From Microtetraspora fusca (GTDB lineage Bacteria; Actinomycetota; Actinomycetes; Streptosporangiales; Streptosporangiaceae), in assembly GCF_001570365.1 (NCBI RefSeq), contig NZ_BBYK01000048.1:62001-126000 (forward strand): a stretch of 64,000 nucleotides of DNA. Reading direction: 5' to 3'. Numbering within the stretch: the first letter of the stretch is position 1; each line of letters starts with the position of its first letter. The position numbers and the translations under genes are program-made. The notes under the pieces are model-generated. The model searched no databases. It saw nothing but the letters and a program-made list of their open reading frames with translations, and was not told the origin of the DNA. Below are positions 1 through 64,000 of this stretch, in pieces.

Positions 1-77
1 GTCAGGGAACTCGCTGTCAACACGGCGGCGGCGGACAGCGCGATTATCGAGGATCTCAGGATCTTCCTCGCGATCAC
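1..77 (-). CDS. Partial exported protein (N-terminus only)
   Basis: This is the first 25 codons of a gene that runs off the left edge. A GTG start at 77 is preceded by GAGGAG six bases upstream. The translation begins with a basic stretch (ARKILR) followed by a hydrophobic run (SIIALSAAAVLTASSL), which is a typical signal peptide, so the product is secreted or a lipoprotein. The ATG at 82 cannot be the start, because its third codon is a stop. The gene follows the secreted protein at 160-1617 on the same strand, but a strong hairpin separates them. The function cannot be seen. Confidence 0.55.
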   Translation of the reverse strand, partial: MIARKILRSSIIALSAAAVLTASSL

Positions 78-119
78 GACATCTCCTCGTCAGCTAGGGG
101 GGTGTGATCCGGGGGCGAC

Positions 120-153
120 GCCGGCCCGTCGACCGCGCGGTCGACGGGCCGGC
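120..153 (-). terminator. Strong hairpin terminator after the secreted-protein gene
   Basis: A perfect 15-bp stem (arm GCCGGCCCGTCGACC at 120-134, its complement at 139-153) closes on a 4-base GCGC loop. It lies just past the stop codon at 160 of the leftward gene and before the next leftward start at 77. There is no long T tract, which is usual for terminators in high-GC actinomycetes. Confidence 0.75.
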
Positions 154-159
154 GACCGC

Positions 160-1617
160 TCAGGGGCCGTCGGGGTAGACGAGGTGAACGCGGATGTTGG
201 TCCAGTTCTGCGGGCAGGTCGCGGCCTGACAGTTGGCGGGGCTGTGCACCCCGACGAGCTCGGGGCTCAGATGCCAGGTCTTGCCGTAGTCGTAGGAGAC
301 CTCGAAGTACGTGGACTCGCTGAGGTTGCCCGGGTCGAACGTGGTCCGGGCGTACATGCCGAACACCGGCGCGATGGCCTCCCAGCCCGGGGAGAACGAG
401 GGCGCGCCGTCGATGATGTACCGGTCGTCCCTCAGCCGCTGCCGGTCGGCGCCGACCGGGCCGACGATGAGCCACTGGGGACGGTCGATGAACGAGTTCT
501 GCCCGAGGTCGTTGCTGAGGAACTTCACGTGGTTGGCGGGGACGATCTGGAAGCCGCCGCGGACGTTCTCATCCCAGCTGAAACCGACGTACGGCGAGGT
601 CGAGAAGGTCAACGCGCCGGGGTGGTTGGTGTCCATCTGGCCGACGTGGGCGAACTCCGTGCCGCCGAAGCGCCCGGTGCCCTCCACACGCTGCACGACG
701 TCGGCCACCCGGCGCTTCTCGCCCTGGGCGTAGCCGACGTAGATGCCCCCGTTCCGCGGGTGCGTCCGCCCGGCCACCGTGTCGCCGGCGGCCCAGTTCT
801 CGAACTCGAGGTAGGTCGGCGAGGAGTTCCGCACCACCGGCCGGTAGGCGGTGAAGCGCAGCCGCCGCGGAGGCGCCGCGTTCGGGTCGCGGCGGAAGTG
901 CTCGGCGATGGGGAGCCAGGACTGTCGCGTCTCGTCGAAGTAGCTCAGCGGCGAGCCGGCGGGCAGCGAGCTCTTCCCGCCGAAGATCCCCGAGCCTCCG
1001 GGGATGTCGGTGTAGATGGTGTCGGCCAGCCAGTTGCCGTGGTCGGCGCCGATGTAGCGGTCCGGGCGGATGTTGAGGAGGCTGGTGGTCCAGTCGCGCT
1101 GCCCGGTGGCCGGGTCGAAGTTCTCGTAGCGCAGCGGGTCGTAGCTCTCCTCGGGCCAGACCTTGGAGCGCAGGACGTAGACCGACGTGGCGAGCAGGTG
1201 CCCCGCGGTGCCGTCCACGGCGCGTGAGTACTTCGACGCCCAGAATCCGTCGTTGGCCTCGACGGTCGCGGTCGCCGGCCGTTGCACGTGCCCGAGCACC
1301 GTCCGCCTGCCGTCCAGCGCGACGTGCTCGATGGCGCCGCCGGTGACGTTGTCGATCTCGACGTGGAACTGGGCGACGAGGCGCGGCTTGTTCTCCGGCA
1401 TGGCATGCGGGGGGATCTGCGCCCCCGCCATGTTGGTGATGCCCGACGACGCGCGGAGCGAGGGGTCCTTCGTGAGGGGCGACGCGCTCGCCGCGGTGGC
1501 GGGGACGAGCAGCGCCAGCGCGGCGACGCTCGTCCACCACAGCCGGGCGCCGCGGCGCCGACGGTCCGTTGTGGCGTGGGGGGTGTCCGAGCGCGCTGCT
1601 CGGCGGGTGGGAACCAT
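160..1617 (-). CDS. Secreted protein of unknown function with one Asp-box
   Basis: A 485-residue protein. The ATG at 1617 was chosen because GAGGAGGAG lies just upstream; the frame stays open farther upstream, but that would cross the operator region. An Arg-rich n-region and a hydrophobic segment (about residues 27-43) ending near an ASA site form a signal peptide, so the protein is exported. Near residues 441-448 the sequence SYDYGKTW fits the Asp-box pattern SxDxGxTW of BNR/sialidase-type beta-propellers, but only this one copy was seen, and two Cys follow near the C-terminus. The gene is divergent from the sugar ABC operon and shares its operator region, so it probably acts on the same extracellular substrate. 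I do not recognise the family; a glycan-binding or glycan-degrading role is inference. Confidence 0.8.
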   Translation of the reverse strand: MVPTRRAARSDTPHATTDRRRRGARLWWTSVAALALLVPATAASASPLTKDPSLRASSGITNMAGAQIPPHAMPENKPRLVAQFHVEIDNVTGGAIEHVALDGRRTVLGHVQRPATATVEANDGFWASKYSRAVDGTAGHLLATSVYVLRSKVWPEESYDPLRYENFDPATGQRDWTTSLLNIRPDRYIGADHGNWLADTIYTDIPGGSGIFGGKSSLPAGSPLSYFDETRQSWLPIAEHFRRDPNAAPPRRLRFTAYRPVVRNSSPTYLEFENWAAGDTVAGRTHPRNGGIYVGYAQGEKRRVADVVQRVEGTGRFGGTEFAHVGQMDTNHPGALTFSTSPYVGFSWDENVRGGFQIVPANHVKFLSNDLGQNSFIDRPQWLIVGPVGADRQRLRDDRYIIDGAPSFSPGWEAIAPVFGMYARTTFDPGNLSESTYFEVSYDYGKTWHLSPELVGVHSPANCQAATCPQNWTNIRVHLVYPDGP

Positions 1618-1637
1618 GGGGGCGGCTCCTCCTCTTC

Positions 1638-1655
1638 TGGTGTTGCGCATTATCA
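1638..1655. promoter_or_regulatory. LacI-type operator O1
   Basis: The 18-mer TGGTGTTGCGCATTATCA matches the ideal palindrome TGATAATGCGCATTATCA at 15 of 18 positions, with the central CG typical of LacI-family operators. It sits between the leftward secreted-protein start (1617) and a perfect TTGACA (1701-1696 on the minus strand), where a bound repressor would block leftward transcription. Its centre is 78 bp from O2 and 99 bp from O3, distances that would permit a DNA loop. Confidence 0.7.
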
Positions 1656-1695
1656 CGCCTGCAGTGCCGTCAGTGTTTCCAGCGAATCGTCGGCC

Positions 1696-1701
1696 TGTCA
1701 A
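1696..1701 (-). promoter_or_regulatory. -35 box of the leftward promoter
   Basis: The minus strand reads TTGACA here, 79 bases before the secreted-protein start codon. A recognisable -10 is weak: AACACT lies at an 18-bp spacing. Operator O1 lies downstream of the inferred start point. Confidence 0.4.
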
Positions 1702-1710
1702 TATCCGGCC

Positions 1711-1740
1711 TTGACTGATAATGCGCAACACCTCCATGAT
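1711..1740 (+). promoter_or_regulatory. Promoter of the sugar ABC operon
   Basis: TTGACT (1711-1716) and CATGAT (1735-1740) are 18 bp apart and precede the lipoprotein start at 1784. Operator O2 occupies the spacer and O3 covers the -10 box and start point, an arrangement that predicts repression by the LacI protein encoded in the operon. Confidence 0.55.
1716..1733. promoter_or_regulatory. LacI-type operator O2
   Basis: TGATAATGCGCAACACCT has a perfect left half of the palindrome TGATAATGCGCATTATCA and a partial right half. It is an inverted copy of O1: TGTTGCGCATTATCA at 1641-1655 is the reverse complement of TGATAATGCGCAACA at 1716-1730. It fills the -35/-10 spacer of the rightward promoter. 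Confidence 0.7.
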
Positions 1741-1754
1741 GATGCGCATTATCG
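1737..1754. promoter_or_regulatory. LacI-type operator O3
   Basis: TGATGATGCGCATTATCG matches the same 18-bp palindrome at 16 of 18 positions, the best of the three copies. Its centre is exactly 21 bp from that of O2 (two helical turns), so repressors on O2 and O3 would bind the same face of the DNA. Confidence 0.75.
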
Positions 1755-1783
1755 GGCTGGGTGCAGCCCGCAGAGGAGGCAAG

Positions 1784-3088
1784 ATGATCAGGAAGTTGCG
1801 TGGAGCCTCGCGCCTGGCAGCCGCTCTCGTCGCGGTGACGGTCCTGAGCGCATGCGGCACGGGCGGCGGAGCCGGCTCAGGCGCCGACGCCGGCACTCTC
1901 CGGGTCTGGTTCCCGGGCAATCTCAGCGAGGAGATCGCCTGGGTGAACGAGAAGCTGGTCCCCGCGTTCAAGGCGGAGCACGGCGTCGACGTCCAGGTCG
2001 AGTTCGTGGACTGGGCCAACCTGGCCACGCGGCTGTCGACCGCCTTCGCCGGCGGTACGGCCCCCGACGTCTTCGGGCACGGCAACGCCGCGGCCGCCGG
2101 GTACGCCGCCAACAACCGGGTGATCGCGCTGGACGAGTACCTCGCGAAGATGCCCGCCGACGACGTGGCGGATCTGACGTTCCTCGACCAGGGCAAGGTG
2201 AACGGCAAGCAGGTCATCATGCCGCTGCGCGGCTTCGGCCACCTGCTCGCCTACCGCGCCGACCTGGTCAAGGAAGCGGGCCTCGACCCCGACTCCCCAC
2301 CCCGGACGTGGCAGGAGCTGCGCTCGGCGGCGGACCGGCTGGTCGTGCGCAAGAGCGGCTCCATCACCCGTTCCGGCGTGATCGTCCCCGCCGACGATCC
2401 GACGAGCATGTCGCAGGCCTTCGGGAGCTTCCTGTTCCAGGCCGGCGGCGCCTTCCTCGACGAGAGCGGCACGACGATCACGTGGAACTCCGAGGCGGGC
2501 AAGCGGGCGCTCGGCTTCCTCGTCGATCTCTACAACGGCCCGCAGGCGGTGTCCACCGGCCTGGGCGAGGCGACGAGCGGGGCGGGGGCGCAGCACCCTC
2601 TCGTCACCGGGCGGGCGGCCATGGCCGTGATCACCGAGGCCACGCTCAAGAGCATTCACGAGCAGGCGCCCGACGTCGCCGCGCAGATCAAGGTGGCGCC
2701 GCCGCTGAAGGACGCCGTGGCGGCATCCTTCGGCGGGGCGGGCAACGGGTTGTTCATCAGCGCCGACTCCAAGCACAAGGACCAGGCGTGGGAGTTCATC
2801 GAGTTCCTGCTCAAGCCGGCGAACGCCAAGGCGTACGTCCAGGCCGTCGGCGGCATCCCGGCGCGAGCGTCCCTCGCCTCGGACCCGGACCTGGCGGCGA
2901 AGCCGTACATCAAGCCCTACATGGACGCCGCGTCCCAGTTCCGCGGGAACCCCAACGTCGAGACGTGGACGCAGCAGCGCGACGCGCTCTCCGCCGAGAT
3001 CGAAGCCGCGCTGCGCGGCAAGGCGCCCGCCGGCGAGGCGCTCGACCGCGCGGCGGCGAAGGCCACGGCGCTGCTCAAGCGGAACTGA
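1784..3088 (+). CDS. Sugar ABC transporter substrate-binding lipoprotein
   Basis: A 434-residue extracellular solute-binding protein of family 1 (MalE/UgpB type, COG1653). The ATG at 1784 has GAGGAGG four bases upstream; upstream in-frame starts would overlap the operators. The signal peptide ends in the lipobox LSAC with the lipid-modified Cys at residue 24, followed by a Gly-rich linker, so it is anchored outside the membrane. After the linker it starts TLRVWFPG, a usual beginning for this family, and the C-terminal part carries the typical WEFIEFLLKPANAKAYV segment. It should deliver a sugar or oligosaccharide to the two permeases that follow; no ATPase is encoded here, so a shared MsiK-type ATPase elsewhere probably energises it. 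The ligand is unknown. Confidence 0.92.
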   Translation: MIRKLRGASRLAAALVAVTVLSACGTGGGAGSGADAGTLRVWFPGNLSEEIAWVNEKLVPAFKAEHGVDVQVEFVDWANLATRLSTAFAGGTAPDVFGHGNAAAAGYAANNRVIALDEYLAKMPADDVADLTFLDQGKVNGKQVIMPLRGFGHLLAYRADLVKEAGLDPDSPPRTWQELRSAADRLVVRKSGSITRSGVIVPADDPTSMSQAFGSFLFQAGGAFLDESGTTITWNSEAGKRALGFLVDLYNGPQAVSTGLGEATSGAGAQHPLVTGRAAMAVITEATLKSIHEQAPDVAAQIKVAPPLKDAVAASFGGAGNGLFISADSKHKDQAWEFIEFLLKPANAKAYVQAVGGIPARASLASDPDLAAKPYIKPYMDAASQFRGNPNVETWTQQRDALSAEIEAALRGKAPAGEALDRAAAKATALLKRN

Positions 3089-3118
3089 CCGGCGGACGCG
3101 AACGGATGAAGCCCCATC

Positions 3119-4069
3119 ATGGTGACTGACACCCGGCCGGCGGGAGCAGCCGTCAACCCTGATCCCGCCGGGCCGGCACGCGGGCCGAGGCGGCGCTCGC
3201 TCTACTCGGCCCAACGCAGAGCGGGCTGGATCCTGGTCCTGCCCGCCGTGTTCGCGCTCTCGTTGGTGACGATCGTGCCGATCGGGTACGGCTTCTACCT
3301 CAGCCTGACCTCGTACAACCCGGTCGAACGCGGCGGGCCCAGGTTCCACGGCCTGGACGGCTATCTCGATGTACTCGCCTCCGGCGAGTTCTGGCACGCC
3401 ATCTGGGTCACCGTCCAGTACTCCTTCGGCACGCTCGTCCTGGCGGTGCCGGCGGCCCTCGGCCTGGCGCTGCTGGTCAACGGCCGGTTCCCGGGCGTCG
3501 CCCTCTTCCGCGCGGTGCTCTACCTGCCGCGCGTGGTGCCACTGGTCGCGGTGAGCATGATCTGGCTCTGGCTGTACTCCCACGACGGGCTGTTCAACTA
3601 CCTGCTCGACCTGGTCGGCCTGCCGCCGGTGGACTTCCTCACCGACGAGGACAGCGCCCTGGCGTCGTTGATCGTGATGCGCGCCTGGAAGGCGCTCGGA
3701 GGCAGCATGATCATCTTCCTGGCGGGGCTCCAGGGGATCCCGAAATCGCTGCTGGAGGCCGCGTCCGTGGACGGGTGCGGACGCTGGCGGACGCTGCGGC
3801 ACGTGATCCTGCCCCTACTCGTGCCGATCACCACCTACGTCGTCGTGGTCGACCTCATCTACCTCGCCCAGTCCTTCTCCGAGATCTACGTCCTGACCTC
3901 CGGAGGCCCCCTGTCCTCGACCACCGTCCTCAACATGCTGATCTACAACGAGGCATTCGAGCACTACCGGCTCGGCAACGCGAGCGCCATGGCGTTCCTG
4001 CTGTTCTGCCTGATCTTCGGGCTCGCCTACGTCAGCATCCGCACGATGGCGAGAGGAGGCCGACGGTGA
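3119..4069 (+). CDS. Sugar ABC transporter permease, MalF/UgpA type
   Basis: A 316-residue inner-membrane subunit. An N-terminal cytoplasmic tail rich in Pro/Ala/Arg is followed by six predicted membrane segments. The EAA loop that docks the ATPase is visible at about residues 207-230 (EAASVDGCGRWRTLRHVILP). The start ATG lacks a strong ribosome site, but the gene begins 30 bases after the binding protein and overlaps the next permease by four bases (GTGA), so it is translated as part of the operon. The partner subunit is at 4066. Confidence 0.93.
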   Translation: MVTDTRPAGAAVNPDPAGPARGPRRRSLYSAQRRAGWILVLPAVFALSLVTIVPIGYGFYLSLTSYNPVERGGPRFHGLDGYLDVLASGEFWHAIWVTVQYSFGTLVLAVPAALGLALLVNGRFPGVALFRAVLYLPRVVPLVAVSMIWLWLYSHDGLFNYLLDLVGLPPVDFLTDEDSALASLIVMRAWKALGGSMIIFLAGLQGIPKSLLEAASVDGCGRWRTLRHVILPLLVPITTYVVVVDLIYLAQSFSEIYVLTSGGPLSSTTVLNMLIYNEAFEHYRLGNASAMAFLLFCLIFGLAYVSIRTMARGGRR

Positions 4070-4941
4070 ACGCGCGACCGAGGATCGGCGGGACCGGGCC
4101 GCGCAGGACCGTCCTCGCCGGGGCCGTCGCCCTCCTGGTGGCGACGCCGTTCGTCTGGATGGTGTCGCTGGCCTTCAAGCCGAAGACCGAGGTGTTCGCC
4201 TATCCCCCGAGGCTGCTGCCCGAACAGCCGACGCTGGACAACTTCTCCTACGTCTGGAACTCCACGAACATCCCCGTGGCGATGACGAACAGCCTGATCG
4301 TGGCGGCGCTCACGGTCGCGGGGAACTGCGTCGCGGCGACCGCGGCCGGCTACGCCCTGGCGCGCATCGACTTCCGCGGGTCGAGATTGCTGTTCACGGC
4401 GGTGCTCGGCAGCGCCATGGTGCCGTCCATCGTGCAGCTGATCCCTCTGTTCCTCATCGTCAAGGGCTTCCCGCTGGCCGGCGGCAACGACCTGTTCGGC
4501 CAGGGCGGCACCGGGCTGCTCGACTCGCACGTCGGGCTCGTGCTGCCCATCCTGGTGCAGCCGTTGAACATCTACCTGGCCCGGCAGTACTTCCTCGACA
4601 TGCCGCAGGAGCTGGCCGACGCCGGCCGCCTGGACGGCGCCGGTGAGCTGCGCATCTTCTGGCAGATCTATCTGCCGCTGGCCCGGCCGATCGTCGCCAC
4701 CATCGCCATCCTGTCCTTCACCGGCGCGTGGGAGGACTTCCTGTGGCCGCTCGTGGCCGTGTCGTCGCCGGAGATGCAGACGCTGCCGCTGGCGCTCAGC
4801 TCGTTCGCCGGCAGCGGCGTGACCCAGTACGGCCCGCTGATGGCCGGCACGTTCCTCGCGATCGTGCCCGTCCTCGTGATCTTCATCGCGGGCCAGCGGC
4901 ACTTCGTCCAGGGGCTGGGATCGGGAGGGGTCAAGGGATGA
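4066..4941 (+). CDS. Sugar ABC transporter permease, MalG/UgpE type
   Basis: A 291-residue second permease. The GTG at 4066 overlaps the stop of the previous gene (GTGA) and has AGGAGG six bases upstream, which fixes the start. Six membrane segments are expected; the EAA motif lies near residue 182 (ADAGRLDGAGELRIFWQIYL), and the sequence WEDFLWPL before the last loop is characteristic of MalG-like subunits. It pairs with the protein at 3119 to form the channel for the sugar bound by the lipoprotein at 1784. The end overlaps the DUF4127 gene. Confidence 0.93.
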   Translation: MNARPRIGGTGPRRTVLAGAVALLVATPFVWMVSLAFKPKTEVFAYPPRLLPEQPTLDNFSYVWNSTNIPVAMTNSLIVAALTVAGNCVAATAAGYALARIDFRGSRLLFTAVLGSAMVPSIVQLIPLFLIVKGFPLAGGNDLFGQGGTGLLDSHVGLVLPILVQPLNIYLARQYFLDMPQELADAGRLDGAGELRIFWQIYLPLARPIVATIAILSFTGAWEDFLWPLVAVSSPEMQTLPLALSSFAGSGVTQYGPLMAGTFLAIVPVLVIFIAGQRHFVQGLGSGGVKG

Positions 4942-6440
4942 GCCGACGGACGCCGGTCGTGACGTTGCTCCCTCTCGACGACCGGCCGGTGAACACCGGC
5001 CACGTCGCCGGGCTGGCCGGCATCGCCGGAACCCGGCTGCGCCTCCCCCCGGCCGAGCTCCTGCCTCCTCGAGGCGCGCCCGCGGACATGGACGGAACGG
5101 CCCGGTGGCTGGAGCGTTCGGCGGCCGACAGCGACGCCGTCGTCGTCAGCGTCAACCAGCTCGCCTACGGCGGGTTCGTCGCCTCCCGGCGCACCGCGGA
5201 GCCGCTGGCCCGGACGCTGGCCCGCCTCGACGTGCTCCGCCGGATCCGGGCCGAGCGGCCGGCGCTCGACGTCCACGCCTTCGTGACGCTGATGCGGACC
5301 AAGCGGTTCGACGGCGCCGGGGCCGAGCCGGAGTACTGGGACCGGTACGGCCGGCGGTTCTTCACCCTGTCCGGGGAGACCTACCGGGCCGAACACGGCC
5401 GGCCGAGCGCGGCGGAGCGGGCCCGGGCGGCGATACCCGCGCCGTACGTCGCGGACTTCTTCACCCGGCGGATGCGCCTGCACGCCATGCAGCTCGCCTG
5501 CGTCGAGCTGGTCATGGAAGGGGTCGTGGACACGCTGTCGATCCTCGTCGAGGACAGCACGGTCGAGAGCGTGTCCACCAGCGAGCGGGAGTGGCTGGAG
5601 AACTGGATCGACCGCCTCGGCGTGGGCGACCGGGTTCGCTGCTTTCCGGGCGCCGACGAGGGCGCCGCCGTGCTGACCACGCGGGCCGCGCTGGAGCACG
5701 CCGGACTGCGGCCGAGGGTGGCCGTCGTGTGCCTCGACCCGGACGCTCTCCGGCGGATCGCGCCGTACGAGGACGTGCCCGTCGGCGACACGGTCGCGGG
5801 CCAGGCCGCCGCCGTCGGCGCCGAGCTGGTCGACGACCCCGGCCGGGCCGATCTCGTGCTCGCCGTGCATCCGCCGGGGGTGCCGCCACGCGACTGGTGC
5901 GCCTGGCCGGACGTGCCGGAGCGGGCGGGCGACGACGCGGCGCGGCTCGCCGCGCGACTGCGCGACCAGGTGGACTCCGGGCGACTGGTCGCGGTGGCGG
6001 ACGTCGCCGACGCGAACGGCGCCGACCCCGCGCTGGTCATGGCGTTGCGCGACGCCGGACTCCTCCGGCGCCTCGCCGGTTACGCGGGGTGGAACACGGC
6101 CGGGAACACGATCGGCAGCGCGCTGGCCCAGGGATGCAGCCGGCTGCTCGCCGTCGACGACCGGCAACTGGTCGAGCACGCCCGGACCGTCACCCACCGC
6201 CTGGTGGATGATTGGGGGTATCAGACCTCGGCGCGGCGCGAGGTCCTCGCCGCGGAGACGGCCGACGGGGGCGACCGGATCGACCGGGTCACGCGGGAGC
6301 TGGAGGACCGCCTCGCGGAGCTCGGTCCGCCCGCCGATGATTTCCGCATCGTGCCAGGCAGCGTGTGCTTCCCATGGGATCGTCCCTTCGAGATCTCCTT
6401 TGAGCTGGGGCACCTCGAGGAAAGGAATGATCGCCTATGA
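4938..6440 (+). CDS. DUF4127 family protein
   Basis: A 500-residue cytoplasmic protein. The ATG at 4938 overlaps the permease stop (ATGA). Family hallmarks are visible: LPLDDRPVN near the N-terminus, the stretch ILVEDSTVESVST in the middle, and GWNTAGNTIGSALAQG in the C-terminal third. DUF4127 proteins have no established activity that I know of; the conserved Asp/Arg/Asn and Glu/Asp clusters suggest an enzyme, and here it is cotranscribed with a sugar importer, a LacI regulator and an FAD oxidoreductase, so it probably processes the imported carbohydrate. That role is inference. Confidence 0.88.
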   Translation: MSRRTPVVTLLPLDDRPVNTGHVAGLAGIAGTRLRLPPAELLPPRGAPADMDGTARWLERSAADSDAVVVSVNQLAYGGFVASRRTAEPLARTLARLDVLRRIRAERPALDVHAFVTLMRTKRFDGAGAEPEYWDRYGRRFFTLSGETYRAEHGRPSAAERARAAIPAPYVADFFTRRMRLHAMQLACVELVMEGVVDTLSILVEDSTVESVSTSEREWLENWIDRLGVGDRVRCFPGADEGAAVLTTRAALEHAGLRPRVAVVCLDPDALRRIAPYEDVPVGDTVAGQAAAVGAELVDDPGRADLVLAVHPPGVPPRDWCAWPDVPERAGDDAARLAARLRDQVDSGRLVAVADVADANGADPALVMALRDAGLLRRLAGYAGWNTAGNTIGSALAQGCSRLLAVDDRQLVEHARTVTHRLVDDWGYQTSARREVLAAETADGGDRIDRVTRELEDRLAELGPPADDFRIVPGSVCFPWDRPFEISFELGHLEERNDRL

Positions 6441-7492
6441 AGGACGTACAGCGACGCCGGCCTCGCCAGTCCGACATCGCCAAGCTGGCCGGCGTCTCGC
6501 AGACGACGGTCTCCATCGTGATCAACGGGAGGGAGTCGGACACGATCCGGATCCCCCCGGAGACGCGGCAGCGTGTCTTCGATGTGGCCCGGGCGCTGGG
6601 ATACGTCGCCGATCCGGTGGCGCGCAGCCTCGCCGGCGGCATGAACCACCTGGTCGGCGTCTACACGTTCGAGTCGATGTTCCCGATGGACCAGCACGAC
6701 TTCTACTACCCGTTCCTGGTGGGCATCGAGGCCGCGGCCGAGGCGCTCGGCTACGACATGCTGATGTTCACCAGCGCCACCGGCTCCGACGGCGGCAGGT
6801 CGATCTACCGCGACGGCGTCAACCGGCTGCGGCTCGCCGACGGGTGCGTGCTGCTCGGCAAGGAGACCAACCGGGACGACATCGCCAGGTTGCGGGACGA
6901 GGGGTTCAGGTTCACGCTGATCGGCCGTCGTGACGTGTCCGGCCCGATCACGTACGTCACCGCGGACTACGCGACCGCCACGGAGGAGGTCGTCGACCAC
7001 CTGGTGGAGCTCGGGCACGAGCGCATCGCCTACCTGACGGCGGCGGATCCGAGCGAACCCACCGCCGACCGCGACGCCGGGTTCTGGGCCGCCCGAGACC
7101 GGCACGGGCTCGACACCGGCGGGCTCGTCCTGCCGGTCCGCAAGGAGGCGGGACCGACGGCCGACGAGGTTCGGCGGCTGCTGGGAGCCGGGGCCACCGC
7201 GTTCGTCGCCCACGAGTCGGTGGTCGCCCTCCGGCTGCTCGACCTCCTCCGCGACATGGGCGTCGACGTGCCCGGCGCGTGCTCGGTGGCCGCGCTCAAC
7301 GACCCGCCGGACGCCGTACCGGGTCCGGAGCTCACCTGCTTCCGCATACCGCGGCGGGAGATGGGGACGCGCGCGGTCGAGTTGCTGGTCGAGCAGCTCG
7401 AATCGGAAGCGGAGGTCGAGCCGCGGGCGGTCGCGCTGCCGTGCACTTTCGTCGCTGGACAGACCAGCGGCCCGAATCGAAAGGGATCATGA
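6437..7492 (+). CDS. LacI-family transcriptional regulator
   Basis: A 351-residue repressor. Residues about 8-60 contain the LacI helix-turn-helix and hinge (SDIAKLAGVSQTTVSIVING, then a short acidic loop and ARSLAGG), followed by a periplasmic-binding-protein-like ligand domain. The ATG overlaps the DUF4127 stop (ATGA), with AAAGGA ten bases upstream. Encoded inside the operon it should control, it is the obvious candidate to bind the three 18-bp palindromes at 1638-1754. The effector is likely the imported sugar or a derivative. Confidence 0.93.
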   Translation: MKDVQRRRPRQSDIAKLAGVSQTTVSIVINGRESDTIRIPPETRQRVFDVARALGYVADPVARSLAGGMNHLVGVYTFESMFPMDQHDFYYPFLVGIEAAAEALGYDMLMFTSATGSDGGRSIYRDGVNRLRLADGCVLLGKETNRDDIARLRDEGFRFTLIGRRDVSGPITYVTADYATATEEVVDHLVELGHERIAYLTAADPSEPTADRDAGFWAARDRHGLDTGGLVLPVRKEAGPTADEVRRLLGAGATAFVAHESVVALRLLDLLRDMGVDVPGACSVAALNDPPDAVPGPELTCFRIPRREMGTRAVELLVEQLESEAEVEPRAVALPCTFVAGQTSGPNRKGS

Positions 7493-9103
7493 GTGACAGA
7501 GTTCCGCGCAGACGTGCTGGTGGCCGGCGGAGGGCTCGGCGGCATCGCGGCCGCACTGGCCGCGGCCGCGAACGGAGCGCGCGTCGTGCTCACCGAGGAG
7601 ACGGCCTGGCTGGGCGGGCAGCTGACGACGCAGCTCGTCCCGCCCGACGAACACCCCTGGATCGAGTCCTTCGGAAGCACGGCGGGCTACCGGCGTCTGC
7701 GGAACGGAATCCGTGAGTACTACCGGCGCTGGTATCCGCTGCGATCCGCGTCGAGGTCGCTCGCGCACCTGAACCCCGGCGCGGGCCGGGTCGGCCCGCT
7801 GTGCCACGAGCCTCGCGTGGCACTGGCGGTGATCGAGGCCATGCTCGCGCCCTGGCAGGCCGCCGGGCGGATCGTCGTGCTGCGCCGGCACGTCCCGACC
7901 GCCGCCCAGGTCGACGGCGACCACGTGCGAGCGGTGACCTTCCACGACCTGGAGGCCGGGCGCGACGTGACCGTCGCGGCGACGTTCGTCCTCGACGCCA
8001 CGGAGACCGGGGGCCTGCTGCCGATCACCGGAACCGAGTTCGTGACCGGCGCCGAATCGCAGGCCGACACGGGCGAGCCGCACGCCGCGGCGACCGCGCA
8101 GCCGTCGAACATGCAGGCGGTGTCCGTGTGCTTCGCGCTCTCGCATCACGCCGGGGAGAACCACACGATCGACAAGCCCGACGACTACGCGTCGTGGCGG
8201 GATCTGGCGCCCGAGTGGTGGCACGGCCCCCAGTTCGGATGGGTCGCCCCTCACCCGCACACCCTGGAGCCCCGGCGCTACGCCTTCACCCCGAACCCGG
8301 ACGACGACCCGACCGCCATCGTCGCCGACCAGAGCAAGGATCCGGGGTCGGACGAACTGTGGTCGTTCCGGCGGATCCTGGCCAGGAACCACTTCCGGCC
8401 GGGCATGGTCGACAGCGACGTCACCATCGTGAACTGGCCGATGATCGACTACCTGGGCGGGCCGGTCATCGGCGGAACGGCGGAGCAGGACGCGACGCAC
8501 ACCGCGGCCGCGCGGGCGCAGAGCCTGAGCTTCCTCTACTGGCTGCAGACCGAGGCGCCCCGGCCCGACGGCGGCAGCGGCTGGCCCGGCCTGCGGCTGC
8601 GCCCCGACGTCACCGGCACGGCCGACGGCCTGGCGATGCGTCCGTACATCAGGGAATCGCGGCGGATCCGCGGGCAGTACCGGATCGTCGAGCAGGATCT
8701 CGCGGTGGCCGTCCGCCCCGAGGGCGCGGCGACCTACGACGACAGCGTCGGCGTCGGCGCGTACCGGATCGACCTGCATCCTTCGACCGGCGGGGACAAC
8801 TACATCGACATCCCGGCCTGGCCGTTCCAGGTCCCGATGCGCGCCCTGGTCCCGGAACGCATGCGGAACGTGATCGCCGCGGGCAAGAACATCAGCACCA
8901 CGCACATCACCAACGGCTGTTACCGGGTCCATCCGGTCGAGTGGACCGTGGGTGAGGCCGCCGGCCACCTCGCGTCGTTCTGCGTGGCCCGCCGCACCGA
9001 GCCGCACCAGATCACGGCGACGCCGAGCCTCCGGGCCGAGGTCCAGGAATCGATGGCCAGGCACGGCATGGAGCTGAGCTGGCCGAACGTCACCTACTAC
9101 TGA
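7493..9103 (+). CDS. FAD-dependent oxidoreductase (FAD_oxidored type)
   Basis: A 536-residue flavoprotein. The GTG at 7493 begins one base after the LacI stop, with AAAGGG upstream. An N-terminal Rossmann dinucleotide motif (VLVAGGGLGGIAAALAAA) is followed by an acidic end of the second strand (VVLTEE). The C-terminus carries the conserved block NISTTHITNGCYRVHPVEW found in PF12831-type oxidoreductases that accompany carbohydrate loci. It has no signal peptide, so it acts in the cytoplasm, presumably oxidising the imported sugar or a product of the DUF4127 protein. The substrate cannot be deduced. Confidence 0.88.
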   Translation: MTEFRADVLVAGGGLGGIAAALAAAANGARVVLTEETAWLGGQLTTQLVPPDEHPWIESFGSTAGYRRLRNGIREYYRRWYPLRSASRSLAHLNPGAGRVGPLCHEPRVALAVIEAMLAPWQAAGRIVVLRRHVPTAAQVDGDHVRAVTFHDLEAGRDVTVAATFVLDATETGGLLPITGTEFVTGAESQADTGEPHAAATAQPSNMQAVSVCFALSHHAGENHTIDKPDDYASWRDLAPEWWHGPQFGWVAPHPHTLEPRRYAFTPNPDDDPTAIVADQSKDPGSDELWSFRRILARNHFRPGMVDSDVTIVNWPMIDYLGGPVIGGTAEQDATHTAAARAQSLSFLYWLQTEAPRPDGGSGWPGLRLRPDVTGTADGLAMRPYIRESRRIRGQYRIVEQDLAVAVRPEGAATYDDSVGVGAYRIDLHPSTGGDNYIDIPAWPFQVPMRALVPERMRNVIAAGKNISTTHITNGCYRVHPVEWTVGEAAGHLASFCVARRTEPHQITATPSLRAEVQESMARHGMELSWPNVTYY

Positions 9104-9117
9104 GGCGGGGTTCTCGA

Positions 9118-9783
9118 ATGCGTTTGCCCGAATCGCGGCTGGCCGTCCTGGTCAGCCTGCCGCGTAACGAGACCGCCCTCGCAGAGGCGGCGCGGCACGC
9201 GGGAGCCGACGGCCTGAAGGTGCACACGAACGTCCGGCACCGGGCCTCCGGGACGACCTTCGGGTCGCTGGACGACGAGTACGAGCGACTGCGCCCGATC
9301 CTCGCGCTCGGCGTTCCGACGGGCCTCGTCGTCGGCGCGGCGGGATCCGTGTCGACGACAGAGATGGTCGCGGCACACGACATGGGGTTCGACTACTTCG
9401 ACGTCTACGCCGCCGACGCGCCCGCTGACTACGTCGATGCGTGCGGACCGGTGGCGGCCATGGTGGCTCTGGGGCCGGGCGACGGTCCGTCCCAGGCCCG
9501 CGCTCTGGTGCGGCGAGGAGTCCGGGCACTCGAGCTTTCCACGCTCGAACCCGAGCGGTACGGCACGCCGTTGTCACTCGGGACCCTGGCGAGATTGGAA
9601 GCGGTGGCATCGGTGGTCGACGTGCCCGTCATCGTGCCGAGCCAGCACGCGCTGGAGCCGCGTGACCTCGCGCTCCTCCGGGAGGCGGGCGCGGCCGCGG
9701 TGCTGCTGGGCGCGGTGGTGACCGGCGCCGATCCGTCCACATTCGGTGCGCGGATCGCCCCGTACGTCGCCGCTGCCGCCTGA
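9118..9783 (+). CDS. Putative small TIM-barrel-like protein, last gene of the sugar operon
   Basis: A 221-residue protein with alternating beta-strand and helix patterns and glycine-rich turns (HAGADGLKVHTN, GVPTGLVVGAAGS, PVIVPSQHALEP, AGAAAVLLGAVVTG) that resemble small phosphate-binding (beta/alpha)8 barrels such as sugar-phosphate epimerases. The gene starts 14 bases after the oxidoreductase and ends the operon. I do not recognise a precise family; an epimerase or aldolase step in the same catabolic route is inference. A weak 6-bp hairpin (9803-9818) follows. Confidence 0.7.
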   Translation: MRLPESRLAVLVSLPRNETALAEAARHAGADGLKVHTNVRHRASGTTFGSLDDEYERLRPILALGVPTGLVVGAAGSVSTTEMVAAHDMGFDYFDVYAADAPADYVDACGPVAAMVALGPGDGPSQARALVRRGVRALELSTLEPERYGTPLSLGTLARLEAVASVVDVPVIVPSQHALEPRDLALLREAGAAAVLLGAVVTGADPSTFGARIAPYVAAAA

Positions 9784-9966
9784 GGCGAGTTCCAGCCGTT
9801 CTGCCGCCCCTCGGCGGCGCCGACCTTCGATCAGTTCCTCGGGCCCCTCAGCCATGCGGGCTTTGACGGAGTTTCATGCTGCGGCGCATGGCGGTGCTTG
9901 GACCGGACACTGGTCCGAGCACCGCTCGGTTTCCACGGGACCGCCTTCCGCCGGACGGCTCCGGGG

Positions 9967-10071
9967 TCATCCGGTGGCGGCGTGGAAGATCAGGACGCCG
10001 AGGGCGATGCCGCCCGCGATCGCGATCACGTGCAGCACGATCGACAGAGCGCGGATCGCGGTGGGGTTCAT
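9967..10071 (-). CDS. 34-residue membrane peptide, coupled to the SHOCT gene
   Basis: A tiny gene whose ATG (10071) overlaps the stop of the upstream SHOCT-domain gene in an ATGA arrangement, so it is translationally coupled. The product has a short polar start (MNPTAIRA) and one membrane helix (LSIVLHVIAIAGGIALGVLI), ending in FHAATG. The overlap, the clean transmembrane profile and the stop at 9967 support a real gene. The function is unknown; it may be an accessory subunit of the SHOCT membrane protein. Confidence 0.6.
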   Translation of the reverse strand: MNPTAIRALSIVLHVIAIAGGIALGVLIFHAATG

Positions 10072-10757
10072 GCGTCGGGTCCGTTCAGCAGCAGGTTCTT
10101 CGCCCGGGCGTACTCGGCGTCGTCGATCCGGCCGGCCTGGTGGAGCGCGGCCAGCCGCTCCAACTCGCCGACCAGGTCGCCTTCGGTCGCCGGTGTACGG
10201 GAGGCTCCTCCCGCCGGAGCCGGGGATCTCACCGGGGCGGGCACGCGCGCGGGGACCGCGACGACCCGCCGGGGAATCGTGCGCGGTCCCCCGGCGGGCC
10301 CGGACGGCTCCCGCCCCCAGAACACGCCAAGGAAGACGTCCCGGTTGCGCAGGAACAGCAGCGGGACCCCGCCCATCAGGATGAAGAGCACCGCGCAGAC
10401 CATGAAGCCCCCGTCGACGCCGTCCCCGGCATGCAGGGCCGAGTCGAGGAAGGCGTATCCGAGGCTGAGGAACAGCGCGGGCCAGGCCAGCGGGGTCAGC
10501 CTGGGCCCCACCGGGAGCGAGCTCGCGATGTAGAGGCCCATTCCGGCTATCCCGCCGAAGATCGAGCCGGGGACGATCCAGGCGACGCCCTCCGGACAGG
10601 GCGTCGCGATCTCGTACGCCCCGCCGGAGGCGCAGGAGCCGCCGATCGACATGACGGTGGAGGAGCCCAGATAGAGCAGGGTCAGACAGCAGCTGACGGT
10701 GCCCAGGCCGACGAGCGTCCCGAGGGAGCGCCGGACGAGTTGCAGGGGGGTGAGCAC
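10068..10757 (-). CDS. Membrane protein with C-terminal SHOCT domain
   Basis: About 229 residues. Several hydrophobic segments span residues 10-140 (for example LGTLVGLGTVSCCLTLLYLG and FMVCAVLFILMGGVPLLFL), followed by a Pro/Ala/Arg linker. The last 30 residues (ERLAALHQAGRIDDAEYARA and on) are a classic SHOCT domain, a short oligomerisation module. The start is uncertain: GTG 10757 gives a compact protein beginning at the first helix, but the frame is open to an ATG at 10850 and neither has a strong ribosome site. It probably forms a membrane complex with the 34-residue peptide encoded just downstream. Confidence 0.75.
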   Translation of the reverse strand: MLTPLQLVRRSLGTLVGLGTVSCCLTLLYLGSSTVMSIGGSCASGGAYEIATPCPEGVAWIVPGSIFGGIAGMGLYIASSLPVGPRLTPLAWPALFLSLGYAFLDSALHAGDGVDGGFMVCAVLFILMGGVPLLFLRNRDVFLGVFWGREPSGPAGGPRTIPRRVVAVPARVPAPVRSPAPAGGASRTPATEGDLVGELERLAALHQAGRIDDAEYARAKNLLLNGPDA

Positions 10758-11016
10758 GCTCGCATCGTAGAAGCGGCGCGCCCCCTCGGACCAGAGGCAA
10801 GCAGGCCATTTCGGCAGCCGCGTGCCCACCCCTCCGCCTGGATGCACCATGTGACTTCTTGGCGGCCATCCGGCGCCGTCGTCAGCCGGACTCGCGGCGG
10901 CACAGTGGGCGATGGACGCGTCGGGCAGGCGGGCTGCCTCGCCGGCGACATGGACGATGCTGCCGCCGTCATCGTTCTTCTCCCGCAGTGGGAGGGCGGC
11001 CCGGTTGAGATCCGCT

Positions 11017-12474
11017 TCAGTCAGCGGCCTGGCGCGGCTTGGTGCGGAGAAAGAGTGCGGCGAGGAGGACGCCGAGAAGGACGAGGGCGGCGTTGACGGC
11101 TATGGCCACGGTGACACCGTGCAGGATCGCACCCGCGGTCACGGCGCCGGCGGTGGCGGCGGTGACGACGGCGGACATGATCGGGGTGCCCATCGTGATG
11201 CCGACCTGCTGCGACATGGTGGCCAGCCCGGTGGCGAGGCCCTGCTCGTGGTCGGGAAGTCCGCTGGTGGCGGTGACCATGAAGCCGACGATGACGAGCA
11301 TGTTGCCGACGCCCCCGAAGAAGGTGGCGGGCAGCAGCAGCCCCATCGACGCGGCCGTGCTCGTGCCGAGAAGGAGTAGGGCGGCGGTGAAGACGGTCTG
11401 GATCAGGCCGCCTGCCACCAGCGTGGTCAGAGTCGAGGTCCTCGCGATCACCCTCGGCGCCAGCATGCCGCCGGCGACGGTGCCCAGGCCGAGGACGCCG
11501 AAGGAGATCCCGGCTGCCAGCGGGGAGAACCAGAGGGTCTTCTGCAGATACAGGGTGAGCAGGTAGACCAGGGACGTCTCGGTGACGAAGGCGAGCAGCC
11601 CCAGCACGTTCCCCCAGGCCACGTTCCGGCGGCGCAGGACGCGCAGCGGGACCAGCGGCTGGGCGACCTTCCGCTCCACGGCGTAGAAGACGGCCAGCAG
11701 GACGACGCCGGCGATCAGGCCGGTCAGGGCGTACGGGTTGGTCCAGCCGTACTCGCCGGCCTGCGTGAGCCCGTAGACGAGGCCGAGTAGGCCGAGGGTG
11801 ACCGAGAGGGCGCCGGGAAGGTCCAGCTTGGGGCGGTCCTCGGGGCGCGACTCATTGATCACCGCCGGGGCGATCAGCAGGACGGCCAGCGCGACGGGGA
11901 CGTTGATGAAGAAGGCCCACCGCCAGGACAGCAGGTCGGTCAGGACGCCGCCGAGGATCGCACCGGTGGTGAATCCGGCGGACATCAGAGCGCCGTTGAG
12001 ACCGAGCGCCTTCTGCCGCAGCGGCCCTTCGGGGAAGGAGGTGGTCAGGAGGGACAGGCCGGCCGGGGTGACCGCCGCGGTGGCCAGGCCCTGTGCCACA
12101 CGCGCGACAAGCAGGACACCGGGGCCGGCGGCCAGGCCGCCTGCCAGTGACGCCAGACCGAGGACACCCAGGCCCAGCAGGAAGATCCGCTTGCGGCCGA
12201 CCAGGTCGCCGATGCGGCCGAAGAACAGCGTGAAGCCTGCCGCGCAGAGCGCGAAGGCGGTGGAGACCCACTGGAGATCGGCGAGGGAGAAGCCGAGACC
12301 GTCGCCGATCGCGGGCAGCCCCACGTTAAGGATCGAGAAGTCGACGGCAAGCATGAACTGCGCGACGAGAAGGACCGCGAGCACCAGCCGCAGGCGACCG
12401 GTCAGCCGCTGCGGAGCACCGGTGGGAGCAACCGCGCGAATCGTGCCGGACGCACCTGATCCAGGTCTGGACAT
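11017..12474 (-). CDS. MFS drug-efflux transporter, DHA2 (14-helix) type
   Basis: A 485-residue transporter. The ATG at 12474 has AAAGGA about nine bases upstream, which favours it over the ATG 24 bases earlier. The N-terminal half carries DHA family motifs: LAVDFSILNVGLPAIG in helix 1, GRIGDLVGRKRIFLLG (motif A), and a motif-C-like segment with GAILGGVLTDLLSWRWAFFIN. Length and helix count match QacA/EmrB-type exporters. It faces the TetR gene at 12657 across an inverted repeat, the usual regulator-exporter pair, so the exporter is probably derepressed by its drug substrate. Confidence 0.92.
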   Translation of the reverse strand: MSRPGSGASGTIRAVAPTGAPQRLTGRLRLVLAVLLVAQFMLAVDFSILNVGLPAIGDGLGFSLADLQWVSTAFALCAAGFTLFFGRIGDLVGRKRIFLLGLGVLGLASLAGGLAAGPGVLLVARVAQGLATAAVTPAGLSLLTTSFPEGPLRQKALGLNGALMSAGFTTGAILGGVLTDLLSWRWAFFINVPVALAVLLIAPAVINESRPEDRPKLDLPGALSVTLGLLGLVYGLTQAGEYGWTNPYALTGLIAGVVLLAVFYAVERKVAQPLVPLRVLRRRNVAWGNVLGLLAFVTETSLVYLLTLYLQKTLWFSPLAAGISFGVLGLGTVAGGMLAPRVIARTSTLTTLVAGGLIQTVFTAALLLLGTSTAASMGLLLPATFFGGVGNMLVIVGFMVTATSGLPDHEQGLATGLATMSQQVGITMGTPIMSAVVTAATAGAVTAGAILHGVTVAIAVNAALVLLGVLLAALFLRTKPRQAAD

Positions 12475-12552
12475 GACCGAATTTCCTTTCGGGCTCACCC
12501 TCCTTCGAAACGGATTCCAGGAGGGCGCGAAGTCTGGGCAGCACCCACCACA

Positions 12553-12576
12553 CTAACGGGTCTGCCGTTCCGTTAG
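12553..12576. promoter_or_regulatory. Putative TetR operator between exporter and regulator
   Basis: Inverted arms CTAACGG (12553-12559) and CCGTTAG (12570-12576) are separated by 10 bases, with a nested AACGG/CCGTT pair. It lies in the 182-bp intergenic region between the divergent MFS and TetR genes, the expected place for the TetR binding site. Assignment is by position and symmetry only. Confidence 0.5.
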
Positions 12577-12656
12577 CCGAGACTGTAGCATCAGGCATCG
12601 AACTAAAGGAACTGCAGTCCCGATACGCTGTCTTGGGAAACGAGAAGGAGAGCCCC

Positions 12657-13271
12657 GTGTCAGAGACCCCTGTCCCCGGCACCGTCCGTCCTGGTGGGCG
12701 CACCGCACGCGTCCGCGAGGCGGTGCTCCGGACAGCCGGAGACGTACTCGCCGAGGAAGGCTTCGACTCTCTGGACCTGGCGGAGATCGCTCGCCGCGCC
12801 GGCGTCGGGAAGACCACCGTCTACCGTCGCTGGGGCACCCCCGGCGCACTCGCGGCGGATCTTCTGGACGACATGGCCGTCCGGTCAGTCCCCCGAGCCG
12901 ACACGGGATCGCTCGACGAGGACTTGCGCGCCAACGCGCGGCTGGTCGTCAAAACGCTCACAGACCCCCGGCAGGGACGTCTGTTCACCGCGCTCATCGC
13001 CGCGTCCCTCTGCGACGACCAGGCGGCCCAAGCCCTCCGCCGCTTCTACGCCGTACGCATCGACGAATGGGCCGGATGCGTGACGGACGCGATCCGACGA
13101 GGCGAGCTGCCTGAGACCACCAACCCCCGCCAGGTCATCGCCGCCGTCTCCGCCCCCCTCTACTACGCACTCCTCAACTCGGGCGAACGGCTGGACAGCG
13201 AGGCCGCCGACCGCGCAGCCGCCGCGACCGCGGTCGCGGCGCGCGCCGGGGTATTCGCGTCCGTGCCATGA
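12657..13271 (+). CDS. TetR-family regulator of the adjacent exporter
   Basis: A 204-residue protein. The GTG at 12657 has AAGGAG six bases upstream; an in-frame ATG 24 bases earlier has none. The TetR helix-turn-helix is clear at about residues 38-57 (EIARRAGVGKTTVYRRWGTP), followed by an all-helical ligand domain that looks like the TetR_C_11 type. It is divergent from the DHA2 exporter and most likely represses it and itself through the inverted repeat at 12553. Confidence 0.9.
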   Translation: MSETPVPGTVRPGGRTARVREAVLRTAGDVLAEEGFDSLDLAEIARRAGVGKTTVYRRWGTPGALAADLLDDMAVRSVPRADTGSLDEDLRANARLVVKTLTDPRQGRLFTALIAASLCDDQAAQALRRFYAVRIDEWAGCVTDAIRRGELPETTNPRQVIAAVSAPLYYALLNSGERLDSEAADRAAAATAVAARAGVFASVP

Positions 13272-13325
13272 CCGCCGCCGAGCGCCTTTACGGCGTAGAT
13301 CACAGAGCTGCGTGGCCGACCGGGG

Positions 13326-13844
13326 TCACGTGGGCCGATACGGCTGGCGCGCGGGCCGTTCCGGCGTACCGGCGGCCCGGCGGAGCAGCGGCGCGATGCG
13401 GTAGTCGACGAGCCGGCGCATGACGAGGGCGGTGTTCGTGCGCTCAACCCCTGGGATCGCGAGGATCTGACCCGCGATGCGGTAGAGGTCCTCCGCGCTC
13501 TCGGCGACGACGTGGATGAGCAGGTCGCTCGGCCCCGAGATGCCGTAGACCTGGAGGACTTCGGGAACGGCCTCCAGCGTCGCGGCCACCTCGTCCAGTT
13601 TCCGCTGGGTGACCTGGGCGGTGACGAACGCGGTCAAAGGGTAGCCCAGTGCCTGCGGGTCGACGCGGCGCTCGAAAGAGGCGAGGGCGCCGCTTTCCTC
13701 CAGCCGGGCCAATCTCGCGTGGGCGGTGTTGCGCGCGACGCCGGCCTGGTCGGCGATGGCCACGGTGGTGGCCCTGGGATGCGCGGCCAGTTCGAGCAGG
13801 ATGCGGGCGTCTATGGCGTCGAGGGTGTGCGGTCGACTGGGCAA
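13326..13844 (-). CDS. Lrp/AsnC-family regulator
   Basis: About 172 residues. The N-terminal winged helix-turn-helix (DAIDARILLELAAHPRATTV and on, with the recognition helix near VARNTAHARLARLEE) and the C-terminal RAM/AsnC ligand domain (GPSDLLIHVVAES; IPGVERTNTALVMRRL) are both complete. The start is set at TTG 13844, which has GAGAGG upstream and gives the normal family length. A longer TTG start at 13895 would lie inside the presumed operator. It is divergent from the AceE/transketolase-like gene and probably controls it in response to an amino acid or keto acid. Confidence 0.85.
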   Translation of the reverse strand: MPSRPHTLDAIDARILLELAAHPRATTVAIADQAGVARNTAHARLARLEESGALASFERRVDPQALGYPLTAFVTAQVTQRKLDEVAATLEAVPEVLQVYGISGPSDLLIHVVAESAEDLYRIAGQILAIPGVERTNTALVMRRLVDYRIAPLLRRAAGTPERPARQPYRPT

Positions 13845-13886
13845 AGTGCTTACCCTCTCACAGGACGGACGAGCTGGGGTGCGCAG

Positions 13887-13939
13887 AATGCTCAATAGAC
13901 TGCCACCTTATTGAGCAATGGCCAATGTCATTGCTTGAA
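13887..13939. promoter_or_regulatory. Cluster of Lrp-type half sites
   Basis: Three related 10-mers lie between the divergent Lrp and AceE-like genes: AATGCTCAAT (13887-13896), its inverted form ATTGAGCAAT (13910-13919), and ATTGCTTGAA (13930-13939). The last two form an inverted repeat (AGCAATG/CATTGCT) with an 8-bp spacer. Spaced AT-rich half sites of this kind are typical of Lrp octamer binding. Confidence 0.5.
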
Positions 13940-13978
13940 TTTTGCGCATCCGAAACGCCAGCGAAGGGTGCGCACACG

Positions 13979-16300
13979 ATGATCAGCCCGGTGACCAGCC
14001 CGCGGACGACCGGTGAGTTCGCGGTGCTGCGTGAGGTGGAGAGCCGCGTGCTCTGGCTTTCCTCGGCCCTCATCCACCACGCGAACCGGGTACGGGAGAA
14101 CCCCTCGGGGTTGAAGGTCGGCGGTCACCAGGCGTCCTCGGCGTCGATGGTGTCGATCATGACGACCTTGTGGTTCCGCCATCTGCGGCCGGAGGACCGG
14201 GTTTCGGTGAAGCCGCACGCGTCGCCGGTGCTCCACTCGATCAACTACCTCCTCGGCTGGCTGGACGCGTCGTACCTGCCACGGTTGCGGGAGTTCGGCG
14301 GGCTGCAGAGCTATCCGAGCCGGATCAAGGACCCCGACCCGGTGGACTACTCGACCGGGTCGGTCGGGATCGGGGCGACCGCGCCGATCTGGGGCGCCCT
14401 GTCGCGTCGCTACGTCGACACCGTGCTGGGAGGCGCAGGCACCGGCCGCCAGTACTCGCTGGTCGGCGACGCCGAACTCGACGAGGGCGCGGTGTGGGAG
14501 GCCGTGCTCGATCCCACGGTCGGCGAACTCGGCGAGGTGGTGTGGGTCGTCGACCTGAACCGGCAGTCGCTGGACCGGGTGGTGCCCAACATCGCGGCCG
14601 ACAAGCTGCAGGGCATGTTCGCGGCGGCGGGCTGGCAGGTGATCACCGTCAAGTACGGGCATCTGCTGGAAGAGCTGTTCGCCCGGCCGGGCGGGGCGGA
14701 GCTGCGCAGGCGGATCGACGAGATGTCCAATCCCGAATATCAGCGGCTGCTGCGATGCGGCGCGCAGGAGCTCCGGCGGCGGCTCGCCGGGGTGGGACGG
14801 GGCGCGGCGGAGATCCAGGCGCTGGTCGACCAGGTCGACGACGACACGTTGGTGGACGCGATCGCGAACCTGGGCGGCCACGACCTGGAGGCCCTGGACC
14901 GGGCGTTCTCCTCCATCGACGACACGCGTCCCACGGTGATCTTCGCCTACACCGTCAAGGGGTACGGCCTGGCCACCAGGGGGCACCCGCAGAACCACTC
15001 GGCGCTGCTGACCGAGCGGCAGATGCAGGAGCTGGCGGACCGGGTCGGCGGTGACCTGGCCGACCCGTGGCGGGCCTTCTCGCCGGGCAGCGCGGCGCAC
15101 GCCCTGTGCGCGCGGACGGCGGAGCGGCTGCGGAGGCCGGAGACGCCGTCGATCCAGTCTCCTGAGCTGCCCGCCGACATCGGTCGTACGCCCTCGGGCA
15201 CCGCGACCACCCAGGCCGCCCTGGGCCGTACGCTGCTCGACCTGACGCGGGCGGCGCCGGAGGCGGCCAAGCGGGTGGTCACCGTGAGCCCGGATGTCAG
15301 CTCGTCGACCAACCTCGGAGGCTGGGTGAACAAAGTCGGCGTCTGGTCGGTCAACGAGCGCCTCGACTGGTTCGCCGACGACGCCGAGACCATCCTGCAC
15401 TGGCAGGAGAAACCGACCGGCCAGCACATCGAACTGGGGATCGCGGAGACCAACCTCGTCAGCCTGATCGGGGAACTGGGCGCGACCTGGAGCCGGTGGG
15501 GACAGCCGCTGCTGCCGATCGGCGTCCTCTACGACCCGTTCGTGGAACGCGCGCTGGAGCCGTGGTCCTACGGCATCTACGCCGGCGGGCAGTCGATCCT
15601 GGTCGGTACACCGTCCGGCGTCTCGCTGGCGTCGGAAGGCGGCGCGCACCAGTCGATCAAGACGCCGTCGATCGGCCTGGAACAGCCGGGCTGCGTCTGC
15701 TACGAACCGGCGTTCGCCATCGACACCGAGTGGACGCTGCTGGCCAGCCTGGCCCGGCTGGGCAGGCCGGACGGCACCTCGGCCTATCTGCGGCTGTCCA
15801 CGCGTCCCGTCGATCAGACCCTGGCGGCCGTGCCCACCGACCCCGCGGCGCGGGAACGGCGCAGGCGGCAGGTGGTCGCGGGCGCGTATCCGCTGCGGCG
15901 CGCGGAGAACCCCAAGGTCACGCTCGCCGCGATGGGGGCGGTGGTGCCCGAGGCGCTGGCCGCGGCGGACCGGCTGGACCGGCTCGGCGTTCCGGCGGAC
16001 GTGGTCTGCGTGACGAGTCCCGACCTGCTGTACCGGGCGGTGCGGGCCCGTCAAGGCCATGAGCAGGCCGAGTCGTGGGTGCTGGACCAGGCGTTCCCCG
16101 CCGATCGAGCCGCTCCCCTCGTCACGGTGCTCGACGGGCATCCCCACACCCTGTCCTTCCTCGCGACCGTCAACCGGGTGCCGACCACGGCGCTGGGCGT
16201 CACCCGCTTCGGCCAGTCGGGGTCGCTCGACGACGTCTACCGGTACCACGGGCTGAACGCCGACAGCATCGTCGCCGCCGCGCTGGACCTGACCGAGTGA
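13979..16300 (+). CDS. Transketolase-like / pyruvate dehydrogenase E1 (AceE)-like enzyme
   Basis: A 773-residue thiamine-diphosphate enzyme. The ATG at 13979 was chosen for the GAAGGG ten bases upstream; an ATG at 13926 lies inside the operator. The AceE-like N-terminal motif GGHQASSASM, the segment KPHASPVLHSINYLLG and the ThDP-binding GDAELDEGAVWEA (near residue 163, running to DLNRQSLD) are present. The central pyrimidine-binding region and a C-terminal transketolase domain follow. It is shorter than typical homodimeric E1 (about 890 residues), and no E2/E3 genes lie nearby, so it may act on another 2-keto acid or as a transketolase. The divergent Lrp regulator suggests control by amino acid status. 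Confidence 0.82.
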   Translation: MISPVTSPRTTGEFAVLREVESRVLWLSSALIHHANRVRENPSGLKVGGHQASSASMVSIMTTLWFRHLRPEDRVSVKPHASPVLHSINYLLGWLDASYLPRLREFGGLQSYPSRIKDPDPVDYSTGSVGIGATAPIWGALSRRYVDTVLGGAGTGRQYSLVGDAELDEGAVWEAVLDPTVGELGEVVWVVDLNRQSLDRVVPNIAADKLQGMFAAAGWQVITVKYGHLLEELFARPGGAELRRRIDEMSNPEYQRLLRCGAQELRRRLAGVGRGAAEIQALVDQVDDDTLVDAIANLGGHDLEALDRAFSSIDDTRPTVIFAYTVKGYGLATRGHPQNHSALLTERQMQELADRVGGDLADPWRAFSPGSAAHALCARTAERLRRPETPSIQSPELPADIGRTPSGTATTQAALGRTLLDLTRAAPEAAKRVVTVSPDVSSSTNLGGWVNKVGVWSVNERLDWFADDAETILHWQEKPTGQHIELGIAETNLVSLIGELGATWSRWGQPLLPIGVLYDPFVERALEPWSYGIYAGGQSILVGTPSGVSLASEGGAHQSIKTPSIGLEQPGCVCYEPAFAIDTEWTLLASLARLGRPDGTSAYLRLSTRPVDQTLAAVPTDPAARERRRRQVVAGAYPLRRAENPKVTLAAMGAVVPEALAAADRLDRLGVPADVVCVTSPDLLYRAVRARQGHEQAESWVLDQAFPADRAAPLVTVLDGHPHTLSFLATVNRVPTTALGVTRFGQSGSLDDVYRYHGLNADSIVAAALDLTE

Positions 16301-16336
16301 CGAACCTCGGAGTCGTCGACGCGGCGGTCGATCAGC

Positions 16337-17047
16337 TCATCGCCGGGCTGTCGCGGTGCGGCCGACCTGGGGCACGGCGTCGAGCAGGGCGCGGGTGTAG
16401 GGCGCGTGGGGCCGGGACGTGATCTGTTCCGCCGGCCCCACCTCGACCAGCCTGCCCTCTCGCATGACCGCGATCACGTCGGCGACGTACCGGACGACGG
16501 CCAGGTTGTGCGAGATGAACAGCACGGAGAGGCCCAGCTCGCGGCGGAGCGACCGGATCAGGTTGAGCACCGCGCCCTGCACGGAGACGTCCAGGGCCGA
16601 GGTGATCTCGTCCGCCACGAGGAGGGAGGGCCTCGCCCCCAGCGCTCTGGCCAGGGCCACGCGCTGACGCTGCCCGCCGGACAGCTGCCGGGGGTAGGAG
16701 CCGGCCAGGGCGGGGTCCAGGTTCACGAGCGTGAGGAGCCTGGCCACTTCGGCCGCGCGGGCGGCGCGCGGCAGCTTCAGGCCCTCCGCCACGGACGCGC
16801 CCACCGTCATGCGCGGGTCGAGCGAGGCATAGGGATCCTGGAACACCATCTGGACCCGGTCGGCGCCGGTGACGGTCCCGGTGTGGGGAACCAGGCCGAC
16901 CAGGGCCTTGGCGAGCGTGGACTTGCCCGATCCCGACTCGCCGACGAGGCCGACGATCGACCGTTCGGGAATGGCGAGCGACACGTCGTCCACGGCGACG
17001 TGCGTGCCGTAGCGGACGGTCAGTCGCTCGATTGCGGATGCAGGCAT
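16337..17047 (-). CDS. Peptide ABC transporter ATP-binding protein (DppF type)
   Basis: A 236-residue ATPase. Walker A is GESGSGKST (about residues 35-43), the signature is LSGGQRQR, and Walker B is SLLVADE followed by the switch His in ISHNLAVV. The short C-terminal tail with RPHAPYTRALLDAVP is the oligopeptide-transporter type. The ATG at 17047 lies 28 bases inside the end of the preceding fused permease-ATPase gene, and the two would form the nucleotide-binding pair of one importer. It is last in a leftward operon that begins at 25845. Confidence 0.92.
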   Translation of the reverse strand: MPASAIERLTVRYGTHVAVDDVSLAIPERSIVGLVGESGSGKSTLAKALVGLVPHTGTVTGADRVQMVFQDPYASLDPRMTVGASVAEGLKLPRAARAAEVARLLTLVNLDPALAGSYPRQLSGGQRQRVALARALGARPSLLVADEITSALDVSVQGAVLNLIRSLRRELGLSVLFISHNLAVVRYVADVIAVMREGRLVEVGPAEQITSRPHAPYTRALLDAVPQVGRTATARR

Positions 17048-18813
17048 GCGATCCCATCCTCCAGGAGCGGCCGCGTGGTACGGCAGGCGGACGTGGCGGC
17101 GGCGCATCGGGGGGCGAACGCGCAGCCGTCGGGGTCGTCGAAGGGACTCGGCGGCTGTCCGGGGATCGTGGCCAGCGGCTTGTCCCGGTCGGTGGTCAGG
17201 TCGGGTGTGGCGGCGATGAGCGCCCGGGTGTACGGATGCCGGGCACGGCGCAGTTCCGCGACGGTCAGTTCCTCCACCACGCGGCCCGCGTACATGACGA
17301 CGACGCGGTCGCACAGCTGCGAGACGACGGCGATGTCGTGGGAGATCAGGATGACCGCCGCCTCCTTGGCCGCCTCGCGCAGCAGCAGGAGGATGTCACG
17401 CTGCACGGTGACGTCGAGTGCGGTGGTCGGCTCGTCGGCGATGATCAGTTTGGGGGTCCCCATCAGGCCCATCGCGATGATCGCCCGCTGGCGCATCCCT
17501 CCGGAGAAGGTGTGCGGATGCTGGCGTGCCCGCTCCTCGGGCCGGGCGATGCGGACGCGACGGAGCCGGTCGACCGCCCGGGCGAGCGCCTCCTTGCGCG
17601 GCATCTTCTGATGTGTCGTCGACACCTCGGCCAGTTGGCCTCCCACTCGCAGGGCGGGGTTGAGCGTGGTCATCGGGTCCTGGAACACCATGGCGAGCGA
17701 GGTGCCCCGGAGACGGCGCAGCTCGCCGGGCGAAAGCGCGGACAGGTCCTGACCGCACAGGTTGATGCCGCCGGTGACCTCGCCGGGATAGGGGACGAGT
17801 CCGCCGATCGCCAGCGCGGTCAGGCTCTTGCCGCTGCCGGACTCCCCGACGACGCCGACGATCTCGCCGGGCGCGACGTCGAGGTGGACGTCGCGGACCG
17901 GAACGGCGCCGCCGGGGAAGGCGACGCTGAGGCCCCTCACCGACAGGACGCCCTCGGACCGGGCCTCCCTCAGCGCCTCGCCTGTCGCCGCGCCACGGGG
18001 GACGACCGCTCTGCGGGAGGCGGCCTTGGCCAGCCCCTCGCCGAGGAGGTTGAACCCGACCGCGGCCAGCCCGATCGCCACGGCAGGGCCGAGCGCCGCC
18101 TCCGGGTCGACGTAGACGCGGCTCAGCCCGTCGAACAGCAGCCGTCCCCAGTCGTAGTCGGGCGGCTGGACACCGAGTCCGAGAAACGAGAGCCCGGCCA
18201 GGCCGAGCAGCGATCCGCCGAACAGCAACGTGATGTTGAGCAGCAACGGCTCGGCGATGTTGGGCAGCACATGCCGTACCGCGATGCGCAGGCGGGACAC
18301 GCCCAGCACACGCGCCGCCGAGACGTAGTCCGCGTTCGCGACGGAGGCGGCCAGCGTCTGCGTGAGCCGGGCCAGTACGGGTGCGGTGGCGATCCCCATG
18401 CCGAGGACGGCGCCGCGGGCGCCGAGCCCGGAGACGACCGCGGTGAACATCGCCAGCAGCAGCCCGGGGAAGGCCACCAGCGCGTTGATCGTCCCGGCGG
18501 CGGCGCGGGCGCCGCGCGGCGGCAGCACCGCGGGCAGCACGCCGAGCGGAAGGCCGATCGCCACGCCGACCACCGTGGCGAGGCAGGCGAGCAGCAGAGA
18601 GAGCCGGGTCGCGACGAGGATCCGGGCGAGCAGGTCGCGGCCGAGGTCGTCGGTGCCGAGCGGGTGCGCGGGCGAGTGTCCCTGCAGGATGGCGCCGTCG
18701 TCGATCCGGGCCGCGCTCTCCCCCCAGAGCGCCGGGCCGAGCAGGGCGAGCGTGAGGACGGCCGCCACGAGCAGCAGCCCGGTCAGCGGAGCGGGTGAAC
18801 GGAGTGCGCGCAT
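17020..18813 (-). CDS. Fused peptide ABC permease (DppC) and ATPase (DppD)
   Basis: A 597-residue fusion. Residues about 1-270 are a DppC-type permease: an N-terminal helix, the HPLGTDDLGRDLLARI motif, five further helices and the EAA loop VLGVSRLRIAVRHVLPN. Residues about 290-597 are a complete ATPase with Walker A GESGSGKSLTAL, signature FSGGMRQRA, Walker B IADEP and the oligopeptide C-terminal block with CAFAPRC. No stop or frame change separates the halves; the linker is about 20 residues. The ATG at 18813 overlaps the DppB stop by one base (TGATG). Normally these are two genes. Confidence 0.93.
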   Translation of the reverse strand: MRALRSPAPLTGLLLVAAVLTLALLGPALWGESAARIDDGAILQGHSPAHPLGTDDLGRDLLARILVATRLSLLLACLATVVGVAIGLPLGVLPAVLPPRGARAAAGTINALVAFPGLLLAMFTAVVSGLGARGAVLGMGIATAPVLARLTQTLAASVANADYVSAARVLGVSRLRIAVRHVLPNIAEPLLLNITLLFGGSLLGLAGLSFLGLGVQPPDYDWGRLLFDGLSRVYVDPEAALGPAVAIGLAAVGFNLLGEGLAKAASRRAVVPRGAATGEALREARSEGVLSVRGLSVAFPGGAVPVRDVHLDVAPGEIVGVVGESGSGKSLTALAIGGLVPYPGEVTGGINLCGQDLSALSPGELRRLRGTSLAMVFQDPMTTLNPALRVGGQLAEVSTTHQKMPRKEALARAVDRLRRVRIARPEERARQHPHTFSGGMRQRAIIAMGLMGTPKLIIADEPTTALDVTVQRDILLLLREAAKEAAVILISHDIAVVSQLCDRVVVMYAGRVVEELTVAELRRARHPYTRALIAATPDLTTDRDKPLATIPGQPPSPFDDPDGCAFAPRCAAATSACRTTRPLLEDGIACLHPQSSD

Positions 18814-19745
18814 CACGTGCCCCTGATCGCCGAACGTGGGTCGAGCACGCCCAGGGCGACGTCGACGAGGAAATTGACCAGCAACACGATGGCGCCGTAG
18901 ACGAGGATGACGGCCTGGGCGACCGGATAGTCCTTCTGCAGGATCGACTCCGTCATCCGCTGGCCCAGTCCGGGCCAGGCGAAGACGTTCTCGACGAGCA
19001 CGGTGCCGGGGATCAGCGACGCCAACAGCAGCCCGCCGACGGTCAGCGTCGCCGTCAGCATGTTCGGCAGCAGGTGCCGCAGGTACAGGCGCCGGCGCGG
19101 CAGGTGCTTGGCCCGCGCCATGCGCAGGTAGTCCTTGTCCAGTTCGCGGAGGGCCTCGACTCGGACGAGCCTGGCCAGGACGGCGACCGGTCCCACAGCG
19201 AGCGCGATCACCGGAAGGACGTAGGAGGCGGGGCCGTCCTTGCCCGCGGGCGGCAGCCAGCCGAGCGTGATGGCGAACACCACGACGAGCCCGACCGCGA
19301 GGAGGAACTCGGGGATCGCCGCGATCGTGCCCGTGGCGGTGGTGAAGGCCAGCTCCGAGCCGGGGTTGCGGCCGTTCTCGGTCCTGATGGCGAGCCACAT
19401 GCCCATGGGGATCGCGACGAGCAGCGCGATGAGCGCGGCCAGGACGGCCAGTTCGGCCGTGCTCGGCAGCCGGTCGGCGATGATGCCCGCGACCGTTTCC
19501 CTCGTCTGGAGCGAGGTGCCGAAGTCGCCGGTCAGCACGCCCTTGAGATAGCCGAGGAGCTGCTGGTGGATCGGCTCGTCCAGGCCGAGTTCGGCGCGGC
19601 GGGCGGCGACCAGTTCGGCCGGGGCCGCGGTCCCGAGCGAGGCTCTGACCGGATCGCCGGGGATGAGATGGATCATGGAGAAGGAGGCGAAGAGGAGTAC
19701 GGCCAGCGAGACGGTGAGCCTGGCCAGGCGGCGGAGCAGGAACAC
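18813..19745 (-). CDS. Peptide ABC transporter permease (DppB type)
   Basis: A 310-residue permease. The GTG at 19745 has GGGAGG eight bases upstream. It starts with a membrane helix followed by the family motif HLIPGDPVRASLG, contains the EAA loop (MARAKHLPRRRLYLRHLLPN), and ends with VDVALGVLDPRSAI, typical of DppB/OppB. It pairs with the permease half of the fusion at 17020. Its neighbours, a D-aminopeptidase and a family 5 binding protein, indicate peptide import. Confidence 0.93.
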   Translation of the reverse strand: MFLLRRLARLTVSLAVLLFASFSMIHLIPGDPVRASLGTAAPAELVAARRAELGLDEPIHQQLLGYLKGVLTGDFGTSLQTRETVAGIIADRLPSTAELAVLAALIALLVAIPMGMWLAIRTENGRNPGSELAFTTATGTIAAIPEFLLAVGLVVVFAITLGWLPPAGKDGPASYVLPVIALAVGPVAVLARLVRVEALRELDKDYLRMARAKHLPRRRLYLRHLLPNMLTATLTVGGLLLASLIPGTVLVENVFAWPGLGQRMTESILQKDYPVAQAVILVYGAIVLLVNFLVDVALGVLDPRSAIRGT

Positions 19746-19761
19746 GTGGGAGACCTCCCGT

Positions 19762-20586
19762 TCACGAGGCGGCCAGGCCGAGCGTGGCGACGAGCTCGAC
19801 CAGGCGGTAGGCGGTCGGGTAGTCGGGGGCCGGGTAGCACAGCGTGGTGCCGCCGGTCCTCCGCATCCCGGGCACGAGCAGCGCGTGATCGGCCGTCGCG
19901 GTACGGTGCACGTCGATCTCCAGCTCGACCGGCCCGGTGAAGCGGGGCGGGCGCACCTCGGCGCGCGCGTCCAGCGCGGCGGGCACGGCATCCTCGATCA
20001 GTTCGCACGCGCGTACGGGATGCAGGCTGTCGGCGGCCGAGGCGCCCAGTGCCCGTTTCACCTCCACCGTGTGCACGCCGGGGATCGTCTGAGCGGCCTC
20101 CCGCACGGTCAGGTCGTCACCGGTGACCAGGACCGGCGCGGCTCCCAGGTGGGCGGCCAGCGCGGCGTTGAGCCCGATCTCGCCGAGGGAGCGTCCCTGA
20201 CAGCGGACGTCGGCGATCACCGCGCCGCTCACCGTGTGGGCCAGGACCGCTCCGGCGGTGCCCGCCTTGGCGTGGTAGCCGAGGAAGATCACGGCGTCGG
20301 CGCCCCGTTCGAGGCCGGCCAGCATGCCGTACGTCTTGGGCCGGCCGCGCAGGACCCTGGCGCGGGGGTCGAGGTCGGGAAGGAGCAGGTTGCGGAAGGC
20401 CGCGTGGGCCTCGGTGACGGTGACGGTCGCGCCGGGGTGACGGGCCAGCACTCCCCTGACGGCGGCGTTCACCTCGGCGGTGAGCTGGCGACGGTGGCGT
20501 TCGTACTCGGGCTCGCCGGGGCGGACGTCCGCCGCGTCGGCCACACCGGCCACGCCTTCCATGTCGGCGGAGATCAGTACGCGCAT
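19762..20586 (-). CDS. dppA: M55 D-aminopeptidase (DppA-like)
   Basis: A 274-residue zinc peptidase. The ligands known from Bacillus subtilis DppA are all present: Asp8 and Glu10 (SADMEG), His61 (TEAHA), His105 (GYHAKAG) and Glu136 (LGEIGLN). DppA cuts peptides with D-amino acids such as D-Ala-D-Ala, so this gene gives the importer a D-peptide or peptidoglycan-fragment theme. The ATG begins one base after the binding-protein stop, and the gene lies between the binding protein and the permease. It lacks a signal peptide and acts in the cytoplasm on imported peptides. Confidence 0.93.
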   Translation of the reverse strand: MRVLISADMEGVAGVADAADVRPGEPEYERHRRQLTAEVNAAVRGVLARHPGATVTVTEAHAAFRNLLLPDLDPRARVLRGRPKTYGMLAGLERGADAVIFLGYHAKAGTAGAVLAHTVSGAVIADVRCQGRSLGEIGLNAALAAHLGAAPVLVTGDDLTVREAAQTIPGVHTVEVKRALGASAADSLHPVRACELIEDAVPAALDARAEVRPPRFTGPVELEIDVHRTATADHALLVPGMRRTGGTTLCYPAPDYPTAYRLVELVATLGLAAS

Positions 20587-20587
20587 G

Positions 20588-22159
20588 TCAGGCGGTGTCC
20601 ATCTCGATCGTGAAGGGCAGCAGGTCCAACCGGAACCTCGCGCCGTTGCCGTACACGGGCTGGGCGATCTGCTGGAACGGCACAATGTCGAGGTTGCGGA
20701 TCAGGGCGGTTTCGGCCTGGTTCCACAGCGCGCACCCCTGCTTGCCCGGCATGCCGGACGCCTTGGCCGCCAGCTCCTCGTACGCCTGGTTGCGGGTGCC
20801 AGCGAGGTTGCTGCCGCCTTCCGGGAAGGTCTTGCCGGAGAACCACGGGATCATCTGGGTGGGCAGGTGCCACACGATGGGCATCGCCAGCAGGTCCCAC
20901 GAACCGTTCGCCATGGCCTCGTTGATCGCGATCTGGTTGCCGCCCTTGGGCAGCAGTTCGACTCCGGCGGCCTTGAGCTGCTGCTGCATGAGTTCGGCCG
21001 CCGCCGTGCCGTTGCCGGGCGACGTGACGAACGGAAGCGTGAACGACAGCCGGACGCCGTCCTTCACGCGTACCCCGTCGGGCCCCGGCTTCCAGCCCGC
21101 CCGGTCGAGCGCGCTCGTGGCGGCGGCGAGGTCGAAGGCCGGGACGTTGCCGGTGACGGTGTCGGCGGCGCAGACGGGCCGGCCGTTGGAGGAGGCCAGG
21201 ATCTGGGTCATCGGGGTGCCCATGCCGCCGGTGGCGACCTTGCCGACCATGGCGAGGTCGAGCGCCCGGACGACGGCCTGGCGCACCCGGAGGTCGGCTC
21301 CGGGGTGGCCCTTGGTCTGGTTGAAGTACAGCTCGGCGGCGGGGGCGACGGACTCGGCTTTGAACAGCTTTCGCGCCTCCAGGCGGCGGCGGTCGGCGCC
21401 GAAGACGGCGGCGAAGTTGAGCTGCCCGGACAGCAGCATGTTGGCGGCGGTGGTCTCGCTGATCACCACGCGGGCGACGACGGTGTCGGGGTGCCGCCTG
21501 CTCCCGCCGGTCCCGATGTCCGGCGCCCACGCGTAGTCCTTGCGCCGGGTGAGCGTGTAGTGGTCGCCGCCGACGATCTCGGTGACCGTGTAGAGCCCGG
21601 TCCCGCCCTTGCCCGCGGCGCGCTGCCGGGGGTCGGCCAGCGCCGACCGGCACACGATCGGGACCGATCCCAGGTTGTTCACCAGGAAGGGGTCGGGCCG
21701 GCCGCTGGTCACGGTCACGGTGCCGGCGGCGTCGTCCGCGCTCGCCCGGGTCCCCGGTTGGACCCACAGGCCGAGCAGGGGCGAGGAGTGGGCGGGGTCG
21801 GCCACGTAGTTCAGCGCGGCGGCGATGTCGGAGGCGGTCAGCGGGGCACCGTCGGCGCAGGTGACGCCCTTGCGCAGCGTGAAGGCGGCGCTCCTGGCGT
21901 CGGCCCGCCAGGTGGTGGCCAGGTGCGGACGCGCCTCACCGTCGGCGTCGACGGCGACCAGGCGGTCGTACAGGAACGTTCCGATCAGCCTGGTCAGCGA
22001 CATCGTCGTCTGGTATGGGTCGAGATTGCCCAGGTCGGTGCCGACGGCCATGGTGAAGGTGCCGCCGGTCGCACGGTGCTGACCGCCGGCGCCGCCGCAG
22101 GCGGCGAGCCCGAGGGTCGCGGCGACCGCGAGGGCCGCGGGCATGCGGAAGGATCTCAT
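20588..22159 (-). CDS. Peptide ABC transporter substrate-binding lipoprotein (family 5)
   Basis: A 523-residue SBP_bac_5 protein. The signal peptide MRSFRMPAALAVAATLGLAAC ends in a lipobox (LAAC), so it is a lipoprotein. It opens with the family feature FTMAVGTDLGNLDPYQT and has later blocks such as GTGLYTVTEIVGG and VRQAVVRALD. GGAGGAG lies just upstream of the ATG. It captures peptides for the DppB/C/D/F-like subunits encoded downstream. Ligand specificity is not readable; the adjacent D-aminopeptidase suggests D-amino-acid-containing peptides. Confidence 0.93.
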   Translation of the reverse strand: MRSFRMPAALAVAATLGLAACGGAGGQHRATGGTFTMAVGTDLGNLDPYQTTMSLTRLIGTFLYDRLVAVDADGEARPHLATTWRADARSAAFTLRKGVTCADGAPLTASDIAAALNYVADPAHSSPLLGLWVQPGTRASADDAAGTVTVTSGRPDPFLVNNLGSVPIVCRSALADPRQRAAGKGGTGLYTVTEIVGGDHYTLTRRKDYAWAPDIGTGGSRRHPDTVVARVVISETTAANMLLSGQLNFAAVFGADRRRLEARKLFKAESVAPAAELYFNQTKGHPGADLRVRQAVVRALDLAMVGKVATGGMGTPMTQILASSNGRPVCAADTVTGNVPAFDLAAATSALDRAGWKPGPDGVRVKDGVRLSFTLPFVTSPGNGTAAAELMQQQLKAAGVELLPKGGNQIAINEAMANGSWDLLAMPIVWHLPTQMIPWFSGKTFPEGGSNLAGTRNQAYEELAAKASGMPGKQGCALWNQAETALIRNLDIVPFQQIAQPVYGNGARFRLDLLPFTIEMDTA

Positions 22160-22195
22160 CGCTCCTCCAGGGCGTGAGAGGGGGGAGGGAGGTGG

Positions 22196-23665
22196 CTAGC
22201 GGCCGGCGAGCGCGCGCTTGTCGACCTTGCCGATCCCGAGCAGCGGCAGCTCGGAGACGATCGTGAGGCGCTTGGGCACCTTGTATCGGGCCAGCCGCTC
22301 CCGCAGATGGGCGATCAGCTCGTCGGGGTCGGTCGCGCCGCCGGAGGCCTGGACCCAGGCGTGCCCGACCTGCCCGTACAGGTCGTCGGGGACGCCGAGC
22401 ACCGCGGCGGCCTGGACCGCGGGGTGGGATTCCAGCGCGATCTCTATCTCGCGGGGGTAGACGTTGTAGCCGCCGGACTTGAACGTCTCGTGGGTGCGTC
22501 CGACGAGTTCGAGGTTGCCGTCGGGCCGCCGCACCGCGAGGTCGCCGGTGTGCAGCCAGCCGTCCGGGTCGATGAGACGGGCGGTGGCCCCCGGGTTGCG
22601 CCAGTAGCCCAGGGCCCGGCACGCGCCGCGTACGACGATCTCGCCGGGCTCGCCGTCGGGCGCGTCGGCGCCGTCCTCGCCGAGGATCCTGATCTCGTAC
22701 TCGGCCGCCGGGCGGCCGATCGTGCGGGTCAGCACGTCGTCGTCGGCGTCGGGATCGGCGAAGCACACCTCGCCGACGGTCTCGGTGCTGCCGTAGCTCA
22801 TCACCAGCCGGTCACACCGTCGCCGCAGCTCGCTCACCAGCGCCGGGGAGGCCGCGCCGCCGCTCCAGAGGATCGCTTTCAGGTGCGACAGGTCGGCCCG
22901 CTCCCACAGGTCGGTGGCGACGCTGAGCTGCAGCATGGTCGGCACCGCGCCCCAGTACTCCACACGCTCGCGCTCCAGCAGCGCCAGCGCCTCGCGCGGG
23001 TCGTAGAGGTCCTGGAAGACCAGGCGTCCGCCGGCGACCAGGACCGTCATGCAGATGTTGCCCACCGAGCCGACGTGGTTGATCGGCAGGTTGCACAGCA
23101 TCGACGGCGCGCCGCCGGTGAAGGTCCGCTCGCCCTGGATCCGCGCGGTGGTGATCAGCGACGTGTGCGAGAGCAGGGCGCCTTTGGGCCTGCCGGTCGA
23201 GCCCGAGGTGTAGACGATGAGCGCGGCGGAGCCGGGATCCACGACGGGGTCCGCGGCGAGCGGCGTGGCGACGCGCAGCGCCCGGCGCAACTCGTCTCCG
23301 CCGAGCGTGCCCTGTTCCAGGGCGGCATCGCCGAGGAGCGCCGCGGGATCGAGCACCACGCGGGGCTCGCTGTCGGCCAGCAGATAACGGAGTTCGTCGG
23401 GGCGGCTCCTGGGGTTGAGGCCCTGGAATACGGCGCCCAGCCGGGCCGCGGCCAGGAAGGCGAACAGGAAGCGCGGCTCGGGGTGGGAGGCGACCGCGAC
23501 CCTGTCCCCGGCGCGCACCCCGGCGTCGCGGAGCGCGCCGGCCCAGCGGTCGATCTCGGTGTCGAGGTCGTGCCAGGTCCACCGGCCGGCGCCGTGGACG
23601 AGCGCCTCGCGGGCGGGGTGGCGGGCGGCGGCGGTGCGGATGACTTCACCGATCGATGGCGGCAT
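22196..23665 (-). CDS. AMP-dependent acyl-CoA synthetase/ligase
   Basis: A 489-residue member of the adenylate-forming family. The P-loop IVYTSGSTGRPKGALLSH (near residue 151), the motif YGSTET, the hinge TGDLAVRRPDGNLELVGRTH and the C-terminal catalytic Lys in GIGKVDKRAL are all present. It would activate a carboxylic acid to its CoA thioester. Located between the peptide-binding protein and an amidase in one operon, with an enoyl-CoA hydratase divergently transcribed, it suggests that the imported compound releases an acyl group (for example from an N-acyl peptide) that is degraded. The substrate is unknown. Confidence 0.9.
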   Translation of the reverse strand: MPPSIGEVIRTAAARHPAREALVHGAGRWTWHDLDTEIDRWAGALRDAGVRAGDRVAVASHPEPRFLFAFLAAARLGAVFQGLNPRSRPDELRYLLADSEPRVVLDPAALLGDAALEQGTLGGDELRRALRVATPLAADPVVDPGSAALIVYTSGSTGRPKGALLSHTSLITTARIQGERTFTGGAPSMLCNLPINHVGSVGNICMTVLVAGGRLVFQDLYDPREALALLERERVEYWGAVPTMLQLSVATDLWERADLSHLKAILWSGGAASPALVSELRRRCDRLVMSYGSTETVGEVCFADPDADDDVLTRTIGRPAAEYEIRILGEDGADAPDGEPGEIVVRGACRALGYWRNPGATARLIDPDGWLHTGDLAVRRPDGNLELVGRTHETFKSGGYNVYPREIEIALESHPAVQAAAVLGVPDDLYGQVGHAWVQASGGATDPDELIAHLRERLARYKVPKRLTIVSELPLLGIGKVDKRALAGR

Positions 23666-23759
23666 CTCACTTCTCCGATCGTTGACGGGCGTGCTGATGC
23701 CCGTTGGGGGGGCAGGCTCACGCCGGGGCGTGACGCTCAGGGCGGGCGGTGAGGAGCGG

Positions 23760-25163
23760 CTAGCCGCGGGCGCGGGCCGGCAGGAAGGCGGCGCGTTCGG
23801 CCACGGCGGCCAGGCCGAGCAGCAGATCGTCGTGGAATCGGGCGGCGATCACCTGCATGCCCACGGGGAGTCCGTCGCGGGTCAATCCGGCGGGGATCGA
23901 GACGGCGGGTACACCGGTGAGGTTGGCGATCGGTCCGAACGGCTCCGCGCCTGACACTCCGGCGTCGCGGCCGTCGATCACGGTGGGGATGGGGCCTTCC
24001 GCGGCGAACGGCGGGCAGGCGGTTGAGGGGGTGATGAGCAGGTCGGTCTCGGCCAGCACGGCCGCCATCGCGGCCTCGAGGTCGGCGCAGGCGGCCAGCG
24101 CCGCGGCGTGCTCGGCGGCGGTGATCTGCTCGCCGCGCAGCGCGCCCTGGACGGTCGTCGGGCACAGCAGGTCGAGGACGTCCGGCCACGGTCCGAGCAG
24201 GCCGAGCTCGCGCCGGAGTTCGACGCAGGCGAGAACCAGCCAGGGCGGTCGGGCGTCCGGCAGCGTGAGCGGCCGTTCGTCCAGATGGAACCCGGCGAGC
24301 GCGGCGAGCCGGCGAGCGCCTTCCCTGGCGACTTCGACGACCTCCGGATCGACCGGCGCGAAGCCCATGTCGGCGGAGAATCTGGCCCGCAGCCCCGGCG
24401 GCGGCAGCCGTACGGCGAAGGCGCCCGGCCGGTGCGGCAGCGACCAGCGGTCGCCGGGACTGTCACCCGCGGCCGCCTCCAGGGCCAGCGCGGTGTCGGC
24501 CACGCTCGCGGCGAGCACGCCCGGCGTGGAGAACAGGTGGGAGGTGCGGCGCGGCACACGGCCGTGGGTCGGTTTGAGCCCGACCAGGCCGCAGAAGGCG
24601 GCCGGTTCGCGGATCGAGCCTCCGCCGTCACCGGCCGTGGCGAGCGGAACCAGTCCGGCCGCGACCGCGGCGGCGGAGCCGCCCGAGCTGCCGCCGGGGG
24701 TGAGCGCGGGCGACCAGGGGTTACGCGTCGGGCCGTGCGCCCGGGTCGAGGTCGCCGAGTCGAACCCGAACTCGGCGGTCGCGGTCTTGCCGATCGGGAT
24801 CGCGCCCGCCCGGCGCAGCCGCCGTACGAGCGGGCTGTCGGCGTCGGCGGGCGGCGCGTGGGTGAACAGCAGCGATCCGGCCCTGGTCGGCATGCCCGCG
24901 CAGTCCTCCAGGTCCTTCACGCCGAACGGCACTCCGGCGAGCGGGCCGGGGTCCTTGCCGGCCGCCACCAGGGCGTCGATCTCGGCCGCCGCGCGGCGGG
25001 CGCCGTCGGGGTCCACGTGCACGAAGGCGTTGTGCTCGTCGGCCTCGACCGCGGCGAGCGCGGCGTCGACGACGTCGATCGCGCGGACGTGTCCGCGGCG
25101 TACCCGCTCGGCGGTCTCGGCCGCCGAGCGCGGGCGCGGGGTCGTGTCGGGGCTAGGTCTCAC
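23760..25163 (-). CDS. Amidase (amidase-signature family)
   Basis: A 467-residue amide hydrolase. The Ser-Ser-Lys triad is recognisable: the Lys in VPFGVKDL, the Gly/Ser-rich signature TPGGSSGGSAAAVAAG, and the nucleophile Ser in GDGGGSIREPAAF. The GTG at 25163 has AGGAGGG upstream and overlaps the TetR gene by 11 bases, so it is cotranscribed with its regulator. It would hydrolyse an amide in the imported compound or an N-acyl peptide. A Gly or Cys in the signature does not separate the subfamilies further. Confidence 0.92.
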   Translation of the reverse strand: MRPSPDTTPRPRSAAETAERVRRGHVRAIDVVDAALAAVEADEHNAFVHVDPDGARRAAAEIDALVAAGKDPGPLAGVPFGVKDLEDCAGMPTRAGSLLFTHAPPADADSPLVRRLRRAGAIPIGKTATAEFGFDSATSTRAHGPTRNPWSPALTPGGSSGGSAAAVAAGLVPLATAGDGGGSIREPAAFCGLVGLKPTHGRVPRRTSHLFSTPGVLAASVADTALALEAAAGDSPGDRWSLPHRPGAFAVRLPPPGLRARFSADMGFAPVDPEVVEVAREGARRLAALAGFHLDERPLTLPDARPPWLVLACVELRRELGLLGPWPDVLDLLCPTTVQGALRGEQITAAEHAAALAACADLEAAMAAVLAETDLLITPSTACPPFAAEGPIPTVIDGRDAGVSGAEPFGPIANLTGVPAVSIPAGLTRDGLPVGMQVIAARFHDDLLLGLAAVAERAAFLPARARG

Positions 25164-25845
25164 TCCACCCTCCTGTGGTCTCGCCGACCTTCGCCAGTTC
25201 CTCCGCGATGTCGGCGGCCAGGCCGTTCAGGTCGGGGATGGCGACGTCGGCGTGGGTGAGCCGGCGGTCGTCCGGCCCGCATGCGTTGATCAGGCCGAAC
25301 GCCATGTCGACGAACGTCTCTCCGAGCGTGCGGTCGTCGACCGGCCCGCGAGGCGAGTACCAGCGGGCCACGCCGGTGCACATCTCCAGCAGCGCCAGCC
25401 TGGCGATGCCCAGCTCGTTGAAGCGGAACGCGCCGGCGGCTCGGCCCTCCGACAGCGCGTTGCGCCACAGCAGCTCGTAGCGGTCGCGCAGTTCCATGAC
25501 CCGGCTCCTGGCCTCCTCACCGAGCGATCTCAGCTCGCTGTCGATCACCAGGGCGTCGAGCTGCGCGTGGGCGTGCACGTAGACGTGGACCGCCACCAGC
25601 CGGGCCAGACGCTCGGCCGGACCGGCCGCCCCCGCGAGGGCGGCCTCGGCGAGGTGGAGCAGCCGGGCGTTGCCGCGGTTCATCACCTGCGCCAGCAGGT
25701 CTTCCTTGGTGCCCATGTAGTGGTACAGGGCGCCGCTGGAGACCCCGGCACGCTCAGCGATCTCCCGGATGCCCGTGGCTGCGAAGCCCTTTTCCGCGAA
25801 CAGTTCCAGCGCGGCCCGTTCGACCCGCTCACCCGTCGTCACCAT
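25153..25845 (-). CDS. TetR-family regulator of the peptide locus
   Basis: A 230-residue repressor. The N-terminal helix-turn-helix (EIAERAGVSSGALYHYMGTK) is clear; the ligand domain is helical. The ATG at 25845 was preferred because an upstream TTG (25881) would place the start in the operator. It is the first gene of the leftward operon and divergent from the enoyl-CoA hydratase. Two AT-rich palindromic sites between the two genes are its likely targets. Given the acyl-CoA ligase and hydratase, an acyl-CoA effector is possible. Confidence 0.88.
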   Translation of the reverse strand: MVTTGERVERAALELFAEKGFAATGIREIAERAGVSSGALYHYMGTKEDLLAQVMNRGNARLLHLAEAALAGAAGPAERLARLVAVHVYVHAHAQLDALVIDSELRSLGEEARSRVMELRDRYELLWRNALSEGRAAGAFRFNELGIARLALLEMCTGVARWYSPRGPVDDRTLGETFVDMAFGLINACGPDDRRLTHADVAIPDLNGLAADIAEELAKVGETTGGWSET

Positions 25846-25860
25846 TGCGCCATGCTGGCA

Positions 25861-25880
25861 GTCGATCGATCGATTAGTCA
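25861..25880. promoter_or_regulatory. TetR operator, TetR-proximal copy
   Basis: GTCGATCGATCGATTAGTCA contains the core ATCGATCGAT and, on the minus strand, TGACTAATCGATCGA. It shares the AATCGATCGA core with the site at 25912-25933. It lies 16 bases before the TetR start, in its promoter region. Confidence 0.55.
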
Positions 25881-25911
25881 AGAGAGTGCCTGATAAAGCG
25901 AAGCCTTGTCA

Positions 25912-25933
25912 GGTAATCAATCGATCGATTACC
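25912..25933. promoter_or_regulatory. TetR operator over the enoyl-CoA hydratase promoter
   Basis: Outer arms GGTAATC (25912-25918) and GATTACC (25927-25933) form an inverted repeat with an 8-bp spacer, and a perfect 12-bp palindrome AATCGATCGATT lies at 25919-25930. The arrangement overlaps TACCTT (25930-25935), a TANNNT -10 box six bases before the ATG at 25942, so a bound repressor would block a leaderless transcript. Confidence 0.65.
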
Positions 25934-25941
25934 TTCACCGC

Positions 25942-26754
25942 ATGGTTCTCACCGACATCCCCCTCGCCGATCTGAGCGTGCGCGGACACGGGCCGGTCGT
26001 CACCGTCCAGGTCTCCCGGCCCGATGTGCTCAACGCGTTCAGGGCGCAGACACGGGCCGAGCTCGCCTCCGTCCTCGACGCCGTGCGCACCGACGACCAC
26101 GTCCGGGTCGTCGTCCTCACCGGCGCGGGCCGGGCCTTCTCCGCGGGGCAGGACCTGCGCGAGCTGGGCGGGCGGCTACAGAACGAGGAGGCCTCCGACG
26201 ACCAGCTCAGGCAGGGCATCGAGGAGCTGCAGGACCTCACCCGCGCGCTACTCGCGCTCCCCCAGGTGACGATCGCCGCGCTGAACGGCGTCGCCGTGGG
26301 GCTGGGCGCCGAGCTGGCGCTCGCCTGCGACCTGCGCGTCGCCGCGGAGAGCGCCGCGATCGGCTTCCCCGAGGCGCGCAGAGCCATGTTCCAGACCAAC
26401 GGAGTCATGTGGCTGCTCCCCCGGATCGTGGGCCTGAGCCGCGCGAACGACCTGGTCCTGACCGGACGCCTGGTCCAGGCGGCGGAGGCGGGTCGCATCG
26501 GCCTGGTCCAGGGGGTCTGCCCGGACGCCGACCTCGCCTCGACCGTCGAGGCCCTGGCCGCCGACATCGCCGCCAACGCGCCGGGGTCGCTGCGTCTGGC
26601 CAAGCACCTGCTGCGCGACACCTGGGGTCTGGATCTCGCCCAGGTGATGACCCGGGAGACCGAAGGGATGCTGGCCTGCCTGCGAAGCCGGGACCTGCGG
26701 GAAGGGACCCTGGCCTTCCTCGATGGCCGGACCCCCCACTACGAAGGGCGTTGA
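25942..26754 (+). CDS. Enoyl-CoA hydratase/isomerase family protein
   Basis: A 270-residue crotonase-fold enzyme. The oxyanion-hole segments AFSAGQDLREL and AALNGVAVGLGAELALACD are typical, and the acidic residue of SAAIGFPEARRAMF is where hydratases keep a catalytic Glu. The ATG at 25942 lies six bases after a TANNNT -10 box with no ribosome site, implying a leaderless mRNA. It would hydrate or isomerise an enoyl-CoA made by the ligase of the divergent operon. The exact reaction is not assignable. Confidence 0.88.
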   Translation: MVLTDIPLADLSVRGHGPVVTVQVSRPDVLNAFRAQTRAELASVLDAVRTDDHVRVVVLTGAGRAFSAGQDLRELGGRLQNEEASDDQLRQGIEELQDLTRALLALPQVTIAALNGVAVGLGAELALACDLRVAAESAAIGFPEARRAMFQTNGVMWLLPRIVGLSRANDLVLTGRLVQAAEAGRIGLVQGVCPDADLASTVEALAADIAANAPGSLRLAKHLLRDTWGLDLAQVMTRETEGMLACLRSRDLREGTLAFLDGRTPHYEGR

Positions 26755-26756
26755 CG

Positions 26757-27944
26757 ATGACGACTCTCGAATACAGGCTCGCCGAGCTGGCCGTCGGCTT
26801 CGGCGTCGCCCTCAGGCCGGGGCAGATCCTCGCGGTGGACGCCCTGGTCGGCCAGGAGAGCCTGGCCCGCGCGGTCGCGGACGTCGCCTACGGGGCCGGC
26901 GCCGCGTACGTGGACGTCCAGTACTTCGACCCGCGCGTGCGCCGCTCCAGGCTGCTGACGGGCGAGAACCTGACATTCACCCCGGGATGGCTGACCGGGC
27001 GGGTGGCCGAGCTGGCCGAGAGCGGCGCCGCGGCGATCCACCTGGTCGCGCCGACCGATCCCGCGCTCGCCGAGGGCGTGGACCCGCTCCGCTCGACGCT
27101 CGCCCACGACCGGATCCTGCCGGAGATGATGGCGCTGGCCCAGCGGCAGGCGATCGCCTGGTGCATGGTGCCCGGCCCCACCCAGGAATGGGCACGCGCG
27201 CTCCGGCCCGCGGCCGACCCCGGCACCGCCCTGGCCGCCCTGTGGGACGACGTGGCCTACGCCTGCCGCCTGGACGAGCCCGATCCGGCGGCGGCCTGGC
27301 GTGTGCGCACGGCCGAGCTGCGGCGGATCGCCGACCTGGCCAACGCCGGCCGCTGGGACGCGGTGCGCTTCCGCGGCCCCGGCACCGATCTGACCGTCGG
27401 CCTGTTCCCCACGTCCCGGTGGGCGGCCATCGGTGAGACCTCGGCGGGCGGTGCCACGTACCACGCCAACCTGCCCTCCGAGGAGGTCTACACCGCGCCC
27501 GACCCGCGCCGTACCTCGGGCGTCGCCACACTGCGGCGCCCCCGGCTGCTGCACGACGGCAGCCGGGTCGACGAGCTGACCCTGCGCTACGACGACGGAC
27601 GTCTGGTCGCGGTCGAGGGAAAGGGCGACGTCGAGGCGATCCGCCGCCAGTTCGAGCGCGACCCGGGAGCCTCCCGGCTCGGCGAGGTGGCGCTCGTCGC
27701 CAGCGGCGGCAGATGCGGGCGCCTCGCCCCCACAGGCGCGGTCCTCCTGGACGAGAACGCCGGATGCCACATCGCGATGGGCACCCACTATCCGTACACG
27801 GTGGGCGATCCGGATCGCGAGCACGCCAACGTCAGCACGATCCACATGGACCTGGTGATCGGCGAGCGCGACGTCGAGGTGGACGCGGTGACCGCGACCG
27901 GGCAGGCCGTGCCGGTCCTGCGCCACGGGCAGTGGGTGATCTGA
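26757..27944 (+). CDS. M29-family aminopeptidase
   Basis: A 395-residue metallo-aminopeptidase of the AmpS/PepS type. Recognisable blocks are GQILAVDALVGQESLARAVA near the N-terminus, FRGPGTDLTVGL, the metal-site regions GETSAGGATYHANLPSEEVY and later HIAMGTHYPY, and STIHMDLVIGE at the end. The ATG comes two bases after the hydratase stop, with GAAGGG upstream. It removes N-terminal residues from peptides in the cytoplasm, consistent with the importer and D-aminopeptidase encoded on the other strand. Confidence 0.9.
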   Translation: MTTLEYRLAELAVGFGVALRPGQILAVDALVGQESLARAVADVAYGAGAAYVDVQYFDPRVRRSRLLTGENLTFTPGWLTGRVAELAESGAAAIHLVAPTDPALAEGVDPLRSTLAHDRILPEMMALAQRQAIAWCMVPGPTQEWARALRPAADPGTALAALWDDVAYACRLDEPDPAAAWRVRTAELRRIADLANAGRWDAVRFRGPGTDLTVGLFPTSRWAAIGETSAGGATYHANLPSEEVYTAPDPRRTSGVATLRRPRLLHDGSRVDELTLRYDDGRLVAVEGKGDVEAIRRQFERDPGASRLGEVALVASGGRCGRLAPTGAVLLDENAGCHIAMGTHYPYTVGDPDREHANVSTIHMDLVIGERDVEVDAVTATGQAVPVLRHGQWVI

Positions 27945-27945
27945 G

Positions 27946-29580
27946 ATGGACGACCTGCTGCGGGCCATCGAGGACGAACGCGAGCGCTGCGGAGTGCCGG
28001 GCGCCGGCGTCGCCGTCGTACGGGCCGGTGAGACCGTACTGGAGCACGGCTTCGGTCCGGGAATCACCGCCGCCACCCACTTCCCGATCGGCTCGGTGAC
28101 CAAGGCGTTCACCGCCACCGCCGCGGGCTCGCTCGTCGACGAGGGGTTGCTGGCCTGGGACGTGCCCGTGCGCGAGTATCTGCCCGGCTTCCGGATGTGG
28201 GACCGGGCGGCCACCGAGCAGCTCACCATGCGCGACCTGCTGTGCCACCGCTCGGGGCTGCCCCGCCACGACCAGGTCTGGTACGGCAACCGCGAGGCCA
28301 CCAGGGCGGACGTGATGCGGGGCCTGCGCCACCTCCGGCCGAGCCGGCCCATCCGGCAGGAGTGGCAGTATTCCAACCTCATGTATCTGGCGGCGGGCGA
28401 GGTCGTCGCGCACCTCCACGGCGGGACGTGGGAGGACGCCGTGCGCGCCCGGGTGCTCCGGCCGCTCGGCATGTCCGGCACCTTCCTCACCTCGGACGAG
28501 GCGCTCGCCTCCGGTCGGCTGAGCGGCGGCCTCCTCGACGGCGGGCCGATGCCGCGCCGCGACCAGGACCTGTGCGGCGCGTCGGGCAGCATCATCTCCT
28601 CCGCCGCCGACATGGCGGCCTGGCTGCGGGCCAACCTGGACGGCGGCGTCGTGTCGGACGCGACGCTGCGCGAGCTGCACCGCCCGGCCATGCTGGTGCC
28701 GCCCCCGCCGATCCCGTGGGACGAGCTGCGTCCCATGGGCTACGCGCTCGGCTGGCACGTCGATATCTACCGCGGCCGGCGGGTCGTCCAGCACGGCGGC
28801 AACGTCTACGGCTACAGCGCCGTCGTCAGCCTCATGCCCGAGGAGGGCATCGGCGTCGTCGTGCTCACCAACGGCGACTTCAATCCACTGCGCGACATCG
28901 TCGCGTTCCGGGTGTACGACGAGTTGCTCGGTCTCGACCCGCTCCCGTGGGGCGACCGCTACCGCGAGATGTACGCCGCGGCGACCGAGGGACGCGGGCT
29001 GGCGGCGGCGCGGCGGCGTGAGCTGTCGGCGGGAGCGCCGCCCGGCCATCCGTGGGAGGAGTACGCGGGCGAGTACGCCCATCCCGCCTACGGCTCGCTG
29101 CACGTGACCGCGGGTCCGGACGGCCTCGCCGTCGCCCTCCGCGATCTCCCCCTCGCCACGCGGCACGTCAACCGGGAGGCGTTCGAACTTCACCTGGACA
29201 CCCTGGATCAGACCTTCCCCGCCTGCTGGAACGCCGACTTCGAGGGGAACGTCCGCTCCGTGTCGGTCCTGTTCGAACCCAACGTCGAGCCGATCGAATT
29301 CGTCCGGGTCGCGCAGGAGGTCGCGCCGGACACCCTCGCCTCCTTGACGGGGTCGTACCGGATGGGGCCGGCCAGGGTGCTGGTCGAGCTGGTCGACGGC
29401 GCGCTGCGCGTCTCGGTGGTCAACCGGCCGAGCGCGGTGCTGAAACCCCGGCGCGGCCTGGTCTTCGACGTCGAGGGGCAGGCCGGCATGTGGGCCGAGT
29501 TCCTCCTCGACGCGGACGGCGCGGGCGGCGAACTGGTCGTCTGGCCGCTCGGCCGCTTCACGAAGGAGGCGACGGCGTGA
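27946..29580 (+). CDS. Serine beta-lactamase-fold hydrolase (S12)
   Basis: A 544-residue class C beta-lactamase-like protein. The active-site SxxK is Ser50-Val-Thr-Lys53 and the YxN motif is Tyr142-Ser-Asn; a third-motif-like QHGGNVYGY lies near residue 283. The C-terminal 170 residues form an extra domain seen in D-aminopeptidase and esterase relatives. No signal peptide is visible, so it acts inside the cell, unlike true beta-lactamases. S12 relatives include D-aminopeptidases and D-esterases, which fits the DppA-type enzyme nearby. It starts one base after the M29 gene. Confidence 0.88.
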   Translation: MDDLLRAIEDERERCGVPGAGVAVVRAGETVLEHGFGPGITAATHFPIGSVTKAFTATAAGSLVDEGLLAWDVPVREYLPGFRMWDRAATEQLTMRDLLCHRSGLPRHDQVWYGNREATRADVMRGLRHLRPSRPIRQEWQYSNLMYLAAGEVVAHLHGGTWEDAVRARVLRPLGMSGTFLTSDEALASGRLSGGLLDGGPMPRRDQDLCGASGSIISSAADMAAWLRANLDGGVVSDATLRELHRPAMLVPPPPIPWDELRPMGYALGWHVDIYRGRRVVQHGGNVYGYSAVVSLMPEEGIGVVVLTNGDFNPLRDIVAFRVYDELLGLDPLPWGDRYREMYAAATEGRGLAAARRRELSAGAPPGHPWEEYAGEYAHPAYGSLHVTAGPDGLAVALRDLPLATRHVNREAFELHLDTLDQTFPACWNADFEGNVRSVSVLFEPNVEPIEFVRVAQEVAPDTLASLTGSYRMGPARVLVELVDGALRVSVVNRPSAVLKPRRGLVFDVEGQAGMWAEFLLDADGAGGELVVWPLGRFTKEATA

Positions 29581-31469
29581 CCCATCTACGGATCGACGAC
29601 CTGTACGACATCGCGCTTCCCCAGCAGCCGGCCGTCTCCCCGTCCGGAGAGGTCGTCTTCGTGCTGCGCCGCGCCGACCGCGACGCCGACAGAGACGTCA
29701 CGGCACTGTGGCGCGCCGAAGGGCCGCTGACCTCCGGGCCCGCGGACCGGGCGCCCGCCTGGTCCCCGGACGGGCGCACGATCGCCTTCCTCCGCGCCGC
29801 CGACGGCCCGGCGCAGATATGGCTGCTGCCGATGCGCGGCGACGCCGTTCCCGAAGAGGCGGCGGAGCGGGTCACCGCGCTGCCGCTCGGCGCGGGCCCG
29901 CCCCGCTGGAGCCCGGACGGCACCGCGATCGCGTTCACCGCCCCCGTCTCCTCCGGCCCGATCGACCTCGACGCCCCGATCGAGATCGACAGGCTCGACT
30001 ACCAGGCCGACGGGGCCGGACTGCTGCGCTCGGTGACCACCCAGGTGCATGTGCTCGACCTGACCACCGGAGAGGTCACCCAGGTGACCACGCGACATCG
30101 GCACACGGGCGATCCCGCGTGGTCCCCCGACGGCACGCGCCTGGCCTTCCCCGCCGCGCTCGACGACGACACCGACCTCACCGGCAACCTGGCCGCCTAC
30201 GTCCTCGACCTGGAGACCGGCGCGGACCGGGTGGTCCTCGACGGCTCGGCGGGACCGGCGACCTGGACGCCCGACGGCCGCGCGCTGCTGATCGTGGGCC
30301 GCCGGGACACCCGTGCCGGGCACGCGGGCCTGCTGCTGGCCCCGCTCGACGGCGGCCCGGTCGTCGATCTCGCGGCCGGGCTCGACCGCAACGTCATGCC
30401 CGGCGAGACCGGCTACCCGGGGGCCAGGCCCCAGGTCACCGGGGATGGGCGCGCCGTCCTGTTCTGCGTGCGCGACGCGGGCCGTACCGACCTCTACCGG
30501 GTCGATCTGAGCGGCGGCCCGGCACGACGGGTGCTCGGCGAAGCCGGCCACGTCGTCTCCGAGGCGGCCCTCGCGCCGGACGGCATACTCGTGGCCGTCC
30601 GGTCCACCCCCACCAGCTTCGGCGACCTGGTCCGCGTCGAACCGGACGGCGGCACGCGGACGCTGTACAGCGGCGCCCGGCCGCTGCTGCCGTACCGGGA
30701 GCGCGTCTTCACCGTCGCCGACGGCACGACCGTGCACGGCTGGCTGCTGCGCGCCCCCGGCGCGAGCGGGCCGCAGCCGCTGCTGCTGGACATCCACGGC
30801 GGCCCACACAACGCCTGGAGCGGGTCGGCCGATCCGGCGCGCCTCTACCACCAGGTGCTCGCCGCGCGGGGCTGGAGCGTGCTCGTGCTCAACACGCGCG
30901 GCAGCGACGGGTACGGCGAGGCCTTCTACACCGCCACCTACGGCGCCTGGGGCGAGGCGGACGCGCGCGACTTCCTCGACCCTCTCGACGAACTGGTCCG
31001 CGACGGCCTGGCCGACCCGGCGCGGCTGGCCGTCACCGGCTACAGCTACGGGGGTTACATGACCTGCTACCTGACCGCGCACGACGACCGCTTCGCCGCG
31101 GCCGTCGCGGGCGCGCCGGTCAGCGACGTCACCGCGATGGTCGGCACCGCCGACCTCGGCCACCACATCGGGGTGCGCGAGCTGGCCGCCGAGCCGTGGG
31201 CGGCGCCCGAGCGTTACGTCGCCCAGTCGCCCCTCACCCGGGTCGGCGAGGTGCGCACACCGACGCTGCTCCTCCAGGGCGTGGCCGACCTGCGCTGCCC
31301 CATCGGCCAGTCCCAGCAGTGGTTCGCCGCGTTGCGCGAACGCCGCGTGCCCACGCGTCTGGTCCTCTATCCGGGCGCCGCGCACGAATTCCTCCTCACC
31401 GGCCGGCCCTCGCACCGCGCCGACTACAACCGCAGGGTCATCGACTGGGTCACTCGGGAGGAGCACTGA
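29577..31469 (+). CDS. S9-family prolyl-oligopeptidase-like peptidase
   Basis: A 630-residue peptidase. WD40/TolB-like beta-propeller repeats (several SPDG motifs such as APAWSPDGRTIAF) fill the first 360 residues; a C-terminal alpha/beta-hydrolase domain carries the triad Ser490 (GYSYGGY), Asp571 (GVADLRCP) and His603 (GAAHEF). The GTG start overlaps the previous stop (GTGA) with AAGGAGG seven bases upstream. It likely cuts short imported peptides in the cytoplasm as part of the same route as the two S12 enzymes around it. Confidence 0.93.
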   Translation: MTHLRIDDLYDIALPQQPAVSPSGEVVFVLRRADRDADRDVTALWRAEGPLTSGPADRAPAWSPDGRTIAFLRAADGPAQIWLLPMRGDAVPEEAAERVTALPLGAGPPRWSPDGTAIAFTAPVSSGPIDLDAPIEIDRLDYQADGAGLLRSVTTQVHVLDLTTGEVTQVTTRHRHTGDPAWSPDGTRLAFPAALDDDTDLTGNLAAYVLDLETGADRVVLDGSAGPATWTPDGRALLIVGRRDTRAGHAGLLLAPLDGGPVVDLAAGLDRNVMPGETGYPGARPQVTGDGRAVLFCVRDAGRTDLYRVDLSGGPARRVLGEAGHVVSEAALAPDGILVAVRSTPTSFGDLVRVEPDGGTRTLYSGARPLLPYRERVFTVADGTTVHGWLLRAPGASGPQPLLLDIHGGPHNAWSGSADPARLYHQVLAARGWSVLVLNTRGSDGYGEAFYTATYGAWGEADARDFLDPLDELVRDGLADPARLAVTGYSYGGYMTCYLTAHDDRFAAAVAGAPVSDVTAMVGTADLGHHIGVRELAAEPWAAPERYVAQSPLTRVGEVRTPTLLLQGVADLRCPIGQSQQWFAALRERRVPTRLVLYPGAAHEFLLTGRPSHRADYNRRVIDWVTREEH

Positions 31470-32824
31470 TGTCCGCTCTCGAGTCCCTCGCCGACCGCCT
31501 CGCCGATCGGCTGCCCGGGCTGCTCGCGGCGTGCGGCGTGCCCGGAGCCGGCCTCGCGGTGCTCGTCGGCGACGAGATCGTGGAACACGCCGCGGGCGTG
31601 CTGAACGCCGCCACCGGCGTCGCCGCCACCACCGACTCGATCTTCCAGATCGGGTCCATCACCAAGATCTGGACCGCCACCCTGGCGATGCAGCTCGTGG
31701 ACGAGGGGCGGCTCGACCTCGACGCGCCGGTCCGCGAGTACCTTCCCGGCTTCCGCCTGCGCGACGAGAGCGCCGCCCGCACGGTCACCGCCCGGCACCT
31801 CGCCGCCCACACCGCCGGCTTCGACGGCGACGTCGTCCCCCCTGTGGAGTGGGGCGACCAGGCGCTGGCGGCGTTCGTCGACGGGCTCGGCGGGGTCGGC
31901 CAGATCTTCCCGCCCGGTCTGATGTTCTCCTACAACAACCTCGGCTACGTCGTCCTCGGCCGGCTGGTGGAGGTGCTGCGCGGCCGGCCGTACGACCAGT
32001 GCCTGCGCGAGCACCTGCTCGCGCCGCTCGGGATCACGCACGCCGCGCCGACCCCGTGGGAGGCGGTCATGCGCCGGACGGCGGTCGGGCATATCGGGGG
32101 CGAACCGGCACCGCACTACGCTCCCGGCAGGCTGGAGGCCCCTGCGGGTTCGGTGCTGGCCATGCGCGCGCGGGACCTGCTGACCTTCGTCCGCATGCAC
32201 CTTCGTGACGGACTCGCCGACGACGGCACCCGCGTGCTGTCGCGCGCGGGGGCGCGGCTGATGCGCTCGGTCCAGGTCGAGCAGCCCGACCTGGGCTGCC
32301 CGGGGGACGCGCGCGGCCTCGGCTGGGCGCTGTACGGCCGGCACGGCGGGACGCTCATCGGGCACAACGGCGGCACCGTCGGCCAGAACGCCTACCTGCG
32401 CGTCGTGCCGGAACGGGGGATCGCGGTCGCGCTGCTCACCAACGGCGGCGACCCGGCACACGTCTACGAGGAGGTCGTCGGAGGGGTCCTGGCGGAGCTG
32501 GCGGGGATCATCCCGCCGCCCCGGCCCGCGCCCGCCGCCGATCCCCGGGTCGTCGACGCCTGGCGCTACGTCGGCGTGTACGCCAACGACGTCGCCGAGA
32601 CCACGGTCGAGCAGGACGCCTCCGGCCGGCTCTGGATGACGATCAAACCGATCGGAGCCGGGAGCGTCCTGCTCGGCGCGCCCGAACCGGTCGAGTTACT
32701 CGCCTACCGCGGCGACACGCTGCTGACGGCGGGTGAGCACACCGCGGTCGCCTTCCTCGGCGACGACGGCCAGGGCCGCGCCCTGTACGGCCACGCGGGC
32801 CGCGCCGTACGGAGGGTCGCATGA
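31469..32824 (+). CDS. Second serine beta-lactamase-fold hydrolase (S12)
   Basis: A 451-residue paralogue of the protein at 27946. The SxxK motif is Ser63-Ile-Thr-Lys66, YxN is Tyr155-Asn-Asn, and GHNGGTVGQNAY resembles the third motif. The ATG overlaps the S9 stop (TGATG). No signal peptide is apparent. Two diverged S12 enzymes flanking an S9 peptidase suggest complementary cleavage of D-containing or modified peptides. It ends the rightward operon; only decayed sequence follows. Confidence 0.88.
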   Translation: MSALESLADRLADRLPGLLAACGVPGAGLAVLVGDEIVEHAAGVLNAATGVAATTDSIFQIGSITKIWTATLAMQLVDEGRLDLDAPVREYLPGFRLRDESAARTVTARHLAAHTAGFDGDVVPPVEWGDQALAAFVDGLGGVGQIFPPGLMFSYNNLGYVVLGRLVEVLRGRPYDQCLREHLLAPLGITHAAPTPWEAVMRRTAVGHIGGEPAPHYAPGRLEAPAGSVLAMRARDLLTFVRMHLRDGLADDGTRVLSRAGARLMRSVQVEQPDLGCPGDARGLGWALYGRHGGTLIGHNGGTVGQNAYLRVVPERGIAVALLTNGGDPAHVYEEVVGGVLAELAGIIPPPRPAPAADPRVVDAWRYVGVYANDVAETTVEQDASGRLWMTIKPIGAGSVLLGAPEPVELLAYRGDTLLTAGEHTAVAFLGDDGQGRALYGHAGRAVRRVA

Positions 32825-32837
32825 CAGCCGCGCTCTC

Positions 32838-33050
32838 CTACAGAGTCAGGTCGGTGGTGAGGCGGATGTCGTCGAGTGAATGCCCGGTCCGGAGCACGTA
32901 GTCCCCGGAGACCAGGCGCCATCCGTCCGTGCCCCAGACCTCAGCCGCGTGGCGCGGGATCTCCACGGACACCTCGGCGGTCTCGCCGGGGCCGGCCTCG
33001 GCGACGGTGAACCCGGCCGGCCACCGCGCGGGCCGGGACTCGTCGAGCAC
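32838..33050 (-). pseudogene. Remnant of a GH3 beta-glucosidase C-terminus (Fn3-like domain)
   Basis: About 70 residues on the minus strand match the C-terminal fibronectin-III-like domain of family 3 glycoside hydrolases: AGPGETAEVSVEIPRHA, a Trp-rich turn (WGTDGWRLVSGDYVL) and the terminal RTGHSLDDIRLTTDLTL. Nothing upstream continues the domain, so only the 3' end of the gene survives. The stop at 32838 faces the stop of the S12 gene. Confidence 0.5.
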
Positions 33051-33094
33051 CCCGTGATCACGCTACAACGCGCGCGACGCCGGGGACATCGTCC

Positions 33095-33184
33095 GATTTG
33101 GCTCACTCCTGGCCGGCGGTCTACGCCGTCGCCGCCTTGGCGCCGCTGCCGGCCGTGCCGCTCGTTCCCGGCCGCCGCCGCTGA
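33095..33184 (+). pseudogene. Possible remnant of an MFS transporter C-terminus
   Basis: The frame ending at the TGA 33182-33184 reads DLAHSWPAVYAVAALAPLPA then VPLVPGRRR, which resembles the last helix and basic tail of MFS transporters. It has no start and no upstream continuation. A further 36-codon open stretch on the minus strand (33190-33300, GTG to TAG, with RAWFLPDLDALIERRSVR) looks protein-coding but unidentifiable. The block 32825-33328 therefore holds debris rather than intact genes. Confidence 0.25.
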
Positions 33185-33328
33185 GGACCCTACCCCGCGC
33201 GTACGGACCGCCGCTCGATCAGGGCGTCCAGGTCGGGCAGGAACCAGGCCCGCTCCCCCGGTCGTGTATCGTCCCCCACCGCTCCGCTGCCCAGGGTCAC
33301 TTCATCGCAGAAAACGATCGCTCGAGTG

Positions 33329-34345
33329 TCATGGGCCTGACAGGACGGATGCGATCGTCTGAGAACCCCCGTACGGGGAGGATGACAGGACTGGCGCGGG
33401 CAGCTCGGCTTGGTCGAGCCGATCGTCGAGTTGGTCCACAGCCACCGAGGAACCCAGGAGGGTGATGGTGGTCAGTGCCAGCAGACCGACGGCGATGGCG
33501 CGGCGCGGGCGTGGTGCCGGTTCCAGCAGGGCGGCCGCACGCTGGGCGACGTGTCCACCGGTGGCCGAGAGGCTGACGGAGGCGGTGCCGGTGGATCCTT
33601 CGTCGAGGTCGTCGGCGCGTAGTGCGGCGGCCTTGGCAAGTGCCGCGCGGGCCAGCGCGCGGGCGACCAGCCGGCGGTTGCCGAGCCGGCGCGCCGCGGC
33701 TTCGTCGGCGGCTCGCTCGACCGCGAACCGCACCGCGCGGGCGGTGGGGCGCAGGAGGGGGTTGGTCGCGGAGGCGAGGTGCGCCGCCTGGACGTAGAGG
33801 TGGTGCCGGCCGGAGACGTGAGCTGCCTCATGGGCGAGCAGTACACGGCTTTCCTCACCGTCCAGAGCGTGCAGCATGGCGGTCGTCACGACAACACGTG
33901 CGGGAGTCCCGGGCAGGGCTGGAAGCGTGTAGGCGTCCGGCACGGCACCGGGCACGATGACCACGCCGTCGGGGCCCGGTACCAGCCGCCGGGCCGTACC
34001 CGCGACTCTGAACAGCTCGCGAACCATCCGCGCCGTCGTGTGGAAACCCGCGGCGAGCAGCAGTGCGGCGCCTGTCCCGGCCATCGCCTCGGCCGCCACC
34101 GGCCACGGCTGTTCGGCGCCGAGCCGGCTCGCGGACCAGCTGCCGAGCCGCGCCACCTCAGGTACCTGGGCGAATGACAGGAACCCGAGCGTGGCCAGCA
34201 CCGTCCCCGTGCCCATGGCCACGACCACCATCGCGATCGGGACCAGCCGGACGGCCATCCCGGGCGGCAGAGATCGCGCGATCCACGGACCGAGAAGGCC
34301 GAGCACGAGATTGGCCGCCAGTGGCGACCACACCAGCCACGCCAC
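33329..34345 (-). CDS. M56-family (BlaR1/MecR1-like) membrane metallopeptidase
   Basis: A 338-residue membrane protease. Hydrophobic segments lie at about residues 10-25, 35-57 and 88-102 and near 285-300. The zinc motif HEAAH (about residues 171-175) is followed by a downstream Glu in the helix FAVERAADEAAARR, as in M56/M48 gluzincins. It lacks the penicillin-binding sensor domain of BlaR1. It begins with GTG three bases after the BlaI stop, forming the usual BlaI-M56 operon in which the protease relieves repression. Confidence 0.9.
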   Translation of the reverse strand: MAWLVWSPLAANLVLGLLGPWIARSLPPGMAVRLVPIAMVVVAMGTGTVLATLGFLSFAQVPEVARLGSWSASRLGAEQPWPVAAEAMAGTGAALLLAAGFHTTARMVRELFRVAGTARRLVPGPDGVVIVPGAVPDAYTLPALPGTPARVVVTTAMLHALDGEESRVLLAHEAAHVSGRHHLYVQAAHLASATNPLLRPTARAVRFAVERAADEAAARRLGNRRLVARALARAALAKAAALRADDLDEGSTGTASVSLSATGGHVAQRAAALLEPAPRPRRAIAVGLLALTTITLLGSSVAVDQLDDRLDQAELPAPVLSSSPYGGSQTIASVLSGP

Positions 34346-34348
34346 CGC

Positions 34349-34780
34349 TCACTCGTCCGTTGTCCGGCGGGCACTCCCCCGCCTCTGGCGACCGTCTTCG
34401 AGGCCGCGCAGCAGCTCGGTGAGCAGCCGCTCGTCCTCGGGACCGAGGTCAGCGACGAAGTGAGCGAGAACACCGGCACGGTCACTGCCCTTCCCGAGCA
34501 GGCGACTCATCTGCGCGGCCACGGCGATGGACTGCGCCGCCTCAGCGTCGGAGGCCACCCGGTAGGCGTAGGCGCGGCCGGCGGGCTCGCGCTCGGCCAG
34601 CCCTCGCTTGTGCAGCCGGGCGAGGGTGGTCATGACGGTGGTGTAGGCGAGTTCGCCACCTAGCTGGGTCTGCACCTCGCCAGGGGTCAGCGGTCGACCG
34701 GCCTCGGTCAGGCAGTCCAGGATCTCCTGCTCCAGGACGCCCGGGGAACGCCTGCCTGACCTTCGCGGCGACTTGGTCAT
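34349..34780 (-). CDS. BlaI/MecI/CopY-family repressor
   Basis: A 143-residue winged-helix repressor. The family signature is clear: VLEQEILDCLTEAGRPLTPG, then LAYTTVMTTLARLHKRGLAE in the recognition region, and a C-terminal dimerisation helix ending at a GLEDGR segment. The ATG at 34780 has GGGGGTGGG upstream. It precedes the M56 protease gene, whose product would cleave it. The partners of this pair in the window are unknown; no beta-lactamase is adjacent. Confidence 0.9.
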   Translation of the reverse strand: MTKSPRRSGRRSPGVLEQEILDCLTEAGRPLTPGEVQTQLGGELAYTTVMTTLARLHKRGLAEREPAGRAYAYRVASDAEAAQSIAVAAQMSRLLGKGSDRAGVLAHFVADLGPEDERLLTELLRGLEDGRQRRGSARRTTDE

Positions 34781-34792
34781 TCCCACCCCCAG

Positions 34793-34815
34793 GTCTACTA
34801 CAGACGCCAATCGTA
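34793..34815 (-). promoter_or_regulatory. Promoter and possible BlaI operator
   Basis: On the minus strand TACGAT (34815-34810) fits a TANNNT -10 box, and the short inverted repeat GTCT-ACTAC-AGAC (34793-34805) covers the expected start point, where a BlaI dimer could autorepress. The repeat is only 4 bp per arm, so this is tentative. Confidence 0.35.
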
Positions 34816-34839
34816 GCTCGTGGCGTCGAAGTGCGGGGC

Positions 34840-36063
34840 TCAGGCCTGCAGGTGTTTCAGGGTCTTCTCGAGGGTCCTCATCGCCGCTCCGCATCGCGCC
34901 TGGCTCGGGGAGTCGGCCCGCAACGCGGTCAGCGCCCCGTCGATCGCACCGTCCAGGGCGTGCCAGTCACCCGGCGAGCGGGGCTTGAGACCAGCCTCGG
35001 CGGCGTCCCAGGCCACCTCGAGATCCTTGATCCGAGCCTTCGCCCCGGCCAGGTCACCCTTGACGGTGAGAGCGTTGACGTCGTCGATGATGACGGCGAA
35101 GGAAGACAGGTCCCCGAGCTTGGAACTCGACACCTGCTTCACCGTCGCCGGGGAACCAGCCGGTTGGGCCGCGGCGCCTGCTGACATCCAACTGCCGATC
35201 CCGACGACGACCACGATGCCGGTGGCCGCCCACACCAGGTCCGCGGGCCGGCCCAGGCTCGCCCTGCTCGACTTGCCCTCGGCGTGCGAGCCCGCACGGC
35301 GGGCCCTGGTCGCGGCCACCTGCTCGCGGGCGACCAGCACGACGATGACGGCGAAGAACAGCATGCTGGTCCTGGTCGCGCCCAGGCCGAAACCACCGAG
35401 CGAGTGGTCCTGGGTCAGCAGGTCACCGACCGCGGCGCCCAGTGGGCGGGTCAGAATGTAGGCGGCCCAGAACGCCGGCACCTGCCAGGCCTCGACCCGC
35501 CAGAGCATCAGCGTGACGAGGAAGGCGCCGCCGAACAGCAGCGCGCCGTTGCGGAAGCCGAGGCTCAACGCCTCGGTGGCCAGGTCGCCTGCCGCGGTGC
35601 CGAGCGCGAACGTGGTCAGAATGGCTGCCCAGTAGAACGCCTCCCGCCGAGGCGTGTTGATCGCGGTGATCGACAGCGTCATCTCCTGCCGGTACCAGAC
35701 GGCGAAGACCACGGCCAGAAGCACCGCGAACAGCGTCGTGCTGACGTACAGGCTGATCCCGAGCGTGTCGGTGAGGAAGTCGGTGATCTGCGTTCCCGAG
35801 ATGCTCACCAAGACCACGGACAGCCAGTAGATCCACGGGGTGTAGCGGCGGGAGGACGTCTGCAGGACCAGAGCCGCCGCCAGGACGACGAACACCAGAC
35901 CATCGGTCAGCACCGGGCCGAGCCCGACATTGACCGTGAGGTAGTCCGCGAACGTCTCGCCTACCGTGGTCGAGAGGATCTTGATGACCCAGAAGGTCGC
36001 TGTGACCAGGGGCACCTTGTTTGCCATCTGCCGTCGCCGAGGTGGGGCAGAAATGGACACCAT
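34840..36063 (-). CDS. COG4705-like multispanning membrane protein with extra C-terminal domain
   Basis: A 407-residue protein from the ATG at 36063 (GGAG eight bases upstream); the conserved part starts at a second ATG (36027, [20 protein letters not shown]). About eight to ten hydrophobic helices cover the first 270 residues, with repeated TTxGE/D-type blocks ([39 protein letters not shown]) characteristic of COG4705. A further helix ([13 protein letters not shown]) and about 130 residues of helical soluble domain follow, which is unusual for the family. The function is unknown. A 20-bp palindrome lies in its promoter. Confidence 0.82.
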
Positions 36064-36127
36064 GCGCACGCTCCAGACAGGAAAGGGACACGGTCACTGG
36101 CGCCTCAGGAGCACCAGCCAAGAGCAG

Positions 36128-36160
36128 ATACTACTCGTACGAGTAGTAGTAAGCGGTCAA
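36128..36160 (-). promoter_or_regulatory. Promoter with a 20-bp perfect palindrome
   Basis: TACTACTCGTACGAGTAGTA (36129-36148) is a perfect 20-bp palindrome 65 bp before the COG4705-like start. On the minus strand it is bracketed by TTGACC (36160-36155) and TAGTAT (36133-36128), a 21-bp spacer. A symmetric operator inside an over-long spacer is reminiscent of MerR-type activation, but which regulator binds is unknown. Confidence 0.6.
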
Positions 36161-36299
36161 AGCCACGCCTCGGTATTCCCCCAGAACATCTCCGAGCCGA
36201 TCACGTCGGCGGATGTCCAAGGGGGTGATCGAGGCCGAGTTGATGCCGGATCAAAGAGCGCTCAAGATCGCGAGGGCCCCATCAGATCTAGCGAGGGGA

Positions 36300-36319
36300 C
36301 TGCCGGGTTTACCCGGCAG
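36300..36319 (+). repeat. 8-bp hairpin upstream of the IS relic
   Basis: CTGCCGGG and CCCGGCAG pair around a TTTA loop. It lies about 100 bp upstream of the terminal hairpin of the IS200/IS605-type relic and may be part of the same RNA-structured element or an unrelated terminator. Confidence 0.35.
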
Positions 36320-36337
36320 GGAATCGCTTCCTTGATA

Positions 36338-36436
36338 TGGTTCTGTTGTTCGAAACGGGCAGGGCTTGTCCGTCGCCTACCTCGGCCGAGGGAAGCGAGA
36401 AGCCGCTCCCTTCAGGGAGCGGAGGAGTCACCGATG
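36338..36436 (+). mobile_element. Relic right end of an IS200/IS605-type element (tnpB 3' end / omega-RNA region)
   Basis: The short frame from 36338 ends in EGSEKPLPSGSGGVT and stops soon after, like the tail of actinobacterial TnpB proteins. The DNA carries the characteristic subterminal hairpin CCGCTCCC-TTCA-GGGAGCGG (36403-36422) followed by AGGAGTCAC, which matches my memory of right ends of this element type. No TnpA or body of TnpB remains. Assignment rests on pattern memory, so confidence is moderate. Confidence 0.5.
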
Positions 36437-36480
36437 CCACCCTCCTACGTTCGTAAGTGAGCTGCCCAACGTGGCGGGGC

Positions 36481-36512
36481 GGCCCCGAGGCGGAGCGGCC
36501 CCGAGGCGGAGC
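36481..36512 (+). repeat. 16-bp tandem duplication
   Basis: GGCCCCGAGGCGGAGC occurs twice in perfect tandem. It lies in noncoding sequence between the IS relic and the acidic exported protein; no function is apparent. Confidence 0.85.
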
Positions 36513-36575
36513 CGTACGCTCAGGACCGAGCCGGGGACCCGGGCACGGCGAGTCTCGGGTTGCCCGGCGCCTGGC

Positions 36576-36938
36576 TCAGCCGTCCTCGGGCTCGCCGGCG
36601 TCGCCCTTGCTCTCCTGCTCGTGCTGGTCGCCCGCCTGGCCCTGCTTGCCTTCCTGGGGTTCGGACCCGGCCTCCCGCCCCTTGTCGTCCTGACCGTCCT
36701 CGGCCCCGGCCCTCTGGCCCTGCTCGTCCTCCTCGGTGCCCTCGTCGGGCTCCGCGTTCTCCGCGTTCTCTGCGGGCGGGGCGACCTCGGACTTGGAGTC
36801 CTGGTCGGCAGGGGCGGCGGAGGACTGGACGGGGGCGGGGCTCTGGTCGGTGGAGGAGGCGTACGCGGCGGCAGCTCCGCCGCCCGCCACGAGGACGGCC
36901 ACGGCGGCGAGCCCGGGGATGGTCACAGACCTACGCAT
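36576..36938 (-). CDS. Small exported acidic, low-complexity protein
   Basis: A 120-residue protein. The ATG at 36938 has GGAG eight bases upstream. A signal peptide (MRRSVTIPGLAAVAVLVAGG then AAAAYA) is followed by a disordered region rich in Glu, Asp, Gln, Gly, Ala and Pro, without Cys. The mature part is strongly acidic and could bind cations or act in the cell envelope. It is divergent from the PAP2-glycosyltransferase gene, and the 19-bp box at 37079 lies between them, so the nearby two-component system may control both. Confidence 0.7.
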   Translation of the reverse strand: MRRSVTIPGLAAVAVLVAGGGAAAAYASSTDQSPAPVQSSAAPADQDSKSEVAPPAENAENAEPDEGTEEDEQGQRAGAEDGQDDKGREAGSEPQEGKQGQAGDQHEQESKGDAGEPEDG

Positions 36939-37078
36939 TGAAATATCTCCGATGCATTGACGTCGTACTGACCCCCTCAGTCTGCGGAAACGTGGGATAG
37001 CGGCAGGTTCGGCCAGCCATAACGCGAGGTTAATCCTGCTCCGAAACCCGGATCCGCACATGGCCACGCGCGCGCGAA

Positions 37079-37097
37079 GGTAAGCGCCGCGCTAACC
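37079..37097. promoter_or_regulatory. 19-bp box, copy 1 (probable response-regulator site)
   Basis: GGTAAGCGCCGCGCTAACC; its reverse complement GGTTAGCGCGGCGCTTACC matches the box at 39077-39095 at 17 of 19 positions. It lies 45-63 bp upstream of the PAP2-glycosyltransferase start point, a position suited to activation, and between that gene and the divergent exported protein. Confidence 0.6.
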
Positions 37098-37129
37098 GAG
37101 TGCTGAGCGGGCGCTGAGATGTCCCTCCA

Positions 37130-37135
37130 TAGCGT
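37130..37135 (+). promoter_or_regulatory. -10 box of a leaderless promoter
   Basis: TAGCGT (TANNNT) lies six bases before the ATG at 37142, and no ribosome site is present, so the transcript is probably leaderless. No good -35 hexamer is seen, which would fit an activator acting from 37079-37097. Confidence 0.5.
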
Positions 37136-37141
37136 GCGGTC

Positions 37142-38959
37142 ATGCGATCAGGCAGCAGAACGACAGTCCCGACGCCGGTCTCCGCCGCGTTCCTGGGCCT
37201 GGGGGTGGTCGTCGGCTTCGCCGCGCGCACGCCCGCGTGGACCGCGGCGGACACGCGCGTGAGCCAGGCGGTGCAGTCCCTACGCGGCCCCTGGCTGACC
37301 GCACTGGCGCAGGTCCTGGACGTGGGTTTCGGCACAGTCGTCGGCACGGCCCTCTCCGCCCTCCTCGTCGTGGGTGTCGCCCTCTCCGGTCGGACGCGCG
37401 CCGCCGGAGGCATGCTGCTGGTGATCGCCGCCGGGTGGGGCGTGAGCGCGCCGGTCAAGGCCATCGTCACCCGTCCCCGGCCACCGGCGGTCCACGCCCT
37501 GGTGCGGGAACTGGGCCCCGACAGCTTTCCCAGCGGTCACGTGTGCCTGACCCTGTCGATCGCGATCGCCGTGGCACTGCTGGCCAGGAAGTCCCGTTTC
37601 GTCTGGCCTGTCGTGGCGGCGGGCGGCGTGCTGGTGGCCGGCCAGATGTTCGCCAGGGTCTACCTCGGAGCGCACTATCCCACCGACACCCTGGGCTCGA
37701 TCATCCTCACCCCGGCCACCATCCACATCGCCGCCCACGCGCGGAGGCTCGGCGTGCTCCTGCTGCGCGCGGACAACCGCCGCAGGGCACGCCGTACCGG
37801 CCCGCCCGACACCCGCCAGGTGAAGATCCTCCTGCTGCACGCCCACGGCATGGGCGGGACCATCAGGACCGTCTTCAACCTCGCGGGCACCCTGGCGGCC
37901 GAGCACGATGTGGAGATCGTCAGCGTCGTCCGGACCAAGCCGGAGCCCTTCTTCCCGGTGCCGCCCGGCGTCCGCGTCACCTTCCTGGACGACCGCGTGG
38001 GCCGCCGCCCCCGTGGTCCGCGGCTCGCACGCCTGCTGCGCAGCCGTCTCATCCCGCCGGACGAGGCCGCGTACGACAGGTTCGACCTGCGCACCGACCT
38101 GGCCCTGCTGCGTTTCCTGCGCGGGCTGCGCACCGGCGTCCTGATCACCACGCGCCCCGGGCTCAACCTGGCCGCCGCCATGCTGGCTCCGCCCGGCGTG
38201 ATCACGATCGGGCAGGAGCACGTCGGCTTCGGCTCGCACAAGCCCTCTGTCCGGGAGATGATCTCCCGCAGGTACGGCAGGCTCGACGCGCTGGTCACCC
38301 TGACCGAGACCGACCTGGGCGCCTACCGGGCGGCGCTGGGCCCCCGGGCGCCCCGGCACCTGCTGCGCATCCCCAACGCCGCGCCGCCCCTCACCGGCGG
38401 TCCCTCTCCCCTGAACGCCAAGACCGTCATCGCGATCGGCCGCCTGGTCAAGGTCAAGGGCTTCGACCTGCTGCTGCACGCCTGGGAACGGGTCAGCGCC
38501 GTACGTCCCGGCTGGATGCTGCGCATCGTCGGCTCAGGGCCCGAGCGCGCCCGGCTGCTCAAGCTGGTCGGCGAGCTCGGGCTGGCCTGCTCGGTCGAGT
38601 TCCCCGGTCCCTCGCGCGACGTCGGCGCCGAACTCGACGACGCCTCGATCTTCGTGCTCAGCTCGCGCCGCGAGGGATTCCCGATGGCGATCCTGGAGGC
38701 GCTGAGCAAGGGCGTGCCCGTGGTCGCCTTCGACTGCCCGCACGGCCCCGGCGAGATCGTCACCCACGGCCACGACGGGCTCCTGGTCCCCCGAAGGGAC
38801 GTCGCCGCGCTGGCCGCGACGCTCGGCCTCCTCATCGACGACGAGAGCGAGCGCCGCATGATGGGAACCGCCGCGCTGACCACATCGAGACAGTACGACC
38901 CGGACGTCATCGGCCGGCGATGGACCGAGTTGCTGTCCGAGCTGGAAGCGGGCCACTGA
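37142..38959 (+). CDS. PAP2 phosphatase-glycosyltransferase (GT4) fusion
   Basis: A 605-residue two-domain protein. Residues about 15-205 are a PAP2 membrane phosphatase with all three motifs: KAIVTRPRP (near 105), FPSGH (near 127) and ARVYLGAHYPTD (near 170-180), within about five membrane helices. Residues about 226-600 are a cytoplasmic GT-B glycosyltransferase of the group 1/GT4 type, with a Gly-rich start (LHAHGMGGTIRT), AIGRLVKVKGFDLLL, and the donor-site motif SSRREGFPMAILEALSKG. The frame is continuous. It probably removes a phosphate from a lipid carrier or lipid phosphate and glycosylates a lipid or cell-wall product. The glycosyltransferase half resembles teichoic-acid/capsule-type enzymes. 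Confidence 0.9.
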   Translation: MRSGSRTTVPTPVSAAFLGLGVVVGFAARTPAWTAADTRVSQAVQSLRGPWLTALAQVLDVGFGTVVGTALSALLVVGVALSGRTRAAGGMLLVIAAGWGVSAPVKAIVTRPRPPAVHALVRELGPDSFPSGHVCLTLSIAIAVALLARKSRFVWPVVAAGGVLVAGQMFARVYLGAHYPTDTLGSIILTPATIHIAAHARRLGVLLLRADNRRRARRTGPPDTRQVKILLLHAHGMGGTIRTVFNLAGTLAAEHDVEIVSVVRTKPEPFFPVPPGVRVTFLDDRVGRRPRGPRLARLLRSRLIPPDEAAYDRFDLRTDLALLRFLRGLRTGVLITTRPGLNLAAAMLAPPGVITIGQEHVGFGSHKPSVREMISRRYGRLDALVTLTETDLGAYRAALGPRAPRHLLRIPNAAPPLTGGPSPLNAKTVIAIGRLVKVKGFDLLLHAWERVSAVRPGWMLRIVGSGPERARLLKLVGELGLACSVEFPGPSRDVGAELDDASIFVLSSRREGFPMAILEALSKGVPVVAFDCPHGPGEIVTHGHDGLLVPRRDVAALAATLGLLIDDESERRMMGTAALTTSRQYDPDVIGRRWTELLSELEAGH

Positions 38960-39076
38960 ACGGTCACCGGTCGCGCTCCCAGGTCGCCGCCGGCCCGGGC
39001 ATGGCCAGGGCGATGGCGCTCTGCCGTACTTCATACGCGCCACGCCATGAACGGCCGGAGCACCCGCTGAGTAAAG

Positions 39077-39095
39077 GGTTAGCGGGGCGTTTACC
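39077..39095. promoter_or_regulatory. 19-bp box, copy 2 (probable response-regulator site)
   Basis: GGTTAGCGGGGCGTTTACC is the partner of the box at 37079-37097 (17 of 19 in opposite orientation). Here it overlaps a possible -10 box (TACCTT, 39092-39097) 20 bases before the histidine kinase start, suggesting negative autoregulation in contrast to copy 1. Confidence 0.6.
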
Positions 39096-39117
39096 TTGCC
39101 TCTGCCACCCTGGAGGG

Positions 39118-40407
39118 ATGACAGCACAGGGCGTGCCGCTGCGGCGGCGGGTGCTGGTGGTGATCCTGAGCGTGACCGCCCTGGTCGTCGCGCTGTTCCT
39201 GGTGCCCCTGGCGGTCGCGGTGAACCTCCTCTACCACGACCAGACGGTGGCCGCCCTGCAACGCGACGCCGCCTGGGTCGCCGCCGCCGTCCCCGACGAA
39301 CCGCGAGTGCCGTTGAAGCTGCCGACTGGCCTGCCGGGTGACCTGGCCATCGGTGGCTACAGCGTGCGCGGCACGCGAGTGTTCGGCAACGGCCCCGGCC
39401 ACTCCAGCCTGGCCGCCTCCAGCAACGACGGCCGCGTGCACGACACAGTGGAGGCCGGATTCCTGGCCGTGTCCGCACCCGTGCCCTCCGACGAGGGCCC
39501 CGCGCTGGTCATCCGCGTGGCGACACCGAACTCGGAGGTCACGGAACGCGTCCATGAGGCGTGGCTGCTCATGGGCGGGCTCGCGCTGATCGTGATCGCG
39601 CTGGCCGCGGCTGCGGCCGTGCGACAGTCGGCCAGGCTGGCGGCCCCGCTGGAACGGCTGACCGCCGCCGCGCAGGCACTCGGCGGTGGCGACTTCAGCG
39701 TCCGCGCCTCCCCCTCGGGGCTGCGCGAGGCCGACCAGGCCGGGCAGGCGCTGGAGTCGACGGCGCGCCGCCTCGGCGACGTTCTCGCCCGCGAGCGGGC
39801 CTTCAGCGCCGACGTCTCCCACCAGCTGCGCACCGGGCTGACCGGCCTGCTGCTCGGCCTGGAGTCTTCACTGTCGCGCCCCGGCGCCGACCTGGCCTCC
39901 GCGGTCCGTACCGCGCTGGCCAGGGGCGAGCGGCTGCAGGAGGTCATCGACGATCTCGTACGGCTCAGCCGCGACAGCCGCGGGCCGAGCGAGCGGCTCG
40001 ACGTCGCCGCGCTGATGGAGGAGCTCCGCCAGGAATGGCACGGCCCGCTGGCCGAGCACGGCCGCCGCCTGACCATCGCCGTGGAGCCCGCGCTGCCGCC
40101 GGTGACCGCCCAGCCCGCGGCCGTCCGGCAGATCCTGCGTGTCCTGCTCGACAACGCCCTGCGCCACGGCCAGGGGGAGGTCACCGTGACCGTCGCCGAC
40201 GTGGGCCCCGGGACGGCCGTCGAGGTGGGCGACCACGGGCCGGGCGTGGCAGAAGGGGTGGACCCGTTCGTCAGGTCCAGCGGCCACAGCCACGGCATCG
40301 GACTCGCCCTGGCCCGCTCGCTGGCCGAGGCGGAGGGCGGCCGGCTGGTGCTCAGCCGGATCAGGCCGCCGCTGTTCAGCCTGCTGCTGCCCGGCGACGA
40401 CATCTGA
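39118..40407 (+). CDS. Sensor histidine kinase of a two-component system
   Basis: A 429-residue membrane kinase. Two helices (about residues 12-35 and 155-172) flank an extracytoplasmic sensor of about 120 residues; a HAMP linker follows. The H-box FSADVSHQLRTGLTG places the phosphorylated His at 235; the N-box VLLDNALRHG and G-boxes (VGDHGPGVA, HGIGLALA) are present. GGAGGG immediately precedes the ATG. It converges on the response regulator gene with a 15-bp gap, an unusual opposite-strand arrangement for a cognate pair. Confidence 0.93.
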   Translation: MTAQGVPLRRRVLVVILSVTALVVALFLVPLAVAVNLLYHDQTVAALQRDAAWVAAAVPDEPRVPLKLPTGLPGDLAIGGYSVRGTRVFGNGPGHSSLAASSNDGRVHDTVEAGFLAVSAPVPSDEGPALVIRVATPNSEVTERVHEAWLLMGGLALIVIALAAAAAVRQSARLAAPLERLTAAAQALGGGDFSVRASPSGLREADQAGQALESTARRLGDVLARERAFSADVSHQLRTGLTGLLLGLESSLSRPGADLASAVRTALARGERLQEVIDDLVRLSRDSRGPSERLDVAALMEELRQEWHGPLAEHGRRLTIAVEPALPPVTAQPAAVRQILRVLLDNALRHGQGEVTVTVADVGPGTAVEVGDHGPGVAEGVDPFVRSSGHSHGIGLALARSLAEAEGGRLVLSRIRPPLFSLLLPGDDI

Positions 40408-40422
40408 CCGGACGGGCACGCG

Positions 40423-41100
40423 TCAGGGCTCGTAGCGGTAGCCGTGTCCGCGTACAGTGACGATCCGCTCCATCCCCTCGCCGTGCTCGGCCAGCTTGCG
40501 GCGCAGCGCGAACACGTGCACGTCAAGCGTCTTGGTGGGGCCGAACCAGTTTTCGTCCCACACCTCGTCCATGAGCTGCTCCCGCGCCACCACCTCGCCC
40601 GACCGGCTGACCAGCGCCGTCAGCAGGTCGAACTCCTTGGGCCGCAACGCCAGCTCCGCCTGGCCGATGTAGGCGCGCCGGGCGGGCAGGTCGAGCCGCA
40701 GCCGCCCGGCGGTCACCATGCGCTCCCCCTGCGCCGGGCTGCGCCGCCGCAGGTGGGCACGGATCCTGGCCATCAGCTCGGTCAGCCGGAACGGCTTGGT
40801 CAGGTAGTCGTCGGCCCCGGCGTCGAGCGCCACCACGACCTCGAACTCCTGCGTGCGGGCCGTGAGCACGACGATCACCGTGTCGGGCACCCTTGAGCGC
40901 AGCCGCCGACACAGGGCCACACCGTCCAGGTCGGGCAGCCCCAGGTCCAGCAGGACGAGGTCCGGCTGGTGCCGCTCGGCCGCCCGCAGCGCCTCGGCGC
41001 CGTCGGCGGCCGGCTCGGCCTCGTAACCCTGGGCCGCCAGCGCCTCGACCAGCTCGGACCTGATGACCAGGTCGTCTTCCACGACCAGCACACATGCCAT
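40423..41100 (-). CDS. OmpR/PhoB-family response regulator
   Basis: A 225-residue regulator. The receiver domain has the acidic pocket (Glu8, Asp9, Asp10), phospho-acceptor Asp52 (LLDLGLPDLDG), a conserved Thr (LTARTQ) and Lys in LTKPFRL; the C-terminal winged helix includes LRPKEFDLLTALVSRSGEVV and ends in RGHGYRYEP. The ATG at 41100 matches the family start. It faces the histidine kinase tail to tail. The 19-bp boxes at 37079 and 39077 are the likely binding sites. Confidence 0.93.
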   Translation of the reverse strand: MACVLVVEDDLVIRSELVEALAAQGYEAEPAADGAEALRAAERHQPDLVLLDLGLPDLDGVALCRRLRSRVPDTVIVVLTARTQEFEVVVALDAGADDYLTKPFRLTELMARIRAHLRRRSPAQGERMVTAGRLRLDLPARRAYIGQAELALRPKEFDLLTALVSRSGEVVAREQLMDEVWDENWFGPTKTLDVHVFALRRKLAEHGEGMERIVTVRGHGYRYEP

Positions 41101-41373
41101 GCGCCCGATGGTACGGGCGACGCCGTCATGCGAGGTTGAGCTGCCGAGATACGCCGAACCGATCGATGCCCCGGCCGAGCTTCGTGCTGAACTCACAGGA
41201 GCCCAGCGGCATCAGCGCCTGCCCGCCCTGGACAGCAGGCGGTCGATGTCCTCCTTGAAGGCCGGCGCCAGTCGCACGGCCCTGGCCTGCCGGCAGATGG
41301 CGGGAGGGCCGGACCAGGCCCCGCCACACAGGCGAATCCCACAGATTGATCACAATCCGACACGCACCCAAAA
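41101..41373. other. Intergenic stretch with a short coding-like remnant
   Basis: Between the response regulator and the S9 peptidase. On the minus strand a frame ending at TGA 41214-41212 reads AICRQARAVRLAPAFKEDID then RLLSRAGRR, like the last helices of a larger protein, without a visible start. Otherwise I see only the two genes' flanks. Confidence 0.3.
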
Positions 41374-43314
41374 CTATGCGTGATCCAGTGTGGGGTCGGC
41401 GAGCCATCGGTCGAACCACGCGCGGGTGCGCCGCAGCACGTCGAGCTGGTGATTGCGTTCCAGGATCGCGTGACCTTCTCTCGGGTAGACGACGAACTCG
41501 TGCTCGACGCCGAACCGCCGCAGGGCGCGATGGAAGTATGTGGCCTGGCCGACCGGCACATTCGGGTCGTCCTCGCCGTGCAGGATCAGCACCGGAGTGC
41601 TGATCCTGGAGGCGTAGGAGATGGGGCTGAGTCGATCGTGGCGGTGTGGGCCGGTTCCCTCCCAGCCGCAACTGCCGCCGAGTCCCGCGTCCCAGACGCC
41701 CAGTTCGCCGGTGGCGAGGAGCATGCCCCAGTCGCTGATGCCCGCACCCATCACCGCGGCCTTGAACCTGCTCGTCTGCCCGACGGCCCAGGCCGCCATG
41801 AACCCGCCGTGGCTCCACCCGCCGATCCCGAGCCGGTCGGGGTCGGCGATGCCGTCGGCGATCAGCAGGTCGACGCCGCTGACGATGTCCGTCCACTCGT
41901 CCATGCCGACCGCTCCCGCGACGCTCGCCGCGAAGGCGTGCCCACGGCCCTCGCCGCCGCGTGGATTGGGCAGGAAGACGGCGTACCCCGCGGTCGCGAG
42001 CCACTGCGCCGACGGGCTCATGCCGAGCAGTAACTGGTCGGCGTACCTGTCGTACGGGCCGCCGTGCACCAGCGTGATGAGCGGAAACGGGCCGTCCTGG
42101 CGGGTCTTGGCGACGGGCAGGATCACCAGCCCGTCGAGGTCGAGCCCGTCGGATGCCGTGTAGGACAGGCGTTCCTGCGTTCCCCACTCGATCCCGCGCA
42201 GCTCCGGCCTGGTGTCGCTGAGCCGCGCCAGCCGACCGGTGGGCGGCCCCGCGTGCACGTTTCTCGGCTCGTACGCCGTGCTCGCCACCACGGCGACGAC
42301 GTCGCCCGAGCCGCTGGCCGTCATCAAGCCCGCATACCCGTCGAGGCGCGACATCGGCTGGAACCGCCGCGTTTCGGCATCGAGCCGGTGGATCGCGGTG
42401 TCGAGCCCGTCGGCGAACAGCGCCAGCGGCGGCCCGTCGGCGACCTGCGCCAGGCCCGACGGGCAGACGGTCATGCCGCTGGTCAGGTTGCGCTGCTCCT
42501 CCGCGGCGCCGTCCTCGGGCACGGTGAGATCGAAGACGGCGCGCCCCCCGACGGGGCCAGGTGGGGTCGTCCCCAGATAGCACAGGTGCCAGCTGCCGTC
42601 GGTCTTCCACCAGGTCAGGCCGGATGCCTCCAACCCGGCCGGGCCGAGATCCTGGACCTTGCCGGTTTCCGGGTCGACCAGGTGCAGCTCGCAGGCGGGG
42701 AAGACCGGATCGAGGTCCGGGGTGGCCCAGGTGAGCACCGCGATCGGGCCGCCGTCCGGGCGCTGCGCCAGTTCGACGACGTGCCTGTCGCCGAGCCCGT
42801 CCACCACGCGCAACCGGCCGGTGTCCAGGTCGAGCAGCCGCAACCGTCCGTACGGCACCCGCTCCCCCCACACCTTGGCGTCGTCGCGTTCGGCTTTCCT
42901 ACGCTCGTCCTCATCGGTCGGCTCGTCGGCGGCCACCACTGCGACCAGCCGGTCGTCGGCGAGCGGAAGGTGGTAGGAGATCCCGCTCTTCCAGGTGGTC
43001 AGCGCCTGCACCTGCCCGCCGCCGACCGGGATCCGATGCAGCTGCGTGGTGCCTCGCGTCAGCCGATCGGATCCGAAGAAGAGCGAGGCCGCGTCCGGCG
43101 CCCAGCGGGGGTCGGCGTCTCGTGCCCTGCCTTCGGTCAGTTTCCTCGGCGGTGAGCTCCCGTCGGTGGCGGTGACCCAGATGGCGCTGCTCGGATGCTG
43201 CTCTTCGCGCGTGTACGCGGCGACCGTGTAGGCGACCCAGCGGCCGTCGGGAGAGATCATCGGATGCCGCGGGATGGCGCCGTCCACGATCAGCTCCGGT
43301 GTGACCGTACTCAT
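41374..43314 (-). CDS. S9-family prolyl-oligopeptidase-like peptidase
   Basis: A 646-residue peptidase. The ATG at 43314 has GGAGG upstream. A beta-propeller half with SPDGRWVAYTVA and other TolB-like repeats precedes a hydrolase domain with nucleophile Ser501 in GGWSHGGF, Asp in GEDDPNVP and His in REGHAI. It has no signal peptide. It is a distant paralogue of the S9 enzyme at 29577 but stands alone under its own promoter, so a general intracellular peptidase role is more likely than a link to the peptide operon. Confidence 0.92.
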   Translation of the reverse strand: MSTVTPELIVDGAIPRHPMISPDGRWVAYTVAAYTREEQHPSSAIWVTATDGSSPPRKLTEGRARDADPRWAPDAASLFFGSDRLTRGTTQLHRIPVGGGQVQALTTWKSGISYHLPLADDRLVAVVAADEPTDEDERRKAERDDAKVWGERVPYGRLRLLDLDTGRLRVVDGLGDRHVVELAQRPDGGPIAVLTWATPDLDPVFPACELHLVDPETGKVQDLGPAGLEASGLTWWKTDGSWHLCYLGTTPPGPVGGRAVFDLTVPEDGAAEEQRNLTSGMTVCPSGLAQVADGPPLALFADGLDTAIHRLDAETRRFQPMSRLDGYAGLMTASGSGDVVAVVASTAYEPRNVHAGPPTGRLARLSDTRPELRGIEWGTQERLSYTASDGLDLDGLVILPVAKTRQDGPFPLITLVHGGPYDRYADQLLLGMSPSAQWLATAGYAVFLPNPRGGEGRGHAFAASVAGAVGMDEWTDIVSGVDLLIADGIADPDRLGIGGWSHGGFMAAWAVGQTSRFKAAVMGAGISDWGMLLATGELGVWDAGLGGSCGWEGTGPHRHDRLSPISYASRISTPVLILHGEDDPNVPVGQATYFHRALRRFGVEHEFVVYPREGHAILERNHQLDVLRRTRAWFDRWLADPTLDHA

Positions 43315-43388
43315 CGAACCCGTCCTCCAGCATCGACGTCGGCGGGCACCCATCGGCTCAGGCGAGCACAGCAGGCGGCGGATCCTTG

Positions 43389-43418
43389 ATCATCGTTATC
43401 CGCACTCAGCCTCGTCAA
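43389..43418 (-). promoter_or_regulatory. Promoter of the S9 peptidase gene
   Basis: On the minus strand TTGACG (43418-43413) and GATGAT (43394-43389) are separated by 18 bp, about 75 bases before the start codon. Confidence 0.45.
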
Positions 43419-43458
43419 CGGCCGAACCGATGTAAACGGCCTCCCCCGCCGCGCCACG

Positions 43459-44019
43459 TCAGGAGAGGCGGAAGAGCCGCCAGAACGCCAGGGTCACCTC
43501 CGCGGCGGGGGCGGGACGGTCGCCGGTGACCCAGTGCGCGATCACGCCGGTGAGGGCACCGGCCAGGTAGGTGGCGTGCATCTCGGCGGGGACGTCGTCG
43601 AATCCCCCGGGCCGTGACCCGTCGACGAAGCGCGCGGCCAGTTCGGCGGTCAGCCGTTCGCGCATGCGCGTGGCGAACAGCGCGCTGCCCTGGGCGCCCA
43701 GCATCCGCCGGTACAGCGTGGCGCGGGCGGCCACGTGCTCGAATAGGTCGATCAGCGGCTCGGGCGCCCGGTCCCGGGGTGCCTCTCGTGGGCACAGTGC
43801 GGCGGCCCGCGCGATCTGGGCGACCGTGTCCTCCATGGCGTCGGTCACGAGCGCGTCCACATCGGGGAAGTGCAGGTAGACCGTCGCCCTGTTCACGTCG
43901 GCGCGCCTGGCCACCTCCGCCATCGTGATGGAGCCCAGCTCCTTGTCGGCCGCCAGGTCGAGGATCGCGGCCCGCAGCCGGGCCCGGGTGCGCTGCGCGC
44001 GGGGATCATCCGGGTTCAC
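43459..44019 (-). CDS. TetR-family regulator
   Basis: A 186-residue repressor with the N-terminal helix-turn-helix MAEVARRADVNRATVYLHF and a helical ligand domain. The GTG at 44019 is supported by an excellent -10 box, TATAGT (minus strand, 44032-44027), seven bases upstream and no ribosome site, so the mRNA is probably leaderless. An ATG at 44040 would lie inside the operator. It is divergent from the DsbA/FrnE-like gene, and two copies of a CGACANATGTYG palindrome lie between them, so it likely represses both genes. Confidence 0.88.
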   Translation of the reverse strand: MNPDDPRAQRTRARLRAAILDLAADKELGSITMAEVARRADVNRATVYLHFPDVDALVTDAMEDTVAQIARAAALCPREAPRDRAPEPLIDLFEHVAARATLYRRMLGAQGSALFATRMRERLTAELAARFVDGSRPGGFDDVPAEMHATYLAGALTGVIAHWVTGDRPAPAAEVTLAFWRLFRLS

Positions 44020-44026
44020 GGTCCCG

Positions 44027-44071
44027 ACTATACGACACATGTTGCTTAATCGACAGATGTCGCATAGATTC
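44027..44071. promoter_or_regulatory. Back-to-back leaderless promoters with twin TetR operators
   Basis: Operators CGACACATGTTG (44033-44044) and CGACAGATGTCG (44051-44062) share the consensus CGACANATGTYG with centres 18 bp apart. The minus-strand -10 TATAGT (44032-44027) precedes the TetR GTG by seven bases; the plus-strand pair TTGCTT (44043-44048) and TAGATT (44066-44071), spaced 17 bp, ends five bases before the ATG at 44077. Each operator sits in one promoter spacer. Confidence 0.65.
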
Positions 44072-44076
44072 CCGGC

Positions 44077-45054
44077 ATGCGAATCGAGATCTGGGCGGAC
44101 GTCGTCTGCGCGTGGGCGTACATCGGCAAGCGGCGGCTGGAGGCGGCCCTGGCCGATCCGACCCTGGACGGCGTCCCCGTCGAGGTCGTGTGGCGGCCCT
44201 TCCGGATCGACCCCGCCGCCCCGGCTCAGGCCGTCCCGATCGAGGAGATGTACCGCGATCCGATGGTGGACGCCGCGCTCAGCCGGTGCGCGCCCGACCT
44301 GTCCCCCGCGGAGAACCGGGTCCGCGTCTCCGAGATCGCCGCCGAGGAGGGGCTGGGGCCGCGCTGGGGAGCGGCCTGGCGCGCCGACACCCACGACGCC
44401 CACCGGCTGCTCGCCCTGGCGTTCGAACACGGTGGAGCGGCCCGGCAGGACGCCGTGGCCGAGCAGGTGATGAAGGCGCACTTCATCGAGGGTCGCGACA
44501 TCAGCGACCGCGAGGTCCTCGTGGCCATCGCGGCCGAGGCGGGCTTCGCCGACGGCGTCGCGCTGCTGGACGCCGGCGCGGGCGAGGACACGGTGACGGA
44601 GCTGCTGCTCACCGGCAAGGCCAGGGGCGTGGCGACCTCGCCGACGATCGTCGTCGGCGACCGCGCGTTGGCCGGCGCCCAGCCCGCAGAGGTGATCAGG
44701 GACTTCCTCCTCCAGGGCGGCCGGCGGCGCGAACTGCCCGAGGAGGTGGAACGCCTGCGCTATGCCGAGTCCCTCCTCGACCAGCGTGATCCGCTCGGCG
44801 CGCTCGTCCTGCTGCGGCCCCTGCTCGACGAGCACGGCGACGACCGCAACGTCCGCATGCTCGCCGCCCGCGCCTACTTCACCTCGGCGCAGCTCGGGCG
44901 GGCCCGCACCACGCTGGAGGGGCTGGTGGCCGACTCGCCGGACGACTCCTACGCCCGTCACCTGCTCGGCCGCACCCTCCAACGCCAGGGCCTGACCGCG
45001 GAGGCCGCCCCGCACCTGAGCATGGCCGCCGCCATGACCCCGGACTTCGCCTGA
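44077..45054 (+). CDS. DsbA/FrnE-like thioredoxin-fold protein fused to TPR repeats
   Basis: A 325-residue protein. Residues 1-205 are a FrnE-type DsbA fold: the N-terminal IEIWADVVCAWAYIGKRRLE corresponds to the active-site helix, and ATSPTIVVGDRALAGAQP is the cis-Pro region. The usual CxxC (CPWCYIG) is here CAWAY, so the second Cys is missing and disulfide exchange would need a one-Cys mechanism. Residues about 225-325 contain two or three tetratricopeptide-like helix pairs (DPLGALVLLRPLLDEHGDD and QLGRARTTLEGLVADSPDD). There is no signal peptide. It is controlled with the divergent TetR. Confidence 0.85.
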   Translation: MRIEIWADVVCAWAYIGKRRLEAALADPTLDGVPVEVVWRPFRIDPAAPAQAVPIEEMYRDPMVDAALSRCAPDLSPAENRVRVSEIAAEEGLGPRWGAAWRADTHDAHRLLALAFEHGGAARQDAVAEQVMKAHFIEGRDISDREVLVAIAAEAGFADGVALLDAGAGEDTVTELLLTGKARGVATSPTIVVGDRALAGAQPAEVIRDFLLQGGRRRELPEEVERLRYAESLLDQRDPLGALVLLRPLLDEHGDDRNVRMLAARAYFTSAQLGRARTTLEGLVADSPDDSYARHLLGRTLQRQGLTAEAAPHLSMAAAMTPDFA

Positions 45055-45156
45055 GCGACCCCGGCCCCGTCGGCGCCATGCGCGTTCCCCGGAACTGTTT
45101 CTTGTGTGACTTGTTGATCATCCGCCTGCCTGTGCGACATGATTCGAAGCGGCGGT

Positions 45157-45172
45157 TACCTATGAGTAGGTA
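45157..45172. promoter_or_regulatory. Palindrome before the hot-dog gene pair
   Basis: TACCTA-TGAG-TAGGTA is a 6-bp inverted repeat with a 4-bp spacer, 47 bases upstream of the first hot-dog gene. Its size suits a TetR-family operator for fatty-acid or ketone metabolism genes; no regulator is adjacent. Confidence 0.45.
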
Positions 45173-45218
45173 GCGAGTCGACCGCCTTACGCCACGTCGT
45201 TCTCCCTTGCCGGAGGGG

Positions 45219-45611
45219 ATGTTGTCATCGACCACCATCAAGAACGCTGTCCACGGAGAGATCGCCGTCGGCACCGTGCTGGTCTGGACGAAGCAGTACA
45301 CGGACCAGGAGGTGGCCGAATACTGCGAGTTGAGCGGCGCGCCGGCGGATCCGCTGCCCGAGCACCTGCCGTACCTGCTGGCCTTCGCCCCGCTGACCAA
45401 GCTTGGAGGGGATCTCAACTACCTTTCCCGCCAGATGGACTGGGCGGCCACTCGATCGATCCGGCGAAACGAGGCGATCACCGCCGAGCTGGAGGTCACC
45501 CGCCTGGAACCGACCGACGGGATGACCAAGATCGCCTTCAATGCCCGCATCCGGTGCGGGGATGAGCTGGTGATCACCGGAAGCAGCAAGGGCCTCATCG
45601 TCGGCGAATAG
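45219..45611 (+). CDS. Hot-dog-fold (MaoC/FAS1-dehydratase-like) protein A
   Basis: A 130-residue small hot-dog protein. It begins with a region resembling the acyl-binding N-terminal module of MaoC-like dehydratases (VWTKQYTDQEVAEYCELSG), with no clear catalytic Asp/His pair. The start is between ATG 45219 and TTG 45222; GGAGGGG lies immediately upstream of both. It is followed 19 bases later by a second hot-dog protein with a MaoC motif, so the two probably form a heterodimeric acyl hydratase or thioesterase. Confidence 0.72.
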   Translation: MLSSTTIKNAVHGEIAVGTVLVWTKQYTDQEVAEYCELSGAPADPLPEHLPYLLAFAPLTKLGGDLNYLSRQMDWAATRSIRRNEAITAELEVTRLEPTDGMTKIAFNARIRCGDELVITGSSKGLIVGE

Positions 45612-45630
45612 AGAGATCGGACGTACCGCC

Positions 45631-46038
45631 GTGGGCATCACTCGTACCGCCACACGCGCCTTCACTTCGGAGGACATCGACGCCTGCGCCCGCCTCACCG
45701 GCGACTTCGGTTCGCACCACATGATCGGCATCGGTGACCGCCGGATGACCCAAGGCGTGCTCACCCTCTCCGCGGTGCCCCTGCTCGCCGAGCCCGGGGT
45801 GCACATGCGGGAGCTCTCCTTCACCTTCCTCGCCCCGGTCTACGCGGGAGACACGGTCACCGCCACCGTCCGTGCCACCGAATCCGAAGAGCTGGGCGAG
45901 GGTCTGGTCCTTATGACCTGTCAGGTCAGCGTGGCGAAGGACGACGGCACCACGGTTCTGACCGGCACCGGAATCGCCGAACTGTCCCGCACGCTGGCCG
46001 ACGACCTCGCGACCGAGACGGCGACCGAAGAAAACTGA
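45631..46038 (+). CDS. MaoC-like hot-dog protein B
   Basis: A 135-residue hot-dog protein of the MaoC dehydratase type (AFTSEDIDACARLTGDFGSH, then MTQGVLTLSAVPLL and LSFTFLAPVYAGDTVTATV). The Asp of TGD and the following His resemble the catalytic pair of R-specific enoyl-CoA hydratases (usually D...N/H). The GTG start at 45631 follows the partner gene at once. Substrate unknown; no other fatty-acid gene is adjacent. Confidence 0.82.
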   Translation: MGITRTATRAFTSEDIDACARLTGDFGSHHMIGIGDRRMTQGVLTLSAVPLLAEPGVHMRELSFTFLAPVYAGDTVTATVRATESEELGEGLVLMTCQVSVAKDDGTTVLTGTGIAELSRTLADDLATETATEEN

Positions 46039-46146
46039 ACCGCGCCCGCCGCCGGCCCCGAACCGCTCCTTCCTCATGTACGCGCTTCTGCACGACCACG
46101 ATCCGGCGCACGGGGAGGAGCCACGATCGGTAACCGGGCGGCGAGT

Positions 46147-46152
46147 TACCGT
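46147..46152 (+). promoter_or_regulatory. -10 box of a leaderless promoter
   Basis: TACCGT (TANNNT) lies six bases before the methyltransferase ATG at 46159, with no ribosome-binding site. Confidence 0.45.
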
Positions 46153-46158
46153 GACCGC

Positions 46159-46941
46159 ATGAACGATCCCATGACCTTCCCCGACCGGATTGTTTCGCGG
46201 GCGTTGTCGTTCGGCACCCAGGCGGCCGCGTACGCCGAGGAGCGCCCGGGATATCCCGATGAGGCGATCCTGTGGGCACTGGAACCCGTCCGCTCCCGCA
46301 CGGCGCTGCGCGTCCTCGATCTGGGAGCGGGGACGGGAAAGCTGACGGAGGCGCTGCTCCGGCAGGCGGTCGACGTCGTCGCGGTGGAGCCCGATCCGAA
46401 CATGCTCTCCGAGTTCCGGCAACGGTTTCCGGAGGTGAAGTCGCTCGCCGGGTCGGCGGAGAAGATCCCCCTGCCCGACGGCGCGGTCGACGCGATCCTG
46501 GTCGGACAGGCGATGCACTGGTTCGATCTCGATCGCGCCGTCCCGGAGATGGCCCGTGTACTGACCACTGGCGGGGTGGTGGCCGGACTCTGGAATCTGG
46601 ACGACGACAGCGTCGCGTGGGTGCGCGGCCTGAACGAGGCCTCCGGCGGGTGCGCCACTCCGGCGAGCGCGGGCTGGCCCGAGTCGACCCGGTTGGACGG
46701 GCGGGTCTTCTCCGTCGTCGAGCACGCCCGGTTCGCGCATTCCCAGCGCAGGACGGCCGAGTCGCTCGCGGCGACGCTCGCCACGCGTTCCGGAATGCTG
46801 ATCCTGTCCCAGGCGGGGCGGGAGGCCGCGATCATCCGGATCATCGAGTATCTGCGGTCGGTCCCTGAGACGGCGCACGGCGAGTTCGACCTGCCGCTCG
46901 TCACGGGCGTTCTGCGGGCACGGCTCGCCCCCGACCGGTAG
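46159..46941 (+). CDS. Class I SAM-dependent methyltransferase
   Basis: A 260-residue protein of the Methyltransf_11/UbiE-like group. SAM motif I is VLDLGAGTGKLTEAL (near residue 52), followed by the acidic residue VVAVEPDPNML and motif IV/post-I regions DAILVGQAMHWFDLDRAVPE. The length and ERPGYPDEAILWAL N-terminal block match small-molecule methyltransferases of actinomycetes. Its methyl acceptor is unknown, and it does not share an operon with its neighbours. Confidence 0.88.
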   Translation: MNDPMTFPDRIVSRALSFGTQAAAYAEERPGYPDEAILWALEPVRSRTALRVLDLGAGTGKLTEALLRQAVDVVAVEPDPNMLSEFRQRFPEVKSLAGSAEKIPLPDGAVDAILVGQAMHWFDLDRAVPEMARVLTTGGVVAGLWNLDDDSVAWVRGLNEASGGCATPASAGWPESTRLDGRVFSVVEHARFAHSQRRTAESLAATLATRSGMLILSQAGREAAIIRIIEYLRSVPETAHGEFDLPLVTGVLRARLAPDR

Positions 46942-47078
46942 CGGCCCGGCCCCTCCCGGGTTCGGCCGCGGGAGAAGGTCGTCGCGACGGTGACCCCATC
47001 GACCCGGGCAGCAGGCCACGCCGCACCAGGGCGAACGCCACCAGACACATTACTAAAATTGGGTTCTTCGTTCTCTTG

Positions 47079-47084
47079 TATGAT
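47079..47084 (+). promoter_or_regulatory. -10 box of the furA-katG promoter
   Basis: TATGAT preceded by TG lies 28 bases before the furA start codon in an AT-rich stretch (47050-47095), unusual for this genome. In mycobacteria and Streptomyces, FurA binds such an AT-rich region to repress furA-katG; the exact box was not identified here. Confidence 0.45.
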
Positions 47085-47112
47085 TCGTGTTTATGAAGGT
47101 AGGTTTCGTCTC

Positions 47113-47550
47113 ATGACCGCACCGAGGACCCCGACCACCGCAGAGGAGCTGCGCGGTGCCGGCCTGCGAGTGACGGCCGCCCGTGTCGCGCTGCTCGAGA
47201 CCGTCCGGGCCGGCGACCATCTCGACGTCGAGGCGCTCGCCTCCGGGGTGCGCGACCGTGTGGGTCACGTCTCCCTCCAGGCCGTGTACGAGGCCCTCCA
47301 CGCGCTCACCGCGGCAGGACTTGTCCGCCGCATCGAGCCGGCCGGCAGCCCGGCCCGGTTCGAGGGACGCGTCGGGGACAACCACCACCACGTCGTGTGC
47401 CGGTCATGCGGCGTCGTCGCCGACATCGACTGCGCGGTCGGCGAGGCGCCCTGCCTGTCCGCTTCCAACGACCACGGCTTCTCCATCGACGAGGCCGAGG
47501 TCATCTACTGGGGCCTGTGCCCCGCCTGTTCCACTGCCCGAAGTTCCTGA
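47113..47550 (+). CDS. furA: Fur-family redox regulator (FurA) of katG
   Basis: A 145-residue Fur-family repressor. A winged-helix domain (LRGAGLRVTAARVALLETVR and LQAVYEALHALTAAGLV) is followed by the metal-binding half with HHHVVCRSCG and the C-terminal CPAC pair, giving the zinc-site Cys residues. The ATG at 47113 was chosen over upstream frames. It precedes katG by 34 bases on the same strand, the conserved actinobacterial furA-katG arrangement in which FurA represses both and is inactivated by peroxide. Confidence 0.92.
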   Translation: MTAPRTPTTAEELRGAGLRVTAARVALLETVRAGDHLDVEALASGVRDRVGHVSLQAVYEALHALTAAGLVRRIEPAGSPARFEGRVGDNHHHVVCRSCGVVADIDCAVGEAPCLSASNDHGFSIDEAEVIYWGLCPACSTARSS

Positions 47551-47569
47551 GCATCGTGATCCGCCCTAG

Positions 47570-49816
<2,247 letters not shown>

Positions 49817-49823
49817 TCACGGC

Positions 49824-49857
49824 GTCCAGGCCGGCCACCGCGCCGGCCGGCCTGGAC
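49824..49857 (+). terminator. katG terminator
   Basis: A perfect 13-bp stem (GTCCAGGCCGGCC, 49824-49836, with its complement at 49845-49857) closes on an 8-base loop just seven bases after the katG stop codon. Confidence 0.8.
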
Positions 49858-49879
49858 GTCCTCAACTCGGATGCTCTCG

Positions 49880-49915
49880 CCCCGCGCGCCCGCCGGACTC
49901 GGCGGCCGCGCGGGG
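49880..49915 (+). terminator. Second hairpin downstream of katG
   Basis: CCCCGCGCG (49880-49888) pairs with CGCGCGGGG (49907-49915) around an inner CCGCCG/CGGCGG stem, followed by CTTTCG. It may back up the first terminator. Confidence 0.55.
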
Positions 49916-50070
49916 CTTTCGCATCCCTCCCGATCGGCGAAGCGGGACCGTGATCGCGCCGTTTGGAACCACCCGGCTGTAGAGAGCTTCCACAGGAGGG
50001 AAGGAACCCACCTCAGCCACGTCAGCGACCCTTGGCGTCCACGCGATTACTCCTCGTAATCTTCTGGCCC

Positions 50071-50578
50071 ATGGCAACGATGGATCGCGAAACGCTGCTG
50101 GAGCTCGTCCGCAACCGCCCCCTGCTGGCGGTCGAACTCCTCTGGGCCGCCCTATCCATGAGCGATGAGCAGCCGATCGATGTGGAAGCGCTCCTGCGAC
50201 GACCTCCTTCGACAGGGCACGGGAGCACGGACGAGCCCGCGCTCGCGGCCCGCTATCGCAAGCTCATGTCCGAGGCACGCCGGTCCCGCGCACAGTCAGG
50301 CAGTATCCGGTGCGAGGGGTTGCGCGCGTTCCTGCATGCCCGAATATCTGAGGGCCTGGGCCAGGCCCACAGGTCGGCGGGACGCAGGGGAGCCCGGCTG
50401 GCGCAAGGCGGAGCGGGACCTGGCCGCGAAGCGGGACCGCGTGAGTTTCCTGGAGTCCGTGCTCGTCAACGAGCTCTACCTGTCGGTCGAAGAGCACGCC
50501 CAGGCGGAGCACCTGCTGAAGCTGGAGGCGTCCGCGTACGACTGGCATGCCCACTACCAGGACGACTGGCGCCCCTGA
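50071..50578 (+). pseudogene. Broken hypothetical gene with a frame change
   Basis: Two frames look coding in turn. The frame from ATG 50071 starts MDRETLLELVRNRPLLAVEL, resembling the N-terminus of actinobacterial Rpn/PDDEXK-like proteins, then degenerates after about residue 90. A second frame gives a convincing helical tail (AERDLAAKRDRVSFLESVLV then NELYLSVEEHAQAEHLLKLE, ending DDWRP at 50578); read alone it would be an 80-residue protein from ATG 50336. I read this as one gene broken by a frameshift near 50330, or two small fragments. Confidence 0.4.
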
Positions 50579-50584
50579 GCCTGG

Positions 50585-51190
50585 TCAACAGTCGTCCGTA
50601 CCCGACGGAAGGAGAGTGAGCAGCGGTCGCTGCCGCCTGGAGCCGCCCTCCGTTCCGCTGGGCGTGGAGAATGCGACTTCGCCGGGAACACCGAAGTGGA
50701 CCGCGGGGAAAGCCCGGGCAGGCGGGCGGCTCAGGTGGCGGGGCAGCGGTAGCCGGCGTCCCGGTTCGGGGAGCAGCAGACGACCGCGCACGAGACGAAC
50801 CGGCCGCCGCGCAGCCAGATGCCCCACTGCACGTCCGCACCGGCCGCGGCTCTCCTCGATCCACCGCAGCTCCGTACGCGCGGCACGGCCGGATGCGGCG
50901 ATACTCCTGGGAAGTCCTCGTCGTCCTCTTCTCCGACAACGACATCGAGCAGGAGCAGGCCCGCAGCGGTCACTGTCACCGGCCCCCTCCGCGATGCACT
51001 CCTGCGCGGCGATCACCTGGCACAGCTCGACCAGGTCGTCGGCGTCGACCGTCCGGTGCGCGCCCGCCTCCTCCTCGGCCGAGGGGAACGGCCGCTCGCG
51101 GGTCGCCCACAACCGCCCGGCGTCGCTGCGCATGATCCGCCACCCGGCGAACACCGGACGGGTGACGGCAACAGCCCTACTCTGTGTCAT
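50585..51190 (-). CDS. Small hypothetical protein, 3' end uncertain
   Basis: The ATG at 51190 starts MTQSRAVAVTRPVFAGWRIM, followed by RSDAGRLWATRERPFPSAEE and HRTVDADDLVELCQVIAAQE, a pattern of small (60-75 residue) actinomycete proteins often found beside XRE regulators. After about residue 75 the frame stays open only because of GC bias, and its composition turns random; an alternative frame downstream (to 50731) reads WGIWLRGGRFVSCAVVCC, also coding-like. A frameshift or two adjacent small genes are likely. It is divergent from the XRE regulator. Confidence 0.4.
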   Translation of the reverse strand: MTQSRAVAVTRPVFAGWRIMRSDAGRLWATRERPFPSAEEEAGAHRTVDADDLVELCQVIAAQECIAEGAGDSDRCGPAPARCRCRRRGRRGLPRSIAASGRAARTELRWIEESRGRCGRAVGHLAARRPVRLVRGRLLLPEPGRRLPLPRHLSRPPARAFPAVHFGVPGEVAFSTPSGTEGGSRRQRPLLTLLPSGTDDC

Positions 51191-51369
51191 GGGTCAGGAC
51201 CACCATCCTGTTCAAGGGGTCCGTACGGCGGTCGCAACGCCTGCGGACCCCGACTTCGGTCGCGTCACCTCCGATTACAACAGCGCGTAACCCTGCCACC
51301 ACAGGTGTGATCAGGGGACACTAAGGGGTGGTCAGAACGTCCCCCGGGTCTGACAGCGAGGTGGTCACG

Positions 51370-52602
51370 ATGGTCTCCGAACTTCCCGCATGGGCCGTAC
51401 GGCTTCGCGCCGAGCGGCGTACCAGGCTTTGGAGCCAGAAGGACATGGCCCGCCGGCTCGTCGAGGTCGCCGACGACGATGTACGAGCACGACTCCCCTC
51501 GCGCGAGAGCATCGTCCGCCGCATCAAGGCGTACGAGGCAGGACACAACCAGCCCGACGACCCCTATCGTCTCCTGTACGCCCGCGCCTTCAGCCTCAGC
51601 GAGAACGAACTGTTCGGCGGTGCCCTCAGGAACGTCGGATCAGATGGCGACGATGAGTGGGACGCCCTGGAACTGGCTCGTCGGGCCTCCGCCACGGAGG
51701 TAGGGCGGGAGACTCTCGAACGGCTGGAGTCGGCGGTCGATGACCTGGCAGTGGCCTACCACGGGACGCCGCCCCGCGAACTGCTGATCCGCGTACGCCG
51801 TCACCTCGACTATGTCTCCCAACTCCTGGACGCCAGGAAGACGCTCGCCGAGCACCGGCGGCTTCTGGTCACCGGCGGCTGGCTGTCACTCATCGCCGCG
51901 ACCTGCCTCATCGACCTGCGCAGGTTTCCGGCCGCCGCAGCGCGACTTCGTACGGCCGCCCAACTCGCAGAAGAGACCGGGCATCGCGAGATCACGGCAT
52001 GGTGCCTGGAAACCGAGGCATGGCAGGTCCTTACCGAAGGCGATTACCGGCGGACCCTGGCCCTCTCCCAGGCAGCACAACAGGTCGCGCCGCGAAGCAG
52101 CGCGTCATACATTCAGGCGGCCGCACAGGAGGGCCGGGCCTGGGCACGCCTCGGTGCCGCCCGGGAGACACGCGATGCGCTGAACCGAGTGGCGCGGCTG
52201 GCGGCGCCGTTGCCTGTCCCGGACCAGCCCGAACACCACTACCGCTACGACCCCGCCAAATCCGACGCCTACCTCGCCACCACGCTGTCCTGGCTCGGCG
52301 ACCCGGCAGCCGAGTCCTACGCGCGTGGGGTGCTCGCTCGGCTGGAGTCGGACAGTCCGAAACGGCCGCGCAGAGCGCTGGCCGCACGGCTCGACCTGGC
52401 TCTCGCGCTTCTGTCGGCCGACCAGCCCGAGGAGGCCGGGCACATGACCATCGCCGCCCTTACCGACCCCTATCTCGTCCCTTCACACCATTGGCGTGCC
52501 ACCGAGGTGATTCGAGCTCTGGAGGCACGGCGTGTGCCCGCGGCCGTGGAACTACGCGAGGCATACCTGGAGCTGTTTGGGTCGTCCAAGGAACCAGCGT
52601 GA
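51370..52602 (+). CDS. XRE-type regulator with TPR-like domain
   Basis: A 410-residue protein. An N-terminal helix-turn-helix (AWAVRLRAERRTRLWSQKDM, ending RIKAYEAGHNQPDDPYRLLY) precedes a long all-helical region with TPR-like repeats (AAARLRTAAQLAEETGHREI and neighbouring repeats). The ATG at 51370 has GAGGTGG six bases upstream; a GTG at 51328 is less well supported. This architecture is common in Streptomyces and relatives (NsdA/BldD-associated regulators) and may respond to a peptide or other signal. Targets are unknown. Confidence 0.85.
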   Translation: MVSELPAWAVRLRAERRTRLWSQKDMARRLVEVADDDVRARLPSRESIVRRIKAYEAGHNQPDDPYRLLYARAFSLSENELFGGALRNVGSDGDDEWDALELARRASATEVGRETLERLESAVDDLAVAYHGTPPRELLIRVRRHLDYVSQLLDARKTLAEHRRLLVTGGWLSLIAATCLIDLRRFPAAAARLRTAAQLAEETGHREITAWCLETEAWQVLTEGDYRRTLALSQAAQQVAPRSSASYIQAAAQEGRAWARLGAARETRDALNRVARLAAPLPVPDQPEHHYRYDPAKSDAYLATTLSWLGDPAAESYARGVLARLESDSPKRPRRALAARLDLALALLSADQPEEAGHMTIAALTDPYLVPSHHWRATEVIRALEARRVPAAVELREAYLELFGSSKEPA

Positions 52603-52830
52603 TCGACAACTCCAGAAGCGGCCGGCGTCGCTCAGAAGCCGAGACCAATCGACACCAAGGGCCACGGCGATGGCATCGAGCATATTGTCGCTGGGATTCC
52701 TGCTCCCCCGTTCCAGTTTCCGGATCATGCTGGGGAGATGTTGGCCGCCCCACGCCAGATCGTCCTGCGTGATGCGGCGCGCGGTGCGAACCGCGGCGAT
52801 GCGTCCTCCCGGGCCGTCGTTACAACTCAT
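52552..52830 (-). pseudogene. Truncated XRE helix-turn-helix protein
   Basis: The ATG at 52830 leads to an XRE DNA-binding domain (GGRIAAVRTARRITQDDLAW then PSMIRKLERGSRNPSDNMLD and AIAVALGVDWSRLLSDAG). Full homologues go on for about 300 residues; here the frame ends after 92 residues, overlapping the tail of the previous gene by 51 bases on the other strand. The last 25 residues look like read-through, so it is a truncated copy, though a stand-alone DNA-binding stub is possible. Confidence 0.5.
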
Positions 52831-52941
52831 CACCGAGCGCATCGTCCCGTCCGGTTGTCCGAATCGCCGTACGCATACCAAGACGTGCACGTAAAGTAAT
52901 AGCTCGCGTTCAGGGAGTCACAGGCGTATGTTGACGAGTCC

Positions 52942-53475
52942 ATGCGTCTCGATGGTGGTCTTTACGTGCTCGCGGCTGTCATCGTCCCGGACAACCGGAT
53001 CGCTGAGCACCGAGCAGCCTTGCGCGACCTCCTCCTGACAAAGCAGCCGCGGTTGCATTGGCGAGATGAAGGACAAAAGCGGCGCTTGCAGATCACGCGC
53101 GCCATCGCCCTCCTGTCACTGACCACGGTCATCGTGATCGGTACCGGACTCACGCCGGCGAAGCAGCGCCGAGCCCGGCGTAAGTGCCTCGAGCGGCTGC
53201 TGTGGCAACTGGCGCTTCTTGACCTACGCCAGGTCCTGATGGAACGGCGGAATGCCGAAGGCAACAAAGAGGACCTCGACATGGTCAACGCCCTCCGCGC
53301 TCAGCAAGCGCTACCTCAGGACATGCATGTCGAGTGGGGTGACCCTCTGGTCGAGGAACTTCTTTGGCTTCCAGATGTCGTCGCAGGCATAGTCGCCAGA
53401 GCTGAGATGGGCGACGACACCTTGAGGAACCTACTGCTCGGCGAGCATCTGATCGAGCGTGTGATCTGCGACTGA
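52942..53475 (+). CDS. DUF3800 family protein with a displaced or lost start
   Basis: A 177-residue product from ATG 52942, but the in-frame codons before it (52924-52941) read AYVDES, the acidic N-terminal motif that DUF3800 proteins normally carry, and the family tail matches (RRKCLERLLWQL, EELLWLPDVVAGIVARAE). No ATG, GTG or TTG exists between the TAG at 52900 and 52942. A ribosome site AGGGAG (52912-52917) is placed for the ATG at 52928, which is out of frame by one base. The gene has probably lost its start by an indel. DUF3800 proteins are RNase H-like proteins found near mobile or defence genes. Confidence 0.65.
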   Translation: MRLDGGLYVLAAVIVPDNRIAEHRAALRDLLLTKQPRLHWRDEGQKRRLQITRAIALLSLTTVIVIGTGLTPAKQRRARRKCLERLLWQLALLDLRQVLMERRNAEGNKEDLDMVNALRAQQALPQDMHVEWGDPLVEELLWLPDVVAGIVARAEMGDDTLRNLLLGEHLIERVICD

Positions 53476-53490
53476 TGCGCAAAAACGCGA

Positions 53491-53529
53491 AGCCCGGGTT
53501 CCCGTCAATTCCGGCGGTAAGCCCGGGCT
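53491..53529. terminator. Hairpin between converging genes
   Basis: AGCCCGGG (53491-53498) and CCCGGGCT (53522-53529) form an 8-bp stem with a 23-base loop between the DUF3800 gene and the leftward methyltransferase fragment. A bidirectional terminator is likely. Confidence 0.45.
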
Positions 53530-53905
53530 CACTTCCTCTCCCCCTCGCAGGGGGCGGCATCAGGAAGCATACCCCAGGAGACCGTTCCGCACATCACGTT
53601 AAGTGACACCCGCGTGACTCGCCAGACCTGGCCTGGGCACCCAGGGGGGCCGACCATGTGACGAGTCTCCCGGCCGACCACCATGTGGTGACCATGATCG
53701 AGCTGGTCGATGACGCCTTCCCAGCCGTAGGCACGGCAGACCACCTCGTCGATCGCCCGGTGGACGCGGCGCAGCTCGCCGATGTCCTCGTCCTGGCATG
53801 TTGGCCAGGCTGTACGTCGAGGTCAGGCCGACCTTGTGGACGAGCATGAGCCCCCGCCAATACGCGTCGAGACGGGCGTCCGGCGCGTCCCGTGGTCGGG
53901 TCAGG
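53529..53905 (-). pseudogene. 3' fragment of a DNA methyltransferase (Eco57I/BREX PglX-like), frameshifted
   Basis: The minus strand from 53905 reads RDAPDARLDAYWRGLMLVHK, then VGLTSTYSLANMP, and after a frame change near 53800 QDEDIGELRRVHRAIDEVVC, RAYGWEGVIDQLDHG, GRETRHMVG. This recalls the conserved C-terminal block of large type IIG/BREX-like DNA methyltransferases (LTxTYN, D..I..LR..H..ID..V...YGW). The catalytic domain is absent. It ends at the stop of the antibiotic monooxygenase gene, so only the tail remains. Confidence 0.6.
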
Positions 53906-54194
53906 GGGTGAGCGGTTCGTACGCGGTGACCTCCCGGGAGGCGAGGCGGGCGAGGCAGTCGCCGACGACGTACTTCTGGAAGTGCTCGGAGGCCCGGTGC
54001 GCCTCGAAGGCGGCGGCGTCGACGTACCGTTCGTAGATCATGAACCGCCGGGGGTCGTCGGCGGAGACGTGGGCCTCGTAGCCGAGGTTGCCCGGCTCCG
54101 CGCGGGACAGCGGGGTCATGGTCCGGATGATGTCGGCGACGGCGTTCTCCTCGCCGTCACGCGCGGTCCAGACGGCGATCACGACGTAAGTCAT
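53901..54194 (-). CDS. ABM-domain (antibiotic biosynthesis monooxygenase) protein
   Basis: A 97-residue dimeric alpha+beta barrel protein. Typical features are VVIAVWTARDGEENAVADII, then EPGNLGYEAHVSADDPRRFM and the family block IYERYVDAAAFEAHRASEHF, as in YgiN-type quinol monooxygenases. It stands alone between the methyltransferase fragment and the glycerol operon. A housekeeping quinone or oxygenase role is likely; no catalytic residue assignment is possible. Confidence 0.88.
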   Translation of the reverse strand: MTYVVIAVWTARDGEENAVADIIRTMTPLSRAEPGNLGYEAHVSADDPRRFMIYERYVDAAAFEAHRASEHFQKYVVGDCLARLASREVTAYEPLTP

Positions 54195-54246
54195 GACGGG
54201 GGACTTTAGGGTGAATGTCCATAAATGTCACGCCCGCCCCTGGTGC

Positions 54247-54276
54247 TTGACACATCGAACGGCTTGGGAATAACGT
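54247..54276 (+). promoter_or_regulatory. Promoter of the glycerol-type operon
   Basis: TTGACA (54247-54252) is perfect; TAACGT (54271-54276) is a TANNNT -10 with 18-bp spacing (an alternative is AATAAC at 16 bp). Transcription would begin near 54283 and give a 106-base leader that contains the terminator at 54292-54337. Confidence 0.65.
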
Positions 54277-54291
54277 CCCGTCAACCGACAG

Positions 54292-54337
54292 GCACAGACG
54301 AAGACATCCCTGTCAGTGGTCTTCGTCTGTGCTTTTT
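54292..54337 (+). terminator. Leader terminator/attenuator, probable GlpP target
   Basis: Perfect 14-bp arms GCACAGACGAAGAC (54292-54305) and GTCTTCGTCTGTGC (54319-54332) with a 13-base loop are followed directly by TTTTT (54333-54337). This is an intrinsic terminator, rare in this genome, sitting between the promoter and the first gene, so it would stop most transcripts unless prevented. A competing pairing GACAGG (54287-54292) with CCTGTC (54309-54314) could form an antiterminator fold. A GlpP-type antiterminator is the last gene of the operon. Confidence 0.85.
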
Positions 54338-54388
54338 GTCGTTCCCGGACCGCTGGCAAGGGACTCACCCCCCGAAAGGCGGCTGGGC

Positions 54389-55825
54389 ATGAACGACGGC
54401 CCTGCGAACACGAGAGCGACGGTCATCCGCAACGCGGGAGACGTGGCCGCCCTCATCGACACCCTCAAGAGCCTGAGCGCACGGGCGAACTGGATCTGGT
54501 TCCTCGCCCTGGCGGGCCTGTTCCTGGACGCCTATTCCAACGCGGCGCTGGGGGCCGGCCTGTCCCCCATGGTCAAGCAGCTCGGCCTCTCCCCCACCGA
54601 GGTCGGCGTGCTCACCGCGATGGCCCCGGCGATCGCGATCATCTCCAACCCCTTCGGCGGCTGGCTGGCCGCGCGCATCGGCCGGATCAGGCCGCTGATG
54701 ATGACGAAGGTCGTCTTCGCCGTCGGCGCGCTGCTGACCGCGGCCGGTTCCGACTTCCAGACGGTCTTCGCCGGGCGGGCCCTGGTCGGCATCGCGTACG
54801 GCATCGACTTCGCCGTGGCGATGGCGCTGCTCGCCGAGTACACCCCCGCCTCGCTCAAGGGCCGGCTCAACTTCTGGCAGGGCGTCTGGTACACCGCGAC
54901 GACCACCAACCTCCTGCTCACGCTGCTGTTCTACAAGTTCGACGTCGGCGCCGACATCTGGCGCTGGTCCGTCGGCTCGTCGGCCGCGTTCGCGCTCATC
55001 CTGCTCGTGCTGCAGCTGACGTTCCTGGTGGAGAGCCCCACCTGGCTGGCCTCCAAGGGCAGGCTGCCGGAGGCGGCGGCGAACCTGCGCCGGATGTACG
55101 GCTTCGCCGTGGAGGAGGGCACCCGGGAGGCCGGGCAGGCGGACACGCCCGCGCGTCAGGTCGGGTTCCGGGACGCGGGCGTGCTCTTCCGCCAGCCGTA
55201 CCTGCCCAGGACCGTGCTGTCGACCGTCATCTCCCTCACCCAGGCCATGCAGTACTTCGCCGTGGGCTGGTACCTGCCGGTGATCAGCCTCGAACTGTTC
55301 GGCGCCGAGTTCGAGAAGGCCACGCTGGGCTCCATGGCGTTCAACGCCGTCGGCATCGTCGGCGGCTGCCTGTCGGCCTATGTCGGCCGCCGGATCGGCC
55401 TGCGGGTCGGCTCGATGGCCGGGTACGTCCTGGTGTTCGTCGCCCTGCTGGTGATGGGGGCGACGTTCAAGCAGCTGCCCGTCGCTCTGGCCGCGCTGCT
55501 GCCCGTGGTGTTCATCTTCTCCCACTCGGCCGGCCCCGGCCCCAACGGCAAGTCGATCGCGGCGCTGTCGTACCGCAGCGACATCCGCACCCTCGGCACC
55601 GGCGTGACCGGCATGCTCGGCAGCCTCGGATCGGTCGCGGGCCTGTACCTGTTCCCGCAGCTCCAGGCGGGCATCGGCGTGGGCAACAGCCTGATGGCCC
55701 TGTCGGTGGTGCCGCTGATCGGCCTGCTGACCTGCCTCGCCGTCAAGTGGGACCCGACCCGCGTGACGGTGAACCTCGAAGAGGAGGCGATCCGCCTCCA
55801 GGAGCGCACGCCGGTGTCGGCCTGA
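54389..55825 (+). CDS. MFS transporter of the glycerol-type operon
   Basis: A 478-residue sugar-porter-like permease with 12 helices. The ATG at 54389 has AAAGGCGG upstream. Family features include the segment GGWLAARIGRIRPLMMTKVV, the helix 4-5 block RALVGIAYGIDFAVAMALLA with AEYTPASLKGR, and the SPTWLASKGRLPEAAANLRR loop of the central domain. It is first of five genes and probably imports glycerol, a polyol or a glyceryl compound for the kinase that follows. Substrate not provable from sequence. Confidence 0.92.
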   Translation: MNDGPANTRATVIRNAGDVAALIDTLKSLSARANWIWFLALAGLFLDAYSNAALGAGLSPMVKQLGLSPTEVGVLTAMAPAIAIISNPFGGWLAARIGRIRPLMMTKVVFAVGALLTAAGSDFQTVFAGRALVGIAYGIDFAVAMALLAEYTPASLKGRLNFWQGVWYTATTTNLLLTLLFYKFDVGADIWRWSVGSSAAFALILLVLQLTFLVESPTWLASKGRLPEAAANLRRMYGFAVEEGTREAGQADTPARQVGFRDAGVLFRQPYLPRTVLSTVISLTQAMQYFAVGWYLPVISLELFGAEFEKATLGSMAFNAVGIVGGCLSAYVGRRIGLRVGSMAGYVLVFVALLVMGATFKQLPVALAALLPVVFIFSHSAGPGPNGKSIAALSYRSDIRTLGTGVTGMLGSLGSVAGLYLFPQLQAGIGVGNSLMALSVVPLIGLLTCLAVKWDPTRVTVNLEEEAIRLQERTPVSA

Positions 55826-55864
55826 ACGGTGTCCGGCCCGGACACGACGAAAGGACCTTCGCGG

Positions 55865-57445
55865 ATGACCAGGGAACGCCGCCGCGGCGTACTCAGCATC
55901 GATGAGGGCACCACGGGGACCCGTGCCGCCGTCGTCCTCGACGACGGCGGCGCGGCTCCCGCCGCGTACCTGCCCATCTCGGTCCGCTCGCGCGACCACC
56001 TGCTCGTGGAGCAGGACGGCACGGAGATCTGGGTGAACACCGTCCAGGTCTGCCGTGAAGCGCTGGACCGGGCGGCGGCCGACGGGGTGGAGATCACCGG
56101 AGTGTCGATCTCGACGCAGCGCGCCACGGTCCTGTTGTGGGACACGGTGACGGGGACGCCGCTGAGCCAGGCCGTCGTGTGGCAGGACCGCCGGTACGCC
56201 TCGCGGCTGCGGGAGTGGGAGCCGGAGTGGGACGCCCACCTCATCGAGCACACCGGCCGCCCGGTCGGCTCCCGGGCGCCGCTGCTGTGGGCGGCGGAGG
56301 AGATCGCCGCGAACGAGGCCGCCCGCCGCGCCCACGACCAGGGGAGGCTGGCCTTCGGCTCGATCGACACCTGGCTGGTCTGGAAGCTCACCGGCGGAGC
56401 CCGCCATGTCATGTCCGCCACCAACGCGGTCGCCCTCGGCGCGTACGACCTGCGGACCGGGGACTGGCACGAGCCGTGGGTGAAGTTCCTCGGCTGCCCG
56501 CGCGACGTGCTGCCTCAGATCGTGGACGAGGACGACGACTTCGGGTTCACCGACCCGGCGGTCCTCGGCGTGCGGCTGCCCGTCCTGTCCGTCATGGGCG
56601 ACCAGCACGCGGCGATGATCGCGCTCGGCGCGCACCGGCCCGGCCAGGCGACGTGCGTCCACGGGACCGGGACGTTCGTGGACGCCGTCGCGGGCGACCG
56701 GCCGCCCGCCCACCGCAGCCGGGTGCCCGGCGTGCTCACGCTGGTCGGCTGGCGCTCCCGGGGCGTTCCCGTCTTCAGCCTGGAGGGGTACGCCTCGACG
56801 ACCGGCTCCGCGATGCGCTGGCTGTGCGAGGAGATCGGGCTGTTCGAGTCGCCCGCGCGGCTCGCCCAGCTCGCCCGGGAGCACACCGGCCCGACCCGGG
56901 TGATGTTCCTGCCCGCGCTCGCGGGGCTGCGGACCCCCGTCTGGTCGCCGGAGGCCACCGGCCTCCTCACCGGGCTCAGCCTGTCGACGACCCGGGCGGA
57001 GCTGGCGCGCGGCATCCTCAACGGCTTCGCGCATTCGGTGTGCGACCTGCTCGAAGGCGTGGAGGAGGCCATGGGCCGGCCGGTCACCGAGCTGTTCTGC
57101 GGCGGCGGTCTCGCCACCAGCGACGTGCTGATGTCCAGCCAGGCGGACCTGCTCGGCCGGCCCGTACGACGGGCGCGCGACAACGAGAGCGCCAGCCTGC
57201 GCGGCGCCGCCTACCTCGGCGGCGTACGGGCCGGGCTGTGGCCGAGCGTCTCCGCCGCCGTCACCGGGCTCGCCGCGGCCCCCGTATTCGAACCGACCCT
57301 TTCCGACGCCGAGCGCCAGGAGGCCCGCGCCGAGTGGCGCGACCTGCTGGCCCGCCACGTCACCGTCGCCGCCCACGGCGCCCGGCCCCCCGCGCCGGAG
57401 CCCCGCGGCCCAGAACCCGATCCACAGGAGGAATCACCGTCGTGA
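55865..57445 (+). CDS. glpK: FGGY kinase, glycerol-kinase-like
   Basis: A 526-residue sugar kinase. The ATG at 55865 has AAAGGA upstream. GlpK-like blocks are SIDEGTTGTRAAVV (phosphate 1), AVVWQDRRYASRL, SIDTWLVWKLTGG and FSLEGYASTTGSAMRWL, with the C-terminal FGGY segment GLSLSTTRAELARGILNGFA. It should phosphorylate glycerol or a close polyol to the 3-phosphate, which the next gene oxidises. The symbol reflects the best family match; glycerol specificity is inferred from the GlpD neighbour and GlpP. Confidence 0.88.
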   Translation: MTRERRRGVLSIDEGTTGTRAAVVLDDGGAAPAAYLPISVRSRDHLLVEQDGTEIWVNTVQVCREALDRAAADGVEITGVSISTQRATVLLWDTVTGTPLSQAVVWQDRRYASRLREWEPEWDAHLIEHTGRPVGSRAPLLWAAEEIAANEAARRAHDQGRLAFGSIDTWLVWKLTGGARHVMSATNAVALGAYDLRTGDWHEPWVKFLGCPRDVLPQIVDEDDDFGFTDPAVLGVRLPVLSVMGDQHAAMIALGAHRPGQATCVHGTGTFVDAVAGDRPPAHRSRVPGVLTLVGWRSRGVPVFSLEGYASTTGSAMRWLCEEIGLFESPARLAQLAREHTGPTRVMFLPALAGLRTPVWSPEATGLLTGLSLSTTRAELARGILNGFAHSVCDLLEGVEEAMGRPVTELFCGGGLATSDVLMSSQADLLGRPVRRARDNESASLRGAAYLGGVRAGLWPSVSAAVTGLAAAPVFEPTLSDAERQEARAEWRDLLARHVTVAAHGARPPAPEPRGPEPDPQEESPS

Positions 57446-59124
57446 TCCGGCTTCCCGAACGTAAGGCGAGATCAGAGACGAAGAGCGCCATCCGGCGCAC
57501 CGCGCTGAGACTCGACCGCCAGGGGCAGATCGAACGGCTCGCCTCCCGGCCCGTGGACGTGCTCGTCGTCGGCGGCGGCGTGACCGGCTGTTACACGGCG
57601 CTGGACGCCGTCACCCGCGGCCTGACCGTGGCGCTCGTGGAGCGGGACGACTTCGCGTCGGGTACGTCCTCGAAGTCGTCCAAGATGGTGCACGGCGGAC
57701 TGCGCTACATCGAGCAGGGCAACCTGCCGCTGGTCCGGCGCTCGCTGCTCGAGCGGCAGCGGTTCCGCCGGAACGCGCCGCACCTCGTGCAGCGGCTGCC
57801 GTTCGTCTTCCCCGTGCTCGCGCAGGACGGCGTCTTCGACGCGCGCATCGCCACGGCCTTCGAGGGCCTGCTGTGGACCTACGACCTCGCCGGCGGATGG
57901 CGCATCGGCAGGCTCCACCAGCGCCTCACCGTGCCCGAGGTCCTCGCCCGGGCGCCCCGGCTGCGCGCCGACCAGCTCAAGGGCGGGCTGCTCTACTACG
58001 ACAGCCGCACGGACGACGCGCGCCTGACCCTGACCATCGCGCGGACCGCCGCCCACTTCGGGGCGACCGTGCTCAACGGCGCCGCGTGCCGCGGCCTCCT
58101 CCGCGAGGGCGGCAGGGTGCGCGGCGCCACCGTCGAGGTGGACGGCCGTGAGATCGAGGTGCGGGCGGGCGTCGTCATCAACGCCACCGGCGTCTGGTCC
58201 GACACACTCGACGCCATGTCCGACCCCGGCCACCGGCCCCGGATCCGCCCCGCGAAGGGCGTGCACATCGTGGTGCCCTGGACCCGGCTGCCCGTTGACG
58301 GCACCGTCACCGTGCCCGTCCCCGGCCGGGCCCGCCGCGCGACCTGCACCCGCTGGGGCGACGTGGTCGTGGTCGGGACGACCGACACGGACTACGACGG
58401 CTCCATGGACGAGGTGCTGTGCACCGCGTCGGAGATGCGCTACCTCCTCGACGGGGCCAACACCGCCTTCGACGCCGACCTCACCCCGGACGACGTGATC
58501 GGCTCGATCGCCGGGCTCCGCCCCCTGGTCAGCAGCAAGGACGGCAAGGAGGGCGCCACCCTCGACATGAGCCGCGACCACCGCGTCACCACCGACGCGT
58601 ACGGACTCGTCACCGTCACCGGCGGCAAGCTCACCACCAGCCGGCACATGGGCGAGCTCGTGGTCGACGAGGCGCTGAAGGTGCTCGGCCGCCGGGCGCG
58701 CTGCCGTACGGCGCACCTCCCCCTGCTGGGCGGGGCGGGCTACGACGCGGAGGCCACCTCCGCCACCGGAGGGCTCGGCGCGCACCTGGGCGGCCGGTAC
58801 GGCACCGAGGCCCGCTTCGTCGCCGACCTCTTCGCGGAGGACCCCTCCCTCATGGAGCCGATCGCCCCGGGCAGCGCCCACCTGCGGGCCGAGGTGGTCT
58901 ACGCGGCCCGGTGCGAGCTGGCGCGAAGCGTCGACGACGTGCTGTCCCGCCGCACCCGGATGCGGGTGTTCGCCCGCAACCTGTCGGTGCGCGCGGCCCC
59001 GGAGGTCGGCCGGCTGCTGCAGCGGGAGCTCGGCCTGTCCGACGACGAGGTTGCCCGGCAGATCGACGACTACGTCTCCGGCATCGAGCGCGAGAAGACC
59101 GTACTGATGGAGGAAGTTTCATGA
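57442..59124 (+). CDS. glpD: Glycerol-3-phosphate dehydrogenase, FAD-dependent (GlpD/GlpO)
   Basis: A 560-residue flavoprotein. The Rossmann motif VLVVGGGVTGCYTALDAVTR, the GlpD signature LVERDDFASGTSSKSSKM with VHGGLRYIEQGNLPLVRRSL, and the later TGGKLTTSRHMGE block are clear. The C-terminal helical DAO_C domain is full. The GTG start overlaps the kinase stop (GTGA) with AGGAGG upstream. It oxidises glycerol-3-phosphate to dihydroxyacetone phosphate at the membrane or with O2. It should lower the effector level sensed by GlpP. Confidence 0.93.
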   Translation: MIRLPERKARSETKSAIRRTALRLDRQGQIERLASRPVDVLVVGGGVTGCYTALDAVTRGLTVALVERDDFASGTSSKSSKMVHGGLRYIEQGNLPLVRRSLLERQRFRRNAPHLVQRLPFVFPVLAQDGVFDARIATAFEGLLWTYDLAGGWRIGRLHQRLTVPEVLARAPRLRADQLKGGLLYYDSRTDDARLTLTIARTAAHFGATVLNGAACRGLLREGGRVRGATVEVDGREIEVRAGVVINATGVWSDTLDAMSDPGHRPRIRPAKGVHIVVPWTRLPVDGTVTVPVPGRARRATCTRWGDVVVVGTTDTDYDGSMDEVLCTASEMRYLLDGANTAFDADLTPDDVIGSIAGLRPLVSSKDGKEGATLDMSRDHRVTTDAYGLVTVTGGKLTTSRHMGELVVDEALKVLGRRARCRTAHLPLLGGAGYDAEATSATGGLGAHLGGRYGTEARFVADLFAEDPSLMEPIAPGSAHLRAEVVYAARCELARSVDDVLSRRTRMRVFARNLSVRAAPEVGRLLQRELGLSDDEVARQIDDYVSGIEREKTVLMEEVS

Positions 59125-60683
59125 TCAGCAGGCAGACCGTCACCCATCCGTTCAACCGCGGCGACTACGTCGTCGGCGCGCCGACCCCGCCGCGGTGGGC
59201 CGCCGACTGCCCGCCGGGCCAGGGGAAGGCCAGCCTGCAGGGCCCGGTGGTCGAGGTTCCCGACGCGGTCGTCGCCGAGCTGCGCGCCGTCGCCGCCGCC
59301 GTGCACACCGACCGCGACGAGGTGATCCTGCGCACCCGCGACTGGTGGGCGGGCACCTCCATCGGGGAGACGGACGGCGATCCCGCCACGCCGGACGCCG
59401 TGATCGTCGAGGCGGCCGACGAGGAGCAGGTGGCGGCGGTGGTCCGCGTCTGCCACGCCCACGGCATCCCGCTGACCGTCTCGGCCGGGCGCAGCAACGT
59501 CCTCGGCGCGGCCCTGCCGGTGTTCGGCGGGGTCGTCCTCGACGTCTGCCGGCTCAACCGGATCATCTCGTTCGACGCCGAGTCGATGATCGTCGAAGTG
59601 CAGGCGGGCATGTTCGGCGACCTCTTCGAGAAGGAACTGCAGGAGGTCCACGGCGCCACCACCGGCCACTGGCCGTCCGCGTTCGCCATCTCGACGGTCG
59701 GCGGCTGGGCGGCGTGCCGCGGCGCCGGCCAGCTCTCCACCCGGTACGGGAAGATCGAGGACATGGTCGTCGGGCTCGACGTCGTCCTCCCGGACGGGAG
59801 CACGGCCGGCTACGGCACCTATCCCCGGGCGGCGGTCGGGCCGGATCTCCGCCAGCTCTTCATCGGCTCCGAGGGCACGCTGGGCGTGATCACCCGGCTG
59901 CGGCTGCGGACCCACCGGCTCCCGTCGTACGCCGTGGGGCTCGCGTACGGGTTCGACACCTTCGCCGTGGGGCTGGACGCCTGCCGGGAGATCCTCCAGC
60001 GCGGCACCACCCCGGCGGTGCTCCGCCTGTACGACGCGCACGAGAGCGGCACCCACTTCGGCGAGCCGGGCACCAACCTGCTGCTCATCGCCGACGAGGG
60101 GGACCCGGCGCTGGTGGACGCCACGATGGCCGTGGTCGAGGAGGTCTGCGCGGAGCGGGCGTCGGTGACGCTCGACGGCCAGGCCGCGCTCGCCCGCTGG
60201 CTGGACGAGCGGATGCTCGTCGGCAAGTCCGGCGACGGCTTCGCCAAGGGCCCCGGCTTCGTCGCGGACACCTGCGAGATCGCCGCCCCCTGGTCGTCCC
60301 TTTCGGCGATCTACGACGAAGTGGTCGCGGCCATCGAGGCGGTGCCGGGGACGCTGCGCGCCTCCGCCCACCAGTCGCACGCGTACACCGACGGCGCCTG
60401 CCTGTACTTCTCGCTGCGGGGCGACGTGGAGCGGGCCCGCCGCCGCGAGTGGCACCGGGCCGCGTGGGACGCCGCGAACGAGGTGCTCATCCGGCACGGC
60501 GCGGCGATCAGCCACCACCACGGCGTCGGCCTGCTGCGCTCGCCGTACATGGAGCGCTCGCTGGGCGACGGCTTCGCCACCCTGGTGGCGGTCAAGCAGG
60601 CACTCGACCCGGCCGGGATCATGAACCCCGGAAAGCTGGGACTGCCCAGCCGCTTCGGGGCCGGACCGCTCGAACAGCGCTAA
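59121..60683 (+). CDS. Alkylglycerone-phosphate-synthase-like FAD oxidase
   Basis: A 520-residue FAD_binding_4-type flavoenzyme. The PP-loop region (IPLTVSAGRSNVLGAALPVF, near residue 118), GHWPSAFAISTVGGWAACRG and GSEGTLGVITRLRLRTHRLP match the vanillyl-alcohol-oxidase family, and the C-terminal SHHHGVG is the His triplet characteristic of alkylglycerone-phosphate (alkyl-DHAP) synthases and their relatives. The ATG overlaps the GlpD stop (ATGA). It may convert a dihydroxyacetone-phosphate-like or ether-lipid-related compound, unusual in a glycerol operon. Confidence 0.88.
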   Translation: MISRQTVTHPFNRGDYVVGAPTPPRWAADCPPGQGKASLQGPVVEVPDAVVAELRAVAAAVHTDRDEVILRTRDWWAGTSIGETDGDPATPDAVIVEAADEEQVAAVVRVCHAHGIPLTVSAGRSNVLGAALPVFGGVVLDVCRLNRIISFDAESMIVEVQAGMFGDLFEKELQEVHGATTGHWPSAFAISTVGGWAACRGAGQLSTRYGKIEDMVVGLDVVLPDGSTAGYGTYPRAAVGPDLRQLFIGSEGTLGVITRLRLRTHRLPSYAVGLAYGFDTFAVGLDACREILQRGTTPAVLRLYDAHESGTHFGEPGTNLLLIADEGDPALVDATMAVVEEVCAERASVTLDGQAALARWLDERMLVGKSGDGFAKGPGFVADTCEIAAPWSSLSAIYDEVVAAIEAVPGTLRASAHQSHAYTDGACLYFSLRGDVERARRREWHRAAWDAANEVLIRHGAAISHHHGVGLLRSPYMERSLGDGFATLVAVKQALDPAGIMNPGKLGLPSRFGAGPLEQR

Positions 60684-60699
60684 CGAATAAGGTGGATCG

Positions 60700-61311
60700 G
60701 TGAACCTTCGTCCGAAACGTCCTGTTGATCGGCGGCTGCTGGCCGCGCTGGCGCAGCATCCGGTGATGGCATCGCTGGTCGGTGTCGAGATGGCGGACCG
60801 GTTCACCACGACCTCGACCCCGCTCGGCATCCTCGCCTCGGTCCCGCTCGGTGATCTGGAGGCGACGGTCCGGCGGACGGCCGCGGCCGGCAAGATCGTG
60901 TTCGTCAACATGGACTCGACGCCCGGCCTGGGCCACGACCCCGGCGCCCTGACCTACCTCAAGGGCATCGGGGCGGTCGGGATCTGCTCCACCCGAGCGG
61001 CGATCGTCGAGCGGGCAACCGGCCTGGGCCTGCTGGCCATGCAGAAGGTGTTCGTGACCGACCGCTCCAACCTGCACCGCAGCCTCCAGTCCGTCGCCCG
61101 GTCCCATCCGGACCTGGTCCAGCTCATGCCGGCGGTCGTGCTGCCCTACGTGGAACGGCAGGCCAAGGAGATGGGGGTGCCCTACCTGGCCGCCGGGTTC
61201 GTCCAGAGCCCGGCGGACGTGGTCGCGGCGCTCGGCCACGGCGCGGCCGGGGTCTGCACGTCGGACGAGGGGCTGTGGGAGCTGCGCCGGTCGGCCCTGC
61301 GCGCTTCCTGA
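60700..61311 (+). CDS. glpP: GlpP-type glycerol-3-phosphate-responsive antiterminator
   Basis: A 203-residue RNA-binding regulator of the GlpP family. Conserved blocks line up with Bacillus GlpP: VNMD (residues 69-72), GICSTRAAIV (94-103), AMQKVFVTDRSNL (113-125), QLMPAVV (141-147), AAGFVQSPADV (164-174) and TSDEGLWEL (187-195). The GTG at 60700 has AAGGTGG upstream. In Bacillus, GlpP with glycerol-3-phosphate prevents termination at leader hairpins of glpD/glpFK. Here the operon carries both the protein and a leader terminator (54292-54337), implying autoregulation by antitermination. This is inference from context and homology. Confidence 0.9.
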   Translation: MNLRPKRPVDRRLLAALAQHPVMASLVGVEMADRFTTTSTPLGILASVPLGDLEATVRRTAAAGKIVFVNMDSTPGLGHDPGALTYLKGIGAVGICSTRAAIVERATGLGLLAMQKVFVTDRSNLHRSLQSVARSHPDLVQLMPAVVLPYVERQAKEMGVPYLAAGFVQSPADVVAALGHGAAGVCTSDEGLWELRRSALRAS

Positions 61312-61540
61312 ACCCCCTCCCCGCCCGCCCCTGCCCGAGCACCACGGCCGCGCGGCCGACCGCCCCTCCGGCGCGTACGCGGGGCCGGTTCGGGCGACCT
61401 TGAGGCGTGCGCGGCGCCCTCCCGGCGGCGCACCCGCCCGATGGGGCTCCCCTCGGCTGGGGTCCCCCGATGGCGCTCGCCCCGTGGCGCGGCCCTCGTC
61501 GGCGCTCGCGTAGAGCCGCTCCGTATGGAAGGACGATTCG
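61312..61540. other. Intergenic region after the glycerol-type operon
   Basis: No convincing gene, terminator with T tract or operator was seen here. The stretch is GC-rich with imperfect self-complementary runs around 61440-61475. Confidence 0.4.
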
Positions 61541-62653
61541 TTGACACGGGTGACACCGGACCTGTCCGGCCCCCGGCCCGGTAGGCCGCCGCAGGTTCCC
61601 GGCGAGCCGCCCGGCCGGGCAGGCGGGCCGGGTGAGGCCGCGTCCGGTGAGATCGCACCGGGCGAGGTCACCTCCGAGATCACGCCCGGTGAGCTCGCGT
61701 CCGGCGCGGCGGCGCGGGCGGGCGGCGGCACACGCCTGATGGCGGTCGCGCCGCCCCTGTTCGTCGTGCTGTGGAGCAGCGCGTTCATCGCCGGCATCCC
61801 GGGGGTCAAGGCCGCTCCACCGCTGCTCCTGATGTTCGCGCGCTTCGCCCTGGCCGGAGCGCTGCTCAGCGCGTACGCGCTGGTCACCCGGGCGCCGTGG
61901 CCGCGCGGCCGGGCCCTGGCGCACATCGCCGTCACGGGCCTGCTGATCCAGGCCGTGCAGTTCGGCGCCTTCTACACCGCGCTCGGCATGGGCTTCCCCG
62001 CCGCCGTCGTCTCGCTCGTCCAGGGGCTCAACCCGGTCGTCGTCGTGCTGGCCTCCCGGTTCCTGGGTGAGACGGTCTCCCGGCGGCAGGCTCTCGGGTT
62101 CGTCCTCGGCGCGGCGGGCGTGGTCCTCGCGGTCGCCGACCGCGTGAGCCTCTCCGCCTGGGGCGTGGCGCTGTGCCTGGTCGGGCTGTCCGGGCTGAGC
62201 GCCGGCACCCTCTACCAGAAGCGTTTCGTCCCCGTCATGGACGTCCGCACCGGGACCGCCGTGCAACTGCTGGCCAGCGCCCCGGTGGTCGGGTTGGCGT
62301 GCGTCGCGCTGGAGACCCCGCGGGTGTCGGACTGGGCGGCCTTCGGCGGGTCGGTCGCCTGGATGGTCCTGGTGAACTCCATCGCGGCGTTCATCCTGCT
62401 CAACACGATGCTGCTCCGCTGGTCCGCCGGCCGGGTGAGCACCCTTTTCTTCCTGACCCCCTCGGTGACGGCGGTGATGGCCTGGCTGATCGCCGGACAG
62501 ACGTTGCACCCGCTCGCCGTCGCCGGGCTGGTCCTCGGCGCCGCCGGCGTCCTGCTCGCCAACCATCGGGCGTCCACGGACCAGCCGAACGGCCCCGTCC
62601 CCCGGCGTGGCGCCACCCAAGACATCCTGGAAACACCCGGAGAGGTGAAGTGA
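61541..62653 (+). CDS. DMT-family (EamA) exporter with long disordered N-terminus
   Basis: A 370-residue protein. TTG 61541 has AAGGA eight bases upstream. An N-terminal tail of about 65 residues is rich in Pro, Gly, Glu and carries repeated PGE/SGE steps; two EamA repeats with about ten helices follow (FVVLWSSAFIAGIPGVKAAP; PAAVVSLVQGLNPVVVVLAS; LFFLTPSVTAVMAWLIAGQT). The substrate is unknown (often amino acids or metabolites). The ATG of the alcohol dehydrogenase overlaps its stop (TGATG). Confidence 0.87.
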   Translation: MTRVTPDLSGPRPGRPPQVPGEPPGRAGGPGEAASGEIAPGEVTSEITPGELASGAAARAGGGTRLMAVAPPLFVVLWSSAFIAGIPGVKAAPPLLLMFARFALAGALLSAYALVTRAPWPRGRALAHIAVTGLLIQAVQFGAFYTALGMGFPAAVVSLVQGLNPVVVVLASRFLGETVSRRQALGFVLGAAGVVLAVADRVSLSAWGVALCLVGLSGLSAGTLYQKRFVPVMDVRTGTAVQLLASAPVVGLACVALETPRVSDWAAFGGSVAWMVLVNSIAAFILLNTMLLRWSAGRVSTLFFLTPSVTAVMAWLIAGQTLHPLAVAGLVLGAAGVLLANHRASTDQPNGPVPRRGATQDILETPGEVK

Positions 62654-63780
62654 TGAGGATCCGCGGAGCCGTCCTTGAGGAGGTCGGCCGGACCCGCCCC
62701 TACGCCGCGTCCCGGCCGCTGTCGATCTGCGAGCTGGAGCTGGCCCCGCCCGGCCCCGGCGAGATCCTGGTCAGGATCGAGGCCGCGGGCGTCTGCCACT
62801 CGGACCTGTCCGTCGTCGACGGAACCCGGGTGCGGCCCGTCCCCATGCTCTTGGGCCACGAGGCGGCCGGCCGGGTGGAACGGGTCGGCCCCGGCGTCGA
62901 CGACATCGAGGCCGGACGGCGGGTCCTCATGACCTTCCTGCCGCGCTGCGGCGCCTGCGAGGGCTGCGCCACCGATGGCGTGACACCGTGCGTCCGCGGC
63001 AGCGCGGCGAACAACGAGGGGACGCTGCTGTCGCGCGGCGTCCGCCTGCGCCGTGACAGCGCGCCGGTCCTGCACCACCTCGGGGTCTCCGGGTTCGCCA
63101 CCCACGCCGTCGTCGACCGGCACTCGGTCGTCCCGGTGGACGACGACGTCCCTCCCGAGGTCGCCGCGGTCCTCGGCTGTGCCGTCCTGACCGGCGGCGG
63201 CGCGGTCGTCAACGCCGGACGCCCCTCCCCGGGCCAGACGGTGACGGTCGTCGGGCTCGGCGGGGTCGGCATGGCCGCGCTGATCACCGCCCTCGCGGTG
63301 GACGGCGTCACGGTCGTCGGGGTCGACGGCAACCCCGACAAACTCGCCGCCGCGCGGAAGCTGGGCGCGCACGCGACGTACAGCCCGGCGGAGCTGGTCG
63401 AGTCCGGGATCAGGGCGCCGATCGTGATCGAGGCGGCCGGGAACGTCCGGGCCTTCGAGACCGCCGTCGCCGCGACCGCCCCGGGCGGCCGCACCGTCAC
63501 CGTCGGGCTCCCGGCACCCGACGCGCGGTCGTCGATCTCGCCGCTCGGGCTGGTGGCGGAGGGCCGGACCATCATCGGGAGCTACCTCGGCTCGGCGGTC
63601 CCCGCCCGCGACATCCCGGTCTTCGCGCGGATGTGGCGCGAGGGCAGGCTGCCGGTCGAGGCGCTGGTGTCGGCGAGGATCCGGCTCTCCGATGTGAACG
63701 AGGCGATGGACCAGCTCGCCGACGGGACCGCCATCCGGCAGGTCATCGTGTTCGACGACGCACCCGACCGGCGCGACTGA
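62653..63780 (+). CDS. Zinc-dependent alcohol dehydrogenase
   Basis: A 375-residue medium-chain dehydrogenase. Catalytic zinc ligands are Cys in GVCHSD and His-Glu in LLGHEAAGRVE; the structural zinc lobe is the four-Cys set CGACEGC and the later Cys of TPCVRG. The NAD(P) fold is TVVGLGGVGMAALITAL followed by VVGVDGNPDKL, with an Asp at the end of strand 2 that favours NAD(H). The ATG overlaps the DMT gene stop (TGATG). Probably oxidises or reduces an alcohol whose transport is linked to the DMT exporter; substrate unknown. Confidence 0.93.
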   Translation: MRIRGAVLEEVGRTRPYAASRPLSICELELAPPGPGEILVRIEAAGVCHSDLSVVDGTRVRPVPMLLGHEAAGRVERVGPGVDDIEAGRRVLMTFLPRCGACEGCATDGVTPCVRGSAANNEGTLLSRGVRLRRDSAPVLHHLGVSGFATHAVVDRHSVVPVDDDVPPEVAAVLGCAVLTGGGAVVNAGRPSPGQTVTVVGLGGVGMAALITALAVDGVTVVGVDGNPDKLAAARKLGAHATYSPAELVESGIRAPIVIEAAGNVRAFETAVAATAPGGRTVTVGLPAPDARSSISPLGLVAEGRTIIGSYLGSAVPARDIPVFARMWREGRLPVEALVSARIRLSDVNEAMDQLADGTAIRQVIVFDDAPDRRD

Positions 63781-64000
63781 GCCCGTACGTCTGACGCGGC
63801 CGGCCGGATCCCGTGTTCATTGGCGCTCGCTTCGCTCGCGCGGGCTCGGGGCGCCTTGAGGCGATGTCTTCCCTCGTCGCTCGGAGTCGCTCGTTCCTCG
63901 CTCCCCACTCGCTCCTCAGTCCAGACACCGCCGCGCCCCTCGCGGCCGATCTGCTTCGGTGGCGGACTGGCCCAGCGGGTGTGACCAATGTTTGCGGGAT
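63781..64000. other. Right edge, no gene recognised
   Basis: An open minus-strand frame (63743-63988) has Arg-rich, shadow-like composition and no ribosome site. The run of GCTCGC-type repeats at 63820-63845 and 63875-63915 may be part of a terminator or repeat, but I cannot define it. Confidence 0.4.

Follow-up and report, generated by a model that had tools for sequence, protein, structure and literature searches.

Control by GlpP has been described for Bacillus subtilis, where passages of PMC9604022 and PMC7430163 report antitermination at the glpD, glpFK and glpT leaders, and this Bacillus mechanism is the only one for GlpP that was found in print. The locus considered here lies in a window of 64,000 nucleotides (the whole stretch of Microtetraspora fusca DNA that was analysed, with positions counted from its first letter). 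It shares with the B. subtilis system, as those passages present it, a PF04309 protein and a predicted conditional terminator that separates the promoter from the first gene. As described there, B. subtilis GlpP acts on separate glp transcripts, whereas here GlpP closes its proposed target operon; moreover, this GlpP belongs to another branch, the leader carries an extra segment (d), and the RNA element also occurs without a T-run. A purine-rich box at the terminator foot, a likeness to the present leader, was found in two of three glpD leaders inspected (Listeria and Paenibacillus), and no such box was seen in the glpD leader of an Enterococcus gilvus plasmid. Matches to the Listeria pattern that carried two mismatches led nowhere.

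In LicT/SacY-type antitermination (BglG family), a protein-stabilised RNA hairpin excludes the terminator, much as in the switch proposed below. That family, mentioned in a passage of PMC7430163, relies on an unrelated protein; gene 5 of the present operon shows only PF04309. A passage of PMC9732521 on Streptomyces likewise deals with how an actinomycete controls its glycerol genes, there through GylR, and it mentions GlpP for B. subtilis only. The present system is probably an altered form of GlpP control, and its RNA element is without a match in Rfam 15.

The operon, its GlpP and the possible ligand

The five genes lie on the plus strand, with overlaps of a few bases between genes 2 and 3 and between genes 3 and 4. 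They encode an MFS carrier of the sugar porter type (54389-55825; Sugar_tr 1.8e-34, MFS_1 2.3e-30), a glycerol-kinase-like FGGY kinase (55865-57445), a GlpD-like FAD dehydrogenase (57442-59124; DAO 1.8e-54, DAO_C 3.9e-24), a GlcD/AGPS-like FAD-linked oxidase (59121-60683; FAD_binding_4 1.7e-33, FAD-oxidase_C 4e-34) and GlpP (60700-61311). The name "AGPS-like" for gene 4 comes from the first-pass annotation and was returned by no search; the best NCBIfam model for this gene is glcD (141 bits, cut-off 568). PF04309 spans gene 5 at full length (residues 22-193, profile positions 1-173 of 173; E 3.2e-42; 144 bits, cut-off 27), and the protein matches the PDB entries 3kts (E 4e-18) and 1vkf (E 3e-12); NCBIfam models gave no match to it at E 0.001. 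The domain searches thus agree with the five-gene operon closed by GlpP that the first-pass annotation had placed here. A GTDB scan showed the gene order to be common to Actinomycetota and Pseudomonadota; of the 80 loci kept, 71 have GlpP directly behind gene 4. Since three loci (L192, L194 and L197) end at most 350 nt after gene 4, the absence of GlpP there means little.

The identification of gene 5 as GlpP stands as regards the family but needs refinement within it, as tree and residues place the protein in a separate branch, type 2, with conserved residues altered. It retains D72, G76, F118, D121, P144, G166 and W193, and type-2 proteins differ at positions 116, 120, 122 and 167 (K116, T120, R122 and F167 in type 2). 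GlpPs of the other branch adjoin another hairpin that overlaps a terminator, so that GlpP branch and RNA type go together. This type-1 element, GTTACT-RGAGACCAGAGA-AGTAAC (Enterococcus, Streptomyces clavuligerus and the two genomes G065 and G175), has in common with the present one that its hairpin, whose loop is GAGA-rich, lies beside glpP and overlaps an intrinsic terminator; it differs in sequence, GlpP branch and neighbours, and its RGAGACCAGAGA box has no exact match in the M. fusca genome. A type-1 GlpP element in that genome was rejected as a candidate, as the pattern had no exact match and its matches with one or two mismatches were fewer than those of a reversed control pattern (10 vs 14).

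The operon had been called glycerol-type, and the resemblance of the kinase and dehydrogenase to GlpK and GlpD bears out part of that description. However, the locus is paralogous to the glycerol genes: the kinase reaches 342 bits against a cut-off of 590 (TIGR01311) and the dehydrogenase 268 against 360 (NF008899), and on these scores a canonical glycerol operon, in which GlpK and GlpD both exceed their curated cut-offs, was rejected. A plain glycerol operon sensing glycerol-3-phosphate as in Bacillus would fit the enzyme resemblances and the seven residues that this GlpP retains, and would be compatible with the mechanism proposed below; we nevertheless regard this ligand as less likely than not, because both enzymes fall short of their cut-offs while two other glycerol kinases in the genome pass the model cut-off, because type-2 GlpP differs at four positions, and because the genome holds no exact type-1 element. 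The separate GlpP branch and the additional glycerol kinases together imply that the ligand need not be glycerol-3-phosphate. No literature on the substrate of the operon was found, and the passages seen of PMC5209427 gave no lead.

Leader anatomy and conservation

The leader begins with a promoter-like TTGACA-N18-TAACGT (54247-54276; TTGACA at 54247-54252, TAACGT at 54271-54276), and 68 of 98 leaders have TTGAC-N16-19-TANNNT ahead of the element. It is followed on the plus strand by a hairpin of 14 perfect pairs formed by segments b (54292-54305) and b' (54319-54332), and then by T5 (54333-54337), where transcripts are predicted to end; an intrinsic terminator (54292-54337) therefore stands between promoter and first start codon (ATG at 54389), as in the Bacillus type. 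The stretch 54280-54345 folds at -31.5 kcal/mol (z -5.69), which none of 200 shuffles equalled. An ABM-domain gene upstream (53901-54194, minus strand) is transcribed divergently, which rules out the hairpin as its terminator. In the alternative hairpin, segment a (GACAGG, 54287-54292) pairs exactly with a' (CCTGTC, 54309-54314), leaving AGA..AGAC of segment b, the putative GlpP site, in the loop. The coordinates given earlier for hairpin, T5, promoter and alternative pair all proved correct on recheck. The likely ribosome-binding site, judged by position and its anti-SD match, is AGGCGG (54377-54382).

The same element, with the 5' strand CAG..AGA..AGAC, the partner CTG and the overlapping hairpin, was found in 98 of 99 examined leaders, that is, with its a:a' hairpin, AGA..AGA loop and overlapping hairpin ahead of a GlpP operon in the window and in 97 of 98 others. 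Such recurrence in leaders of the same operon places the element above chance. RNAalifold on 29 diverse elements chosen by hand returned a:a' as the consensus, with compensatory changes; 87.4% of its cells are paired, and its covariation of 0.285 (0.166 in shuffles) was reached in none of 500 shuffles. The upper b:b' stem also covaries across lineages above shuffles. For both helices, the number of pairs changed on both sides is no higher than in shuffles. The CAG, AGA and AGA columns are invariant in alignment A3 (29 sequences), although the anchored search demanded the CAG/CTG core, so that the invariance of this core proves little. The first-pass annotation had proposed comparing leaders of relatives, and both of its folds turned out to be conserved; its view of the system as peculiar to an actinomycete did not hold, as operon and element also occur in Pseudomonadota, Burkholderia-type bacteria among them, there nearly always without a T-run.

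The 99 leaders correspond to 92 distinct records, seven genomes being present twice, and they include an operon with an internal deletion (L045, genome G041) and one with broken frames (L124). Rows were dropped where the sequence ends before the MFS gene (L128, L135, L180) or GlpP has the other of the two contexts (L041, L049). The leader of L071 (Burkholderia arboris) was uncounted because the MFS start could not be placed, although the operon is present, and that of L070 was uncounted as it lies on another contig (L118), where the element was seen. A3 was hand-picked and contains 29 of the 30 listed elements (L130 left out); L150, L153 and L191 align badly and were not among the 30. The anchored search did not recover L191, in which, by eye, TAGG replaces CAGG.

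Segment d and the T-run

A third conserved pairing segment, d (GACCGCTGGCAAGGG, 54348-54362), had escaped the first-pass annotation. It lies about 23 nt ahead of the start codon and pairs with the a'b' strand in most lineages, in the window with 54308-54321 at -27.2 kcal/mol. This pairing is better than 95% of shuffles in 45 of 53 representatives, its summed energy is -558.9 kcal/mol vs -318.3 +/- 11.3 in shuffles (minimum of 100 shuffles, -349.1), and its position is likewise far from shuffles; no d signal was seen in Citrobacter and one Actinomadura group. In RNAs ending after d, a'b':d forms in 30 of 32 representatives when b is blocked and is absent from 29 of 32 in the free fold. In full-length folds it persists in only 15 of 32; there d, when b is blocked, mostly finds other partners. 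Folding gave no proof that d frees the ribosome site: in the window this site is partly paired in the predicted fold, no more than in shuffles (0.17 vs 0.25), and burial of this site goes past shuffles (p 0.05) in no more than 5 of 26.

At least four T within 18-60 nt after a' were found in 47 of 74 Actinomycetota leaders vs 1 of 24 Pseudomonadota leaders; fewer than four occur in 27 of 74 Actinomycetota leaders and in nearly all those of Pseudomonadota. This difference between phyla suggests that the output may differ as well, and simple antitermination cannot by itself account for control in Pseudomonadota, where the element is nearly always without a T-run.

Proposed switch and competing readings

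We propose, with a probability of roughly 0.7, that the leader acts as a conserved RNA switch under the control of a protein, namely GlpP, the product of the last gene of the operon. The proposal builds on the findings that operon and element are conserved, that a:a' and the upper part of b:b' covary, that a'b' pairs with d, and that the element occurs together with this GlpP. Without ligand-bound GlpP, b would pair with b', and this hairpin with T5 would halt transcription about 50 nt short of the first gene. As the sensed polyol phosphate accumulates, GlpP would bind the conserved 5' strand CAGG..AGA..AGAC, its most likely target being the a:a' hairpin with AGA..AGAC exposed in the loop. Bound GlpP would block the terminator, so that RNA polymerase could read on into the genes for the carrier, the enzymes and GlpP, and the freed a'b' strand could also pair with d, which lies shortly before the ribosome-binding site. 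Where the T-run is lacking, as in nearly all Pseudomonadota, the d step probably carries control via translation, Rho access or mRNA stability. More tentatively, and with more doubt than confidence, the system may be a self-controlling, three-way GlpP-gated switch with swapped outputs: Actinomycetota would use termination, Pseudomonadota would act through d on translation, Rho or stability, and the ligand of this GlpP branch would be some polyol phosphate distinct from glycerol-3-phosphate.

If GlpP does throw this switch, the control known from Bacillus would also work, altered, in two further phyla. A self-regulating GlpP operon with a defined RNA target would then exist in about ninety natural forms, some with a terminator and some without, for studying how a single RNA-binding sensor comes to act on transcription or on translation. 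Such an operon is also a pointer to a polyol pathway not yet characterised and would supply a putative inducible leader already at work in GC-rich hosts.

GlpP might instead bind single-stranded b alone and thereby block the terminator arm, with a:a' unneeded and d a by-product. The invariant AGA..AGA columns of b and the alternative partners of d in full-length folds with b blocked would fit; we consider this improbable, given that a:a' is the sole RNAalifold structure over all lineages and covaries, and that d pairing goes far past shuffles in energy and position.

A reader other than GlpP, either a small molecule sensed directly by the RNA or a different RNA-binding protein, is suggested by the invariant 5' strand letters and the three mutually exclusive pairings, which resemble a riboswitch. 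The element is short, however, and a known Rfam family was rejected as its identity: a search of 53900-61600 against Rfam 15 to E 1 gave two chance matches, both under the gathering score and none at that score over the leader, and eight other loci gave two matches, of which none fell on a leader. Wherever this could be seen, the operon with the element also encodes GlpP of one branch, and the other branch has a leader type of its own, which makes such a reader very improbable. In the order, 297 genomes were searched; a strong model match (at least 41.9 bits) was found in 29, and every one of these has GlpP over the cut-off, a co-occurrence confounded with the operon, as GlpP-less loci also lack the MFS gene; the element was absent in three glpP genomes of this draw (G065, G175 and the borderline G164). 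For the nine scanned loci without GlpP, a loose pattern was run on the plus strand.

An unregulated hairpin, acting as constitutive attenuator or mRNA stabiliser while GlpP works elsewhere or not at all, would suit its great stability but is scarcely credible, as the alternative pairings are kept with compensation, the sequence is conserved over two phyla, and this leader (with its reverse strand) is the only strong copy in its own genome. A match of 31 bits to R1 in genome G052 was rejected as a chance terminator lying between genes without an a/a' partner. Beyond the leader, the M. fusca genome contains five weak matches of 14.0-17.5 bits.

Operon composition and distribution

The operon in the window comprises five forward-strand genes, encoding an MFS carrier (54389-55825), an FGGY kinase (55865-57445), a GlpD-like dehydrogenase (57442-59124), a GlcD/AGPS-like oxidase (gene 4, 59121-60683) and GlpP (gene 5, PF04309, 60700-61311), the only PF04309 gene in the assembly. 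Its upstream neighbor, a small gene with an ABM domain (antibiotic biosynthesis monooxygenase type; 53901-54194, minus strand), is transcribed divergently and lies approximately 195 nt 5' of the first start codon. Just 3' of the operon are an EamA carrier gene and a dehydrogenase gene.

Among genomes sampled at each rank, GlpP scored above the cut-off in 9 of 150 for the window's family, 32 of 297 for the order and 2 of 345 for the class, the latter two both belonging to the window's family and one being the window's own genome. Thirty loci were retrieved, and all five proteins were matched in order in 26 of them, including L053 with GlpD in pieces and L069 with its start unmatched. The remainder comprise one operon cut off at a contig end (L070), two GlpPs in a different gene context (L041 and L049) and an internally deleted operon in G041 (L045, 9026-10477) that retains an intact leader, the MFS start, the gene 4 end and GlpP. 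When GTDB was scanned with a portion of gene 4 and the best 80 of at least 546 relatives were kept, GlpP followed gene 4 in 71 loci. These span Arthrobacter, Agrococcus, Agromyces, Brevibacterium, Leucobacter, Streptomyces, Embleya, Amycolatopsis, Saccharopolyspora, Nocardia, Nocardiopsis and the window's family, as well as Brucella/Ochrobactrum, Aureimonas, Tardiphaga, Citrobacter, Paraburkholderia, Burkholderia, Cupriavidus, Variovorax, Achromobacter, Delftia and Mycetohabitans. The other nine (L137, L192-L199) gave no match for either GlpP or MFS, and three of their contigs stop less than 350 nt past gene 4. Through a protein search of plasmid records, this five-gene operon was also recovered from Burkholderia arboris, Cupriavidus and Arthrobacter. 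The GlpP operon is widespread. In Brucella tritici, the Rfam sRNA ar35 lies just 3' of it (L122, 10231-10375).

A conserved leader with two folds

A promoter-like TTGACA-N18-TAACGT sequence precedes the operon, and sequence and folding both give a 14-bp hairpin (54292-54305, strand b, with 54319-54332, strand b') followed by T5. The alternative pairing of 54287-54292 (a) with 54309-54314 (a') proposed in the first-pass annotation is exactly complementary, and the conservation of hairpin and alternative fold in relatives, on which that proposal depended, is borne out in each of the 28 leaders from the window and its relatives and in 98 of 99 over all lineages. The 99 leaders (28 near, 68 from the GTDB scan and three from plasmids) represent 92 distinct records; in the 98, a CAG core pairs with a CTG core within five to eight pairs in total, together with a second helix of at least five contiguous pairs, reaching at least seven in 89. 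A loose pattern free of pairing conditions also recovered 98 (L153 was missed) and a stricter one 96, with no pattern matches in the nine GlpP-less loci; the loose pattern occurred 130 times in 3.28 Mb on both strands, leaders included.

A covariance model built from the elements of 20 of the 28 near leaders was run on 297 order genomes, by description the same draw as in the GlpP count. Strong matches (at least 41.9 bits) occurred in 29 genomes, all 29 with GlpP above the cut-off, and the window's assembly contains one; GlpP lacked a strong match in G065, G175 and the borderline G164. Weak matches (23-31 bits) appeared in five GlpP-less genomes, the best of them adjoining an ordinary terminator. 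We estimate the probability that the leader is a conserved cis-acting RNA at about 95%. G122 carries a second promoter and leader copy (L115, approximately 5990-6310), followed by the first MFS codons only and then a zinc alcohol dehydrogenase similar to the dehydrogenase downstream of the window operon; this looks like a duplicated operon whose middle has been lost.

In an alignment of 29 hand-picked diverse elements, in which MAFFT misplaced some 3' arms, RNAalifold proposed the a:a' hairpin as the sole structure, with 87.4% of cells paired and a covariation of 0.285 versus a shuffled mean of 0.166 (0 of 500 shuffles as high; 0.021-0.150 when slid). Eighteen sequences have GC at its inner pair (columns 7/27) and six, from Pseudomonadota, have AU. 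The upper terminator stem was 84.2% paired, with a covariation of 0.302 versus 0.200 (0 of 500); the count of two-sided pair changes did not exceed shuffles for either helix. Because a' also lies in the upper terminator stem in many lineages, the two folds are mutually exclusive there. At least four T residues follow the hairpin in 47 of 74 Actinomycetota leaders and in 1 of 24 Pseudomonadota leaders, that of Citrobacter. Antitermination is a likely mode of action where the T-run exists.

Pairing with a downstream segment

A region 3' of the terminator (segment d, 54348-54362 in the window) is complementary to strand a'b'. The best a'b':d duplex ranked within the top 5% of 300 shuffles in 45 of 53 representatives from 20 groups; the eight below comprise three of Actinomadura group B and one each of Saccharopolyspora, Arthrobacter, Nocardiopsis-like, Agrococcus and Citrobacter. 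Pairing a'b' with d of other groups often gave unremarkable p values, which we attribute to d being shared among related groups. The energy summed over 28 representatives was -558.9 versus -318.3 +/- 11.3 kcal/mol (lowest of 100 shuffles, -349.1), and the spacing between d and the script-placed start codon had a standard deviation of 3.6 nt versus 12.9 in shuffles (lowest 7.6; n = 26 with a placed start). Several a'b':d positions show at least three pair types. The a'b':d pairing can be regarded as established.

When the RNA was folded only as far as d, a'b':d was absent from the free fold in 29 of 32 cases and formed in 30 of 32 once b was blocked. Full-length RNA kept the pairing in 15 of 32 when both a and b were blocked. 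In 5 of 26 (Nocardiopsis, one Arthrobacter, Brucella, one Paraburkholderia and Delftia), the ribosome site was more buried than in shuffles at p 0.05; the window is not among these. Since d is transcribed after the T-run, it cannot itself prevent termination there; it may act via translation, Rho access or mRNA stability.

GlpP branches, ligand and RNA types

The operon's own GlpP is very probably the binder of the leader RNA. As the window's genome encodes two further kinases above the glycerol kinase cut-off and four further DAO_C dehydrogenases, the ligand need not be glycerol-3-phosphate. The Bacillus GlpP model appears in passages of PMC9604022 and PMC7430163; a passage of PMC9732521 names GlpP for B. 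subtilis only, and passages of PMC3750489 include a Thermotoga GlpP whose regulon is said to be unstudied. As far as excerpts show, "GlpP" denotes a permease in PMC11223650 and a primer in PMC13098282. Among the titles listed, whose coverage excludes most subscription journals and the original glpD leader papers, none concerned the GlpP operon or its leader RNA.

An unrooted tree of 34 GlpPs split 24 operon GlpPs (type 2) from 10 others (type 1: Firmicutes, Streptomyces clavuligerus, G065 and G175) by a branch of length 0.98 with support of 1.000. Type-2 GlpPs all have K116, T120, R122 and F167; the type-1 residues at these sites are R (10 of 10), I (9), S (9) and L (10). A different hairpin, GTTACT-RGAGACCAGAGA-AGTAAC, overlaps a terminator near the type-1 glpP in G065, G175, S. 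clavuligerus, Enterococcus gilvus and E. raffinosus. The Listeria and Paenibacillus glpD leaders carry GAGA..GAGAG at the terminator foot, a motif absent from the E. gilvus plasmid glpD leader, and neither exact motif was found in further type-1 genomes. Within this sampling, GlpP branch and RNA type go together.

The megaplasmids of S. clavuligerus and E. gilvus share a cluster of GlpP, SDR and FAD-binding oxidoreductase genes (L078, 9004-14170; L076, 9016-16237), with a type-1 element near glpP and an added FGGY kinase in S. clavuligerus. Two Listeria "plasmid" records in PLSDB appear to be wholly or partly chromosomal, one being 2.9 Mb and the other carrying recA and mutSL (L200, L204). In G175, a stretch 5' of glpP (L049, approximately 5590-9850) contains many copies of a short repeat, PHVRGEH / THVGMA in translations of both strands, and looks like a CRISPR array.
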